52,328 nucleotides of DNA from an uncultured Pelagibacteraceae bacterium (GTDB lineage Bacteria; Pseudomonadota; Alphaproteobacteria; Pelagibacterales; Pelagibacteraceae): the NCBI GenBank assembly GCA_902569615.1, contig CACFUX010000005.1, forward strand, positions 1 through 52,328, written 5' to 3'. Below are positions 1 through 52,328 of this stretch, piece after piece (the stretch's first letter is position 1; each line of letters starts with the position of its first letter). The position numbers and the translations under genes were made by a program. Under the pieces are notes generated by a model. The model saw nothing but the letters and a program-made list of their open reading frames with translations, was not told the DNA's origin and ran no database searches.

Positions 1-149
1 CTCCAATTAAAATTGACATCTCTCTTAGGCGACCCCTCAGGATTTCTAAAAGTTCCATCTGGCATGTGATGATAAGGCTTATTATCCATAGCTAACAATG
101 CATTGTTATAAACAAAAATAATAAATAAAAAACTTAAAATTTTCATCAT
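1..149 (-). CDS. Secreted protein, N-terminal fragment (possibly MBL-fold hydrolase); runs off left edge
   Basis: Only the first ~49 codons are present; the gene continues beyond the left edge. There are two adjacent ATG codons (149 and 146). The translation has a lysine followed by a hydrophobic stretch (LSFLFIIFVYNNALLA) that looks like a signal peptide. The mature start holds a polar motif, PYHHMPDGTFRNP. That kind of His/Asn/Pro-rich opening is seen in secreted metallo-beta-lactamase-fold hydrolases of the NAPE-PLD/UlaG type, but the diagnostic HxHxDH motif would lie outside the window, so the family is a guess. It follows purK on the same strand after 13 bases and may be the last gene of the purEK transcript. 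Confidence 0.5.
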   Translation of the reverse strand, partial: MMKILSFLFIIFVYNNALLAMDNKPYHHMPDGTFRNPEGSPKRDVNFNW

Positions 150-162
150 TAAGATTATTTTA

Positions 163-1206
163 CTATTCTATTATAGTTAAATGACCCATTTTTCTTTTTT
201 CTTTTATTGTCTTTTTTAAATAATCAAAGAAAAATTCATTATCTTTTAGTTTTTTGTTTTTATAAACGAGAATATCATCACCTAATAAATTTATCATTTT
301 TGCGTTATATATTTTTTTTGTTTCAATTTTTTCTAAATTACATACAGCCCTTATATGATTTTCAAATTGACTAATATTATAAGCATTAATTGTAAGATGT
401 CCTGAATTATGGACCCTTGGTGCAATTTCATTAACATATAAGTTTTCATTTTTATCTATAAAATATTCAACACACATAGTTCCAATATAGTTAAGTTCTT
501 CAGCAATATACTTTGCCCATTTAATTGATTGATTATATAAATTTTGATCTATTTCTGCGGGCACTTTTGAATATTTTAATATTTGATCTTCATGAATATT
601 TTCTATTGGATCATATACCTCATATTTTTCTGGTCCAAATCTAGTTATTATTACAGAAATTTCTTTTTTAAGTTTAACTAATTTTTCAAAAATATAATCA
701 TTATCAAAATCTATTTTTAAATTATCTAACTCTTTTTCACTTTCAATTTTATACTGACCTTTTCCATCATAGCCCAAAGTACAAGTTTTAAGTAAACCAG
801 GAATAAAGTCTTGCGCGGATTTAAGTTCACCTTCATTTTTTATTGAAATGTATGAAGTGGTTCTAATATTATTTTTATTTAAAAAATCTTTTTCGTTAAT
901 TCTATTTTGGACAATCTTATTTATTTGAGGTTTAGGATTTACTTTTTTTATTTCATCAATTTTTTTTAGTACATCATAATGGATATTTTCAAATTCAAAT
1001 GTTATAAATTCAACTTTATTACAGAATTCTTGAATTTTTACATCATTATCGTATTTACTAAAAATAAATTCATCAGCAAATGATTGTGCTGGGGCATCTT
1101 TATCATCTGATATTACAACTGATTTTATATTTAATTTTTTTGCGGCCGAACACAACATGCTTCCTAATTGTCCACCGCCAATTATTCCGATAGAAGTATT
1201 CGACAT
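163..1206 (-). CDS. purK: N5-carboxyaminoimidazole ribonucleotide synthase PurK
   Basis: ATP-grasp ligase of de novo purine synthesis. It converts AIR, ATP and bicarbonate to N5-CAIR in the cytoplasm, and PurE next door uses the product. The N-terminal GGGQLG loop is at residues 10-15. The ATP-grasp lid/glycine-rich segment TLGYDGKGQ lies near residue 145, and the metal/phosphate-binding NEIAPRVHNSGH motif near residues 259-270. The length of 347 aa is close to the family norm. The start ATG is 5 bases after the purE stop, so the two are almost certainly co-transcribed and translationally coupled. Confidence 0.96.
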   Translation of the reverse strand: MSNTSIGIIGGGQLGSMLCSAAKKLNIKSVVISDDKDAPAQSFADEFIFSKYDNDVKIQEFCNKVEFITFEFENIHYDVLKKIDEIKKVNPKPQINKIVQNRINEKDFLNKNNIRTTSYISIKNEGELKSAQDFIPGLLKTCTLGYDGKGQYKIESEKELDNLKIDFDNDYIFEKLVKLKKEISVIITRFGPEKYEVYDPIENIHEDQILKYSKVPAEIDQNLYNQSIKWAKYIAEELNYIGTMCVEYFIDKNENLYVNEIAPRVHNSGHLTINAYNISQFENHIRAVCNLEKIETKKIYNAKMINLLGDDILVYKNKKLKDNEFFFDYLKKTIKEKRKMGHLTIIE

Positions 1207-1211
1207 TTTAT

Positions 1212-1703
1212 TTATCTTGGTTTCTTTTTAACAGAGGCGCTTTGTTTAGTACGCCATGTGCTTAAGTTTTTTTTTACTTTTTTATCACTTAAGGCAATTA
1301 TAGAAGCTGCTAATAAAGCAGCATTTATTGCCCCGTCATCACCAATAGCTACTGTACCTACAGGAATTCCTTTTGGCATTTGAGCAATTGATAATAAACT
1401 ATCTAAACCCTTTAATTTTTTACTTTCTATTGGTACTCCAATTACTGGTATTGGTGTAAGAGCGGCAATCATTCCAGGCAAATGAGCAGATCCTCCAGCT
1501 CCAGCTATAATCACTGAAACCTTATTTTTTTCTGCCATTTTTGCATATTTAAACATTCTATCCGGTGTTCTATGTGCAGAAACAATTTTTATTTCAAATT
1601 TTACTTTTAAAATTTTAAGAACATTTTGACACAGTTTCATTGTTTTGAAATCAGACTGACTTCCCATTACAATTGAAACTTTATGTATATTATTTGCAGG
1701 CAT
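1212..1703 (-). CDS. purE: N5-carboxyaminoimidazole ribonucleotide mutase PurE
   Basis: Class I PurE, which moves the carboxyl group of N5-CAIR to give CAIR. The substrate-binding GSQSD motif is at residues 14-18, followed by SAHRTP and the glycine-rich [12 protein letters not shown] segment, in the canonical order. The length of 163 aa is normal, with a short basic C-terminal tail. It is the first gene of a purE-purK unit on the minus strand. The ~110-base gap to the divergent thioredoxin-like gene must hold its promoter, but no clear -35/-10 pair stands out. Having both PurE and PurK implies the two-step bacterial route. Confidence 0.96.
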
Positions 1704-1812
1704 ATGAATTAACTAATGAACAATTATTTTAGTTATTTCAAATTAAATTAAATATTTCAATAAAATTAGTAATGTAAGTGTAAATACAATAAAAAATATG
1801 TTATCTTGTTTT

Positions 1813-2184
1813 ATGAAGAAAATATTGACTTTTTTTATACTATTTATTTCTACAGCTACTTTTGCAGAAGAATATAAATCAAACTTTAATATTGAAAAGT
1901 TTAATTTAGCTCAAAATGAAGGAAAAGTTATAGTTGTGCATTCATGGAACAAATCCTGCAATACTTGTTCAAAACAGAAACCAATACTTTTAAAAGCTAA
2001 AAAAGAATTTCAAGATGTAATTTTTATGAATTTTGAGCAAAACAAAAGTAAAAATATAGCAAATTTATTAAAAATTGACTACTGGACTACAATAGTTATT
2101 TACAAAGGTAATGATGAGCTAGCAAGAGAAATTGGACTGTATAAAGAAAATGATATTTATAATCTTATAAAAAAAGGTATCTAG
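1813..2184 (+). CDS. Periplasmic thioredoxin-like protein
   Basis: Small exported protein of ~123 aa. From the ATG at 1813 it begins with a good signal peptide (MKKILTFFILFISTATFA), which is why this start is preferred over the in-frame ATG at 1798, which would add five residues. The mature part has thioredoxin-fold character: a beta strand (KVIVVHSWNKSC), a CNTCSK sequence in the active-site position (CxxC), and a later region resembling the Trp/Thr substrate-binding loop. The cis-proline before that loop is not obvious. It is probably a thiol-disulfide or stress-related protein. No SD is visible. It precedes the M19 dipeptidase unit by 28 bases and may share its transcript. Confidence 0.72.
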   Translation: MKKILTFFILFISTATFAEEYKSNFNIEKFNLAQNEGKVIVVHSWNKSCNTCSKQKPILLKAKKEFQDVIFMNFEQNKSKNIANLLKIDYWTTIVIYKGNDELAREIGLYKENDIYNLIKKGI

Positions 2185-2212
2185 TCTAAAGTTATTTAAA
2201 TATTAAATATAA

Positions 2213-3178
2213 ATGAACTATAAAATTGACAATCTTCAATATTGCAACTGGTCTAGGGAAATATTTCAAATAAACAGAGAAGCAAAACTGGATGCTGTTC
2301 ATGTTACGATAGTTTATCATGAAGATTATAAGGAATTATTAAAAAGAATAGAAGAATGGAATAAGCATTTTACAGAAAATTCTGATCTAATTTTTCATGG
2401 AAGAAATTATAAAGATATAGAAAAGGCTAGAGAACAAAATAAGACTGCAATTTTTTTCGGTTTTCAAAATTGTTCACCAATTGAGGATGACATAAATTTA
2501 ATTGAAAAAGTACATCAACTAGGATGTAGATTTATGCAACTTACATATAACAATCAATCTCTTCTAGCCACTGGTTGCTATGAAAAAATAGATAGTGGAG
2601 TGACTAATTTTGGAAAAGAAGCAATTAAAGAAATGAATAGAATTGGAATAGTAATTGACATGTCTCACTCAGCAGAAAAAAGTACATTTGATGCAATTGA
2701 ACTTAGTGAAAAACCAATAGCAATAACTCATGCTAATCCTTTATTTTGGCATAAGGCAATAAGAAATAAATCAAATGATCTTTTGAAAGCTCTTGCTGAA
2801 AGTGGAGGTATGCTTGGACTATCACTATATCCTCATCATTTAAAAGATGGAACAAATTGTAATTTAGAAAGTTTCTGCCAAATGACAGCTAAAACTGCAG
2901 AAATGATTGGAGTAGAAAATATAGGTATTGGCTCTGATCTATGTTTAAAACAGCCTGACAAAATAGTTGAATGGATGAGGAATGGAACATGGACAAAAAC
3001 AAAAAATTATGGAGAAGGTTCAAAAAATAAATCAGGTTTTCCAAAACAACCCGAGTGGTTTATTGATGCACGTGGATTTAAAAATTTAGAAGAAGGATTA
3101 AAAAAAATTGGTTTTAATAATACAGAAGTAGAAGGAATTTTAGGTAATAATTGGTATAATTTTTATAAAAATATTTAA
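2213..3178 (+). CDS. Peptidase M19 (membrane/renal dipeptidase) homologue with altered metal site
   Basis: 321-aa cytoplasmic TIM-barrel protein of the M19 family, whose usual members cleave dipeptides with two zinc ions. Family landmarks are clear: the GVTNFGKEAIKEMNRIG helix, IDMSHS (His152), AITHANP (His173), and GSDL near residues 240-243. Several usual ligands are changed. The N-terminal HxD metal motif is absent (the region reads QYCNWSR), the bridging Glu is replaced (GFQN, Gln85), and the LTHN histidine is Tyr (LTYN, residues 110-113). It may therefore bind one metal or have a different reaction. There is no signal peptide. The next gene starts 1 base after its stop, implying tight co-expression with the unknown 549-aa and DUF3726 proteins. 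Confidence 0.85.
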   Translation: MNYKIDNLQYCNWSREIFQINREAKLDAVHVTIVYHEDYKELLKRIEEWNKHFTENSDLIFHGRNYKDIEKAREQNKTAIFFGFQNCSPIEDDINLIEKVHQLGCRFMQLTYNNQSLLATGCYEKIDSGVTNFGKEAIKEMNRIGIVIDMSHSAEKSTFDAIELSEKPIAITHANPLFWHKAIRNKSNDLLKALAESGGMLGLSLYPHHLKDGTNCNLESFCQMTAKTAEMIGVENIGIGSDLCLKQPDKIVEWMRNGTWTKTKNYGEGSKNKSGFPKQPEWFIDARGFKNLEEGLKKIGFNNTEVEGILGNNWYNFYKNI

Positions 3179-3179
3179 T

Positions 3180-4829
3180 ATGCAAGCACAATTAAGAGAC
3201 CCAAAAACTATTATGAAATTATCTAGGCTTGGATCGTTTCATCAATCAAAACTATCATTTCTAAGATCATTTTTAAAAGAATTTAAAGATTGGAAGTATA
3301 ATAATGATTTATTTGATTTAGATGAAAATGGTTATGGAAGAGCTGTTTATTCTTTTTCAAAAGAAAATAAAACCTACTCGTTAATTTGTTTTGCTAACAA
3401 AATAAATCCTAATGAAAGATCAGATAGGGTAATTGCTACAAAATGGGATGCAGCCTTTGTATTACATGATGGTGTTCCTTCAAAAAAAGACATAGAAAGA
3501 CTTGAGCAAAATGTTCCTAAACAAGAAGTGGGAAGGCTTTCTTATAAAGAATTGACTCTTTCAAGAGCAAATAAATCTGTTAGAGTTTTCGACCATGTTG
3601 TAGAAAGTCTTTCAAATGGAAATCAGCCAGATAAAGAATTCTTATCAAAAATTGGATATTTATATAGAACTACAGCAGTGTACGGATCAGGAAAATTTGG
3701 TTTAGCAGATAGGTTTAGAATTAAAAATAGAGAAGAGATTTGCGGGCCATTTAGATTAGAGATGATGCTAGTCTATTTAGTTAGACAATTTACATTTGAC
3801 CAAGTCAATCATATAGCAAAGCATAAAAATTCAAAAAAATTTGTTCCTTTAGATAAAGAAATTTCAAGAAATTTGGGAATAGGAAATTCAACTGGACTTG
3901 GTATGGCTCCTTTTATTGTAAATCATCCTACACTTTTAAATAATTGGATACTTGCTAGAGAAAATGCTTTAAAAAAAGTTAGAGAAATTAAAAATATAAA
4001 AAAAGAAGATTTTGAAACTTTCATTAATTGTCTTAAAAAATCAATAAAGAATATTACCTCTTGGAATACTGAAAGTGAGTTCCAAAAAAAAAAAATTAAA
4101 CAATTAATGATAGATCTAAATAAATTATTAGTTTTTATTGAAGATTTTAATTTTCAAAGTGATTATGGATTTAATAAACTTTATTTATGGGTTGAAGAAA
4201 ATTTAGATCTGGAATGCTCAGAATATGTTGTTTCAATGATGTTTGAGCCATATGATTCTATTATTGATCCATTGATAAAAAAAATGAGCTCTGAAGAAGA
4301 AAAATTTTTCAATATACCAGGAGAAAGAACAGTTCAGGACCTAAGAAATATATTAGAAGAAAAATACTCTGGAATATTAAAATTAGATTTTGAAAAAAAG
4401 GAGAATAATGAAAATTTTTGGTTTATTTCAAAAAATAAAGAAGAACCAAGATTAGCCAATAGATATAATGAAAAAGGATCTGAACTAGAGCAACCTTTGG
4501 CAATAGCGAGGGATATCAAAAGACTATATGAAAGGATATCAAATCAAAAAAACAGTTTAAATATTGGAAAGTTTTTAATTGAAAATAATGATCTTAGACA
4601 TGTAGTAAGAAGGGCATTTATAATAGAAAAATTTCCTTACTCAGAAATTCAAGACAATATAATTGGTTCAAATTTAATACCAATTGATATGTTACGATTG
4701 AAACTTTCATTTTTTGGAGCCATAAAATTTGATCCAAGATCAGATAAGTGGCTGAGGATTTGTATGTTCCAAGGGGCACCTCTACCAAATGAACTAAAAA
4801 ACTTTAATGATTATTGGGTTTATAATTAA
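3180..4829 (+). CDS. Uncharacterised 549-aa cytoplasmic protein
   Basis: I do not recognise this family. The protein is soluble, with no signal peptide or membrane segment. It opens with RLGSFHQSKLSFLRSFL, has a distinctive glycine/aromatic region near residue 165 (YRTTAVYGSGKFGLADRF), and a mixed alpha/beta C-terminal part ending in a Trp-rich sequence (KWLRICMFQGAPLPNELK). The middle is charged and probably helical. It sits 1 base after the M19 homologue and 6 bases before the DUF3726 gene, so the three should act together. From memory, long proteins of this kind also sit beside M19 dipeptidases and DUF3726 genes in other alphaproteobacteria; I could not verify this. No catalytic motif is assignable. 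The reading frame is intact and codon use matches the neighbours. Confidence 0.85.
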   Translation: MQAQLRDPKTIMKLSRLGSFHQSKLSFLRSFLKEFKDWKYNNDLFDLDENGYGRAVYSFSKENKTYSLICFANKINPNERSDRVIATKWDAAFVLHDGVPSKKDIERLEQNVPKQEVGRLSYKELTLSRANKSVRVFDHVVESLSNGNQPDKEFLSKIGYLYRTTAVYGSGKFGLADRFRIKNREEICGPFRLEMMLVYLVRQFTFDQVNHIAKHKNSKKFVPLDKEISRNLGIGNSTGLGMAPFIVNHPTLLNNWILARENALKKVREIKNIKKEDFETFINCLKKSIKNITSWNTESEFQKKKIKQLMIDLNKLLVFIEDFNFQSDYGFNKLYLWVEENLDLECSEYVVSMMFEPYDSIIDPLIKKMSSEEEKFFNIPGERTVQDLRNILEEKYSGILKLDFEKKENNENFWFISKNKEEPRLANRYNEKGSELEQPLAIARDIKRLYERISNQKNSLNIGKFLIENNDLRHVVRRAFIIEKFPYSEIQDNIIGSNLIPIDMLRLKLSFFGAIKFDPRSDKWLRICMFQGAPLPNELKNFNDYWVYN

Positions 4830-4835
4830 TTAATT

Positions 4836-5447
4836 ATGAAAACTTTAAGCGAAATAGACACTACATCAAAGAGAGCCACAAAGGCCGTAGGATTTTCCTG
4901 GGGTATTGCAGAGGAAGTTGGAAAAAATATGAAATTGTTAGAGCTGTTTGGTTTATCAGGAATAAAAAATCTTAACAAATATTTGCAAGATTATAAAAAA
5001 AAACAATTTGAAAAAATTACTTTAATTAATGAAATTAATGAAAGTAAAAAAAATCCTTTTTGTCCAATTATACTAGGAACAAACTTTATTGATCAGGTTA
5101 ATTTAATGGATAAGAAAAAAAATATCAAAATACACAATTTAGCCTTCCCAGTATTATTCTTACCATTTGTTAGTAGAGCGTCAGAAGTAATTGGAAAAAG
5201 AATTTTTTTGAAATTAGATGATAAAGAATTTTTATTTAATTTAAATCAATCAATTTATTCCAACTATCTTAAAAACGAAATTTTAGAAAATAGTAGATCA
5301 ATCAGTATTGATTTTATTGAAAATACTAATTCATTTTCAGAAGCTGAGTGGAATGAAATTTATAAATTATCCGAAGATACTTTTGTAGAAGAGAGTGATT
5401 CATTAAAGATGGGAGCTGCTGGTGCAGGCTTAACTGATAATGATTGA
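4836..5447 (+). CDS. DUF3726 family protein
   Basis: 203-aa protein whose ends match the DUF3726 family as I remember it: an N-terminal SEIDTTSKRATKAVGFSWGI-like segment followed by AEEVG, and a C-terminus ending in GAAGAGLTDND, the family's conserved GAGxGLTDND tail. There is no signal peptide or membrane helix. The function of the family is unknown. The gene lies 6 bases after the 549-aa gene and overlaps the next small ORF by 8 bases, so it belongs to the M19 unit. The conserved Gly-Ala-Gly-Asp tail might take part in binding or catalysis in a complex with the partners (inference). Confidence 0.8.
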   Translation: MKTLSEIDTTSKRATKAVGFSWGIAEEVGKNMKLLELFGLSGIKNLNKYLQDYKKKQFEKITLINEINESKKNPFCPIILGTNFIDQVNLMDKKKNIKIHNLAFPVLFLPFVSRASEVIGKRIFLKLDDKEFLFNLNQSIYSNYLKNEILENSRSISIDFIENTNSFSEAEWNEIYKLSEDTFVEESDSLKMGAAGAGLTDND

Positions 5448-5601
5448 TGATAAAGAAAAAAACAAAAAAATTGAAAAAGAGCTAGATAATATTTGTGAAG
5501 AATGTAAATATATTGACGAAAGTGTTACTGAAAATTTAATTCTTTTAGGGTATAAGCTATGCAATTCATGCAAAACATCGAAAACTTTATTTCCTCTTTA
5601 A
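5440..5601 (+). CDS. Small 53-aa protein with two CxxC motifs (putative zinc ribbon)
   Basis: The ATG at 5440 overlaps the end of the DUF3726 gene by 8 bases and opens a 53-codon frame ending in TAA at 5599-5601. The translation has an acidic/lysine-rich N-terminal helix, CEEC at residues 19-22 and CNSC at residues 41-44, a spacing that suits a four-Cys zinc ribbon. Its coupling to DUF3726, the motif pair and the intact frame argue that it is real. It may be a metal-binding accessory subunit of the M19 unit (inference). It converges with the Yip1 gene, and the stop codons overlap by 4 bases. An alternative ATG at 5447 is out of frame and terminates quickly. Confidence 0.72.
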   Translation: MIDDKEKNKKIEKELDNICEECKYIDESVTENLILLGYKLCNSCKTSKTLFPL

Positions 5602-6143
5602 GTTATATTACTTATTGGCAAAGCGTCCATTCTGCTCATTACAAAAGAAATAGATAAAAAAGCTAAAATTAGAAAAGACAAAAATACTATACCGAAAGCT
5701 TTAAAACTAGATTTTAAATTCAAAACTTGTTTCGTTGCAATAATTAAAGAAGCGAAAATCCAAAACTGTGTCAAAAATATAATAGGAACTACAAACTCTG
5801 GCACCACAGCAAAAAATCTTAATAATCCTGGAGCATGTGCATATCCAACTGCAATAAGTATCTTCCTAAAAGTTACTTTTGATTCTTTATCCGAAAATAA
5901 TTTAACTCCGATAACATAAATAAAAATTGCCCAAATCAACCATGTGAAAATAGCAGTTAATCCTGATATACCAATTGATGTTTTAACAAATGAATTTGCA
6001 GCTACAGCTCCTGCAACACCATCTAAAATCATTATTAAACCTGCGAAATATATTCCCGCTTCTCCAAAAAATTTATTATCGCTATATAAAGATCTATCAA
6101 GTTTTATTGAACTAAAAACAATACTTAAAAATTGTGCAAACAT
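5598..6143 (-). CDS. Yip1-family integral membrane protein
   Basis: 181-aa protein with about five hydrophobic membrane segments (roughly residues 28-52, 57-82, 93-115, 118-137 and 149-168) and the arrangement of the bacterial Yip1 domain (PF04893). The first segment carries small residues (GVAGAVAA), and a conserved amphipathic turn, ILIAVGYAHAPGLLRFF, follows the second helix pair. The biochemical role in bacteria is not established; the location is the inner membrane. It is the last minus-strand gene before the convergent M19 unit and is separated from the upstream DmdA-like gene by ~110 bases that include a hairpin, so it is probably a separate transcript. Confidence 0.75.
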   Translation of the reverse strand: MFAQFLSIVFSSIKLDRSLYSDNKFFGEAGIYFAGLIMILDGVAGAVAANSFVKTSIGISGLTAIFTWLIWAIFIYVIGVKLFSDKESKVTFRKILIAVGYAHAPGLLRFFAVVPEFVVPIIFLTQFWIFASLIIATKQVLNLKSSFKAFGIVFLSFLILAFLSISFVMSRMDALPISNIT

Positions 6144-6217
6144 ATTTTAAATTTAAATTATAAACATTTTTAAACTAATAAAAGAAGATTTTATTAAATT
6201 ATTTAAATATATTAAGA

Positions 6218-6242
6218 TAGGGGAAATAATTAATTTCCCCTA
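6218..6242 (-). terminator. Hairpin after the DmdA-like gene
   Basis: A perfect 10-bp inverted repeat (TAGGGGAAAT / ATTTCCCCTA) with a 5-nt loop lies 10 bases past the stop of the minus-strand DmdA-like gene. The following U-tract is weak, so it may end the transcript or stabilise its 3' end. Confidence 0.6.
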
Positions 6243-6252
6243 CTAAATATTA

Positions 6253-7611
6253 TTATCCTTTACTTACTTCTCTAGTGTTTGCGTTAAATGACTCTTTAAA
6301 TGGAATATCAACAATAACTGCATCGACAGGAACCCCTGCTTTTTCAGAATACTTTTCAGGTAAATGTACTTTATATTTAGTTCCAACTTTACCTTTAGGA
6401 AAACCATTTGCATTTAAGGTACCATCAAAAGGCACATAACCCATTGCTATATTTGTTTTCTTTTCGGGGTGATACCAAGGAGATGTTATAAACCCAACAG
6501 GATCTCCTCCATCTGCATTTGATATTAACCAAAAATCTGGTGCGTAATCTTCAATAGGTTTTCCTCCAAGTTCAAAACCTACAAGTTGAAGTTTATAAGG
6601 TTTTTTGCCCTCTTTAATTTCAGCGCCCATCTTTTCCAAAGCAGCTTTACCGACATAGTCTGCTTTCTTATTCCACTCACCTTTTCCAGAAAGTGAAACT
6701 TGATATCCTAAATTGCATTGAAATGGATTATGTTGCATATCCATGTCTTGGCCCCAAGAAAGAATTCCTGCTTGAATTCTTCTATGGTGAGCAGGAGCAA
6801 TAACCATTAACTTATGTTTTTTACCTGCATCTAAAACTGCATTCCACATATCATCTGCATATAAAGTTGCATTTCTTAAATAAATTTCATATCCAGCTTC
6901 ACCTGAAAATCCAGACTGTGAAATTACACAACTTCTTCCACCAATTTTTGCTTCGGCTAGTCCATAAAACGGCATATTATCTAAATCAAACTGATCTCCA
7001 CATAGATCTTTCATTAAAGCTTTAGATTTTGGACCTTGAATTTGAACAGGACAAGCATCAATTTCTTCAATTGTACAATTAAATCTACCATCAGCATTAA
7101 CACCTTGAAGATACATACCTATATCTGAGTCTGATAATGAAAACCAAAATTCATCTTTTGAAATTCTTAAAAGAATTGGATCATTTAAAACTCCACCATA
7201 AGCATTACATAATATTACATATCTTGCTCTCATAGGTGATATTTTTGTAGCATCTCTAGTAATTACATAATCAGTAAATTTTTCTGCATCGGGACCTTTA
7301 ACTCTTATTTGCCTTTCAACAGCAACGTTCCACATTGTAACATGATTAACAATTGCATCATATTCTACCATTGCTCCACCGTCCTCTGGCTTTACATATC
7401 CTCTAGGATGATAAATACGATTGTAAACCGTTGCCCTCCAACATCCTGCCTGCATTGATAAATGCCAGTAAGGTGATTTTCTTACTCTTGTTGAAATTAA
7501 CATTTCAACTTTAGTAGGACCACTTTGTCTTAAATTATATGGAACTTCACGATCAGATTGATCAACTGAAGTTACGTGCTTTAGTTTAGTATAGTCAAAT
7601 TCATTAGACAT
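6253..7611 (-). CDS. DmdA/GcvT-like aminomethyltransferase-family protein, probable folate-dependent demethylase
   Basis: 452-aa member of the GcvT (glycine cleavage T)/DmdA superfamily, which transfers methyl or aminomethyl groups to tetrahydrofolate. Family features include VNHVTMWNVAVERQIRVKG near residue 90, the YGGVLNDPILL strand-turn, VQIQGPKSKALM, SGFSGEAGYEIY and the C-terminal barrel (PVGFITSP). It resembles DMSP demethylase DmdA in the central region but is about 80 residues longer with a different N-terminus, so I do not call it DmdA. It overlaps the MTHFR-like gene by 8 bases and follows a betaine-type ABC transporter. The likely job is methyl transfer from an imported betaine or sulfonium compound to THF (inference). 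It could instead act on an aromatic or amine substrate. Confidence 0.8.
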   Translation of the reverse strand: MSNEFDYTKLKHVTSVDQSDREVPYNLRQSGPTKVEMLISTRVRKSPYWHLSMQAGCWRATVYNRIYHPRGYVKPEDGGAMVEYDAIVNHVTMWNVAVERQIRVKGPDAEKFTDYVITRDATKISPMRARYVILCNAYGGVLNDPILLRISKDEFWFSLSDSDIGMYLQGVNADGRFNCTIEEIDACPVQIQGPKSKALMKDLCGDQFDLDNMPFYGLAEAKIGGRSCVISQSGFSGEAGYEIYLRNATLYADDMWNAVLDAGKKHKLMVIAPAHHRRIQAGILSWGQDMDMQHNPFQCNLGYQVSLSGKGEWNKKADYVGKAALEKMGAEIKEGKKPYKLQLVGFELGGKPIEDYAPDFWLISNADGGDPVGFITSPWYHPEKKTNIAMGYVPFDGTLNANGFPKGKVGTKYKVHLPEKYSEKAGVPVDAVIVDIPFKESFNANTREVSKG

Positions 7612-8332
7612 ATTTGTTCTCCATCAACCACTTGTTTGTTTCCTTCAAGCCGCCGAATGTATAAATATGGAAAAAATCAGTGTGTGATTTAACCTTTCCA
7701 ATTAAATCATTTGGGTCTCTAGGTTTCATTAAATCTAACGCCTTACTAAAATTAGATTTAAGAAAGTTTAGGGAATTTTTTGCACCAACAATATTAGCAA
7801 ATTTTATTAAGCTTGTTATTTTTAGCGGGCCAGTAATTCCAACATGAACTGGTATTGTTTGTTTAGAAATAAAATCTATGATTGGCTGAGGATCTAATAA
7901 CCATTGAGTTACTATATAATCAGCATAAGGCTTTTTATCTTTCATAGCTTTTTCTAGTTTTGAATCGGATATATCAGGACTCCCATCAGGATGTCCAGCA
8001 ATTCCTATGGTAAAATGCTCAAAATAACCCGTCTCTAAAAGTTGAATTGAGCTATCAAATTTTCCAACAGGGTCTCTGCTACCCCCTATAACCAATGCCT
8101 GTTTGACACCAACGTCTTTACATCTTGAGACATATTCTTTTAGTTGAATGTCACTTTCAATTGATCTTGCAGCAAAATGAGGAATTGGATTACAGCCTTT
8201 TTTAACCAATTCTCCAGCTTTATCAGCTGTTTCTTTAAAGTCTCCACCAGGTAAAAATGTGATATAAACATCCTTTAAATCCGGAAGAGTGTCAATGTCA
8301 GTTTTAGGACCAATTTCTAAAGAAAAATTCAT
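7604..8332 (-). CDS. Methylenetetrahydrofolate reductase-like protein (short form)
   Basis: 242-aa TIM-barrel protein of the MetF family. The substrate/FAD-region signature is seen in PIPHFAARSI (near residue 50), VIGGSRDP, FTIGIAGHPDG, DYIVTQWLLD and PVHVGITGP. It is shorter than E. coli MetF (~296 aa), and such short forms occur beside folate-dependent O/S-demethylases. In this setting it most likely oxidises 5-methyl-THF to methylene-THF to recycle the folate loaded by the DmdA-like partner, whose gene it overlaps by 8 bases (inference). The usual MetF N-terminal segment is shortened. The reaction direction cannot be read from sequence. Confidence 0.82.
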   Translation of the reverse strand: MNFSLEIGPKTDIDTLPDLKDVYITFLPGGDFKETADKAGELVKKGCNPIPHFAARSIESDIQLKEYVSRCKDVGVKQALVIGGSRDPVGKFDSSIQLLETGYFEHFTIGIAGHPDGSPDISDSKLEKAMKDKKPYADYIVTQWLLDPQPIIDFISKQTIPVHVGITGPLKITSLIKFANIVGAKNSLNFLKSNFSKALDLMKPRDPNDLIGKVKSHTDFFHIYTFGGLKETNKWLMENKYV

Positions 8333-8361
8333 TAAAGGATATTTATTTATTTTAAAATGGC

Positions 8362-8385
8362 TGTCTATAAAAATCTATAGAGACA
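8362..8385 (-). other. Small intercistronic hairpin between permease and MTHFR-like gene
   Basis: TGTCTATA pairs with TATAGAGACA (two-base bulge) around a 6-nt loop in the 65-base gap after the proW-like stop. It has no good U-tract, so a processing or stabilising element is as likely as a terminator. Confidence 0.35.
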
Positions 8386-8397
8386 AATTGGTCAGGT

Positions 8398-9282
8398 TTA
8401 TCTTTTTATACCTCTGTGCTTTTGAATTCTTCGACCATATTCTTGAGCAGCTCTATCAAAAATTATTGCTAGAGCAACTATTGCTAGACCATTAAAAAGT
8501 CCTAAAGCTAAATATTGATTTAAAACAGCCCTTAAAATAGGAACTCCCAAACCTTTTACTCCGATCATAGATGCAATTACCACCATTGCTAACGCCATCA
8601 TAATAGTCTGGTTAACTCCAGCAAATACAGTGGGAAGCGCCAAAGGTATTTGTACTGTTCTTAATTTTTGTAGTTTAGTTGCACCAAAGGCTTCACTAGC
8701 TTCAATTGTTTCTTTATCAACCTCTCTTATTCCTAAATTTGTTAATCTAATTATAGGAGGAACTGCATATATACAAATAGCTATTAGTCCAGGAACTTTA
8801 CCAATTCCCAATAACATTAAGATTGGAATTAAGTATACAAAACTTGGTATTGTTTGCATCATATCTAAAACAGGCAAAATTGCTTTTTCAGCTCTATTAG
8901 AACGAGCCATTATTACTCCCATAGGTATTCCTATAGCCATACATATCATCACACACACAGTTATTATTGCAACTGTAGCCATACAATCTTTCCACATTCC
9001 AAAGTATCCAATTAAAAAGAAAGAAATTGCAGCACCTAAAACAAGTTTCCAGCTTCTCGAAGCTATCCAAGCTAATCCACAAATTACACCAATGATTATT
9101 GGCCAAGGAGAATTAATTAATAATTTTTCTAACCACACTAAAAAGTATAGCAAAGGATCAAAAAACGCCTCAATACCATCACCATATGCTCTGGAAAAAT
9201 CTCTGAAAGCGAAATCAATTCCTTTTCTGAATTCAGCAAGCTCTGAACGCTCCATTACTGGAAACTTTGTGAAAAATTCCAT
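8398..9282 (-). CDS. proW: Glycine betaine/proline-type ABC transporter permease (ProW/OpuAB family)
   Basis: 294-aa inner-membrane permease. A long N-terminal segment is followed by about six membrane helices and the binding-protein-dependent permease EAA loop (IEASEAFGATKLQKLRTVQIP). The segments MQTIPSFVYLIPILMLLGIG and VPPIIRLTNLGIREV are typical of the ProW/OpuAB group, which moves betaine-like quaternary ammonium or sulfonium osmolytes. It follows the proX-like binding protein after 59 bases that hold a strong hairpin. No ATPase (ProV) gene is in the neighbourhood, so the ATPase must be encoded elsewhere or shared with another transporter. Substrate choice is inferred from the family only. 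Confidence 0.9.
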   Translation of the reverse strand: MEFFTKFPVMERSELAEFRKGIDFAFRDFSRAYGDGIEAFFDPLLYFLVWLEKLLINSPWPIIIGVICGLAWIASRSWKLVLGAAISFFLIGYFGMWKDCMATVAIITVCVMICMAIGIPMGVIMARSNRAEKAILPVLDMMQTIPSFVYLIPILMLLGIGKVPGLIAICIYAVPPIIRLTNLGIREVDKETIEASEAFGATKLQKLRTVQIPLALPTVFAGVNQTIMMALAMVVIASMIGVKGLGVPILRAVLNQYLALGLFNGLAIVALAIIFDRAAQEYGRRIQKHRGIKR

Positions 9283-9298
9283 TTAATTCCAAAAAAAT

Positions 9299-9328
9299 TA
9301 ACGAGCCTATTTAATTATAGGCTCGTTA
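9299..9328 (-). terminator. proX-proW intercistronic hairpin (attenuating terminator)
   Basis: A perfect 12-bp stem (TAACGAGCCTAT / ATAGGCTCGTTA) with a 6-nt loop, followed on the minus strand by a run of seven T. It sits between the binding-protein and permease genes, where partial termination or 3'-end protection commonly gives extra binding protein. Confidence 0.8.
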
Positions 9329-9341
9329 AATAATTTATATC

Positions 9342-10361
9342 TTAAAGACCAGCTTTGATTTTTTTCTTAGCAGATGAAGAAACCCATTTGCTCCATAAGC
9401 TTTCATGTTTTTTCAAAAACTCAACTGCTGCATCTGAACCTTTTGCTTGATTGTCTGCCATGTATACAAGCATTCCGTTCATAATATCACCAGGATAAGT
9501 CCGTTTTTCAACATATGCCACTGCATCTTTTCCACCTTTTTCTACAAAACTTTTAGAAATAAGTGAATTCACTTCTGATTTTGTCCAAGCTGTCTGTTTT
9601 GGATTTGCACACTCTCCAGCTGGTTTCATTATACAATTGTCCCAATTATCTCTTCCAGCAAAATCTACACCAAAAGGAACTGAGATTAATCCATATTTTC
9701 CAACCATTGAAGTAGGGTTCCAATAATAACCAAACCAAGGCTTACCTGAATCTGATGCTTTAGAAATTGTACCATCGAGACCTGCAGCAGAACCTGGGTC
9801 GATTAGCTTCCAACCTTTTTTCTCCATTTCATATGCTACAAATAAATTTGCATTTGCTAACTGACATCCCCAACCTGCAGGGCAACCAACAAAAGCTCCT
9901 TTAGAAGGATCCTCTTTATCAGGAAACCACTCAGGATGTTCTAAGATTTCTAGAGCAGTCATATTTTTTATCTGTGGATATTTTTTTACAGTTCCAGGTG
10001 TAATCCACCATCCTTCACCAAGACCTGTAATCGGTGCTTTATTTGCAACGAATATTCTTTTTTCAGCTACTGCTACTTTTAAAGGTTCATAAACAGCATT
10101 TGCCCATTGTTCAGGGTTCATGTCTGGTGTTCCTTTATCATTCATTGAAGTAAAAGTTGGCATAGTTGCACCAGGAACTAATTCTACCTCACAACCATAT
10201 CCTTTTTCTAAAATGATTTTATCTACGTTAGCCATTAATTCAGCTGACGCCCAGTTTTGCTCAGCAATAACTAGCTTTCCGCATCCTGCATTAGCAACAC
10301 CACTAAATGAAGTGAAACCTAAAACTACAAGAGCTGAAAGAATTACATTTTTTATTTTCAT
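9342..10361 (-). CDS. proX: Betaine-type ABC transporter substrate-binding protein (ProX/OpuAC family)
   Basis: 339-aa periplasmic protein with a clear signal peptide (hydrophobic core ILSALVVLGFTSFSGV, cleavage near ANA). The mature protein starts CGKLVIAEQNWASAELMANV, the characteristic opening of ProX/OpuAC-type binding proteins. Aromatic-rich stretches that can box a quaternary ammonium group follow (GEGWWITPG, KPWFGYYWNPTSMVG). A good ribosome site (AGGGAA) lies just upstream of the ATG. It is the first gene of the minus-strand osmolyte unit and is separated from proW by a hairpin that probably favours its expression. The ligand could be glycine betaine, choline, carnitine, DMSP or a related compound. 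Confidence 0.92.
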   Translation of the reverse strand: MKIKNVILSALVVLGFTSFSGVANAGCGKLVIAEQNWASAELMANVDKIILEKGYGCEVELVPGATMPTFTSMNDKGTPDMNPEQWANAVYEPLKVAVAEKRIFVANKAPITGLGEGWWITPGTVKKYPQIKNMTALEILEHPEWFPDKEDPSKGAFVGCPAGWGCQLANANLFVAYEMEKKGWKLIDPGSAAGLDGTISKASDSGKPWFGYYWNPTSMVGKYGLISVPFGVDFAGRDNWDNCIMKPAGECANPKQTAWTKSEVNSLISKSFVEKGGKDAVAYVEKRTYPGDIMNGMLVYMADNQAKGSDAAVEFLKKHESLWSKWVSSSAKKKIKAGL

Positions 10362-10661
10362 TATTATTTCCCTTTTAATTAATTAAAATAGCATGAGAAC
10401 ATATTGAAAAAAAAAATGCAAATATATTTCAACTGTCAGTTGTAGACAAAATGTTTTTGCAAACATTAGTATTAAAATGTAACGTAATAATTATGTCCAA
10501 AGGGGCTTATAGATTCATTAAAGAATTTATCGTAATGGGATATTCCCGTTTCGATCACATCTATTTAAATAGATTTTATTATTATCTTCATTCAAACTCT
10601 TATCAGAGTCATTAAACTTTTTTTTAAAGAAATATAAAAAATAAAATTAAAAGGAGAATTT
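10362..10661. promoter_or_regulatory. 300-base divergent intergenic region between proX and the bhmT-like operon
   Basis: This is the longest gene-free stretch in the window. It must hold the promoters of both the minus-strand osmolyte unit and the long plus-strand operon, but no convincing -35/-10 pair is evident. Small inverted repeats occur at 10430-10442 (CAACT/AGTTG) and 10450-10467 (AATGTTT/AAACATT around TTGC). The right half (10509-10574) holds the stronger structured element listed separately. The plus-strand gene has a good ribosome site (AAGGAG, 10651-10656) eight bases before its ATG. Confidence 0.6.
10509..10574 (+). promoter_or_regulatory. Structured 5' leader with mutually exclusive helices (candidate RNA switch)
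   Basis: Three short segments compete. ATAGAT at 10509-10514 and an identical ATAGAT at 10569-10574 are both complementary to ATCTAT at 10559-10564. The first pairing would enclose a 12-step hairpin at 10529-10555 (ATCG-t-AATGGGA, loop TAT, TCCCGTT-t-CGAT, with one GU and one mismatch). The second makes a local hairpin with a TTAA loop. Such an arrangement suits a regulatory leader for the bhmT-like operon. SAM-binding leaders (SAM-II and SAM-V classes) have been described ahead of methionine-cycle genes in marine alphaproteobacteria, but I could not fit the consensus here. Confidence 0.45.
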
Positions 10662-11708
10662 ATGACAAAAGATTTACTAACAAGATTAAATGAAGGTCCT
10701 GTTCTTTTTGCAGAAGGATATTTATTTGCAATGGAAAGAAGAGGATATTTATCAGCTGGAGCATTTGTGCCAGAAGTAGTTCTAGAGCATCCTGAGGTAG
10801 TATCTCAATTACATAGGGAGTTTATAAGAGCAGGATCTGATATTGTTCAAGCATTTACTTATTATGGTCACAGAGAAAAACTACGTTTGATTGGCAAAGA
10901 AGATTTGTTGGAGCCTTTACAAAAAAATGCTCTTCAAATAGCAAAAGATGCAAGAGATGAATTTAAAGATCTTGATTTATTGGTTTGCGGCGATGTTGCT
11001 AATACAAATATTTATGATCCAAATGACAAAAAAAGTCATTCACAGTGTCAAAAAATGTACGAAGAGCAAGTTTTTTGGGCAAAAGAGGCAGGTGTAGATT
11101 TCATAGTTGCTGAAACAATAAATTGGACTGAAGAAATGAAAATTGCTCTTAAAGCTATTAAGGATGAAGGCTTGATTGCAGTAACAAATTTTTCTATTAA
11201 GAAAGGTGACAAAACTAGAGAAGGACATACTCCTGGTGATGCTTGTAAAATAATGGAAGATCTTGGAGCAGATGTAGTTGGATTAAATTGTTATAGGGGA
11301 CCAAAAATGACCATGAAACTTTTGCCAGAAATAAGAGAAAAAGTTTCTTGTCACGTTGCAGCCTTACCTGTTCCATATAGAACTACAGAAGAACAGCCAG
11401 GTTTTTTAAATCAAACTGATCATGGGTGTGATTGTATACCTGGGGGGAATGCATTCCCAGTAGCATTAGATAATTTGTATTGCAACAGATTTGAAATGGC
11501 TGAGTTTGCAAAGGATTGTCAAAAACAAAATATTAATCTTATTGGAATTTGTTGTGGAGCAGAACCCCATCATGTTAGAGAAATGTCAGTAGCTTTAGGT
11601 AGAAAACCAATATCTTATAAATATTATCCTGATATGAGCAGACATTGGCTACATGGTAAAGATAAATCATTTTTAGAATTAAATACTAAAATGAAAGATA
11701 AATATTAA
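10662..11708 (+). CDS. bhmT: Betaine-homocysteine S-methyltransferase-like enzyme
   Basis: 348-aa zinc-dependent methyltransferase of the homocysteine S-methyltransferase family. The zinc ligands are in place: Cys210 in GLNC and Cys297-Cys298 in GICCGAEPHHVR. The BHMT-like N-terminal segment (EGYLFAMERRGYLSAGAFVPE) distinguishes it from MmuM. The expected reaction is glycine betaine + homocysteine to dimethylglycine + methionine in the cytoplasm. It starts after a strong SD (AAGGAG), is preceded by a structured leader, and its stop overlaps the dimethylglycine dehydrogenase-like start by 1 base. The context (dimethylglycine oxidation directly downstream) supports betaine as the methyl donor. 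DMSP or another onium donor remains possible. Confidence 0.9.
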   Translation: MTKDLLTRLNEGPVLFAEGYLFAMERRGYLSAGAFVPEVVLEHPEVVSQLHREFIRAGSDIVQAFTYYGHREKLRLIGKEDLLEPLQKNALQIAKDARDEFKDLDLLVCGDVANTNIYDPNDKKSHSQCQKMYEEQVFWAKEAGVDFIVAETINWTEEMKIALKAIKDEGLIAVTNFSIKKGDKTREGHTPGDACKIMEDLGADVVGLNCYRGPKMTMKLLPEIREKVSCHVAALPVPYRTTEEQPGFLNQTDHGCDCIPGGNAFPVALDNLYCNRFEMAEFAKDCQKQNINLIGICCGAEPHHVREMSVALGRKPISYKYYPDMSRHWLHGKDKSFLELNTKMKDKY

Positions 11709-14113
11709 TGGAAAAGAATGCCAAGGTAGTAATTATTGGAGGTGGTGTAGTAGGGTGTTCAATTCTCTACCATCTCTCTAAATTTGGTTTAAAAGATTGT
11801 ATTCTTTTAGAGAGAAATGAATTGACATCAGGATCTTCATGGCATGCCGCTGGAAATGTTCATGTAATATCTAATGATCCAAATATTTCTAGAATGATGG
11901 CCTACACGATAGGTCTTTATAAGGAAATAGAAAAAGAGTCAGGTCATTCTTGTGGATTTAAACCAAGTGGAGGATTTTACTTAGCTTCAAATGATGTTTG
12001 GGCTGAATATCTTAAAAGGGAAAGATCAAAAGCAAGATATATGGGCCTAGATCAAGAATTTATTTCACTTGAAGAAGTAAAGAAGAAAAATCCATTAATT
12101 GATCCATCTAGATATTTATTAGCATTATGGGATCCAATAGATGGAGAGGTTGATCCGTCTGGTGTTACATATGCTTTTGCGAAAGCAGCAAAAGTTCATG
12201 GTGGAAAATATTATACACACACAGTTGTTAAAGACACAAAGCAAAAAGAGGATGGTTCATGGAATGTTATAACAGATAAAGGAAATATTACTGCAGAAAT
12301 TTTAATTAATGCTGGAGGATTATGGGCAAGAGAAGTTGGTAATTTGGCTGGATTAAATTTACCAGTACAGCCGATGGAACATCATTATTTAATTACAGAA
12401 GCTATTCCAGAAATTGAATCATTGGGAGATCAAAGAATTCCAATAGGTACAGATTTTGAAGGCAATATTTATTTTAGACAAGAAGGCAAGGGTATGTTGC
12501 TTGGAACCTATGAACAAAAATCTACACCATGGAAGGTAGATGGAACTCCAATGAATTTCGGACACGAACTTTTAGAACCTAAGCTTGACAACATTCAAGA
12601 TAGATTGGCTATTGGGTTTGAGAGAATGCCAGCCTTAGAAAAAGCAGGAATAAAAAATATTGTAAATGGACCATTTACATTTGGTCCTGACGGAAGTCCA
12701 TTAATTGGTCCTGTTCCTGGGATGAAAAATTATTGGGTAGCCGTAGGTGTTATGGCAGGATTTTGCCAAGGAGGTGGAGTTGGAAAATGTATAGCAGAAT
12801 GGATTATAGACGGTGAACCATCAATAGATGTTTGGGCAATGGATGTTGCAAGATTTGGAGATTATGCATCACCACAATATGGAACGATTAAATCCTCAGA
12901 AAATTATGAAAGAAGATTTATTATGACCTTTCCCAATGAAACTTTGCCAAAAGGTAGAAAACAAAAAACAACAGCCTTATATGATCGATTTGTAGATCAA
13001 GGAGCAGTGATGGGAGATTCTTTTGGTTTAGAGAATGTTTTGTGGTTTGCTAAAAACAAAGAAGATGCATATGAAGAGCCAACAATTAAAAGATCAAGAT
13101 CTCATAATTATATTTCAAAGGAAGTAATTAATGTAAGGGAAAATGTAGGTGTAACTGAAGTTGCTAATTTTTCTAAGCACGAATTTAAAGGTCCAGATGC
13201 AAGAAAATTTTTAGATCATATAATGGCAGGCAAGCTTCCAAAACCTGGAAGAATTTCTTTGACACCAATGCTTACATATAAAGGAAAACTTTATGGGGAT
13301 TTAACTGTTGCTTGTTTAGAAGAAAATGAATTTATGGTTTTTGGATCTGGAGCAGCACAAGAAATGCATAGAAGATGGTTCGAAAGCCATATTGAAAAAT
13401 TTAATTTACAATATAAAAATAGATCTGATGAATTTCATGGACTTAGTATTGCAGGTCCAAAATCTAGAGATCTTTTGCAAAAAATTGTAAGAGAAAATGT
13501 TTCTAATGACAATTTTAAATTTAGAGACTCTAGAAAAATGTTTGTTGCAGGTGTTCCCGCTATTATAAACAGAATATCTTTTACGGGAGAGCTTGGGTAT
13601 GAAATTTATGTGGCTCCTCATTTTCAACTAAAATTATATGAAGAATTAACAAAAGCAGGAAAAGAATTTAATATTAAACCTTTTGGCGCAAGAGCTTTAA
13701 TGTCTATGAGATTAGAAAAAAATTGGGGAGCATGGACTTTAGATTATCGACCTGATTTTACCGCCAAAGAAACTGGATTAGATGTTTTTATAAATTGGGA
13801 TAAAGAATTTATTGGAAAAGATAGTGCACAAAAAGATGAAAGTAAAAACAAATTAGTTCCATTAATAGTTGAGACTAATGACATAGATGTAACTTATAAC
13901 GAAGCTGTAATAAAAGATGATAAAAGCATTGGATATATAACTTCTGGAGGATTTGCTCATTTTGTAAATAAAAGTGTTGCATTTTCTTATCTAAATCAAA
14001 ATGAATTAAAATCTGAAAAAGGTATTCAGGTTGAAATCAATGGCGACTTTTTTAACTGTTCAATAATTAAAGAACCACTTTATGATCCTTCTGGACAAAA
14101 AATGAGGAACTAA
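11708..14113 (+). CDS. Dimethylglycine/sarcosine dehydrogenase-type FAD + GcvT fusion enzyme (first copy)
   Basis: 801-aa two-module protein. Residues ~6-400 are a DAO-type FAD oxidoreductase with the dinucleotide motif GGGVVG at 11-16 and SGSSWHAAGN at 41-50, whose His46 matches the residue that covalently holds FAD in dimethylglycine and sarcosine dehydrogenases. Residues ~430-801 form a GcvT-like folate-binding module (SIAGPKSRDLL, FTGELGYEIYV, GARALMSMRLEKNWG). It oxidatively removes an N-methyl group and passes formaldehyde-level carbon to THF. Electrons probably go to EtfAB encoded downstream. It overlaps both neighbours by 1 base. Its substrate may be dimethylglycine, as it follows the bhmT-like gene. 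Confidence 0.88.
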   Translation: MEKNAKVVIIGGGVVGCSILYHLSKFGLKDCILLERNELTSGSSWHAAGNVHVISNDPNISRMMAYTIGLYKEIEKESGHSCGFKPSGGFYLASNDVWAEYLKRERSKARYMGLDQEFISLEEVKKKNPLIDPSRYLLALWDPIDGEVDPSGVTYAFAKAAKVHGGKYYTHTVVKDTKQKEDGSWNVITDKGNITAEILINAGGLWAREVGNLAGLNLPVQPMEHHYLITEAIPEIESLGDQRIPIGTDFEGNIYFRQEGKGMLLGTYEQKSTPWKVDGTPMNFGHELLEPKLDNIQDRLAIGFERMPALEKAGIKNIVNGPFTFGPDGSPLIGPVPGMKNYWVAVGVMAGFCQGGGVGKCIAEWIIDGEPSIDVWAMDVARFGDYASPQYGTIKSSENYERRFIMTFPNETLPKGRKQKTTALYDRFVDQGAVMGDSFGLENVLWFAKNKEDAYEEPTIKRSRSHNYISKEVINVRENVGVTEVANFSKHEFKGPDARKFLDHIMAGKLPKPGRISLTPMLTYKGKLYGDLTVACLEENEFMVFGSGAAQEMHRRWFESHIEKFNLQYKNRSDEFHGLSIAGPKSRDLLQKIVRENVSNDNFKFRDSRKMFVAGVPAIINRISFTGELGYEIYVAPHFQLKLYEELTKAGKEFNIKPFGARALMSMRLEKNWGAWTLDYRPDFTAKETGLDVFINWDKEFIGKDSAQKDESKNKLVPLIVETNDIDVTYNEAVIKDDKSIGYITSGGFAHFVNKSVAFSYLNQNELKSEKGIQVEINGDFFNCSIIKEPLYDPSGQKMRN

Positions 14114-14742
14114 TGGCCCAAAAAGATGTAGGAAACAAAGTACCAATCTATAAATTAAAAAAGACTGATGAGGTCATGAAATATTATGATGAGTGGGGCG
14201 AAGGAAATAAATATGATCAAGACATGGTTGATTGGAATTATACTGGTCCCAAGGAAACTTCAGAAGTATTTGTTAAATATCAAAAAAATAAAGATGCTAA
14301 AATTTATGATGCAGGATGTGGAACTGGTTTAGTAGGAGTTGAATTGAAAAAATACGGGTTTTCAAATTTTTATGGAGCTGATTTATCTCAAAAGTTATTA
14401 GACTTAGTTCCATCAGGGCTATACCAAAAATTAGAAAAGGTTGATTTAAATAAACAAATTGCAGAAAACGATAATTCTTATGATGCAGTAATGTGCGTTG
14501 GAACTTTTACATTTGGACATGTAAAACCTCCTGCTTTAGACGAATTTATAAGAATTACCAAGAACAAGGGTTTTATTTGTTTTACAATTAACGAAGGAAT
14601 TCACGAAGAATATGGATTTGATAAAAAAATTGAACAACTTAATAAAAATAATAAATGGAAAAAAATAGAATTTTTCAAATCAAACTATATTGCAAGTAAA
14701 GATGTTAATGCATGGCTAGGACTTTATGAGGTAACAAAGTAA
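14113..14742 (+). CDS. Class I SAM-dependent methyltransferase (WBSCR27/METTL27-like)
   Basis: 209-aa Rossmann-fold methyltransferase. Motif I is DAGCGTGLVG near residues 59-68, followed by GADLSQKLLDL (acidic end of beta 2) and DAVMCVGTFTFGHV (motif II/III region). The N-terminal DEVMKYYDEWGEGNKYDQD stretch resembles the WBSCR27/METTL27 group, whose substrates are poorly known. It overlaps the flavin dehydrogenase by 1 base and the Rieske oxygenase gene by 1 base, so it is firmly inside the methylated-amine operon. A methyl-adding enzyme in a demethylating pathway is unexpected. It could act on a pathway intermediate or a cofactor. Confidence 0.85.
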   Translation: MAQKDVGNKVPIYKLKKTDEVMKYYDEWGEGNKYDQDMVDWNYTGPKETSEVFVKYQKNKDAKIYDAGCGTGLVGVELKKYGFSNFYGADLSQKLLDLVPSGLYQKLEKVDLNKQIAENDNSYDAVMCVGTFTFGHVKPPALDEFIRITKNKGFICFTINEGIHEEYGFDKKIEQLNKNNKWKKIEFFKSNYIASKDVNAWLGLYEVTK

Positions 14743-15917
14743 TGTCGGAAATTTACAAAATTATTGAAAAAGACAAGTTAGATGTTGTAAATAAATCTAT
14801 TGAACAATCCCATGGGCTTCCAAACGAATGTTATACGAGTGAGAAATATACAAAACTTGAAAGAAAAAAATTATTTGAAGATAAATGGGTAGTAATAGGT
14901 GTAGGGAGTTCAATTCCAAATAAAGGAGATGCAAAGCCCTTTGATCTTTTAGGTATTCCTATAATTATATTAAGAGATAAGCAAAATAAAATAAGAGTGT
15001 TCCACAATGTATGCAGTCATAGGGGTTATAAAATTTTACAAAAAAGTTGTAAAATCAAAAATGTAATAAGATGTCCATATCATTCTTGGTCATATGATAT
15101 GACTGGAAATCTCGTAGCCACACCTCACATTGGTGGCATGAACAAACATCAATGTAGTAAATTTGATAAATCTAAAAGTGGGCTAAAAGAAATTAAATCT
15201 TACATTTGGTTAGACATGATATTTATAAATATAAGTGAAAATGAAATAGATTTTGAAGAATACATACAGCCTTTAAGTGAAAGATGGAAAAAATTCTGGC
15301 CTGAAAAAGATAGAAAATTAATGGTTTATTCAAATGACTTTGGTTATTTTAATTTAAACGCAAAATGCAATTGGAAATTTGCAATCGAGAATTATTGTGA
15401 AAGCTATCATTTACCTTGGGTCCACCCAGGGTTAAATTCATATTCTAAAATTGAAGACCATTACCACATCCAAGGTTTGCCAAACCGTTTTGCAGGACAA
15501 GGAACGAAAGTTTATAATCCAAAATTTAAAGGTAAAGTAAAATTTCCATCTTTCCCAAATTGGCCCAAAGATAAAGAGCATATAGCTGAATACATTGCGC
15601 TATTCCCCAATGTGATGCTTGGTGTTCACAAAGATCATTTTTATGCATATTGGTTAGAACCTGTTGATCATAAATATACCAAAGAACATATGGAAATTTA
15701 TTATGTTGGAAAAAATGCCGCAAATTCAAAGAAATTTAAATCTTTAAGAAAACAAAACTACAATATGTGGAAAAGTATACAAAGCGAAGATTTAAATATT
15801 ATTGAAGGTATGCAAGATGGTAGAAACTCTCCAGTATATAATGGTGGAAATTTTTCTCCAATTATGGATAATCCGACTCACCATTTTCATAAATGGGTAG
15901 CAACTAACTTAGTATAA
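14742..15917 (+). CDS. Rieske non-heme iron oxygenase, alpha subunit (GbcA/CntA-like quaternary amine demethylase)
   Basis: 391-aa oxygenase. The Rieske [2Fe-2S] ligands are Cys91-x-His93 (CSHRG) and Cys111-x2-His114 (CPYH). The mononuclear iron site shows His223 and His228 in ENYCESYHLPWVH. The residue bridging the two centres is Glu220, rather than the Asp of aromatic-ring dioxygenases, a trait of quaternary-ammonium enzymes such as CntA/YeaW and GbcA. It therefore probably hydroxylates an N-methyl group of glycine betaine, stachydrine, carnitine or a relative. No reductase (GbcB/CntB type) is nearby, so electrons must come from elsewhere. It overlaps the methyltransferase gene by 1 base, and the SET gene follows after 4 bases. 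Confidence 0.88.
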   Translation: MSEIYKIIEKDKLDVVNKSIEQSHGLPNECYTSEKYTKLERKKLFEDKWVVIGVGSSIPNKGDAKPFDLLGIPIIILRDKQNKIRVFHNVCSHRGYKILQKSCKIKNVIRCPYHSWSYDMTGNLVATPHIGGMNKHQCSKFDKSKSGLKEIKSYIWLDMIFINISENEIDFEEYIQPLSERWKKFWPEKDRKLMVYSNDFGYFNLNAKCNWKFAIENYCESYHLPWVHPGLNSYSKIEDHYHIQGLPNRFAGQGTKVYNPKFKGKVKFPSFPNWPKDKEHIAEYIALFPNVMLGVHKDHFYAYWLEPVDHKYTKEHMEIYYVGKNAANSKKFKSLRKQNYNMWKSIQSEDLNIIEGMQDGRNSPVYNGGNFSPIMDNPTHHFHKWVATNLV

Positions 15918-15921
15918 AATT

Positions 15922-16362
15922 ATGTATAGACCTTTACCAGATGGATTAACAATAAAAAACTCTCCTATCGAAGGTTTAGGATTATTTGCAACCAAAGATA
16001 TTAAAAAAAATTCTTTTATCGGAATAACACATGTTAGAGACGAACAATTTGAAAATAAATATATAAGAACTCCTATTGGAGGATTTTATAACCACTCAAA
16101 CGATCCGACAGTGATCAGAATGGTTTCAGATGTATTGCCGAAATTAAAATTTGGTGATTTTGTAGATACCGATATTAATACAAAAAAATTAAAAGATGGA
16201 AAAAATGATAGAGAAAATATGTATTATAATTTACACGAAAAAAGTGATGCAAAATATATGTTCATGGTCGCAATAAAAGATATTAAAGCCGGAGAAGAAT
16301 TAGCGGCAAACTATAATCTGTATACTTATCCAAAAACTGGAATAGGCATACAAATGCTTTAG
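15922..16362 (+). CDS. Stand-alone SET-domain protein
   Basis: 146-aa protein made almost entirely of a SET fold, the protein-lysine methyltransferase family common in eukaryotes. Visible landmarks are GLGLFA at 18-23, the SAM-binding pseudoknot segment YNHSND at 56-61, and the closing IKAGEELAANYNLY near 121-134 with its catalytic-type tyrosine. No other domain is attached. It is 4 bases after the Rieske gene and 4 bases before the DddP-like gene, so it is clearly part of the operon. Its target is unknown; it may methylate a protein or a small amine substrate. The insert between the NHS and AGEEL motifs is long and charged. Confidence 0.82.
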   Translation: MYRPLPDGLTIKNSPIEGLGLFATKDIKKNSFIGITHVRDEQFENKYIRTPIGGFYNHSNDPTVIRMVSDVLPKLKFGDFVDTDINTKKLKDGKNDRENMYYNLHEKSDAKYMFMVAIKDIKAGEELAANYNLYTYPKTGIGIQML

Positions 16363-16366
16363 CATA

Positions 16367-17602
16367 ATGAAGTTTAAAAGAAAAATTAATCCAAATACTA
16401 AATCAAGTCATAATTTTATTACAAAAAAAAGATTAAAAGAAGATGAAATAGATTTCCAAAAATTAAGATCTTATAGACTTGATAGAGTTAAAAAAGAATT
16501 AGAAAAAAATAGAATAGAGGCTTGTATACTATTTGATCCAGTAAACATCAGATATGCATTAGACACTGTTAATATGAGTGTTTATAACATGCACAATCTT
16601 ACAAGATATTGTTTTGTTCCAGTAAATGGTCCAACAATATTGTATGAGTATTTTAACTGTGAAATATTATCAAAGGATTTAGATTTAATTGATGAAATAA
16701 GACCCGCAATAACTTGGGATTACTTTAGCAACGGTGATCAAGCGAGCAAACAATTAAAAAAATGGATTAATGAGATCAAAGATCTATCTAAATCTTATTT
16801 TAAAAGCAAAAGAGTAGCAATTGATGTTTTAAACGGACCTGCAGTTTCTGAATTAAATAAAGAAGGTATTGAAGTTTTGGATGCAAAATTAATACTTGAA
16901 CAAGCAAGAGTTATTAAATCACCAGAAGAATTAAAATGCATGAAAGCAGCAATAGAGGTTGCTGAAATTGGTGTTGAAAAAATGCGTAAAGAATTAAAAG
17001 CTGGAATGACCGAGGATGAACTATGGTCAATTTTACACAAAACTAATATTGAACATGGTGGAGAATGGATTGAATGTAGAATTTTATCATCAGGTCAAAG
17101 AACAAATCCTTGGATGCAAGAAAGTAGCAATAAAATTATTCAAAAAGGTGAAATAGTTTCATTTGATACTGATATGGTTGGTCCTTATGGATATTGCGCA
17201 GATATATCTAGAACTTTTGTGGAGGGACATAAATTCAATGAGGAACAAAAAAAATTATACAAAATGGCCGTTGAACATATAGATCACAATTATAGATTGA
17301 TTAAGCCTGGAGTTTCATTCAAAGAATTTACAAAAAAATCATGGAAGCTTCCTGAAGAATATTATGGAAATAGATATTCATGTATGGTGCATGGAATTGG
17401 ACTTTGTGATGAATGGCCACAAATTAAATACCCGACCGACGGTGGACAAAGTGATGGTTGTTTTGAAAAAAATATGACCATAACAGTCGAAAGTTATATA
17501 GGTAAAGTTGGTGGAAAAGAAGGTGTTAAACTAGAACAGCAATATTTAGTTGGTGAAAATAATCTTGAACTTTTATCACATCATCCTTTAGAACAATTAT
17601 AA
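16367..17602 (+). CDS. dddP: DddP-like M24-family metalloenzyme (putative DMSP lyase)
   Basis: 411-aa pita-bread-fold protein of the M24 (creatinase/prolidase) family that resembles DMSP lyase DddP rather than an aminopeptidase. Characteristic segments are ILFDPVNIRYALDTVNM, EHGGEWIECRILSSGQRTNP and VHGIGLCDEWP. Metal ligands expected from DddP are all present: Asp267, Asp269, Asp279, His342, Glu375 and Glu390. Asp348 falls at the position of DddP's catalytic Asp, six residues after the ligand His. DddP cleaves DMSP to DMS and acrylate. The gene is shorter at the N-terminus than roseobacter DddP. It lies inside a betaine-type operon, so a related onium substrate is possible. An AcuI-like gene is in the same window. 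Confidence 0.78.
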   Translation: MKFKRKINPNTKSSHNFITKKRLKEDEIDFQKLRSYRLDRVKKELEKNRIEACILFDPVNIRYALDTVNMSVYNMHNLTRYCFVPVNGPTILYEYFNCEILSKDLDLIDEIRPAITWDYFSNGDQASKQLKKWINEIKDLSKSYFKSKRVAIDVLNGPAVSELNKEGIEVLDAKLILEQARVIKSPEELKCMKAAIEVAEIGVEKMRKELKAGMTEDELWSILHKTNIEHGGEWIECRILSSGQRTNPWMQESSNKIIQKGEIVSFDTDMVGPYGYCADISRTFVEGHKFNEEQKKLYKMAVEHIDHNYRLIKPGVSFKEFTKKSWKLPEEYYGNRYSCMVHGIGLCDEWPQIKYPTDGGQSDGCFEKNMTITVESYIGKVGGKEGVKLEQQYLVGENNLELLSHHPLEQL

Positions 17603-18009
17603 TGAAAATAATTTTAGTAATGGGATTGCCGGGCGCAGGCAAAACAACCCTAGTGAATGAGTTAGAAAAATTAATTAAATGTAAAATATTAAATGCAGAT
17701 AAAATGAGAAAAGCCGCAAATGATTGGGATTTCTCGATGGAAGGTAGAAAAAGACAAGCAAAGAGAATGTCTGATGCAGCAATTAAATTAAAAAAAGAAG
17801 GAAATAATGTAATCGCAGATTTTATTTGTCCAACACTAGAAGCACAAGAATTATTTCAATCAGATTACATTATTTGGGTAGATACAATTAAAGAAGGAAG
17901 ATTTGAAGATACAAATCAAATGTTTGTAAAACCTGAAAAATTTAATTTTCATGTTACAACACAAGATGCTAAGATGTGGGCATTTAAAATTTTGGAGGAT
18001 TTAAAATAA
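17602..18009 (+). CDS. Small P-loop kinase (adenylylsulfate kinase-like/AAA_33)
   Basis: 135-aa P-loop protein with Walker A GLPGAGKTT at residues 8-16, an ILNADKMR segment typical of zeta-toxin/APS-kinase-like small-molecule kinases, and a lid-like basic helix (MEGRKRQAKRMSD). It is shorter than genuine APS kinase (~200 aa) and no ATP sulfurylase is nearby, so sulfate activation is unlikely. The substrate is unknown. It overlaps the DddP-like gene and the next nucleotidylyltransferase gene by 1 base each. A kinase directly followed by a nucleotidylyltransferase suggests consecutive phosphorylation and nucleotidylation of one metabolite (inference). Confidence 0.8.
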   Translation: MKIILVMGLPGAGKTTLVNELEKLIKCKILNADKMRKAANDWDFSMEGRKRQAKRMSDAAIKLKKEGNNVIADFICPTLEAQELFQSDYIIWVDTIKEGRFEDTNQMFVKPEKFNFHVTTQDAKMWAFKILEDLK

Positions 18010-18383
18010 TGTCTTATAAATGGGATAATAAAAAACCAACAGCACAAATGCTAGGAAGATGGCAACCATTTCATGATGGTCATTATGCATTATTTGAAGA
18101 AATTATAAAAAAAACAGGACAAGTATGTATACAAATTAGGGATGTTCAAGGTGTAGACGATAATCCTTTTGATTTTGAAACAGTAAAGAAAAAAATAGAA
18201 GAAAGATTAAACCCTGAATATGAAGGAAGATTTAAAATAATTTTAGTACCGAATATAACAAACATTTGTTACGGAAGAGGAGTTGGTTACAAAATAGAAG
18301 AAATTGTTATGCCAGAAGAAATTCAAAAAATATCAGCAACTAAAATCAGAGCTAAAATGCGGAAAGACGGAGAACTAAAGTGA
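18009..18383 (+). CDS. Cytidylyltransferase-like nucleotidylyltransferase
   Basis: 124-aa HIGH-superfamily nucleotidylyltransferase. The nucleotide-binding motif is GRWQPFHDGH at residues 16-25 (HxGH form), and the closing ISATKIR is at 108-114, matching the ISSTxIR motif. Its compact size is near that of glycerol-3-phosphate cytidylyltransferase or CoaD-type enzymes, but specificity residues cannot be assigned. It follows the small kinase with a 1-base overlap and overlaps the HalD-like gene by 4 bases. It probably attaches CMP or AMP to a phosphorylated compound made by the neighbour (inference). Regulation is as for the operon. Confidence 0.83.
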   Translation: MSYKWDNKKPTAQMLGRWQPFHDGHYALFEEIIKKTGQVCIQIRDVQGVDDNPFDFETVKKKIEERLNPEYEGRFKIILVPNITNICYGRGVGYKIEEIVMPEEIQKISATKIRAKMRKDGELK

Positions 18384-19231
18384 ATGAAAGACTTAAGTCA
18401 ATCGTAGATCTAAAAAAATATCCGATCTATGACTTAAATTCTCCTACAATTAAAAATTTAATTAAAAAATGTAAAAAAGAGTTAGACCAATATAGTTGTT
18501 CAACTATACCTAATTTTATTTTACCAAAATCATTAAAAATAATGAACTCCGAATTAAAAAATCAGTTAGATGAAGTTTATATGTCTAAAGAAAGTATAAA
18601 TCCTTATTTATATTCTGAAGACAATCCAAAATTACCAGAGAATCATCCAAAAAGAACTTTTATGAATAGATATAATGGATATTTAAATTCAGATTGTTTT
18701 CCTAAAAATTCTGAAATGAAATATTTATATGAAACAGACGAACTTTTAAAATTTGTTTCAGCGTGCCTAGGAGTTTCTCCAATTTATAGATGGGCAGACC
18801 CATTAGCATGTCATGCATATAATGTCATGAAACCTGAAGGCATCCTTCCTTGGCATTTTGATAGTTGTGAATTTACATTAAGCTTAATGATTCAAAAGCC
18901 AGAGAAGGGGGGAATATTTGAATATTGTCCAAATATTCGGGAACCAGGAAATGAAAATTTTGAAGAGGTTAAAAAAGTTTTAAATGGTGACAGAACAAGG
19001 GTTAAACAACTTAAATTAGAACCAGGCGACCTACAAATATTTAAAGGTAGATTTACACTTCATAGGGTAACAAAAATAGAAGGTCAAAAATCTAGATATA
19101 TGTGTATCCCTGCTTATGTTTTGGATCCTTGGAGAGTCAATACCCCAGAGCATTCAAAAGCAATTTATGGCAAAGTATTGCCAATTCATTTAGAGAGAAA
19201 TGTAGCTAGATCAGATGGTTTAGCAGATTAA
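18380..19231 (+). CDS. HalD/BesD-family Fe(II)/2-oxoglutarate oxygenase
   Basis: 283-aa jelly-roll oxygenase resembling the HalD/BesD/ArpA group, some members of which act on free amino acids such as lysine. The iron site appears complete: His159-x-Asp161 (PWHFDSCEFTLSLM) and His228 (FTLHRV), with Arg239 to bind 2-oxoglutarate. Halogenases of this family have Gly in place of the Asp, so retention of Asp161 predicts hydroxylation. The coding frame overlaps the nucleotidylyltransferase by 4 bases and the carnitine dehydrogenase-like gene by 1 base. With a carnitine enzyme next door, hydroxylation of a trimethyl-amino acid is an attractive but untested idea. Confidence 0.82.
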   Translation: MNERLKSIVDLKKYPIYDLNSPTIKNLIKKCKKELDQYSCSTIPNFILPKSLKIMNSELKNQLDEVYMSKESINPYLYSEDNPKLPENHPKRTFMNRYNGYLNSDCFPKNSEMKYLYETDELLKFVSACLGVSPIYRWADPLACHAYNVMKPEGILPWHFDSCEFTLSLMIQKPEKGGIFEYCPNIREPGNENFEEVKKVLNGDRTRVKQLKLEPGDLQIFKGRFTLHRVTKIEGQKSRYMCIPAYVLDPWRVNTPEHSKAIYGKVLPIHLERNVARSDGLAD

Positions 19232-20166
19232 TGAAAAAAATTTCTGTTATCGGTGCAGGGGTAATTGGCTCAGGATGGATCATAAGATTTTTAGCTCACG
19301 ATAAGAAAGTTACAGCATATGATAAAGATTTAAAATTAAAAAAAAAAATTATTGCAGAAATAAGAAGAACTTGGCCATATGTTAAAAAACTTTTTAATAA
19401 AAAAAAACTTAAACTTAAAAACTTTAGATATGTAACATCTTTAAAGGAAGCTTTAAAAGATGCAGATTTTATCCAAGAATGTGCACCAGAAAATTATAAG
19501 TTAAAAACTAAATTAATGGAAACTATTGGAAATTATTCCAAACCTAATGCCATTATCTCTTCAAGTTCTTCAGGTTTACTTCCATCAAAGATTTATTCAA
19601 AATGTAAAAATCCTTCAAGAACTATTATAGCTCACCCATTTAATCCTGTTTATATGATTCCAGGTGTAGAACTAGTACCTGGAAAAAAAACATCAAAAAA
19701 AATATTAAATAAAGCTAATAGATTTTACAAATCTATATCTATGAATCCAATAATTCTTAAAAAAGAATTACCAGGATATTTATCAGACAGGCTCCAAGAA
19801 GCCTTATGGAGAGAAGCCTTACATATTGTAAATGAAGGTTATGCAACTACAAAAGATTTAGATAGAGCAATTGAAGATGGCCCTGGTCTTAGATGGTCTT
19901 TAATGGGTACTTTTTTAACATTTCATTTGGCAGGAGGTAAAGCTGGGATGAAGCATATGTTAGAACAATTTGGACCTGCGTTAAAATTACCTTGGACAAA
20001 ACTGAAAGCCCCTAAACTTTCAAAAAAACTTTCATCGAGAGTTATTACCGGCACTAGAAAACAAGCAAAAGGTAAATCAGTGGAAGAAATATCAAAAATT
20101 AGAGATGAATATTTAGTCAAACTTCAGAAGTTAAGAAAAAAATATGAAGACAAGATAAGAAAATGA
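19231..20166 (+). CDS. lcdH: L-carnitine dehydrogenase-like 3-hydroxyacyl dehydrogenase
   Basis: 311-aa NAD-dependent dehydrogenase with the Rossmann motif GAGVIGSGW at 8-16, HPFNP in the middle, and a C-terminal segment GPGLRWSLMGTFLTFHLAGG that I recognise as the L-carnitine dehydrogenase signature rather than 3-hydroxybutyryl-CoA dehydrogenase. The reaction would be L-carnitine to 3-dehydrocarnitine. In known pathways a BKACE-type cleavage enzyme then yields acetyl groups and glycine betaine. No such enzyme is in the window, but the glycine betaine branch is. It overlaps the HalD-like gene by 1 base. The C-terminal ~40 residues are a lysine-rich helix. Confidence 0.88.
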   Translation: MKKISVIGAGVIGSGWIIRFLAHDKKVTAYDKDLKLKKKIIAEIRRTWPYVKKLFNKKKLKLKNFRYVTSLKEALKDADFIQECAPENYKLKTKLMETIGNYSKPNAIISSSSSGLLPSKIYSKCKNPSRTIIAHPFNPVYMIPGVELVPGKKTSKKILNKANRFYKSISMNPIILKKELPGYLSDRLQEALWREALHIVNEGYATTKDLDRAIEDGPGLRWSLMGTFLTFHLAGGKAGMKHMLEQFGPALKLPWTKLKAPKLSKKLSSRVITGTRKQAKGKSVEEISKIRDEYLVKLQKLRKKYEDKIRK

Positions 20167-20181
20167 TAGTAATAAAATATT

Positions 20182-20955
20182 ATGAATGTTTTGGTCAAAA
20201 ATTTAGGTAATGGAATTAAAAATATAATAATAAATGATCCAAAAACTTATAATTCATTGTCTTTTGTAACCTTAAAGACTCTTTTAAATACTTTTAAAAA
20301 ACTTGATAAAGATAGCTCAACAAAAGTAATTATTTTAGAAGGAGCAGGAAAAGGTTTTAGTGCTGGTCATAATTTAAAAGAAGTAAAAAGTTTAAAGAAA
20401 AGATCTAAATATCTAAAACTATTTAATCTTTGTTCAAAGTTGATGATTCAAATAGTTGAAGGAAGAAAACCAGTTATAGCAAAAGTACATGGAGCAGCTT
20501 ATGCAGCTGGATGTCAATTAGCAACTAGTTGTGATTTAGCTTACTGCACAAATGAAGCAACTTTTGCTACTCCTGGAGTTAATATTGGTTTATTTTGTAG
20601 CACTCCAATGGTTGCAGTTAGTAGAAAAATCAGCAGAAAAAGAATGATGAAAATGCTTTTAACTGGAGAACCTATTAACGCAAAATATGCAAAGGAAATA
20701 GGATTAATCAATGATTGTTTTTCAAAATCAAATCTTAACAAAGAAGTTTTAAAGGTTGCAAAAACAATTGCGTCTAAATCAAATTTAACAATAAAAATTG
20801 GAAAGCAAGCTTTTTATAAACAACTAGAAATGCCATTAAGGAAAGCTTATGAATATACAAGTAGAATGATGACTTTGAATATGATGTCTATAGATGCTCA
20901 TGAAGGTATATCAGCTTTTTTAAACAAGCGAAAACCTAAGTGGAAAAATAAATGA
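20182..20955 (+). CDS. Enoyl-CoA hydratase/isomerase-family protein (ECHDC3-like)
   Basis: 257-aa crotonase-fold protein. The acyl-CoA oxyanion-hole segments FSAGHNLKE and HGAAYAAGCQLA are present. Both catalytic glutamates of enoyl-CoA hydratase are replaced: Gln in AGCQLA and Gly in TPGVNIGLFCSTP. The ATPGVNIGLFCSTP stretch is typical of the ECHDC3-like subgroup, whose reaction is unknown. It is therefore unlikely to be a simple hydratase; a thioester hydrolase, lyase or isomerase role is possible. It lies 15 bases after the carnitine dehydrogenase-like gene and overlaps the CoA-binding protein by 4 bases, suggesting CoA-thioester chemistry in this part of the operon. Confidence 0.85.
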   Translation: MNVLVKNLGNGIKNIIINDPKTYNSLSFVTLKTLLNTFKKLDKDSSTKVIILEGAGKGFSAGHNLKEVKSLKKRSKYLKLFNLCSKLMIQIVEGRKPVIAKVHGAAYAAGCQLATSCDLAYCTNEATFATPGVNIGLFCSTPMVAVSRKISRKRMMKMLLTGEPINAKYAKEIGLINDCFSKSNLNKEVLKVAKTIASKSNLTIKIGKQAFYKQLEMPLRKAYEYTSRMMTLNMMSIDAHEGISAFLNKRKPKWKNK

Positions 20956-21419
20956 TTGATGATCAAATAAAAGAAATTCTTAAAAATTCTAAAACTATTG
21001 CAATGATAGGAGTTAGTTCAGAAAAGAAAGGAGAAGATCCTAAAAATTTAAAAAGAAAGCCAGCAAATGTTGTTATGAAGTATATGCAAGATTTTGGCTA
21101 TAAAGTAATACCTGTAAACCCTTTTGCGACAGGAGAAGTGATAAATGGAGAAACAGTTCTCAAAAGTTTAGATAGTATCTATGAAAAAATAGATATAGTT
21201 GATATATTTCGACCATCAAAGGAAACACCTGGTTTTGCTAAAGAAGCTATCAAAATTGGAGCTAAAACTCTATGGTTACAATATGGAATTCAAAATGAGG
21301 AAGCTAAAAAAATTTCTTATGAAGCTAATATTAATTATATTGAAAACAAATGTATAAAGCAAGAATACCAAAAACTTTTTCAAAAATCTAACCCAGTTTT
21401 TCCGGTACTAAAAAGTTAG
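20952..21419 (+). CDS. CoA-binding domain protein (YccU-type)
   Basis: 155-aa Rossmann-like protein matching the CoA_binding_2 family (N-terminal KTIAMIGVSSEKKGEDP, middle YKVIPVNPFATGE, then VDIVDIFRPSKETPGFAKEA and TLWLQYGI). It corresponds to the N-terminal domain of succinyl-CoA synthetase alpha without the ligase part. The function of stand-alone members is not known. It overlaps the crotonase-like gene by 4 bases and msrA by 1 base. Two adjacent CoA-related proteins near the carnitine dehydrogenase-like gene hint at a CoA intermediate (inference). Confidence 0.88.
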   Translation: MIDDQIKEILKNSKTIAMIGVSSEKKGEDPKNLKRKPANVVMKYMQDFGYKVIPVNPFATGEVINGETVLKSLDSIYEKIDIVDIFRPSKETPGFAKEAIKIGAKTLWLQYGIQNEEAKKISYEANINYIENKCIKQEYQKLFQKSNPVFPVLKS

Positions 21420-21988
21420 TGAAAAAAATTTTAATATTATTTTTTTTTTTACAAACATCTGTTTACTCACAAAATTTAGAAAGAGCGTATTTTGCTGGTG
21501 GTTGTTTTTGGTGTATGGAGGAGTCTTTTGAAAAAAAGAACGGGGTAACAGAAGTAATTTCAGGTTATTCAGGCGGTACTATAAGTAACCCAACATATGA
21601 AGAAGTGACATATGGAAATACTGGTCATTTTGAAGTAATTGAAGTTATTTATGATAAAAATAAAACAAATTTCAAAGATTTACTTGATCATTTTTGGATA
21701 AATATTGATCCTTTCGACCAGTATGGCCAATTTTGTGATAAAGGTTATAGTTATAGATCAGTAGCATTTTATCAAAATCAAGAGCAAAAAAATTTTATAG
21801 AAAACAGCATAATGGCTTTAGAAGAAAAATTTAATAAAAAAATTGTGACATATGTCAGAGAATTCGACAGATTTTATAAAGCAGAAGCAATACATCAAGA
21901 CTATTACCGAGAAAAATTTTTGAATTATTTAAGATATAAAAAAGCTTGTGGAAGAGAAAGAATATTAAATAGAATTTGGAATAAATGA
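21419..21988 (+). CDS. msrA: Peptide-methionine (S)-S-oxide reductase MsrA, exported form
   Basis: 189-aa enzyme that reduces methionine-S-sulfoxide. The catalytic motif GCFWCMEE is at residues 28-35 with Cys29 as the nucleophile. YSGG and GHFEVIEVIYD follow in standard positions. The first ~18 residues (KKILILFFFLQTSVYS) form a signal peptide, so it probably works in the periplasm. The start is GTG at 21419, sharing one base with the upstream stop; this is the only start that keeps the signal peptide. A C-terminal CGRERILNRIW could hold a resolving cysteine. It might protect transporter proteins or act on a small sulfoxide. Confidence 0.93.
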   Translation: MKKILILFFFLQTSVYSQNLERAYFAGGCFWCMEESFEKKNGVTEVISGYSGGTISNPTYEEVTYGNTGHFEVIEVIYDKNKTNFKDLLDHFWINIDPFDQYGQFCDKGYSYRSVAFYQNQEQKNFIENSIMALEEKFNKKIVTYVREFDRFYKAEAIHQDYYREKFLNYLRYKKACGRERILNRIWNK

Positions 21989-22550
21989 AAAAAATTTTTT
22001 TAGTTTATGGACATTATAATGACAAATCGTTTAACGCAGCAATAAGAGATACTTTTATAAAAACAGCAGAAGAAAAGGGAAATAAAGTGGATTGTATTGA
22101 TTTATATAAAGAAAAATTTAATCCAGTATTCTCTGGTGAAAAACCAGATGATACTGTCTTAGATCACCAAAGAAGAATTGAAAAATCTGATGTAATTGTT
22201 TTAGTAGCTCCAATATGGAATTTTAGAATGCCAGCTATTGTTGAAGGCTGGATTGATAAAGTACTAGCACCACCTTGGGCATTTAAATTTAAAAAATTAT
22301 TTGGAAATTATGGATACCCTGTTGGTAATTTAAAAGGAAAAAGTGCGATTGTCTTTTGCACGTATGGCTCTCCCCAATTTGCTATCAGAACTTTTTTTTT
22401 GAATATGCCAACAAAAAGATTAAGGAGAGGAGTATTTAATATATGTGGAATTACAGATGTTATTTATAAAAGATTTTTTGCGGTACCATTTGTCTCAGAA
22501 AAAAAAAGAAAAAAATTTTTGGAAGATGTTAGAAATACAGCTTTAAATTT

Positions 22551-22554
<4 letters not shown>
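21985..22554 (+). CDS. Flavodoxin-fold NAD(P)H:quinone oxidoreductase
   Basis: 189-aa protein of the flavodoxin-like NQO1/KefF/MdaB family: N-terminal FLVYGHYNDKSFNAAI phosphate loop, the FMN-contact region VLVAPIWNFRMPAIVEGWIDKV near residue 73-94, and VFCTYGSP in the third loop. It should bind FMN or FAD and do two-electron reduction of quinones or similar compounds in the cytoplasm. It overlaps msrA and the DUF4864-like gene by 4 bases each. Its electron acceptor and any link to methyl-amine metabolism are unknown. Confidence 0.88.
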
Positions 22555-25526
<2,972 letters not shown>

Positions 25527-25527
<1 letters not shown>

Positions 25528-26276
25528 TGAAAATATTAGTAGCAGTTAAAAGAGTTATTGATTACAACGTACAAGTAAGAGTCAAAGAAGATGGCACTGG
25601 TGTTGTTACAGACAATGTAAAAATGTCTACAAATCCTCCAGATGATAATGCAATTGAAGAAGCAGTTAAAATAAAAGAATCAGGCAAAGCCAAAGAAGTT
25701 ATCGCTGTTACTATTGGCGAAGATAAAGCGCAAGAAACTGTTAGAAAAGCTTTAGCAGTTGGAGCCGACAGAGGTATTCATGTAAAAGTAGATGGAGTTA
25801 TAGAACCACTGGCTGTTTCAAAAATTTTACAAAAAATAGTAGAAAAAGAAAAACCAGATTTAGTATTTATGGGCAAACAAGCTATTGATGATGATTGTAA
25901 TCAAACTGGACAAATGTTAGCTGCTTTACTTAATTGGCCCCAAGCAACTTTTGCATCAAAAATTGAAGTTAAAGACAAATCTTTAGAAGTAACTAGAGAA
26001 GTAGATGAAGGTTTAGAAACTATAGAGACAAATATTCCTTCAATAGTAACTTGTGATCTAAGATTAAACGAACCTAGATATGCCTCTTTGCCAAATATTA
26101 TGAAAGCAAAGAAAAAACCTTTAGAACAAATTAATGTTTCAGATTTAGGAGTTGATACAAAAATTAGGATACAACAAATTAAAGTTGAAGAACCTCCAAA
26201 GAGAAAGGCAGGAATTAAAGTTGCTAATGTAGAAGAATTAGTACAAAAATTAAAAAATGAGGCAAAAGTAATATAA
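25527..26276 (+). CDS. etfB: Electron transfer flavoprotein beta subunit
   Basis: 249 aa, the normal length. Standard family segments are [13 protein letters not shown] at the start, [16 protein letters not shown], the AMP-binding loop [20 protein letters not shown], and [32 protein letters not shown], the recognition-loop region that docks partner dehydrogenases (described, not quoted, in its full extent near residues 155-190). It takes electrons from flavin dehydrogenases together with EtfA. It overlaps both neighbours by 1 base. Its position just after the second DMGDH-like gene says that enzyme is its main donor. Confidence 0.97.
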
Positions 26277-27229
26277 TGTCGGCACTACTAATAGCAGAGC
26301 ATAACAATAAAGAAGTTAAACCCTTTACATTTAATGCTATTACTGCTGCGTCTCAAATCGATCAAGATTTACATGTTTTAGTTATTGGTTATTCATGTGA
26401 AGCGGTAGCAAAGTCTATTTCTGAAGTTCCAAATGTAAAAAAAGTTATTCATATTGATGATCAAATTTATGAAAACTATTTACCTGAAAACTTTACACCC
26501 GCAGTAATAAAAAATTCTGAAAATTATTCTCATATTGTTTGTTCAGCTAATACTTTTGGTAAAAATTTAATGCCAAGAATTGCAGCATTATTAGATACAT
26601 CCCAAGTTAGTGATATTATTAAGGTAATATCTGCTGATACTTTTTTAAGACCAATTTATGCAGGAAATGCATTTGCAACTGTAAAAAGTACTGACACAAA
26701 AAAATGTATAACTATAAGACCTACATCTTTCGATCCAGCCCCAACAAGTGGTGGATCTGCAGAGATTGTAAAAGCTGAAAAAAGTGAAGAATCAAACTTG
26801 ACCAAATTTATAAAAAAAGAGGAAGTAAAGTCTGATAGACCAGAACTTGGAACTGCTAGAGTTGTTATATCAGGAGGTCGAGGAATGGCGAGTGGAGATA
26901 ATTTCAAATTAATCACAGCAATTGCGGATAAATTAAACGCAGCAATTGGTGCTTCCAGAGCGGCAGTAGATGCTGGATATATTACAAATGATCATCAAGT
27001 GGGACAAACTGGTAAAGTTGTTGTGCCAGATTTATATATTGCAGTTGGCATTTCTGGAGCTATTCAGCATTTAGCTGGAATGAAAGAGAGTAAAATCATA
27101 GTTGCGATCAACAAAGATGGGGAAGCGCCAATTTTTAGTGTTGCTGATTATGGTTTAGAGGCAGATTTGTTCGAGGCACTTCCTCAATTTTTGGAAGAAT
27201 TGAACAAATTAAACACTATACAAAAATAA
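26276..27229 (+). CDS. etfA: Electron transfer flavoprotein alpha subunit
   Basis: 317-aa FAD-binding subunit. The C-terminal FAD domain carries the classic [35 protein letters not shown] and GAIQHLAGM motifs in order. Together with EtfB it holds FAD and AMP and passes electrons to ETF:quinone oxidoreductase, whose gene follows after 24 bases. The start overlaps the etfB stop by 1 base. The length and frame are normal. Confidence 0.97.
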
Positions 27230-27253
27230 CAAATACTGTAAAAAAATAATATT

Positions 27254-28873
27254 ATGTCCAGAGAAGTGATGGAATACGATGTAGTAGTCGTAGGTGGCGG
27301 ACCATCAGGACTTTCAACTGCTATAAAGTTAAAGCAGTTAAATCCAGATATTAACGTCTGCCTTTTAGAAAAAGCATCTGAAGTAGGTGCACATATATTG
27401 TCAGGCAATGTTTTTGAAACTAAAGCCCTAGATGAACTAATACCTAATTGGAAAGAATTAAATGCTCCAATTAAAACTAAAGTTACTAAAGAAAAATTTC
27501 TTTTTTTAGGAAAAACAAAATCACTGAGTTGGCCTACTTGGTTATTACCTAAAGTTCAAAAAAATCATAATAATTATATAATTAGTTTAGCTAATTTGTG
27601 TAGATGGTTAGCGGAACAGGCTGAAGCTCTAGGGGTAGAAATATTTCCAGGTTTTCCCGCAAGTGAAATTTTATTTAAGGAAGATGGATCAGTTAAAGGA
27701 GTTGCAACTCAAGATATGGGATTAGATAAAGACGGAAATAAAAAAGATAGTTATGAGCCAGGAATGGAGCTTCATGCAAAAGTAACTGTCTTCGCAGAAG
27801 GATGCAGGGGACACTTGGGCAAACATTTAATAAAAAAATTTAATTTAGATAAAGACAAAAGTCCTCAACAATATGGTATTGGTTTTAAAGAAATTTGGGA
27901 AATAAATGAAAAAAAACATGAAGAAGGTATGGTTATGCACACAGCAGGGTGGCCATTAGATAATAAAACATATGGTGGAAGTTTTGTTTACCATGCTGAA
28001 AATAAACAAATTTTTTTAGGTTATGTAATAGGTTTAGATTATAAAAATCCATATCTTTCACCTTTTGATGAATTTCAAAGATTTAAAACTCATCCCTCAA
28101 TTAAAAAATATTTGGACGGTGGTAAGAGAATTTCTTACGGAGCTAGAGCTTTAATTGAAGGTGGTCTACAAAGTTTACCACAAATGTATATGCCAGGAGC
28201 TTTACTTGTTGGTTGTGATGCAGGTACATTAAATATGCCAAAAATTAAGGGATCTCACACTGCAATGAAAAGTGGAATGATAGCAGCAGAAACAATAATT
28301 GAACATTTAAAAGAAAATAATCAACTATCAATATATGAAGAAAAATTTAAAAATAGCTGGGTTTACAAAGAGTTATACGAAGCAAGAAACGTTAAACCTA
28401 GTTTTAGTTGGGGTTTAATTTTAGGAATTATATTTACTGGAATTGATCAAATATTATTTAGAGGTAGATTGCCTTTTACACTTAAACATAAACACGCTGA
28501 TCATGAAACTTTAAAACCAGCTAAAGAAATGAAGAAAATCGATTATCCAAAACCTGACAATATAATTACATTTGACAAAACTAGCTCCGTTTATTTAACA
28601 GGGACTAACCATGCTGATAATCAACCCGTCCACTTACAGCTAAAAAACCCTGAATTACCAATAAATTATACTTTAGAAAAGTTTGATGAACCCGCACAAA
28701 GATATTGTCCAGTTGGAGTATATGAGGTTCAAAAAGAAAACAATATTAATAAATTTGTAATTAATTCACAAAACTGCATTCATTGTAAAACTTGTGACAT
28801 TAAAGAACCTTCACAAAATATAACATGGGTTACACCAGAGGGCGGTGGCGGACCTAAATATGGGAATATGTAA
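27254..28873 (+). CDS. etfD: Electron transfer flavoprotein:ubiquinone oxidoreductase
   Basis: 539-aa membrane-associated flavoprotein, also called ETF-QO or ETFDH. N-terminal FAD motif GGGPSG near residue 14-19, with LEKASEVGAHILSG after it. A ubiquinone-facing region lies in the middle. The C-terminal [4Fe-4S] cluster ligands are visible as Cys485, Cys508, Cys511 and Cys514 (YCPVG and NCIHCKTCD). It moves electrons from EtfAB to the quinone pool at the inner membrane. It closes the plus-strand operon, ending 1 base before the convergent DUF2237 stop. No terminator hairpin is seen there. Confidence 0.96.
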   Translation: MSREVMEYDVVVVGGGPSGLSTAIKLKQLNPDINVCLLEKASEVGAHILSGNVFETKALDELIPNWKELNAPIKTKVTKEKFLFLGKTKSLSWPTWLLPKVQKNHNNYIISLANLCRWLAEQAEALGVEIFPGFPASEILFKEDGSVKGVATQDMGLDKDGNKKDSYEPGMELHAKVTVFAEGCRGHLGKHLIKKFNLDKDKSPQQYGIGFKEIWEINEKKHEEGMVMHTAGWPLDNKTYGGSFVYHAENKQIFLGYVIGLDYKNPYLSPFDEFQRFKTHPSIKKYLDGGKRISYGARALIEGGLQSLPQMYMPGALLVGCDAGTLNMPKIKGSHTAMKSGMIAAETIIEHLKENNQLSIYEEKFKNSWVYKELYEARNVKPSFSWGLILGIIFTGIDQILFRGRLPFTLKHKHADHETLKPAKEMKKIDYPKPDNIITFDKTSSVYLTGTNHADNQPVHLQLKNPELPINYTLEKFDEPAQRYCPVGVYEVQKENNINKFVINSQNCIHCKTCDIKEPSQNITWVTPEGGGGPKYGNM

Positions 28874-28874
28874 T

Positions 28875-29249
28875 CTAAGAAAGATCTATCGCAAATTTTT
28901 TTAAAGTTTCAATTGGAACAAGCTTAAGAGTGTTTTCATGAGTTTTCTTCAAATATATTGAGCAACCTTTTCCTGCATCAATAGCTCTTGCAATCCACGC
29001 AGCACATACACACCAATTATCTCCATCTTTTAATCCAGGAAAACCAAATTCTGGATGAGGTGTAATTAAATCATTACCTGCAGACTTACACCATTCTAAA
29101 AAATCATTATTTACTTTTACACATACCGTGTGAAGTCCATGATCATTTTCATCTGTATTACAACAACCATCTCTAAACCAGCCAGTTAACGGATCTTTAG
29201 AGCACTCTTCAAGATCTTCACCCAAAACATTTTTTTGTTTATCAGTCAT
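28875..29249 (-). CDS. DUF2237 family protein
   Basis: 124-aa soluble protein matching DUF2237: an N-terminal NVLGEDLEECSKDPLTGWFRDG-type segment (shown only in part here: DPLTGWFRDGCC), GLHTVCVKVNNDFLEW, and GLKDGDNWCVCAAWIARA with conserved Trp/Cys. The function is unknown. Eight or so cysteines could bind metal. The start overlaps the upstream 2OG-oxygenase gene by 8 bases on the minus strand, so the two are co-transcribed, probably with hisI. It converges with etfD. Confidence 0.88.
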   Translation of the reverse strand: MTDKQKNVLGEDLEECSKDPLTGWFRDGCCNTDENDHGLHTVCVKVNNDFLEWCKSAGNDLITPHPEFGFPGLKDGDNWCVCAAWIARAIDAGKGCSIYLKKTHENTLKLVPIETLKKFAIDLS

Positions 29250-29850
29250 TTAGAATTTTTTTCGTTTTATCGTCTAAGTCTAAATTGAAAGAAAAAGATC
29301 TTCTTTCTCCATCTACATTAAATGGATAAGCTGTATGCATTAGATTATTTGGAAAAATAATCATATCGCCAGTCTTTGGAACATGATTATGAATACTATT
29401 ACTTAAAGATGTTTTTGTTCCACTTATAAAATCGATTGTTCCATTTGTTTTCAATTTTTTTCTAGAATTTGTTAAATTTTTAGGAACTTTTAGATAACCC
29501 ACCGCTGAAACAAAACCATTATGAAAATGAACTGGGTTATATTCATTTTTAAATTGTCTAACTACCCAAAGGTTTTTTATCATAAATTTCTTAGGTTTAA
29601 CCTTAATTGTTTTTTTTAAATAATTATAAATATTATTTTTAATAAATTTTTTTAAATTTCTATTAATGAATTTTTTTGAGATCTTAATTTCTTGATAAAC
29701 TTGACCAACTACTTTATTTGAATAATCACTTTTTTTTGTTTTTGACTTATTTTTTATAATTTTATCAACTTCTTTGTTTAATAAAGATACAATCTTAGTT
29801 GGTATTTTTATTTTCCCCAGTTTAGGGCCAAATGGACTCAATATTTTCAT
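29242..29850 (-). CDS. Putative 2OG-Fe(II) oxygenase (PF13759-like)
   Basis: 202-aa protein whose C-terminal half has the double-stranded beta-helix pattern of a 2OG-Fe(II) oxygenase: HFHNGFVSAVGYLKVP carries the first histidine pair, and FPNNLMHTAYPF followed by GERRSFSFNL carries the distal His and the 2OG-binding Arg. The type is common in marine bacteria and cyanophages. The N-terminal half is lysine-rich and probably helical. Its substrate is unknown. It lies directly after hisI (the stop and start codons abut) and overlaps DUF2237 by 8 bases. Confidence 0.78.
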   Translation of the reverse strand: MKILSPFGPKLGKIKIPTKIVSLLNKEVDKIIKNKSKTKKSDYSNKVVGQVYQEIKISKKFINRNLKKFIKNNIYNYLKKTIKVKPKKFMIKNLWVVRQFKNEYNPVHFHNGFVSAVGYLKVPKNLTNSRKKLKTNGTIDFISGTKTSLSNSIHNHVPKTGDMIIFPNNLMHTAYPFNVDGERRSFSFNLDLDDKTKKILND

Positions 29851-30318
29851 TTAAATTTTTGTTGGATTTGGTTGACCTTTATAAACTTTTTCAGGATCAA
29901 ATTTTTTTTCTTTTTCTTCAAATTTCATTTCGACTTCACGTCCATTTTTAATTTCACCTAAAGGAATTGATCGGTAGAAACAAGATCTATAACCTACATG
30001 GCAGCTTGCACCATCGCCTATATCTACAGTTAACCAAACTGCATCTTGATCATCATCTATTCTAATTTCTTTAACTTTTTGAACAAATCCACTTGTTTTA
30101 CCTTTGTGCCAGATTACTTTTCTTGATCTGCTCCAGTAATGAGCTTCTTTTGTTTCAATTGTTTTTTTTAGTGCTTCAACATTCATATACCCATGCATAA
30201 GAATCTCTTTTGTTTGATAACAAGTTGTTATTACGGGTATTAATCCATCGTTATCAAATTTTGGTGAAAGAAGATTGCCTTCTTCGATTTCAATTACATT
30301 TTCTCTTTTTTTAAACAT
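29851..30318 (-). CDS. hisI: Phosphoribosyl-AMP cyclohydrolase HisI
   Basis: Histidine biosynthesis enzyme opening the adenine ring of PR-AMP. Motifs: HYWSRSRKVIWHKGKTSG, the DDDQDA metal-binding run, and ASCHVGYRSCFYR with the zinc cysteines. I place the start at the ATG at 30318 (MFKKRENVIE), giving 155 aa. The frame stays open to 30375, but that longer start would crowd the divergent folE promoter and adds an untypical hydrophobic stretch. It is first in a minus-strand group with a 2OG oxygenase and DUF2237, not with other his genes. Confidence 0.92.
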   Translation of the reverse strand: MFKKRENVIEIEEGNLLSPKFDNDGLIPVITTCYQTKEILMHGYMNVEALKKTIETKEAHYWSRSRKVIWHKGKTSGFVQKVKEIRIDDDQDAVWLTVDIGDGASCHVGYRSCFYRSIPLGEIKNGREVEMKFEEKEKKFDPEKVYKGQPNPTKI

Positions 30319-30397
30319 ATTTAATGAATTATGTAGCATATTGGCGCAGATAATAAATATTTTTAAAATCACCAATTATGTAATATATAAGACCCTC

Positions 30398-31000
30398 ATG
30401 AAATTAGTTAAAAACGAAAACGAAAATTTAAATAATAAAATATCCGATAAGGAAGCTGAAGAAGCCTTTGTCAAAATTTTAAAATGGATAGGCGAAGACC
30501 CTTCAAGAGAGGGCTTAGTTGAAACCCCTAGAAGAGTAATGAAAGCTTTTAAAGAATATTTTAGAGGATACAACGAAGATGCAAAAAAAGTATTAGAGAA
30601 AACCTTCGGTGATGTTGACGGATATGATGATATGGTTGTACAAAAAAATATTTCAGTTCAAAGTCATTGTGAACATCATATGGCACCAATTATTGGAGTT
30701 GCGCATGTTGCATATATTCCCGGTGAAAGAGTCGTTGGCTTAAGTAAGTTAGCAAGAGTTGTTGAAGTTTTTTCTAAAAGATTACAAACCCAAGAAAGAT
30801 TAACAATGCAAATAGCTACGACTATAATGCAAGCTTTAGACGCAAAAGGAGTAGCAGTATCAATTGATTCAACCCACCAATGTATGACAATGAGAGGAAT
30901 CAAAAAAGAACAAGCAACAACGGTTACAAATTATTATTTAGGCAAATTTAAAGAAGATTTAAGTTATCAAAATAGATATTTAAGATTTATTGCTAAATAA
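30398..31000 (+). CDS. folE: GTP cyclohydrolase I FolE
   Basis: 200-aa first enzyme of tetrahydrofolate synthesis (GTP to dihydroneopterin triphosphate). The zinc site motifs QSHCEHHMAP and HQCMTMRG are intact, with HVAYIPGERVVGLSKLARVVE between them. I chose the ATG at 30398 over an in-frame start at 30275, because the shorter form matches family length and does not overlap the divergent hisI. Folate demand is high in this window, as several enzymes use THF as methyl acceptor. AcuI follows after 21 bases. Confidence 0.96.
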   Translation: MKLVKNENENLNNKISDKEAEEAFVKILKWIGEDPSREGLVETPRRVMKAFKEYFRGYNEDAKKVLEKTFGDVDGYDDMVVQKNISVQSHCEHHMAPIIGVAHVAYIPGERVVGLSKLARVVEVFSKRLQTQERLTMQIATTIMQALDAKGVAVSIDSTHQCMTMRGIKKEQATTVTNYYLGKFKEDLSYQNRYLRFIAK

Positions 31001-31021
31001 ATCTGATATAGATTACTATCA

Positions 31022-32026
31022 ATGTCAGAAAATTTTAAAGCTCTTATTATAAATCAAGAAGGTGAAAAATTTACAAGAGAAATAAAATCTATAGATAGTA
31101 AATTTTTAAAACATGGAGATGTTTTAATTAAAGTAGCTTATTCCACATTAAATTATAAAGATGCACTGGTTTTAAAAAATGGTGCAAGGCTAGTTAAAGA
31201 ATTTCCGCATATTCCTGGAATAGATTTATCAGGTACAGTTGTTGAAAGCCAAAATCCAAATTTTAAAAAAGATGATGAAATTATTTGCACAGGCAGAAGA
31301 GTGGGAGAAATATTTTTTGGTGGCTATTCGCAATTTGCAAGAATAAATGGAGATTTTTTAATTAAGAGACCTAAAGATTTAAGTTTAAAACAGGCAATGA
31401 TCTTAGGCACAGCTGGACTTACAGCTCTACAGTGTGCGTTCACAACAAAACTTGCAAGAGAAGAATTGTTATTAGGGGAAAAAGTTGAAAATGTAATAGT
31501 AACAGGAGCATCCGGAGGAGTAGGAAGTATTGCAGTGATGATCTTAAATAAGTTAGGATGCAATGTTACTGCAGTTACTAGCAAAGAAAGTAATAACGAA
31601 TATCTAAAAAGTATTGGAGCAAAAAGTATAACAAAATCAAGCGATTTAGATAAAGATCCAAGACCATTAGATAAAGGTATATGGGATGGTGCAGTTGATA
31701 CTGTTGGAGGAAATATATTGTCAAATATTTTACCTCACATTAAAGAAAATGGAATTGTTGCTGCTGTTGGTAATGCTTCTGGGATAAAATTGAATACAAC
31801 TGTTATGCCATTTATAATTAGAGGTGTAAAATTATGGGGAATTGATTCTGTTCACACATCTTCTAAAAGAAGAGAATTTTTATGGGGAGAAGCTTCAAAA
31901 TTAGTTGATTTTATGTTACTTGAAAAATCAATTAAAGAAATTAGTTTAGAGGAACTTTTAAATATATTTCCAACAATGTTAGAAGGAAAAACTAGCGGAA
32001 GATATATTGTTAATTTAAATAAATAA
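31022..32026 (+). CDS. acuI: AcuI-like acryloyl-CoA reductase (MDR family, YhdH type)
   Basis: 334-aa NADPH-dependent medium-chain reductase without structural zinc. Segments LNYKDALVLKNG, FPHIPGIDLSGTV, GRRVGEIFFGGYSQFARI and the Rossmann VTGASGGVGSIAV match the YhdH/AcuI group. AcuI reduces acryloyl-CoA to propionyl-CoA and so detoxifies the acrylate made by DMSP lyases. A DddP-like gene is in the same window, which fits, although not in the same operon. It overlaps the LysR gene by 1 base, so the regulator is probably co-expressed. A general quinone or enone reductase is the alternative. Confidence 0.85.
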   Translation: MSENFKALIINQEGEKFTREIKSIDSKFLKHGDVLIKVAYSTLNYKDALVLKNGARLVKEFPHIPGIDLSGTVVESQNPNFKKDDEIICTGRRVGEIFFGGYSQFARINGDFLIKRPKDLSLKQAMILGTAGLTALQCAFTTKLAREELLLGEKVENVIVTGASGGVGSIAVMILNKLGCNVTAVTSKESNNEYLKSIGAKSITKSSDLDKDPRPLDKGIWDGAVDTVGGNILSNILPHIKENGIVAAVGNASGIKLNTTVMPFIIRGVKLWGIDSVHTSSKRREFLWGEASKLVDFMLLEKSIKEISLEELLNIFPTMLEGKTSGRYIVNLNK

Positions 32027-32916
32027 TGGATTGGGACAAGTTAAAAATATTTCATGCTGTAGCTGAAGCAGGAAGCTTCACTAGCGCTACTGTTAACCTT
32101 AATTTAAGCCAATCAGCAATTAGTAGACAGATACAATCATTGGAAGAAGAGCTGAATGTTAAGCTATTTGAAAGACATGCAAGAGGCCTAACTCTTACAG
32201 AAAATGGAGAATATGTATATAAAACTGCTCATGAAGTTATATCTAAACTAAAAGAGGTTGAAACAACATTAGGTGATAAAAAAGATAAACCTTCAGGAAA
32301 ATTAACAGTTACAACATTTGTAAGTTTTGGAACAACTTGGTTAACACCAAGAATTCAAGAATTTATGCAATTAAATCCAGAAATAGAGATAGAACTAATT
32401 TTTGACGATAAAGAGCTAGATTTAAGTACAAGACAAGCAGATATTGGTATTTGGGCAAGACGGCCAAAGCAATTAAACTATATACAAAGAAAATTAATTG
32501 ATATTAATTATCATATATATGGTTCACCTAAATATTTGGAAAAATTTGGATATCCAAAAACCATAAACGATTTGAATAAACATAAATTTATATCTTTTGG
32601 CAAGGGAGCTCCTTCGCCAGTTTTTAACCCAGATTGGGCCTTAAAATTAGGTATGAAGGATAATAAAAAGAGAAAATCTTGCATGAAAGTTAACAGTGTA
32701 TATGGTTTATTGTTAGCTGTTCAAAGCGGTGTTGGTTTAGCTGCATTACCAGATTATTTAACTGTTAAGCAACCTGATATAGTTAAAGTATTACCTAGTG
32801 TAGAGGGCCCGATTACTGAAGCTCATTTCGTATATCCACAGTCATTAAAAAATGTGGCCAGAGTTCAGGCTTTTAGAAACTTCTTATATAGCAAGATTTC
32901 AGAGTGGGAGTTTTAA
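32026..32916 (+). CDS. LysR-family transcriptional regulator
   Basis: 296-aa regulator. N-terminal winged helix-turn-helix (KIFHAVAEAGSFTSATVNL, LNLSQSAISRQIQSLEEEL, LFERHARGLTLTENG), then a LysR-type effector domain with PSGKLTVTTFVSFGTTWL and a VQSGVGLAALPDYL segment near the C-terminus. The effector is unknown. Its start overlaps the acuI stop by 1 base, an unusual same-strand arrangement suggesting it may autoregulate the acuI unit or sense a product of it. A 99-base gap with Fur sites separates it from the iron transporter. Confidence 0.93.
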   Translation: MDWDKLKIFHAVAEAGSFTSATVNLNLSQSAISRQIQSLEEELNVKLFERHARGLTLTENGEYVYKTAHEVISKLKEVETTLGDKKDKPSGKLTVTTFVSFGTTWLTPRIQEFMQLNPEIEIELIFDDKELDLSTRQADIGIWARRPKQLNYIQRKLIDINYHIYGSPKYLEKFGYPKTINDLNKHKFISFGKGAPSPVFNPDWALKLGMKDNKKRKSCMKVNSVYGLLLAVQSGVGLAALPDYLTVKQPDIVKVLPSVEGPITEAHFVYPQSLKNVARVQAFRNFLYSKISEWEF

Positions 32917-32941
32917 TACAACCTGCGACAATCAGTGCGAT

Positions 32942-32956
32942 TGATAATCATTATCA
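32942..32956 (+). promoter_or_regulatory. Fur box upstream of the ferric iron transporter
   Basis: TGATAAT-C-ATTATCA is a perfect 7-1-7 inverted repeat matching the classical Fur operator. A second site with one perfect half (ATTATCA, 32972-32978) is centred 22 bases downstream, and TATAAT at 32985-32990 could be the -10 box, so a bound repressor would cover the promoter. It predicts iron-repressed expression of the genes at 33016-36997. Confidence 0.85.
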
Positions 32957-33015
32957 TTAATAATAGTTCTCATTATCAATAATATATAATCAAAAGTGCG
33001 GAGAAAAGGGTAGGT

Positions 33016-34044
33016 ATGAAAAAGATAACAATTTTAGCTCTAATTACTTCATTGTTTATGACTACATTTGCAATCGCAAATGAGGTCAATATTTTCAATG
33101 CAAGACATTATAAAGCTGATGCTGAACTTTATGGAAAGTTTACAGCAGCAACTGGAATTAAGGTAAACTTAATTAACGGCAAATCAGGAGCTTTAGAAAA
33201 AAGAATGATAGAAGAAGGCGCTGATTCTGCGGCAGACCTTTACATAACGGCTGACGCTGGAAGATGTGGTGCTTTTCAAGCAAAGGGTATGACGCAAAGT
33301 GGATTAACTTCAGCAACAATTAAATCATCTGTTCCAAAAAACTTTAGAACATCTCATTGGGTAGGAGTAGCAAAAAGAGCAAGAATAATTTATTACTCAC
33401 CCGAAAGAGTTACTGGAGCTGAATTATCTGGTATGACTTATGAAGGTTTAGCAGATCCAAAATGGAGAGGTAGATTAGTAATAAGAAAATCAAGCAACAT
33501 TTACAATAAATCTCTTGTAGCTTCATTAATTGCAAATAATGGAAAAAAAGCTACAGCAGAATGGGCAAAAGGGGTTGTTGCTAACATGGCAAGAGAATCA
33601 ACAGGAAATGATAGAGCTCAAATTATGGCAGTAGCAGCTGGAGAAGCTGATATAGCTGTAGCTAATACTTATTATTTAGCTCTAATGTTATCTGGTAATA
33701 AAGGTGCAGAACAACAAGAAGCTGCTAAAAAAGTTAAAGCATTTTTTCCAAACCAAGATGGTAGAGGAACACATATGAATATTAGTTGTGCTGCTCTAGT
33801 TAAAGATGCTCCAAATAAAGCAAATGCTATAGCACTTGTTGATTATTTATTATCAGCGGAGGCTCAAGAACATTTTACTAATAATACTTTTGAGTTTCCA
33901 ATGATAGCTGGTGTTTCACCAAGTCCTTTAGTAGTAAATAATTTGGGATTAGATTTTAAACAAGATCTTAAAACAAAAGTTTCTACGTATGGAAAAAATC
34001 AAGCTGCTGCACTAGAAGTGATGACAGCTGCTGGATGGAAATAG
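33016..34044 (+). CDS. fbpA: Ferric iron ABC transporter substrate-binding protein (FbpA/FutA family)
   Basis: 342-aa periplasmic protein with a signal peptide (ILALITSLFMTTFAIA). The mature start EVNIFNARHYKADAELYGKF, AADLYITADAGR and ANTYYLALML (paired tyrosines that bind Fe3+) match FbpA/FutA/SfuA proteins. It collects Fe3+ for the permease encoded downstream. A purine-rich ribosome site (GGAGAAAAGGG) and two Fur-type sites lie upstream, predicting strong expression under iron limitation. The permease gene follows after a small ORF and a hairpin. Confidence 0.95.
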   Translation: MKKITILALITSLFMTTFAIANEVNIFNARHYKADAELYGKFTAATGIKVNLINGKSGALEKRMIEEGADSAADLYITADAGRCGAFQAKGMTQSGLTSATIKSSVPKNFRTSHWVGVAKRARIIYYSPERVTGAELSGMTYEGLADPKWRGRLVIRKSSNIYNKSLVASLIANNGKKATAEWAKGVVANMARESTGNDRAQIMAVAAGEADIAVANTYYLALMLSGNKGAEQQEAAKKVKAFFPNQDGRGTHMNISCAALVKDAPNKANAIALVDYLLSAEAQEHFTNNTFEFPMIAGVSPSPLVVNNLGLDFKQDLKTKVSTYGKNQAAALEVMTAAGWK

Positions 34045-34212
34045 ATGGAAGAAAAAAAATTTATTTCTGATTTTGATTATAATAACTCAGCCGAGGCATG
34101 TCCTACATGTTCTGAGGAGTGTAAAAAAATTGAAAACAGAATAAATGAAAGAAAATTATCAGAGATTAATAACAAGGAGGTTCCGCACATCTTAAAGTTA
34201 TTTAATTTTTAA
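34045..34212 (+). CDS. Small 55-aa Cys-rich protein in the iron transport operon
   Basis: The ATG directly abuts the fbpA stop (TAG then ATG), giving a 55-codon frame ending at 34210-34212. The translation is charged, with one metal-binding-like cluster CPTCSEEC at residues 19-26. There is no signal peptide or membrane helix. Its position inside an iron-regulated unit suggests an iron- or zinc-binding accessory role (inference). It is too short for a confident family call and may be missed by gene finders. No SD of its own is evident, consistent with coupled translation. Confidence 0.6.
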   Translation: MEEKKFISDFDYNNSAEACPTCSEECKKIENRINERKLSEINNKEVPHILKLFNF

Positions 34213-34227
34213 TAATTTCTTATAATT

Positions 34228-34275
34228 AGTGTCCATGGTCTGGGTCTCATTGCAATCTCCTTTCACATGGACACT
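34228..34275 (+). terminator. Hairpin between fbpA/small ORF and the permease gene
   Basis: AGTGTCCATG (34228-34237) pairs perfectly with CATGGACACT (34266-34275) around a 28-nt loop, followed by AAAATTTTTATT. It probably acts as an attenuator or mRNA end that lets the binding protein outnumber the permease. Confidence 0.65.
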
Positions 34276-34323
34276 AAAATTTTTATTAGGAAATTACTTT
34301 TCTTTTATAAGGCGGATTATAAT

Positions 34324-35943
34324 ATGAAATTTAATTTTTGGTATTTAAGCTCATTAATTGTCTCATTAACCGTTGCAATTCCAATAATAACAGTTTTTAC
34401 AAGTTTTTTTGAAGATACATCGAATTACTTTGAAATTCTTAGAGAAACTTTTTTTTTCGAATATATATTTAATTCTTTAACTCTTTTAATAGGAGTTATA
34501 TTTTTGACATTTATTATAGGTGTAGGCTCAGCATATATAGTTTCTTTCTATCAGTTTCCTGGTGCAAATTTTTTTAAATGGGCTTTTATACTATCGTTTG
34601 CAGTGCCACCATATATCTATGCCTATTCTTTATTTGCTTTTTTTGAGAACTATGGGACAGCATTTACAATATTAAAACATTTGTTTGGAGATGCAAATTA
34701 TAACAAACAAATTCCAAAATTAGATGGTATGTTTGGGCTGATTTTATCTATCTCTTTTTCTTTGTATGTCTATGTTTATATACTTGCGAGATCTTCATTT
34801 TTATATCAATCACAAAATTTAATTGAGTTAGGAAAAAACCTTGGTTTTTCAAAATTTAAATCTTTTTATTCAATAATATTACCTGCAGCGCGTCCTGCTA
34901 TTGTTGCTGGTTTATCATTAGTAGCAATGGAAACTTTAGCTGAATTTGGAGCAGTAGATTTCTTTTCTGTAAACACCTTAACGACAGGTATTTATAATGC
35001 TTGGATAGGATTTGATGATTTGGCATTTGCAAACCGTATATCTTTTTTTCTTTTGTTGTTCATATTTATTTTATTTTTAACTGAAAATTTATCTAGAAAA
35101 AAAGCAAAATATCATTTGGATACAAAGGGTGGATTTAAGAAAAAAGAAAAAATTAAACTTAATGGTACAAAATCTTTTTTCGCATTTTCATTTTGTTTTA
35201 TTTTATTTTTTTTAAGTTTTTTATTTCCATTAAGTCAAATGTTGTACTGGACAATCAAATTTCCTGAAAATTTGGTTGACTTTCAAATAATAGATCTTTT
35301 GTTAAATACTTTATACCTAGTATTTTTATCAAGTTTAGTATTAATCTTTTTTGCCTTAGTATCTAATTATGGTAATAGAGTATCTAATAAAAAAATTCTA
35401 AATATTTTATCTACTTTTTCAATTTCTGGCTATGCAATACCAGGAGTAATTCTTGCGATAGCTTTCATAACTTTTATAGCTTGGTTTGATGAGAATATGA
35501 TTCAAACATTAGGATTTTTATCAATAAAAAAAATATTTATTGGTTCGGTGTTAGGTCTAGTAATTGTTTATTTTGTAAGATTTTATTCATTAGCCTTTAA
35601 TGGAATAAAGTCAGGATATGAAAAAATGAATATTGCCGTTGATGAAAGCGCCTATCTCCTTGGGTATTCTAAAACTAAAACTTTTTTAAATATTCATGTT
35701 CCTTACTTAAGAAATTCACTTTTATTTGTTGTTATATTAATTTCATTAGAAATAATTAGAGAATTACCAATTACACTTATTTTGAGACCTTTTAATTTTG
35801 AGACTTTCGCAACCACAGCATATATTTCTGCATCTGAGGATTTATTGGAGGCAGCAGCTGTTCCTTCATTGTGTTTGATAATTATAGCAAGTTTCTTTAT
35901 TTTACTTACGTCTAAATATATTTTAAGAGATATAGATGAATAA
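34324..35943 (+). CDS. fbpB: Ferric iron ABC transporter permease (FbpB/SfuB, fused two-domain)
   Basis: Large inner-membrane permease (~539 aa from this start) made of two homologous halves with about twelve membrane helices and two EAA-type loops (ELGKNLGFSKFKSFYSIILP and VDESAYLLGYSKTKTFLNIHVP). This is the typical fused FbpB layout. I prefer the ATG at 34324 (MKFNFWYLS), since the upstream in-frame ATG at 34267 lies inside the hairpin arm and would add 19 residues. A weak AAGGCGG ribosome site precedes 34324. It overlaps the ATPase gene by 8 bases. Confidence 0.93.
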   Translation: MKFNFWYLSSLIVSLTVAIPIITVFTSFFEDTSNYFEILRETFFFEYIFNSLTLLIGVIFLTFIIGVGSAYIVSFYQFPGANFFKWAFILSFAVPPYIYAYSLFAFFENYGTAFTILKHLFGDANYNKQIPKLDGMFGLILSISFSLYVYVYILARSSFLYQSQNLIELGKNLGFSKFKSFYSIILPAARPAIVAGLSLVAMETLAEFGAVDFFSVNTLTTGIYNAWIGFDDLAFANRISFFLLLFIFILFLTENLSRKKAKYHLDTKGGFKKKEKIKLNGTKSFFAFSFCFILFFLSFLFPLSQMLYWTIKFPENLVDFQIIDLLLNTLYLVFLSSLVLIFFALVSNYGNRVSNKKILNILSTFSISGYAIPGVILAIAFITFIAWFDENMIQTLGFLSIKKIFIGSVLGLVIVYFVRFYSLAFNGIKSGYEKMNIAVDESAYLLGYSKTKTFLNIHVPYLRNSLLFVVILISLEIIRELPITLILRPFNFETFATTAYISASEDLLEAAAVPSLCLIIIASFFILLTSKYILRDIDE

Positions 35944-36997
35944 AAATTTTTTAGAAATTAAAAATGTTAGCTTTAAAGCTGGTGGAAAAACAAAAGTAAA
36001 AAATGTTTCTTTAAATATAGAAAATAAGGGAGATATAGTTTGCCTTTTAGGACCTTCTGGTGTTGGCAAAACTACAATATTAAGAACAATCGCAGGATTA
36101 GAAAAAATTAAATCTGGATCAATAAAACTAAAAGATAAAATATTATCTTCCGCAAAAAATCATATCGAGCCTGAAAATCGTAATATATCTTTATCATTCC
36201 AAGAAAATAGTTTATTTCCACATTATACAGTTGAAAAAAATATAAATTTAGGATTTGAAGCAAAAAAACTAAACGGAAAAAAGAAAATTAATCCAAAAAA
36301 AATAATCAAGTTATTAAACATAGAAAAAATATTAAACAAATATCCCCATCAAATTAGTGCTGGAGAAGCACAAAGAGCAGCCCTTGCTAGAGCATTAGTC
36401 ACACAACCAGATCTTTTATTACTTGATGAACCATTATCTAATGTAGACCAAAGTTTTAAAGAAGAAATACAAGTTCAACTTAAAAAACTTTTAAATGATC
36501 TAAAAATAACAACAATTGTCGTTACCCACGACTCATACGAAGCTTTTTATTTAGGTTCAAAATGCGGGGTAATTTTAAATGAACAACTGAAGCAATATGA
36601 TGATCCATATAATGTCTATCATTTTCCAAATTCAGTTGAAGTAGTAAATTTTTTAAATAGAGGAATATTAATTCCTGCAAAAGTTACCGGAGAAAATAGT
36701 TTAGAAAATGAGGATCTTGGAACTATAAAAGGAAATTTTATTAAACATTATCCCAAGGGTTCAGATGTAAAATTATTATTACAACCTGAAGATCTTGAGC
36801 ATGATGATAAAAGTAATTTAAAATTAGAGGTTGTTGATAGAAAGTTTAGAGGAACAAATTTCATATATACTCTTAAAACAACTACTAATCACTTAATCCC
36901 AGTTTTAGTTCACTCCCATCATATTCACCAACATCAAGTTGATGAAAAATTTGGTATCAAAAGGCCAATTTACATTGATCATATAGTTTGTTTTTAA
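35936..36997 (+). CDS. fbpC: Ferric iron ABC transporter ATPase (FbpC)
   Basis: 353-aa ATPase: Walker A GPSGVGKTT at 39-47, Q-loop SFQENSLFPHY, a signature motif that reads ISAGE rather than LSGGQ, Walker B LLLLDEP, and the H-loop VVTHD. A C-terminal regulatory domain of the MalK/FbpC TOBE type follows (~residues 235-353). It powers Fe3+ import with FbpB. The degenerate signature motif still leads into the normal QRAALARAL helix, so activity is likely kept. It overlaps fbpB by 8 bases, and azlC follows after 15. Confidence 0.94.
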   Translation: MNKNFLEIKNVSFKAGGKTKVKNVSLNIENKGDIVCLLGPSGVGKTTILRTIAGLEKIKSGSIKLKDKILSSAKNHIEPENRNISLSFQENSLFPHYTVEKNINLGFEAKKLNGKKKINPKKIIKLLNIEKILNKYPHQISAGEAQRAALARALVTQPDLLLLDEPLSNVDQSFKEEIQVQLKKLLNDLKITTIVVTHDSYEAFYLGSKCGVILNEQLKQYDDPYNVYHFPNSVEVVNFLNRGILIPAKVTGENSLENEDLGTIKGNFIKHYPKGSDVKLLLQPEDLEHDDKSNLKLEVVDRKFRGTNFIYTLKTTTNHLIPVLVHSHHIHQHQVDEKFGIKRPIYIDHIVCF

Positions 36998-37012
36998 TAA
37001 AAACTAAAACGA

Positions 37013-37708
37013 ATGTTAACCAAACTACAAAATTTTGTTAGAGGTTTTATTGATGTTATTCCATTATTGATTCCAGTTGTACCTTTTGGAATTATTTTTG
37101 GTGCTATAGGTATAGAACTAGGTTTTGGACCTTACGTTACTTATGCCACATCAATTATAATTTTTAGTGGAGCAAGCCAAATAGTTTTTTTTCAATTGTT
37201 GTCTGCTGGTGCATCATCATTAGTTGCAATTACATCTTCTTCAGTAATTAGCACAAGACATTTATTATACGGCGCAGTTGTAAATCAGTATTTAGGTAAT
37301 TTATCAATTTATTGGAAATTAGGACTTTCTTATATTTTAACAGACCAAGCCTTTGCTGTTTCAAACGAATATTTTAAAAAAAATAAGAATGAAAAATTTA
37401 AACATTATTACCTATTAGGTTCTGGCATTACATTATGGATTGTTTGGCAATTAACTACAATAATTGGAATTTTATTGGGCTCTATTGTACCAGAAGAGCT
37501 TGGATTGACTTTTACCATACCACTTACTTTTTTAGCATTATTAATTAATTATTTTAGGAAGATTGATCATTTAATAGTAATTATAATTTCTGGGATACTT
37601 TCTATCATTTTTTACGATGCTCCATTTAAATCTTATATAATTTTTTCAAGTTTAGTATCTTTATTAATCGCATATTTAATTGTTAAAATGAGAAAGAAAA
37701 AAATATGA
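37013..37708 (+). CDS. azlC: AzlC-family branched-chain amino acid exporter, large subunit
   Basis: 231-aa membrane protein with about six helices and the family opening FVRGFIDVIPLLIPVVPFGIIFG, here given only in part (VIPLLIPVVPFGIIFGA), followed by FSGASQIVFFQLL and STRHLLYGAVV. It pairs with AzlD, encoded next with a 4-base overlap, to export branched-chain amino acids or similar compounds. It may be read with the iron operon, as it starts 15 bases after fbpC, although no functional link is evident. Confidence 0.9.
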   Translation: MLTKLQNFVRGFIDVIPLLIPVVPFGIIFGAIGIELGFGPYVTYATSIIIFSGASQIVFFQLLSAGASSLVAITSSSVISTRHLLYGAVVNQYLGNLSIYWKLGLSYILTDQAFAVSNEYFKKNKNEKFKHYYLLGSGITLWIVWQLTTIIGILLGSIVPEELGLTFTIPLTFLALLINYFRKIDHLIVIIISGILSIIFYDAPFKSYIIFSSLVSLLIAYLIVKMRKKKI

Positions 37709-38016
37709 GTATTTGGATAGCAATAATAATTACTGGATTAATAAATTATCTTACTAGATTAGGCTCAGTTTTATTAATAAAACCTCAGAAATTAAATAAT
37801 ACTTTAAAAACTGTTTTAAACTATGTACCTTCTGCTGTTTTTCCTGCAATAATTTTTCCAGCAGTTTTTCTTAACGATTATGGGTTATTGGTTGAATTTA
37901 ATGATCCAAAAGTCATTGCTACTATAATTGCATTTTTTACAGGAATATTATCAAAGAATTTAACTCTAACAATTTTTACCGGTCTAATTTCTTATTGGAT
38001 AATTTTATTTTTTTAA
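37705..38016 (+). CDS. azlD: AzlD-family branched-chain amino acid exporter, small subunit
   Basis: 103-aa protein with three to four hydrophobic helices (YLTRLGSVLLI at the start, VPSAVFPAIIFPAVF in the centre), the normal AzlD length and pattern. It overlaps azlC by 4 bases and forms the small partner of the two-component exporter in the inner membrane. The TPP riboswitch of the next gene begins about 20 bases after its stop. Confidence 0.9.
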   Translation: MSIWIAIIITGLINYLTRLGSVLLIKPQKLNNTLKTVLNYVPSAVFPAIIFPAVFLNDYGLLVEFNDPKVIATIIAFFTGILSKNLTLTIFTGLISYWIILFF

Positions 38017-38035
38017 TTATAATTTAATTTAAGAA

Positions 38036-38101
38036 AAAAAAGGGGGTGTCGAAAGACTGAGATCAAACCCTAAGAACCTGTCCGGTAATTCAGAAAGGGA
38101 A
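38036..38101 (+). ncRNA. TPP riboswitch (THI element)
   Basis: The conserved thiamine pyrophosphate aptamer strings appear in order: GGGGTGT, CTGAGA, ACCC, GAACCTG, CCGGTAAT and AGAAAGGGA. P2 is GGGT/ACCC; P3 is only GTC-GAAA-GAC, a minimal hairpin capped by a GNRA loop. The 3' AGAAAGGGA also serves as the ribosome site of the gene starting 38103, so TPP binding should block translation initiation directly. Confidence 0.95.
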
Positions 38102-38102
38102 C

Positions 38103-39533
38103 ATGATATCAATAAACATTCTAAGCCAAATATCGGCAATTTTATTAACTCTTGTTTTAAGTATTATATTTTTAGTAAGTGGAATTTATTATTCAAGGAA
38201 GTACAAAGGACTAAATAATTATTTAATTGCCAATAGAAATGTTGGAATGTTTCCTTTAACTACTAGCTTTGTTTCTTCAGCACTTGGTGCATGGATTTTA
38301 TTTGGACCCGCTTCTGCCGCTACATGGGGTGGTATAGGAGCAGTAATTGGATATGCACTTGGTACGGCCTTTCCATTGCTTATTTTGATTATGCTAGGTT
38401 CAAAATTTAGAAATTCATTTCCAAAAGCAAAAACTTTAATTGAAGTGATAAGGTTAAAATTTGGTAAGCAGTTATTTAAACTCATCTTATTTCTTACTAT
38501 TTTTTATATGGTAATTTTTTTAATTGCTGAGGTTACGGCTGTATCAATATTAGTTAACTATATATCTGGAACAAGTTTGTGGATTACTGCATTAATAGTT
38601 GTAACTTCCTCATTAGTTTATACTTTATACGGTGGATTAAGAGCCTCAATATTTACTGACAGTATTCAATTTATTGTATTCATAATATTATTGGTGATTG
38701 CAGTAAGTTTTTTAGTATCCTTTAATTCTACACAATTTAATTTTGAATTTATAAAATTGAATAAACCAAATTTACTTAGTACTAAATATTTACCAAATTT
38801 TACTGCAGGATTAACATTTTTTATTGCTGTTGCGGCTACAAATCTTTTTCATCAAGGAAATTGGCAAAGAGTTTATGCAGCAAAAAATAATATTATATTA
38901 AGAAAAAGTTTACTAATTTCATTCTTTTTAATTATTCCAATAGTTTTTTTTATGGGCTTTAGCGGTCTAGTTGCTGCTTCAATAGACTCAAATGTTATTC
39001 CTGATCTTGCTTTCTTTTCTTTATTATTTAAAGACCAAACATCTTTGCTGTCAGTGATAGTTATAGTTCTAGGAATATCATTAACTATAAGCAGCATCGA
39101 TACTCTTATAAATGCAATTTCAAGTTTAATTATTAATGATGGAAATAAAATAATTAACTTTAAGGGAAATTATTTTAAACTTTCAAATTATTTAATTATT
39201 TTACTGTCAATTATTGTTTTTGTAGTTGCATCTAAAGGTTTAAGTATTTTATATCTTTTTTTACTAGCTGATCTTTTTTGTTGTTCTGCTGTATTAACTG
39301 TGTTTTATAGTTTTTTTAATAAATCAATCAGTGAAAAAAATGCATACATTTCAATTATATTTGGAATAGCTGTAGGTTTATTATTTTTTCCAAGTCCTGA
39401 TTTTTCAAAATCTATTTTAGTCGGTATTTTATTTCCGATTGATTTTTTTCCTAGTTTTATATCGCAATCATTGTTGTTTTTATCATTTTTAATAGCGACA
39501 TTTCTTCCGATTTTTACTTGGAAAATTAAATAA
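38103..39533 (+). CDS. thiV: Sodium:solute symporter, putative thiamine-precursor (HMP) transporter ThiV
   Basis: 476-aa SSS-family membrane protein with about 12-13 helices; typical segments are SSALGAWILFGPASAATWG near the start and a sodium-site-like ISLTISSIDTLINAISSL. It starts 1 base after a TPP riboswitch, so its substrate is almost certainly thiamine-related. In SAR11 a riboswitch-linked SSS transporter named ThiV has been proposed to take up the pyrimidine precursor HMP, and this gene fits that description. The substrate is inferred from the riboswitch and from that precedent. Confidence 0.9.
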   Translation: MISINILSQISAILLTLVLSIIFLVSGIYYSRKYKGLNNYLIANRNVGMFPLTTSFVSSALGAWILFGPASAATWGGIGAVIGYALGTAFPLLILIMLGSKFRNSFPKAKTLIEVIRLKFGKQLFKLILFLTIFYMVIFLIAEVTAVSILVNYISGTSLWITALIVVTSSLVYTLYGGLRASIFTDSIQFIVFIILLVIAVSFLVSFNSTQFNFEFIKLNKPNLLSTKYLPNFTAGLTFFIAVAATNLFHQGNWQRVYAAKNNIILRKSLLISFFLIIPIVFFMGFSGLVAASIDSNVIPDLAFFSLLFKDQTSLLSVIVIVLGISLTISSIDTLINAISSLIINDGNKIINFKGNYFKLSNYLIILLSIIVFVVASKGLSILYLFLLADLFCCSAVLTVFYSFFNKSISEKNAYISIIFGIAVGLLFFPSPDFSKSILVGILFPIDFFPSFISQSLLFLSFLIATFLPIFTWKIK

Positions 39534-39553
39534 TATTAAATATATTAGATAAA

Positions 39554-40663
39554 ATGCTAAATTTTATAATTCCATTTATAGTTTTAATTCTAGTAGTTGT
39601 ATTTATTCATGAATATGGCCATTACTATTTTGCAAAGAAATATGGCGTAGGTGTAACTGATTTTTCAATTGGATTTGGAAAAGAAATATTTGGCTGGAAT
39701 GATAAATCTGGAACGAGATGGAAAATTTGCTGGATACCACTAGGAGGTTATGTAAAATTTTTTGGAGATAGAAATGTTTTTAGCCAAGCTGACCAAGAAA
39801 AAATTATAAACAAATACTCAACTGAAGATCAAAAAAAATTATTTGTATTAAAGCCTTTGTATCAAAGAGCAATAATCGTAGCTGCTGGTCCATTTGCTAA
39901 TTTCTTGTTAGCAATAGCAATATTTTTATCAATTTATATGTTTATCGGTAAAGATTTTACACCCGCAATGATAAATGAAGTTCAAAATGAAAGCCCTGCA
40001 CAAATTGCGGGATTAAAAAAAAATGATTTAATTTTAGAAATTGATGGCAGTGAAGTTAAAAGTATTTTGGATGTTTCTAAATTAATTATGATGTCGACTT
40101 CTGAATTTATAGATTTCAAAATAGAAAGATTTGAGAATGAATTAATATTAAAGGTAAAGCCAAATATTGTTGAAGCTGAAGATAATATGGGAAATAAAGT
40201 TAAAAAAAGAATTGTTGGGATTAAACTAAGCCCATATAATAATGAGATTAATCATGTTAAATTAGGTCCTGCAAAAGCCTTATATCACTCAATAAATGAG
40301 GTTTATTTTGTATGTATTTCTTCATTAAAATACTTAGGCTCAATAATTGGTGGATCTGGAGACAGTTCACAATTAGGTGGACCAATCAGAATTGCCAAAA
40401 TTACTGGTCAAGTAGCAGAAATTGGATTTATACCTTTTTTAAGTATTATGGCTTATATCTCTATAAGCTTAGGTTTAATCAATTTGTTTCCAATACCACT
40501 TTTAGATGGAGGCCATTTGATGTTTTATGGGTTTGAAAAAATTTTAGGAAGGCCACTAAGTCAAAAAACTCAAGAAGGTTTTTTTCGAATCGGAATGTTT
40601 TTGTTGTTGTTTTTAATGTTTTTTGCAACGTTCAATGACCTCAAAGATTTAGGCTTATTTTAA
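39554..40663 (+). CDS. rseP: Site-2-type membrane metalloprotease (RseP/M50 family)
   Basis: 369-aa intramembrane zinc protease. The metal site is HEYGH at residues 19-23 in the first helix. A single PDZ domain occupies about residues 115-200 (NEVQNESPAQIAGLKKNDLIL), and the third ligand lies in LINLFPIPLLDGGHL near the C-terminus. It would cleave membrane-bound anti-sigma factors or signal-peptide remnants. In many genomes it sits with bamA and dxr. Here it follows thiV by 20 bases and is followed by HU, so the context gives no substrate hint. Confidence 0.95.
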   Translation: MLNFIIPFIVLILVVVFIHEYGHYYFAKKYGVGVTDFSIGFGKEIFGWNDKSGTRWKICWIPLGGYVKFFGDRNVFSQADQEKIINKYSTEDQKKLFVLKPLYQRAIIVAAGPFANFLLAIAIFLSIYMFIGKDFTPAMINEVQNESPAQIAGLKKNDLILEIDGSEVKSILDVSKLIMMSTSEFIDFKIERFENELILKVKPNIVEAEDNMGNKVKKRIVGIKLSPYNNEINHVKLGPAKALYHSINEVYFVCISSLKYLGSIIGGSGDSSQLGGPIRIAKITGQVAEIGFIPFLSIMAYISISLGLINLFPIPLLDGGHLMFYGFEKILGRPLSQKTQEGFFRIGMFLLLFLMFFATFNDLKDLGLF

Positions 40664-40710
40664 GCCATTTTTTTAATTAAAAAAAATCAATAAAATCAAT
40701 ACTTTTAGAT

Positions 40711-40812
40711 CACAATATATTGTGGGTATAAAAAAATTATATACTAAAAAAAAGCTTGAAAAATAAAGGATTATGGTAATTATAGAAATTAACCTAATAA
40801 CCGGAGCTAAAA
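40711..40812 (+). promoter_or_regulatory. HU gene upstream region with palindrome and promoter
   Basis: A perfect 14-base palindrome CACAATATATTGTG lies at 40711-40724, about 90 bases before the hupB start, and could be an operator. Closer in, TTGAAA and ATTATA are separated by 17 bases and may be the -35/-10 pair. A CCGGAG ribosome site sits seven bases before the ATG. The remaining stretch is plain AT-rich sequence. Confidence 0.5.
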
Positions 40813-41088
40813 ATGAACAAAAAACAATTAGTCGCTAAATTGGCTGGTTCTTTAAACCAAAGTAAAGCTGATGCAGAGCGTACTTTTGATACAATTACCA
40901 ACACTATTCTAGATGCATTGAAAAACGATGATTCAGTGAAAATTGCTGGTTTTGGTACATATAAAGTGGCTAAAAGAAAAGCTCGAATTGGACGTAATCC
41001 TAGAACAGGAGAACAAATTCAAATCGCTGCTTCTCAAAAGGTAAAATTCTTACCCGCAAAAGCACTTAAAGAAGTATTTAATAAGTAA
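40813..41088 (+). CDS. hupB: HU-family DNA-binding protein
   Basis: 91-aa histone-like protein. Standard features: MNKKQLVAKLAGSL start, the GFGTYKVAKRKARIGRNP arm that wraps the minor groove, then RTGEQIQIAASQKVKF and the closing helix ALKEVFNK. Length and motifs are textbook HU (IHF subunits differ in the arm). It has its own promoter region with a palindrome upstream and two tandem hairpins downstream, suggesting a separate and abundant transcript. Confidence 0.96.
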   Translation: MNKKQLVAKLAGSLNQSKADAERTFDTITNTILDALKNDDSVKIAGFGTYKVAKRKARIGRNPRTGEQIQIAASQKVKFLPAKALKEVFNK

Positions 41089-41098
41089 TTAAAGTTTT

Positions 41099-41153
41099 AA
41101 CAGCCTTAGTACAGAAATGTAATAAGGCTGTTACTATATGCAAAATCTGCATA
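41099..41153 (+). terminator. Tandem terminator hairpins after hupB
   Basis: AACAGCCTTA (41099-41108) pairs perfectly with TAAGGCTGTT (41123-41132). A second small stem, TATGCA/TGCATA (41137-41153), follows and leads into a T-rich stretch (CCTATTTTTCC). It should end the hupB transcript. Confidence 0.8.
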
Positions 41154-41226
41154 CCTATTTTTCCGTATCAGCGTTAGTTTTTTAAAATTTTAAAAATATA
41201 AGAACTTCTTTAACTTAAGGAGATAA

Positions 41227-42528
41227 ATGACGAAAATTTTAAAAAAATTAAGAGGTCCTTTAGTAAGTTTGTTTTTTTTACTAAATATGACCAGTACTGG
41301 TTATGCTGAAACAACAGTTTCGGCTGAAATAGGTTTTATATTTAATACCTTGTTATTTCTTATTTGTGGATTCCTAGTATTTTTTATGGCTTGTGGATTT
41401 GCAATGTTAGAATCAGGAATGGTTACATCAAAAAGTGTATCCGTTATCTGTGCAAAAAATATAGGTTTGGTATCAATAGCTGGAATAATGTTCTGGATGT
41501 TTGGCTACAATTTAGCTTATGGTATTCCAGAAGGCGGGTATATAGGTAAATTCATACCGTGGTCAGATTCAAGTGCAGTTGACACTGGATATGCAGACGG
41601 ATCAGATTGGTATTTCCAAATGGTTTTCTGCGCAACAACTGTATCGATTGTTTCTGGTACATTAGCTGAAAGAATTAAACTATGGCCGTTTTTCTTATTT
41701 GCAGCAATATTGTCTGGAATTTTATATCCAATCGTAATGGGTTGGCAATGGGGTGGTGGCTGGTTAGCTACTGCAGGATTTTCAGATTTTGCTGGTTCAA
41801 CTTTAGTTCACTCAACTGGTGGAGCAGCTGCATTAGCTGGTGCAATGATTTTAGGACCTAGATTGGGAAGATTTACCAAGTCTGGAGCTGCCGCACCTGT
41901 AAAACCTTTTGCTGCATCTTCTATACCATTAGTAACTTTAGGAGTATTTGTTTTATGGCTAGGTTGGTTTGGATTTAATGGTGGTTCACAATTAGCAATT
42001 GGAACGGCTGACGATGCCATTGCAGTTTCAACAATCTTTTTAAATACATTTTTAGCAGGTGCTGGTGGTGTTTTAGCAGCAGCTGTTACTACAAGATTAG
42101 GATTTGGAAAAACAGATGTAATTCAAATGTTAAACGGATGTATTGGTGGATTAGTTGCAATAACTGCGGAACCTTTAATGCCTTCACCTTTTGCAGCAAT
42201 TTTAATTGGTGCAGTGGGTGGTGTAATAGTAGTGTTTGGTACAAAACTTCTATTTTCGTTAAAAATTGACGATGTAGTAGGCGCTATACCGGCTCACTTA
42301 TTTGCAGGTATTTGGGGTACATTAGCTGTCCCAATAACAAATCCAGATACTTCATTTGCAACACAGTTAATTGGTGTTCTTTCAATCAACGCATTTGTAT
42401 TCATTGCTTCGTACATCGTATGGAGTGCAATGAAAGCAACTATTGGTATTAGATTAAGTAAAGAAGCTGAAACCAAAGGTACTGATGTAACTGAAACTGG
42501 AGTTATTGCTTACGCAATAAGAGATTAA
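41227..42528 (+). CDS. amt: Ammonium transporter (Amt family)
   Basis: 433-aa channel with an N-terminal signal-like segment and eleven further helices. Family landmarks: FFMACGFAMLESGMV, FQMVFCATTVSIVSGTLAERIK, DFAGSTLVHSTGGAAALAG carrying the first pore histidine, LGWFGFNGGSQLAIG, and DDVVGAIPAHLFAGIWGTLA carrying the second. It imports ammonium across the inner membrane. A good SD (AAGGAG) is present. No P-II (glnK) gene follows, and no NtrC or sigma-54 signal was seen in the 74 bases after the hupB hairpins. Confidence 0.96.
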   Translation: MTKILKKLRGPLVSLFFLLNMTSTGYAETTVSAEIGFIFNTLLFLICGFLVFFMACGFAMLESGMVTSKSVSVICAKNIGLVSIAGIMFWMFGYNLAYGIPEGGYIGKFIPWSDSSAVDTGYADGSDWYFQMVFCATTVSIVSGTLAERIKLWPFFLFAAILSGILYPIVMGWQWGGGWLATAGFSDFAGSTLVHSTGGAAALAGAMILGPRLGRFTKSGAAAPVKPFAASSIPLVTLGVFVLWLGWFGFNGGSQLAIGTADDAIAVSTIFLNTFLAGAGGVLAAAVTTRLGFGKTDVIQMLNGCIGGLVAITAEPLMPSPFAAILIGAVGGVIVVFGTKLLFSLKIDDVVGAIPAHLFAGIWGTLAVPITNPDTSFATQLIGVLSINAFVFIASYIVWSAMKATIGIRLSKEAETKGTDVTETGVIAYAIRD

Positions 42529-42540
42529 AGCATCATATGA

Positions 42541-42588
42541 TTAAGGGGTTCTCTACCGCATGTTTTCTACTCATAGAGAGCCCCTTAA
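42541..42588 (+). terminator. Long hairpin after amt
   Basis: TTAAGGGGTTCTCTA and TAGAGAGCCCCTTAA form a 15-bp stem with one GU pair around an 18-nt loop, 12 bases after the amt stop. No T-run follows on this strand, so it may mainly stabilise the 3' end. Confidence 0.7.
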
Positions 42589-42615
42589 AAAAATATTAAC
42601 TTCCTCTAACTTTTT

Positions 42616-42641
42616 CCCCCTTTTTAAATAAAGGGGGTTTT
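42616..42641 (+). terminator. Rho-independent terminator between amt and the convergent glycosyltransferase gene
   Basis: CCCCCTTT/AAAGGGGG with a 6-nt loop followed by TTTT. It lies between two convergent genes and could serve both, though the T-run favours the plus strand. Confidence 0.8.
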
Positions 42642-42645
42642 AGAA

Positions 42646-43632
42646 TTAATCACTCTCATCCCACAGTTTTTTGTAATCGATAAATGGTGATAATCCATAA
42701 CTAGAATTAATATTAGTAAAATGTACAGAAAGGCTTTTTAGAGGAGAGATGCATATTTCACTATTATAGATTTCGTTTATATACTTTTCAAAAGGATCAT
42801 GTCTATCAAGACACGTTTTATAAAAATTATCCCAATATTTTTCTAATAGCTCTTTGCTAGTCAAAAATGTACATAAAGTCTCATTAACCGTTCGCCAGTG
42901 TCTTTTATTTCCAATTAAAATATTAGTTTTATGATTATTCATATATAAATATGGATAATCTGCTGGACACATAAAAATATCTTTATTTAATTGAGAAGAT
43001 ATTCTTTCATAAGAAGATATCATTTCTTCCATCATTGCTTCAAAATGAAGATAGTCATCTTCAACAAAAAAAACTAAATCATCAGCATTTTTTTTAGCAA
43101 TTTCATAGGAGCATAATAAACTTGCAAGATTAGAGAATGTTTCATCATTTTTTTGTTTTTTTATTAATTCTTTATATTTATCATGATTAACTTTAGTTAT
43201 ACTTACATCAGTATTGTTATTGATTAATTTTTTAATTTTACTTAAATTAATTTCATTTGTATTATCATCAATTATTATTAATTTAATTTTAGCATAAGGA
43301 TATTTTTCTTTACTAAAATTAATTGATTTTAATAGCGAATTAAGTGATCTCAAAGTGTATTCAATCTTGGGAAGTTCAAATAATCTTTTTTTGTTTTGAT
43401 CCCATATCTCAACATTACTATTAGTTCTAAATAAAATTAGAATAGATTTGACTTTTCTTGAAATTTTAACCTCTCCCAAAGGTAGCACTATCGATTTATC
43501 ATTAAGTTTTGAAAGATCTTTATTTAACTCCTTATCAAGAGTTGGAGACGTAAAACTATTCTGATCAATGATTTCATAGCCCATTATTTTGGACAGTTTA
43601 ATAAATAATTTTTTTATGATGCTTTTTTTCAT
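42646..43632 (-). CDS. Putative GT-A-type glycosyltransferase
   Basis: 328-aa soluble protein. The middle resembles a nucleotide-sugar-binding GT-A fold: a beta strand with KLIIIDDNTNE (near residue 120) and a later VFFVEDDYLHF that looks like the metal-binding DxD region. Near the C-terminus, HWRTVNETLCTFL and a D-rich helix could form the acceptor site. The N-terminal ~50 residues are basic. No close family name is recognised, and the substrate (perhaps surface polysaccharide or modified lipid) is unknown. It stands alone on the minus strand between a terminator and a divergent rhodanese gene. Confidence 0.65.
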   Translation of the reverse strand: MKKSIIKKLFIKLSKIMGYEIIDQNSFTSPTLDKELNKDLSKLNDKSIVLPLGEVKISRKVKSILILFRTNSNVEIWDQNKKRLFELPKIEYTLRSLNSLLKSINFSKEKYPYAKIKLIIIDDNTNEINLSKIKKLINNNTDVSITKVNHDKYKELIKKQKNDETFSNLASLLCSYEIAKKNADDLVFFVEDDYLHFEAMMEEMISSYERISSQLNKDIFMCPADYPYLYMNNHKTNILIGNKRHWRTVNETLCTFLTSKELLEKYWDNFYKTCLDRHDPFEKYINEIYNSEICISPLKSLSVHFTNINSSYGLSPFIDYKKLWDESD

Positions 43633-43664
43633 TATATTGTTTATGATATTTTATTTACAATATT

Positions 43665-44051
43665 ATGAGCATTAAATCACCACAAACTCTTGTTTCAGAA
43701 GCTTTAAATGAAGTAAAAACCATTACTCCAGAAGAAGCAATGAAGTTAGATAGTGAAAATAAATGTAATTTAATTGATATTAGAGACGAAGTTGAATTAC
43801 AAAAACTAGGAACCATTGAAAATTCTTTTCATATTCCAAGAGGTTTATTGGAATTTTCTATTCATCCAGAAAGTGCTTTCGTTCAAAATAATCAAATAGA
43901 CTTAAATAAAGAGACTGTTTTATTTTGTGCAGCTGGAGGTAGATCTGCACTAGCAGCAAAGTCTCTAAAAGAAATGGGTTTCAAAAATGTTTCTCATGTA
44001 GAAGGTGGTTTTGGTTTGATGGTGCAAAAAGGCTTTAAAATAAAATCTTAA
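43665..44051 (+). CDS. Rhodanese-like sulfurtransferase domain protein
   Basis: 128-aa single-domain rhodanese with the active-site loop CAAGGRS at residues 88-94 (nucleophile Cys88), the NLIDIRDEVE acidic motif and the closing VSHVEGGFGLMVQKG. It transfers sulfane sulfur in the cytoplasm, with unknown acceptors. The six-residue loop is the sulfur-transferring (rather than phosphatase-like) size. It is divergent from the glycosyltransferase gene and its stop overlaps the convergent ABA4-like gene by 4 bases. Confidence 0.92.
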   Translation: MSIKSPQTLVSEALNEVKTITPEEAMKLDSENKCNLIDIRDEVELQKLGTIENSFHIPRGLLEFSIHPESAFVQNNQIDLNKETVLFCAAGGRSALAAKSLKEMGFKNVSHVEGGFGLMVQKGFKIKS

Positions 44052-44521
44052 TCATAGAGTGACATTCTTTTTGCAAAGAAAATTCTTATCACCCAATAAA
44101 CAAAAATTCCTAAAGGACCTATAAAGTAAGTTAATACCAGAGGTATAAATACAAGAGTTTTTGGTATTAATAATTTTCTACTGTCATTAACCACCCACGA
44201 TCCACAAAATAAGTTAATAGCAAGAAAGTGTGACCAAAAAATAATTAGAAAACTAGTTTCATTAAACAATCCTTTTAGATTATCTAATCCTAGGTATAAA
44301 TTAAAGTTATCTATAAAATTGTAACCAGAAACAAAAAAATAATAAATTAAATATAAGTATATTGCACTAAGAATAAAAATTGGAAATATAGAGGCTACAA
44401 AAACGCTACAAACTTTAGAATTCGGAAAAAATAATAAAATAAACCAAAAGGGTAAAACTCCAATATTTATCCACAAATACATAGTATCTACGGTAAAGAA
44501 TGAGGAAATTTGCTCGATCAT
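44048..44521 (-). CDS. ABA4-like membrane protein (DUF4281)
   Basis: 157-aa protein with about four membrane helices and the ABA4-like core: a LKGLFNETSF-type loop, FWSHFLAINLFCGSWVVNDSRK with its conserved His/Asp, and a FIGPLGIFVYWVIR closing helix. In plants ABA4 is needed for neoxanthin synthesis; the bacterial role is unknown, although a carotenoid or retinal link would be plausible in a proteorhodopsin-bearing SAR11 cell (inference). It is convergent with the rhodanese gene and divergent from recX. Confidence 0.8.
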   Translation of the reverse strand: MIEQISSFFTVDTMYLWINIGVLPFWFILLFFPNSKVCSVFVASIFPIFILSAIYLYLIYYFFVSGYNFIDNFNLYLGLDNLKGLFNETSFLIIFWSHFLAINLFCGSWVVNDSRKLLIPKTLVFIPLVLTYFIGPLGIFVYWVIRIFFAKRMSLYD

Positions 44522-44549
44522 ATTTAAATATATTATATTAAAACAATAA

Positions 44550-45113
44550 ATGATTCCTATTAAAAATAAAAAAAAAAATCTAGAAGCAACAGTTGAGGAA
44601 ATGCGTAATTTTTCCTTTGCCTATATTGAAAAATATGCACCTTCAAAACAGCAATTAAAGACTTATTTGTTAAAAAAATATCTCAAAGCAAAGATATCTG
44701 GCGTTAATAAATCTAGTATTTCAGATCTTATAAATGTTGTCTTAGAGGATTTAGAGAAAACAAAATTTATTAATGATAAATTTTACTCAAAATCAAAAGC
44801 AAAAAGTCTTATTCAAAGAGGAAGTTCAATAAATAAAATAAGGAACTATCTATTATCAAAAGGTGTAAATGATAAGCATGTAAAAAATACACTTGATGAT
44901 ATTAGAGAAAATAATGAGGACCAAGATTTTTTTTCGGCAATAAAGATATGCAAAAAAAAAAGAATTGGCCCATCTAGAGATGAGAACAATAGACCTTTAT
45001 TTTATAAAAAAGACATAGGAATTCTAGCAAGATCAGGATTTGATTTTGAAACTTCAAGAAGGGTGATGGATCTAGAGAAAGATGAGTATTTAAAAATAAT
45101 TAATTTACTTTAA
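44550..45113 (+). CDS. recX: RecA regulator RecX
   Basis: 187-aa helical-repeat protein matching RecX: KYAPSKQQLKTYLLKKYL, FINDKFYSKSKAKSLIQRGSS, and the third repeat with KKDIGILARSGFDFETSRRVM. It binds RecA filaments and limits their activity. recA is not in the window. A highly basic N-terminal tail (KNKKKNLE) precedes the domain. Its end overlaps the small convergent membrane-protein gene by 9 bases. Confidence 0.88.
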   Translation: MIPIKNKKKNLEATVEEMRNFSFAYIEKYAPSKQQLKTYLLKKYLKAKISGVNKSSISDLINVVLEDLEKTKFINDKFYSKSKAKSLIQRGSSINKIRNYLLSKGVNDKHVKNTLDDIRENNEDQDFFSAIKICKKKRIGPSRDENNRPLFYKKDIGILARSGFDFETSRRVMDLEKDEYLKIINLL

Positions 45114-45248
45114 ATTTTTTTTATTTTTTTCATTAAGATAATAATTAATTTTATTTCTAATGTAATTTTTTACAAAAACAAAAACAAGAAGACCAAATAT
45201 TGATACAGAAACTATAATTATTAATATTATTCTTAATTGCTCACTCAT
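45105..45248 (-). CDS. Small 47-aa single-pass membrane protein
   Basis: The ATG (45248-45246) shares its A with the cysQ stop (TAATG), a classic coupled start. The 47-aa translation has one strong membrane helix (residues ~6-26, ILIIIVSVSIFGLLVFVFV) followed by a basic, asparagine-rich tail (KNYIRNKINYYLNEKNKKNLK is the end region, shown only as guidance). The coupling and intact frame indicate a real gene. The function is unknown. It overlaps recX by 9 bases at the convergent end. Confidence 0.65.
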   Translation of the reverse strand: MSEQLRIILIIIVSVSIFGLLVFVFVKNYIRNKINYYLNEKNKKNLK

Positions 45249-46021
45249 TAAAGAATTGTAGATCTTTTTAAAATTATACTAGGGTTTTTAAAATCTTTTT
45301 TTCCATATAAGATTTCTTTATTTTCAAAATCTGTAATTGATCCCCCAGCATTTTTAAGTATTGCATGTCCTGCAGCTATATCCCATTCACTAGCTCGTGA
45401 TTCAGTTACATATAAATCAAACTCGCCTGATGCTACAACACAAAATTTTAAAGAACTTTTCATTTTATTGTGAGAAGTAACATTAAATTTTTTGTGCCAT
45501 TCTTTAATAATAGGTTTTAATTTTTCAGAGTATGACACGGCCTTAACTTCACCTTTTTTTGTTTGTTTAATGCAATTAAGTTTTGTTTCAACATTATTTG
45601 AAACCTCAAAAGACTTACCTTCGTGATAAGTATAAAAAAGTCTTTTTTTTGCTGGAGCATAAATAATACCAATTTCCGGAACTTTATTTATTATTAAGCT
45701 AGCATTTATAGTAAATTCATCACCATTATTAATATAATCATATGTGCCATCTATAGGATCAATCAACCAAAAATTACTTAGATTATCATTTGATTTATTT
45801 AAAGAAGACTCTTCTGAGATAATTGGTATATCGGGCGTCAATTCTATTATTTTTTTAGTTATTAAATTATTTACCTCAATATCTCCGTTAGTGACAGGCG
45901 TATTGTCTTCTTTGATCATTTTTTTTAAGCCATTTGTTCTTAACTTTAATGAAATATCACCCGCTTCATAAAAACAAGATATTAAATCTTTTGTAATCTC
46001 TTTTTTTCTTTCTTCGTTCAT
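45248..46021 (-). CDS. cysQ: 3'(2'),5'-bisphosphate nucleotidase CysQ
   Basis: 257-aa enzyme of the inositol-monophosphatase fold. Metal-binding residues are seen in SEES (69-72), DPIDGT (88-93) and EWDIAAGHAIL near residue 212. It hydrolyses PAP to AMP in sulfur metabolism, or a similar substrate (inositol phosphate is the alternative). It overlaps the small DUF3553 gene by 4 bases upstream and the 47-aa membrane-protein gene by 1 base downstream, making a three-gene minus-strand unit. Confidence 0.9.
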   Translation of the reverse strand: MNEERKKEITKDLISCFYEAGDISLKLRTNGLKKMIKEDNTPVTNGDIEVNNLITKKIIELTPDIPIISEESSLNKSNDNLSNFWLIDPIDGTYDYINNGDEFTINASLIINKVPEIGIIYAPAKKRLFYTYHEGKSFEVSNNVETKLNCIKQTKKGEVKAVSYSEKLKPIIKEWHKKFNVTSHNKMKSSLKFCVVASGEFDLYVTESRASEWDIAAGHAILKNAGGSITDFENKEILYGKKDFKNPSIILKRSTIL

Positions 46022-46191
46022 TTGCTTTTGTACTTTTCTAATTCAATATTTTCTGCATTAATTACTTTTTTTCCTGCATTTTGAAAATTCACAGTTATTT
46101 TATTATTTATAATTGATTGAACCTGTCCAATACCCCAATCTTTATTAGAAGGATTTATTACTTTGTCACCTGGTTCAAATTCTAAAATCAT
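46018..46191 (-). CDS. DUF3553 small protein
   Basis: 57-aa protein starting at the ATG at 46191. It matches the short DUF3553 domain: [20 protein letters not shown] then [14 protein letters not shown], a KOW/Tudor-like beta barrel related to the RNA-polymerase-contacting domain of CarD/UvrD tails. The stop overlaps the cysQ start by 4 bases. It is divergent from mnmA by about 40 bases. The function is unknown; contact with nucleic acid or polymerase is a family-level guess. Confidence 0.82.
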
Positions 46192-46233
46192 TTTATGTAC
46201 CTTATAATAGAAATCAGTATAAATAACATCAAT

Positions 46234-47349
46234 ATGAATGTTAAAAAAAATTCAATTGGTTTAAAAAAAGATCCAAAAGATACAACAGTAGTTGTTGCCA
46301 TGTCTGGTGGAGTGGATTCATCTACAGTTGCAGCAATGATGAAAAAAGAAGGATTTAATGTCATAGGAATTACCTTAAAACTATCAGATGATAATCAAGA
46401 GGTAGCCAAATCTAAAGTATGTTGTTCAGGACAAGATATTATGGATGCTAAAAGGGTAGCACATAAATTAAATATAGAGCATAAAGTTTTGTATTATCAA
46501 AATAAATTTAAATCTGGAGTAATTGATAATTTTGTAGATAGTTACATTAAAGGAGAAACCCCTATCCCCTGCGTTCAATGTAACAAAACTGTAAAATTTA
46601 ATGACTTATTTCAAGAAGCTAAAAAACTAAATGCAGACGCGTTAGTTACAGGGCATTATGTAAAAAGTATTACTCAAAATAACAAAACGGAAATGTACAG
46701 AGCTATTGATGAAAATCGTGACCAAAGTTATTTTTTATTCAACACAACAAGAGAGCAACTTGATTATTTAAGATTTCCCTTAGGTGGTTTATTGAAATCT
46801 GAGACAAGAGATATAGCAAAAAAATTGAACTTAAATGTAGCTGATAAACCCGATAGTCAGGATATTTGTTTTGTGCCTAATGGCGATTATGTATCAGTTA
46901 TTAAAAAATTTAGACCAGAGGCATTTAAAAGAGGAAATATAAAAAATACTAATGGAGAAGTTGTTGGAATTCATGAAGGTATAGTTAATTTCACTATTGG
47001 CCAAAGAAAAGGAATAAAAATTGCTGCTAAAGATCCTCTTTATGTAATAGATATAAATTCTGACAAGAATGAAATCATTGTTGGTTCTAAAAAAGAATTA
47101 TTAAAAAAAGAAATTATTTTAAAAGATTTAAATTTACTTACAGATAAAAAAGATTTTAACAAAGAAATATTTGTAAAAGTTAGATCAACAGGAAAACTTT
47201 TAAAATCAAAATTAAATTTTAAAAATGATAAAACAGTTTTAAATCTTTTGGAAGATGAATATGGAATTTCTCCTGGTCAAGCTTGTGTTTTTTATAGTCG
47301 AGATAATTATGGTTATAAAGTTTTAGGTGGCGGATGGATTACAAAATAG
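46234..47349 (+). CDS. mnmA: tRNA-specific 2-thiouridylase MnmA
   Basis: ~371-aa enzyme that inserts sulfur at U34 of Lys, Glu and Gln tRNAs. PP-loop motif SGGVDSS at residues 24-30, catalytic cysteine motif [27 protein letters not shown] with its second cysteine, and [10 protein letters not shown] chose the ATG at 46234 (MNVKKNSIG); the frame extends to 46195 but that would crowd the divergent DUF3553 start and adds an unusual hydrophobic leader. It is convergent with the membrane-protein gene. Confidence 0.95.
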
Positions 47350-47352
47350 TAA

Positions 47353-48039
47353 TTATTTTTTTTTCCACATAAAAAAAGTTAATAAATAAAAAGTTATTAC
47401 ACCTAAAAAATAATCCCACTCTAGCGCATGTTTAAAATGTTTATTACCTGATTGTGTTATAATTGGTATTGATAAAACTGCTACTATTATTAAAGTTGTA
47501 ACTAAAATTCTTTTAAGTTTTAAATAATTAAAATTAATTTGATTTTTTAGCTGATTTTTTATCTTATATAATGAGAAAACCAGGTATGCTTGAGCTGCAA
47601 TTTCAAAAATTATAAATAGTAACATTACAACCCTTCTAAATAATTTGTATAAATCATAATCAAATTTAATTCCTAAAAAAATAGAATGTACTGTTAAAAG
47701 AATAGCCGATCCTATCCCAAAAAATAAAATTTTTTTTATATGCTTACTGTCAGCATCATAGTTTAAAATAATTCTTTTATTGTAAATCCAATACTTGATT
47801 AAAAGATATGATGTAAAAAACATAGCAGGCTTAAATACCAAGTAAGTTGGAAAAACTCTTGCTGTTCTGCTTATTGAAGCACCTCCATCAAAATAAGGTA
47901 TTGTGTTTAAAAGAACATCTTCCAGATTTGGAAATAGACTATGAAATTGAGTAATAAGTATAAGACAAGTATTTAGAGCAACAAATGGAACTAAAAAAAT
48001 CCATATAGAAATGGATTTTACTTGTTTTATTTCTTTCAT
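47353..48039 (-). CDS. Six-helix membrane protein, unassigned
   Basis: 228-aa protein with six membrane helices. A conserved-looking loop, GGASISRTARVFPTYLVFKP, lies between helices 1 and 2 and recalls the Frag1/DRAM/PGAP2-like families, but the match is not firm. Lysine-rich loops face the cytoplasm. There is no enzyme motif. It follows a 27-aa basic-peptide gene by 9 bases on the minus strand and converges with mnmA, 3 bases apart. Confidence 0.7.
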   Translation of the reverse strand: MKEIKQVKSISIWIFLVPFVALNTCLILITQFHSLFPNLEDVLLNTIPYFDGGASISRTARVFPTYLVFKPAMFFTSYLLIKYWIYNKRIILNYDADSKHIKKILFFGIGSAILLTVHSIFLGIKFDYDLYKLFRRVVMLLFIIFEIAAQAYLVFSLYKIKNQLKNQINFNYLKLKRILVTTLIIVAVLSIPIITQSGNKHFKHALEWDYFLGVITFYLLTFFMWKKK

Positions 48040-48048
48040 TTAAATGAA

Positions 48049-48132
48049 TTATTTTTTCTTATTTTTTTTTCTAGCTCTTCTTTTTTTAGAGCCCATTTTT
48101 CTTCGACCCCTATGCTTCTTTGGATATCCCAT
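48049..48132 (-). CDS. 27-aa lysine/arginine-rich protein
   Basis: An ATG at 48132 with a strong SD (AGAGGAA) a few bases upstream, rare in this window, opens a 27-codon frame. The product is MGYPKKHRGR followed by further basic residues, and about half of all residues are Lys or Arg. Such peptides typically bind RNA or the ribosome. It is unlike ribosomal protein bTHX in sequence. It precedes the six-helix membrane protein by 9 bases. Confidence 0.6.
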   Translation of the reverse strand: MGYPKKHRGRRKMGSKKRRARKKNKKK

Positions 48133-48207
48133 TAATTCCTCTCATTTATTATTTTATTGACTTATATAGCGGATATAGCATTCTCAGAAAAACATATCAA
48201 TTTTTTT

Positions 48208-49383
48208 ATGACCAATACCTTTAAAACTTTTCTAAAACACACTGCTAAAGATTTTCATAATCAGTCAGTTAACCCACCAATAGTTAGGGCATCAACGATT
48301 ATTTTTAAATCAATGAATGACATTAGAAAAACTCAAAATAAATATAAAAAAAATCCCACAGGCGGTCATTTTGATTATGGAAGACAAGGAACCTCTACTA
48401 CACATATTTTACAGAAAATTTTAAGTAAATTGGAAGAATCATATCATGTTTTTTTAACACCGACAGGTTTTGGTTCTGTCTTCTTAGCAATATTTAGCGT
48501 TGTAAGACCTGGAGATGAAATTTTAGTGGCAGATCCTGTTTATAGTCCAACAAGACTTTTAACAGAAGATTATTTAAAAGAATATAGTATTAAAACAGTT
48601 TTTTATGACCCTCATGACTTAACTTCTTTAAAAAAAAAAATTAATAAAAAAACAAAATTAATTTTTGTTGAAAATCCAGGAAGCAATACTTTTGAATTTC
48701 AAGACTTATCAAAAATTATTTCAATAGCAAAGAAAAATAAAATTTTTACTGCCATAGATAATACTTGGGCAACACCTTATTTTTTTAAACCAATTAAATT
48801 AGGTTTTGATATGTCAATTATTTCTGCAACAAAATATTATTCTGGACACTCTGATGTTATGGGAGGAAGTTTAGCTGTAAATAAAAAATTATTTAAATTA
48901 ATTGAAAAAACTCAAAAAATTACTGGACTTAGATTGAGTCCTGATGATGCATATTTAATTACGAGGGGACTTAGGACTTTAGATGTTAGATTAGATAGAC
49001 ATCAAGAAAATGCAAAAAAAGTTGCAGCTTTCTTATCAAAATTCAAAAATATTAAACTTTTATATCCATTTAAAAAAGGTTCAATAAATTTTAGAATGTG
49101 GAAAAAGTATTATTCTGGTGCATCTGGATTAATGGGTTTAAAAATAAAATCAAAAAATAAAAAATCTGTTGATAAATTTGTTAATTCATTAAAATTATTT
49201 GGTTTTGGTTATAGCTGGGGCGGCTTTGAAAGTTTGGTTCTTCATCAGCAATCTAAAGAAAAAGGAAAAAGAAAATTTCTTAATTTAAATAAAGATGAAC
49301 ATTTAGTTAGACTTCATATAGGTCTTGAAGATCCAAAGGATTTAATTCAAGATTTAAAAAAATCCATTAAGTTTATTAAATGA
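48208..49383 (+). CDS. metC: Cystathionine beta-lyase-like PLP enzyme
   Basis: ~391-aa fold-type I PLP enzyme of the Cys/Met metabolism family. Seen: LTPTGFGSVFLAIFSVVRPGDEIL (start of the large domain, quoted in part as TPTGFGSVFLAIF), FVENPGSNTFEF, AIDNTWATPYFFKP, and the PLP-lysine segment SATKYYSGHSDVMGG. It probably cleaves cystathionine to homocysteine, pyruvate and ammonia. The start is set at the ATG at 48208; upstream only a TTG at 48157 extends the frame. It overlaps the MFS gene by 4 bases. Confidence 0.9.
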   Translation: MTNTFKTFLKHTAKDFHNQSVNPPIVRASTIIFKSMNDIRKTQNKYKKNPTGGHFDYGRQGTSTTHILQKILSKLEESYHVFLTPTGFGSVFLAIFSVVRPGDEILVADPVYSPTRLLTEDYLKEYSIKTVFYDPHDLTSLKKKINKKTKLIFVENPGSNTFEFQDLSKIISIAKKNKIFTAIDNTWATPYFFKPIKLGFDMSIISATKYYSGHSDVMGGSLAVNKKLFKLIEKTQKITGLRLSPDDAYLITRGLRTLDVRLDRHQENAKKVAAFLSKFKNIKLLYPFKKGSINFRMWKKYYSGASGLMGLKIKSKNKKSVDKFVNSLKLFGFGYSWGGFESLVLHQQSKEKGKRKFLNLNKDEHLVRLHIGLEDPKDLIQDLKKSIKFIK

Positions 49384-50600
49384 GTACAGAAAAATTTATA
49401 AAAAATAATACAGCATTAGTAACTTTAATCGCAGCATCATTAGTTGTTTTTATATCTTTAAGTGTTCGGCAAGTATTTGGAATGTTCTTTATGGATTTCA
49501 ATATTGATCTAGGAATAACAAATACGGAATTTGGACTTGCTATAGGGATACAGATGCTCGGATGGGGCCTTTCCGGTCCAATATTTGGCGCAATCGCAGA
49601 TAAGTACGGTGGACATAAAGCTATTAGTTTAGCTTTTATATTCTATATATTGGGTGTTTATTTTTTATATGCTGGGCCTAATACTGGCCTTTATTTCCAA
49701 ATAAGTTTAGGAGTTTTAATTGGTATTGGTTGTGGAGGTACTGCAATAAGTATTCCAATGTCTATGGTGGGTAAACATTTTCCATTATCAAATCGAACAA
49801 TAGCAATGAGTATAGTTACAGCAGTCGGCTCATTTGGATACTTTTTATCTCCATTATATACAAACTATTCATTAGAAAATAATGGTTGGGTCCAAACTTT
49901 ATTTATTTTTATGGTGTTTTTATGCATTGGTTTCGTCGTAGCTTTTTTTGTAAGATCACCCAATTTAAATCAAACAATTGAAAATACTAATAATCAATCA
50001 ACTTTAGAAGCATTAAAGGAGGCATTCCAAAATAAGAGTTATTTACTTTTAACATCAGGATTTTTTGTATGTGGTTTTCACATAACATTGGTTGGAACCC
50101 ATGTGCCCAAGTATGTAATAGACAGAGGTCTAGAGGACTGGACTGCGGCTATGATTTTATCTTTAATTGGTTTTTTTAATATCATAGGCTCATTAACAAG
50201 TGGTTATTTGTCAGCAAAAAAAAGTAAAAAAATTATTTTAAGTGGAATTTACTTATTAAGAGGTGTTTCTATTTGTTTATTTATATTTACGCCTCCTAGT
50301 ACAATTAGCTCTATAATATTTGGTGCTAGTTTTGGAATTCTTTGGTTATCGACCGTACCAGCAACAAGTGGCATAGTAGCTCATATATTTGGCACAAAAT
50401 ATTTAGGTTTATTATATGGTTTGGTTTTTTTAAGTCATCAAATAGGTTCGTTCTTTGGAGCATACTTGGGTGGCTTATTTTATGATCTTTATGGATCTTA
50501 TGACTATGCGTGGTATTTGGCAATTGCATTATCAATTTTTGCAGGTTTAATACATTTACCAATAAAAGAGCAATCAATTGAAAGAACACAAAAAGCATAG
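49380..50600 (+). CDS. Major facilitator superfamily transporter
   Basis: 406-aa protein with twelve predicted helices. Family motif A appears as GAIADKYGGHKA near residue 72, and a NxxxSPLYTNY segment at helix 5. It resembles the MFS_1 oxalate/formate or monocarboxylate-like group, but the substrate cannot be called. It overlaps metC by 4 bases and pabB by 23 bases, so the three are one transcript, perhaps with transport of a sulfur or aromatic compound (inference). Confidence 0.88.
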   Translation: MSTEKFIKNNTALVTLIAASLVVFISLSVRQVFGMFFMDFNIDLGITNTEFGLAIGIQMLGWGLSGPIFGAIADKYGGHKAISLAFIFYILGVYFLYAGPNTGLYFQISLGVLIGIGCGGTAISIPMSMVGKHFPLSNRTIAMSIVTAVGSFGYFLSPLYTNYSLENNGWVQTLFIFMVFLCIGFVVAFFVRSPNLNQTIENTNNQSTLEALKEAFQNKSYLLLTSGFFVCGFHITLVGTHVPKYVIDRGLEDWTAAMILSLIGFFNIIGSLTSGYLSAKKSKKIILSGIYLLRGVSICLFIFTPPSTISSIIFGASFGILWLSTVPATSGIVAHIFGTKYLGLLYGLVFLSHQIGSFFGAYLGGLFYDLYGSYDYAWYLAIALSIFAGLIHLPIKEQSIERTQKA

Positions 50601-51792
50601 GCTTAAATTTAACCAATATTTAGAAAAACTTTATCAATCTGATAAAGCGTTAATAATCTATAAGGTAAAAGATGGTTATAATATTTACACCGACTTTTCA
50701 AAAAGAATTATTATAACAAAAAAAAATATTACTAATTTTTTTAATTCATTTTCTAAAAAAAAATATAAAAAAGAAACCGATTTACTTATTGGTTTTTTTA
50801 GTTATGAGATTTTATGCAATATATTAAATATTAAAATTATAAATCAAAAAAATTTAAATTTTTATAAAGGTGTATTCTATAAACCTGAGACAGTTATAAA
50901 AATAAGAGATAAAATTAAAATTTTTTCTAATATTAAAAAACATAAGTTTAGAAATCATTTTCAACAAACAAAAATTTTAAGCCCTTTTAAATTAAATATT
51001 CATTTTCCAAAATATAAAAAAATATTTAATTTATTTACTAAAAAAATAAGAGAAGGAGAAACTTACCAAATAAAGATTTGTACAAAATATAAAAACCGAT
51101 CCATAATTAATCCAGTAAATTTCTTCTGGAAACTAATGAAAGTAAATTCATCTCCCGAGTCTTTTATGATTAGAGATAAGGATTATTCTATCGTTAGTTG
51201 TTCACCTGAAACATTAATAAATAAAAAAGGAAAAATTATAATTACTAAGCCAATAGCAGGAACTTTAAAAAAAAACTACAAATTAAACAAAACTAAAGCA
51301 CTCAAATTTTTTAGATCTAACAACAAAGAGACAAAAGAACATAACATGATTGTGGACATGGAAAGAAATGATCTTTCAAGAATTTGTGTGCCAAACACTG
51401 TAAAAATTTTAAAGCAAAAATACGTTGAAGAATACAAGCACCTTTTTCATTATGTAACAACAATACAGGGAATTTTAAAAAACAAAACAAAACCAAAAGA
51501 TATTATTAAATCCATGATGCCGGGCGGATCTGTTATAGGGTGCCCAAAAATCAAAACTTTAGAATTACTGAACAATCAAGAAAAAGAAGATAGGAATATT
51601 TTTACAGGAAGTTTTGGTTATATAAAATTCAATGAAGATATGAGGTTTAATATAATAATTAGATCAATATTAAATTATAAAAATATTTCAGAAGTCTCAG
51701 CAGCATCTGGCGTAGTTTTAGATAGCACATCTAGAAAAGAATTTAATGAAAATTTTATTAAAGCAAAATCACTTTTGGAGCTTTACAAATGA
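50578..51792 (+). CDS. pabB: Aminodeoxychorismate synthase component I PabB (anthranilate synthase I family)
   Basis: 404-aa chorismate-utilising enzyme. Motifs: IREGETYQIKICTKY, SPESFMIRDKDYSIVSCSPE (quoted as its last part SIVSCSPETL), KPIAGTLKKN, DMERNDLSRI and MMPGGSVIGCPK. The likely start is TTG at 50578, since no in-frame ATG lies near it; it overlaps the MFS gene by 23 bases. It makes 4-amino-4-deoxychorismate for folate with the amidotransferase encoded next. The alternative is a TrpE role, but the PIAGTLKKN form and short length favour PabB. Confidence 0.85.
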   Translation: MKEHKKHRLKFNQYLEKLYQSDKALIIYKVKDGYNIYTDFSKRIIITKKNITNFFNSFSKKKYKKETDLLIGFFSYEILCNILNIKIINQKNLNFYKGVFYKPETVIKIRDKIKIFSNIKKHKFRNHFQQTKILSPFKLNIHFPKYKKIFNLFTKKIREGETYQIKICTKYKNRSIINPVNFFWKLMKVNSSPESFMIRDKDYSIVSCSPETLINKKGKIIITKPIAGTLKKNYKLNKTKALKFFRSNNKETKEHNMIVDMERNDLSRICVPNTVKILKQKYVEEYKHLFHYVTTIQGILKNKTKPKDIIKSMMPGGSVIGCPKIKTLELLNNQEKEDRNIFTGSFGYIKFNEDMRFNIIIRSILNYKNISEVSAASGVVLDSTSRKEFNENFIKAKSLLELYK

Positions 51793-52328
51793 TTTATATA
51801 ATTGATCATCAAGATTCATTTACCTGGAATGTAGTTCATCAATTTGCAAAGTTTGAAAAGGTGTTTTGCACAAACTATTTTGAAATTGATGAAAAAAAAT
51901 TAAACGAATCTAATATAATTGTTTTATCACCAGGACCAGGATCTCCAAAAGATTACCCAATAACTTCTAAAATTTATCAAAAATATAAAGGAAAAAAAAA
52001 AATTATAGGAATATGCTTGGGTTACCAACAAATTTTATATAATGAAAGTGGAAAAATTGTACAACAAAAAAATATTTTTCATGGATATCAATCAAAAGTA
52101 AAAGTAACAAATGAAAGTAAAGTATTTAAAAAAAATAAAATATTTAAGGTTGGCAGATATCATTCATTAAAGTTATATGAACCATATAAATCAAAAAAAA
52201 TAAAAATAACAATGAGATGTGTGAAATCAAATATACCAATGGCTATAGAGGATAAAGAAAATAATGTATATGGTTTTCAATTTCACCCAGAATCTTTTTT
52301 AACAGAAAATGGTAACTTTATTATTAAA
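51789..52328 (+). CDS. pabA: Glutamine amidotransferase PabA/TrpG, 3' end beyond window
   Basis: First 180 codons are present and the frame is open at the right edge. Class I amidotransferase: start MIYIIDHQDSFTWNVV, oxyanion PGPGSP, nucleophile GICLGYQQI, and the catalytic His in FQFHPES. It supplies ammonia to PabB for p-aminobenzoate synthesis, with which it overlaps by 4 bases (ATGA). Only a few C-terminal residues seem to be missing. Confidence 0.93.
   Translation, partial: MIYIIDHQDSFTWNVVHQFAKFEKVFCTNYFEIDEKKLNESNIIVLSPGPGSPKDYPITSKIYQKYKGKKKIIGICLGYQQILYNESGKIVQQKNIFHGYQSKVKVTNESKVFKKNKIFKVGRYHSLKLYEPYKSKKIKITMRCVKSNIPMAIEDKENNVYGFQFHPESFLTENGNFIIK

Follow-up and report, generated by a model that had tools for sequence, protein, structure and literature searches.

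To resolve whether four overlapping genes from an uncultured Pelagibacteraceae bacterium belong to one pathway, the 52,328-nucleotide stretch that carries them (the window) was compared with related genomes, phages and haloarchaea. The original prediction had read the four as a single route, in which a trimethylammonium compound is phosphorylated, nucleotidylated, hydroxylated and oxidised.

Gene families and co-occurrence in the genus

All four open reading frames lie on the + strand as predicted: KIN (17602..18009, 135 aa), NT (18009..18383, 124 aa), HAL (18380..19231, 283 aa) and CDH (19231..20166, 311 aa), with overlaps of 1 base (KIN/NT), 4 bases (NT/HAL) and 1 base (HAL/CDH). Overlap is commonplace nearby (13/18 neighbouring pairs in the run 10662-28873). 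Family scores and motifs agreed with the gene types first assigned, namely a small P-loop kinase (KIN, placed here in the APS-kinase family), a minimal HIGH-type nucleotidylyltransferase (NT), a HalD-family 2OG-Fe(II) oxygenase with an HxD...H site (HAL) and an L-carnitine-dehydrogenase-like enzyme (CDH). Upstream of KIN and outside the KIN-NT pair is an M24 peptidase-fold protein of the DddP/creatinase relatives (16367..17602, + strand, PF00557), which scored 357.6 bits to the DddP model against a cut-off of 600. An enoyl-CoA hydratase (20182..20955, + strand; PRK08139, 346.2 bits, cut-off 313) follows CDH, and was found downstream of NT, directly or past inserted genes, in 11/11 genus loci opened.

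Gene presence was surveyed in 201 genomes of the window's genus. The CDH threshold was set at E <=1e-40 to shut out fatty-acid-oxidation homologues, and one weak KIN match (G140, E 5.2e-4) was dropped, which lowered the KIN count from 139 to 138 genomes. KIN and NT were near-universal and moved together (each in 28/29 genomes of >=90% completeness); HAL was present in 66/201 and CDH, at E up to 1e-40, in 75/201. When the four-gene set was sought in these genomes, the fixed partners were KIN and NT, with HAL and CDH as optional neighbours. The pair thus occurred mainly apart from the oxygenase and dehydrogenase, an outcome named beforehand as one that would speak against a shared route. One pathway through all four genes could draw on contiguity of the set in 9/201 genomes and on a HAL start <=1.5 kb from NT in 46/60 genomes with both, but was rejected as the least probable reading considered, because HAL was undetected in 85/145 genomes carrying NT and contiguity was so rare, and CDH away from KIN-NT sits in a carnitine-type island (4 loci opened).

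HAL and CDH as probable carnitine-type genes

HAL scored 45.5 bits against PF23169 (HalD, cut-off 26), and its iron site, read directly in sequence, is complete as predicted (H-F-D plus a distal H). In halogenases of HalD type the iron carboxylate is replaced by Gly or Ala. HAL shares PF23169 with HalD/BesD-type halogenases and their hydroxylating relatives, but retains the HxD carboxylate (HFD) in place of Gly or Ala, so hydroxylation is expected. CDH was above cut-off for PF02737/PF00725, and at 350.5 bits fell below the cut-off (414) of the L-carnitine dehydrogenase equivalog PRK07066.

Away from KIN-NT, CDH adjoined BKACE in three and was near it in one of the 4 loci opened, in the same stretch as a gamma-butyrobetaine-hydroxylase-like gene, the island genes being named by Pfam for proteins of one locus (L089) and by eye for the rest. 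HAL was found with a gamma-butyrobetaine-hydroxylase-like gene at three loci. The published SAR11 carnitine island, as far as the available part of PMC12421898 describes it, likewise holds CDH with BBOX and BKACE; unlike it, the window's CDH lies outside such an island, behind KIN-NT-HAL. HAL and CDH are likely to be separate optional genes that hydroxylate and oxidise a carnitine-type acid. The predicted hydroxylation and oxidation of a trimethylammonium acid are therefore consistent with the BKACE and hydroxylase-like neighbours, but their link to a KIN-NT route fell away.

KIN and NT as a predicted PAPS-forming pair

KIN-NT is a conserved two-protein unit that probably makes PAPS, with HAL and CDH separate from it. 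NT, a predicted ATP-sulfurylase-like enzyme, would form APS from ATP and sulfate, and KIN, a predicted APS kinase, would then phosphorylate APS at the 3' position to PAPS. In SAR11, where AprBA would also make APS from sulfite, the NT reaction could go in reverse, yielding ATP and sulfate from APS and PPi, with KIN diverting some APS to PAPS for sulfotransferases; both sulfate as NT substrate and the direction in SAR11 are what we infer. The earlier proposal that kinase and nucleotidylyltransferase act together agrees with their pairing and with fusions in phages and haloarchaea, but the order is reversed, the kinase being predicted to act after nucleotidylyl transfer, and sulfate is better supported as substrate than a quaternary amine.

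KIN scored 38.2 bits against Pfam PF01583 APS_kinase (cut-off 21.1) and 31.4 bits against the apsK equivalog TIGR00455, far below its cut-off of 138.7, and was therefore placed in the wider Pfam family only. D33, F44 and R49 align with the APS-contact Asp, Phe and Arg of APS kinases given in the available text of PMC4373884. The modelled fold of a phage KIN homologue was closest to APS kinases, so that an APS-kinase type of fold is predicted for KIN; this is one reason for preferring PAPS synthesis. Counting against it, beside the TIGR00455 score, are the Asn that replaces the first Asp of the DGD seen in aligned APS kinases and the absence of the RDPKGLYKKA lid, in whose place the alignment has EGRFEDTNQMF.

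NT carries the motifs GRWQPFHDGH, DNPF, YGRGVGY and ISATKIR, and 23 columns were invariant across 55 aligned sequences, the window's NT included, with the HIGH and ISxTxIR motifs among the invariant features. Its structure model (pLDDT 93.3, pTM 0.84) has an NMNAT/PPAT type fold. The best sequence matches were NMN adenylyltransferases, although NT is shorter than these, has its own YGRxVGY motif and lies far below family cut-offs (TIGR01527, 23.4 bits against 181.2). PF01467, at 20.7 bits just below its cut-off of 21, was the sole Pfam family listed, with no match to PF01747 (Sat); neither TIGR02039 nor TIGR02034 (CysD/CysN) was among the matches listed, and ATP sulfurylase was absent among the 50 fold-comparison matches listed. 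Both in sequence and in fold NT stands closest to NMNAT and PPAT rather than to ATP sulfurylase, which counts against the PAPS proposal. Homology to Sat is not claimed: the true Sat of genome G050 reads QTRNIPHLGH where NT has GRWQPFHDGH.

The pair was found across SAR11, many phages and haloarchaea. A further reason for PAPS synthesis is that phage KIN-NT is fused or adjacent and often directly downstream of a sulfotransferase. Viral sets were the best 80 matches to each query, counted by locus (some contigs stand under two locus ids, e.g. L193 = L262 contig) and hence also as 16 NT clusters at 75% identity. No sulfotransferase was found within six genes in 8/16 clusters; the 8/16 with one include L222, which has two matches, the tested one lacking Pfam support. 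The Pfam test of individual candidates covered L222 and L250, whose ~440-aa proteins had no Pfam support and were left out as confirmed sulfotransferases. Among the best 80 loci for one phage sulfotransferase, 24/80 had neither KIN nor NT and 7 had KIN without NT, 6 of these at or near a contig end. The eight clusters, the 24 loci and the 7 with KIN alone count against the proposal.

Haloarchaea and Microvirga also argue for PAPS. In the former, NT and a canonical APS kinase form one fused protein, with a sulfotransferase in the vicinity (5/5 loci opened), the apsK cut-off being passed by 5/5 fusions scanned; in the latter, a nodulation cluster holds KIN, CysD, a CysN without kinase domain and an NT with decayed HIGH and ISxTxIR motifs. 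The predicted unit resembles bifunctional PAPS synthase in its two reactions, in these nucleotidylyltransferase-APS kinase fusions and in the sulfotransferases nearby, and differs in the small NT without Sat match and in the 135-aa KIN with its different lid.

PAPS synthesis is favoured, too, by a related SAR11 family in which KIN-NT adjoins aprBA, and in which one member without KIN-NT has CysD-CysNC between the same flanking genes; CysD (PF01507) and CysN (a GTPase) are unlike the HIGH-type NT. For Ca. Pelagibacter ubique, the available text of PMC5069961 reports APS reductase and the absence of cysDNCHIJ and sat, a gap that KIN-NT would fill. KIN-NT and aprA were both near-universal in the window's genus, where KIN-NT lies amid methylamine and optional genes and does not adjoin aprBA (genomes with both places listed). 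That separation counts against the proposal, as does G009 (92% complete), with aprA and without KIN-NT. Fisher tests gave 0.0066 (CysNC) and 1.4e-6 (NT with aprA), values that treat related genomes as independent, the second for neighbouring genes, and are not proof.

A PF13469 sulfotransferase was over cut-off in 44/61 SAR11 genomes. It was retained in 8/8 related-family genomes without KIN-NT, in 4/8 of which CysNC was not detected; one of these four, G048 (1,100,452 bases searched), had no KIN, NT, CysD or CysNC, and no PF13469 protein was found in the window's own genome (73% complete). Apart from the 44/61 count, these results speak against the proposal. In a parallel cassette of G050, a true ATP sulfurylase occupies the place of NT; a second cassette resembled it in gene order only (kinases aligning over 42 residues, pyruvate-kinase-like proteins at 26%).

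Alternative readings and implications

Nucleotide carriers of groups other than sulfate have a precedent in the CDP-phosphoramidate route of Campylobacter. NT might likewise couple a nucleotide to another small acid, with KIN 3'-phosphorylating the product to a PAPS-like carrier whose group is moved by sulfotransferase-fold enzymes. The NMNAT/PPAT likeness of NT and the missing lid of KIN would suit this, and sulfotransferase-fold neighbours alone would suit any 3'-phosphonucleotide donor; however, CysD-CysNC between the same flanks, the fusion of NT to kinases above the apsK cut-off, the aprBA neighbour and the Microvirga cluster all point to sulfate, and we consider a different acid unlikely. 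It is distinctly improbable that KIN is a true APS kinase whereas NT has no sulfurylase activity and serves as a scaffold or nucleotide sensor. KIN is the one of the two with a clear functional family, and APS could come from a host or from AprBA, which makes it in SAR11 (PMC5069961, available text), but the HIGH and ISxTxIR motifs, invariant in the 55 NT sequences, decay in Microvirga, where CysD and CysN stand alongside, and a true ATP sulfurylase takes the place of NT in the parallel cassette. NAD salvage by a nicotinamide riboside kinase and an NMN adenylyltransferase, demoted to a slighter chance still, is suggested by the best matches of NT and by a gene annotated NADAR adjoining the KIN-NT fusion of Bhz60, against which stand the low NMNAT score and short length of NT, the APS-kinase-like model of the phage KIN homologue and the lack of any recurring NAD gene when the listed viral neighbours were inspected by eye.

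Within the preferred reading of KIN-NT as a PAPS-making unit, we put forward more tentatively, as a possibility somewhat short of even, that NT represents a third class of ATP sulfurylase, one that arose independently from an NMNAT-like ancestor, and forms with KIN a PAPS synthase of ~260 residues spread among SAR11, phages and haloarchaea. If true, the new class could serve biocatalysis as a compact means of supplying PAPS, and phage sulfotransferases, whose function is called unclear in the available part of PMC10580990, would gain a role. The source of PAPS for SAR11 sulfotransferases would be explained, and the step after APS reductase would be closed in SAR11, the most abundant bacteria of the ocean, by a 124-residue enzyme, completing the oxidation of sulfite to sulfate with a gain of ATP.

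The four-gene locus and its core pair

Four genes were found at the positions of the original prediction: KIN (small P-loop kinase, 17602-18009), NT (minimal HIGH-type nucleotidylyltransferase, 18009-18383), HAL (HalD-family 2OG oxygenase, 18380-19231) and CDH (L-carnitine dehydrogenase-like, 19231-20166), on a single strand and with the small overlaps (1, 4 and 1 bases) described. Overlapping is usual locally (13/18 adjacent gene pairs, 10662-28873), and the genome is small and SAR11-type (928,552 bases, 39 contigs, 73% complete). In Pfam, the KIN protein matched APS_kinase above cut-off, the NT protein barely grazed a cytidylyltransferase model, and the HAL protein matched HalD. The CDH protein matched 3-hydroxyacyl-CoA dehydrogenase, with an L-carnitine dehydrogenase match under cut-off.

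Of 201 genus genomes, 145 had NT, 139 KIN, 75 CDH (counted at E ≤ 1e-40 only) and 66 HAL; in the subset with completeness of 90% or more (29 genomes), the counts were 28, 28, 15 and 12. All four genes were contiguous in only 9 of the 201 and, with HAL and CDH so much less frequent than NT, the proposal that the four form one unit was not upheld. KIN and NT shared a contig, within 8 kb, in 135/135 genus genomes kept for the count, and their starts were ≤600 nt apart in 122 of these. Four of the other 13 loci were opened (L034, L035, L036, L092) and all had intervening genes, with large secreted-looking proteins (705 and 787 aa) encoded between KIN and NT at L034:4598-6715 and L036:5370-7733. 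An enoyl-CoA hydratase gene lay 3' of KIN-NT, directly or past inserted genes, in 11/11 genus loci opened. Given the co-occurrence and spacing counts, KIN-NT is regarded as the core pair at a fixed site. The best 80 NT-profile matches among named genomes were all Pelagibacteraceae or Pelagibacter by title.

Genes 5' of KIN differ among relatives (L036, L037, L041, L035), and by eye we take them to be EgtB/EgtD-like, amidinotransferase-like and agmatinase-like. In the window, the upstream run (10662-17602) comprises homocysteine S-methyltransferase, DMGDH-like (by eye), methyltransferase, Rieske (GbcA-like), SET-domain and M24 (DddP-like) genes, the GbcA and DddP assignments both being under cut-off. 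This run, whose gene content varies among relatives, likely serves methylated-amine or sulfonium catabolism. Its small bacterial SET-domain protein (15922-16362) also matched phage family PHROG 28741.

HAL started ≤1.5 kb from NT in 46/60 genomes with both, and the HAL-CDH distance was ≤1.5 kb in 15/46 genomes and ≤6 kb in 29/46. At carnitine-type loci, proteins of L089 were named by Pfam and the remainder by eye; at L098, HAL occurred with a hydroxylase-like protein (by eye). In L092, L093, L088 and L096, a HAL paralogue (52-53%) is accompanied by genes named by eye as hydroxyisobutyrate dehydrogenase-like (or CDH) and class II aldolase-like, and by an FrhB-like protein, assigned to PF04432 in L093; as named, these genes make up a second hydroxylate-oxidise-cleave cassette. 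A passage of PMC12421898 places carnitine dehydrogenase, BBOX and BKACE in a variable SAR11 region.

NT and known sulfate-activating genes

NT is modelled as a compact NMNAT/PPAT-fold enzyme (pLDDT 93.3), and an NT-specific signature (GRxQPxHxGH, NP, GRxVGY, ISxTxIR) was invariant across 55 sequences. No known ATP sulfurylase model in Pfam or NCBIfam was matched. Of 24 genomes from a related family within the order, 16 had NT, each with aprA over cut-off adjacent to it; the other 8 had neither. In G038, one of those without NT and aprA, CysD and CysNC lie between the genes that flank KIN-NT-aprAB in G047, and the flanking genes on either side share 44 to 92% identity. CysNC was a cross-hit of the KIN search in four genomes, all without KIN-NT (loci opened; Pfam on G038 and G039), and a fifth (G048) had neither KIN-NT nor CysD/CysNC in 1,100,452 bases searched. 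In G050, a true ATP sulfurylase gene sits between APS kinase-like and pyruvate kinase-like genes, the position held by NT in the G013 and G108 cassettes. In three cassettes (L087:4952-5953, L043:8875-9861, L341:9981-11330), the gene immediately 3' of NT or ATP sulfurylase encodes a pyruvate kinase-like protein; those of L087 and L341 were tested and both were PF00224.

The Microvirga lotononidis nodulation cluster (NodC, NodI, NodJ) encodes a sulfotransferase, fused KIN-NT, CysD and a CysN that lacks an APS-kinase domain, and KIN was the sole APS-kinase-like domain among seven cluster proteins scanned. In this fusion, several of NT's invariant residues are gone (HESH for HxGH, NRF for NPF, GLDLGY for GRxVGY), and NT has decayed where another ATP sulfurylase is present.

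Phage and haloarchaeal pairs

NT was carried by hundreds of viral contigs (at least 576; 576/600 stretches among the matches listed). In 232 NT loci, drawn from three sets of viral matches (the 80 best per query) and two phage records, KIN-NT was fused in 113. A sulfotransferase-like gene stood at offset -2 in 62/106 split loci and at offset -1 in 17/109 fused loci, and immediately 5' on the same strand (gap ≤30 nt) in 89/207; almost none lay downstream. By NT cluster (75% identity), such a gene was ≤6 genes away in 8/16, that of L222 being weak, and 10 of 12 such proteins tested in Pfam were sulfotransferases. Around two phage sulfotransferases used as queries, KIN-NT occurred in 13/14 and 49/80 loci; the 80-locus set also had KIN alone in 7 (6 at or near a contig end) and neither gene in 24.

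A small DUF2061-like gene adjoined NT in 18 viral loci (L245:4778-5005 and 17 others), and its product may be a membrane partner for sulfate activation. DUF2061 is also found at the C terminus of the Microvirga CysN. Stenotrophomonas phage Bhz60 has a gene annotated with a NADAR note (L086:5157-5600) immediately 5' of its KIN-NT fusion.

Ten NT matches were found in 72,556 plasmid records, nine of them haloarchaeal and eight of those nine within a gene annotated cysC. A sulfotransferase gene was upstream of the fusion in 5/5 haloarchaeal loci opened (Pfam). The kinase halves of the five fusions scored 147.8 to 160.3 bits, exceeding the apsK cut-off (138.7); in a second domain of life, then, NT has a canonical APS kinase as its fusion partner.

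Proposed fit to SAR11 sulfur metabolism

No description of the KIN-NT pair was found in the open PubMed Central literature, subscription papers and preprints being outside the scope. A 116-117 aa protein is encoded 3' of aprA in both SAR11 families (L339:9515-9868 in G012; L047:10019-10369 in G047; alike by eye). The G012 copy had no Pfam or NCBIfam match, and the protein may be a partner in the handling of APS or sulfite.

Searches of 61 genomes from the order gave ATP sulfurylase PF01747 in 1, above-cut-off aprA in 48 and above-cut-off PF13469 sulfotransferases in 44. A passage of PMC5069961 describes AprBA as present in Ca. P. ubique, and cysDNCHIJ and sat as absent. Several genomes with aprA or sulfotransferases but without KIN-NT are among the weightiest points against the reading of KIN-NT as a PAPS-making pair. 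With its predicted activity, KIN-NT would supply the missing APS handling in SAR11.
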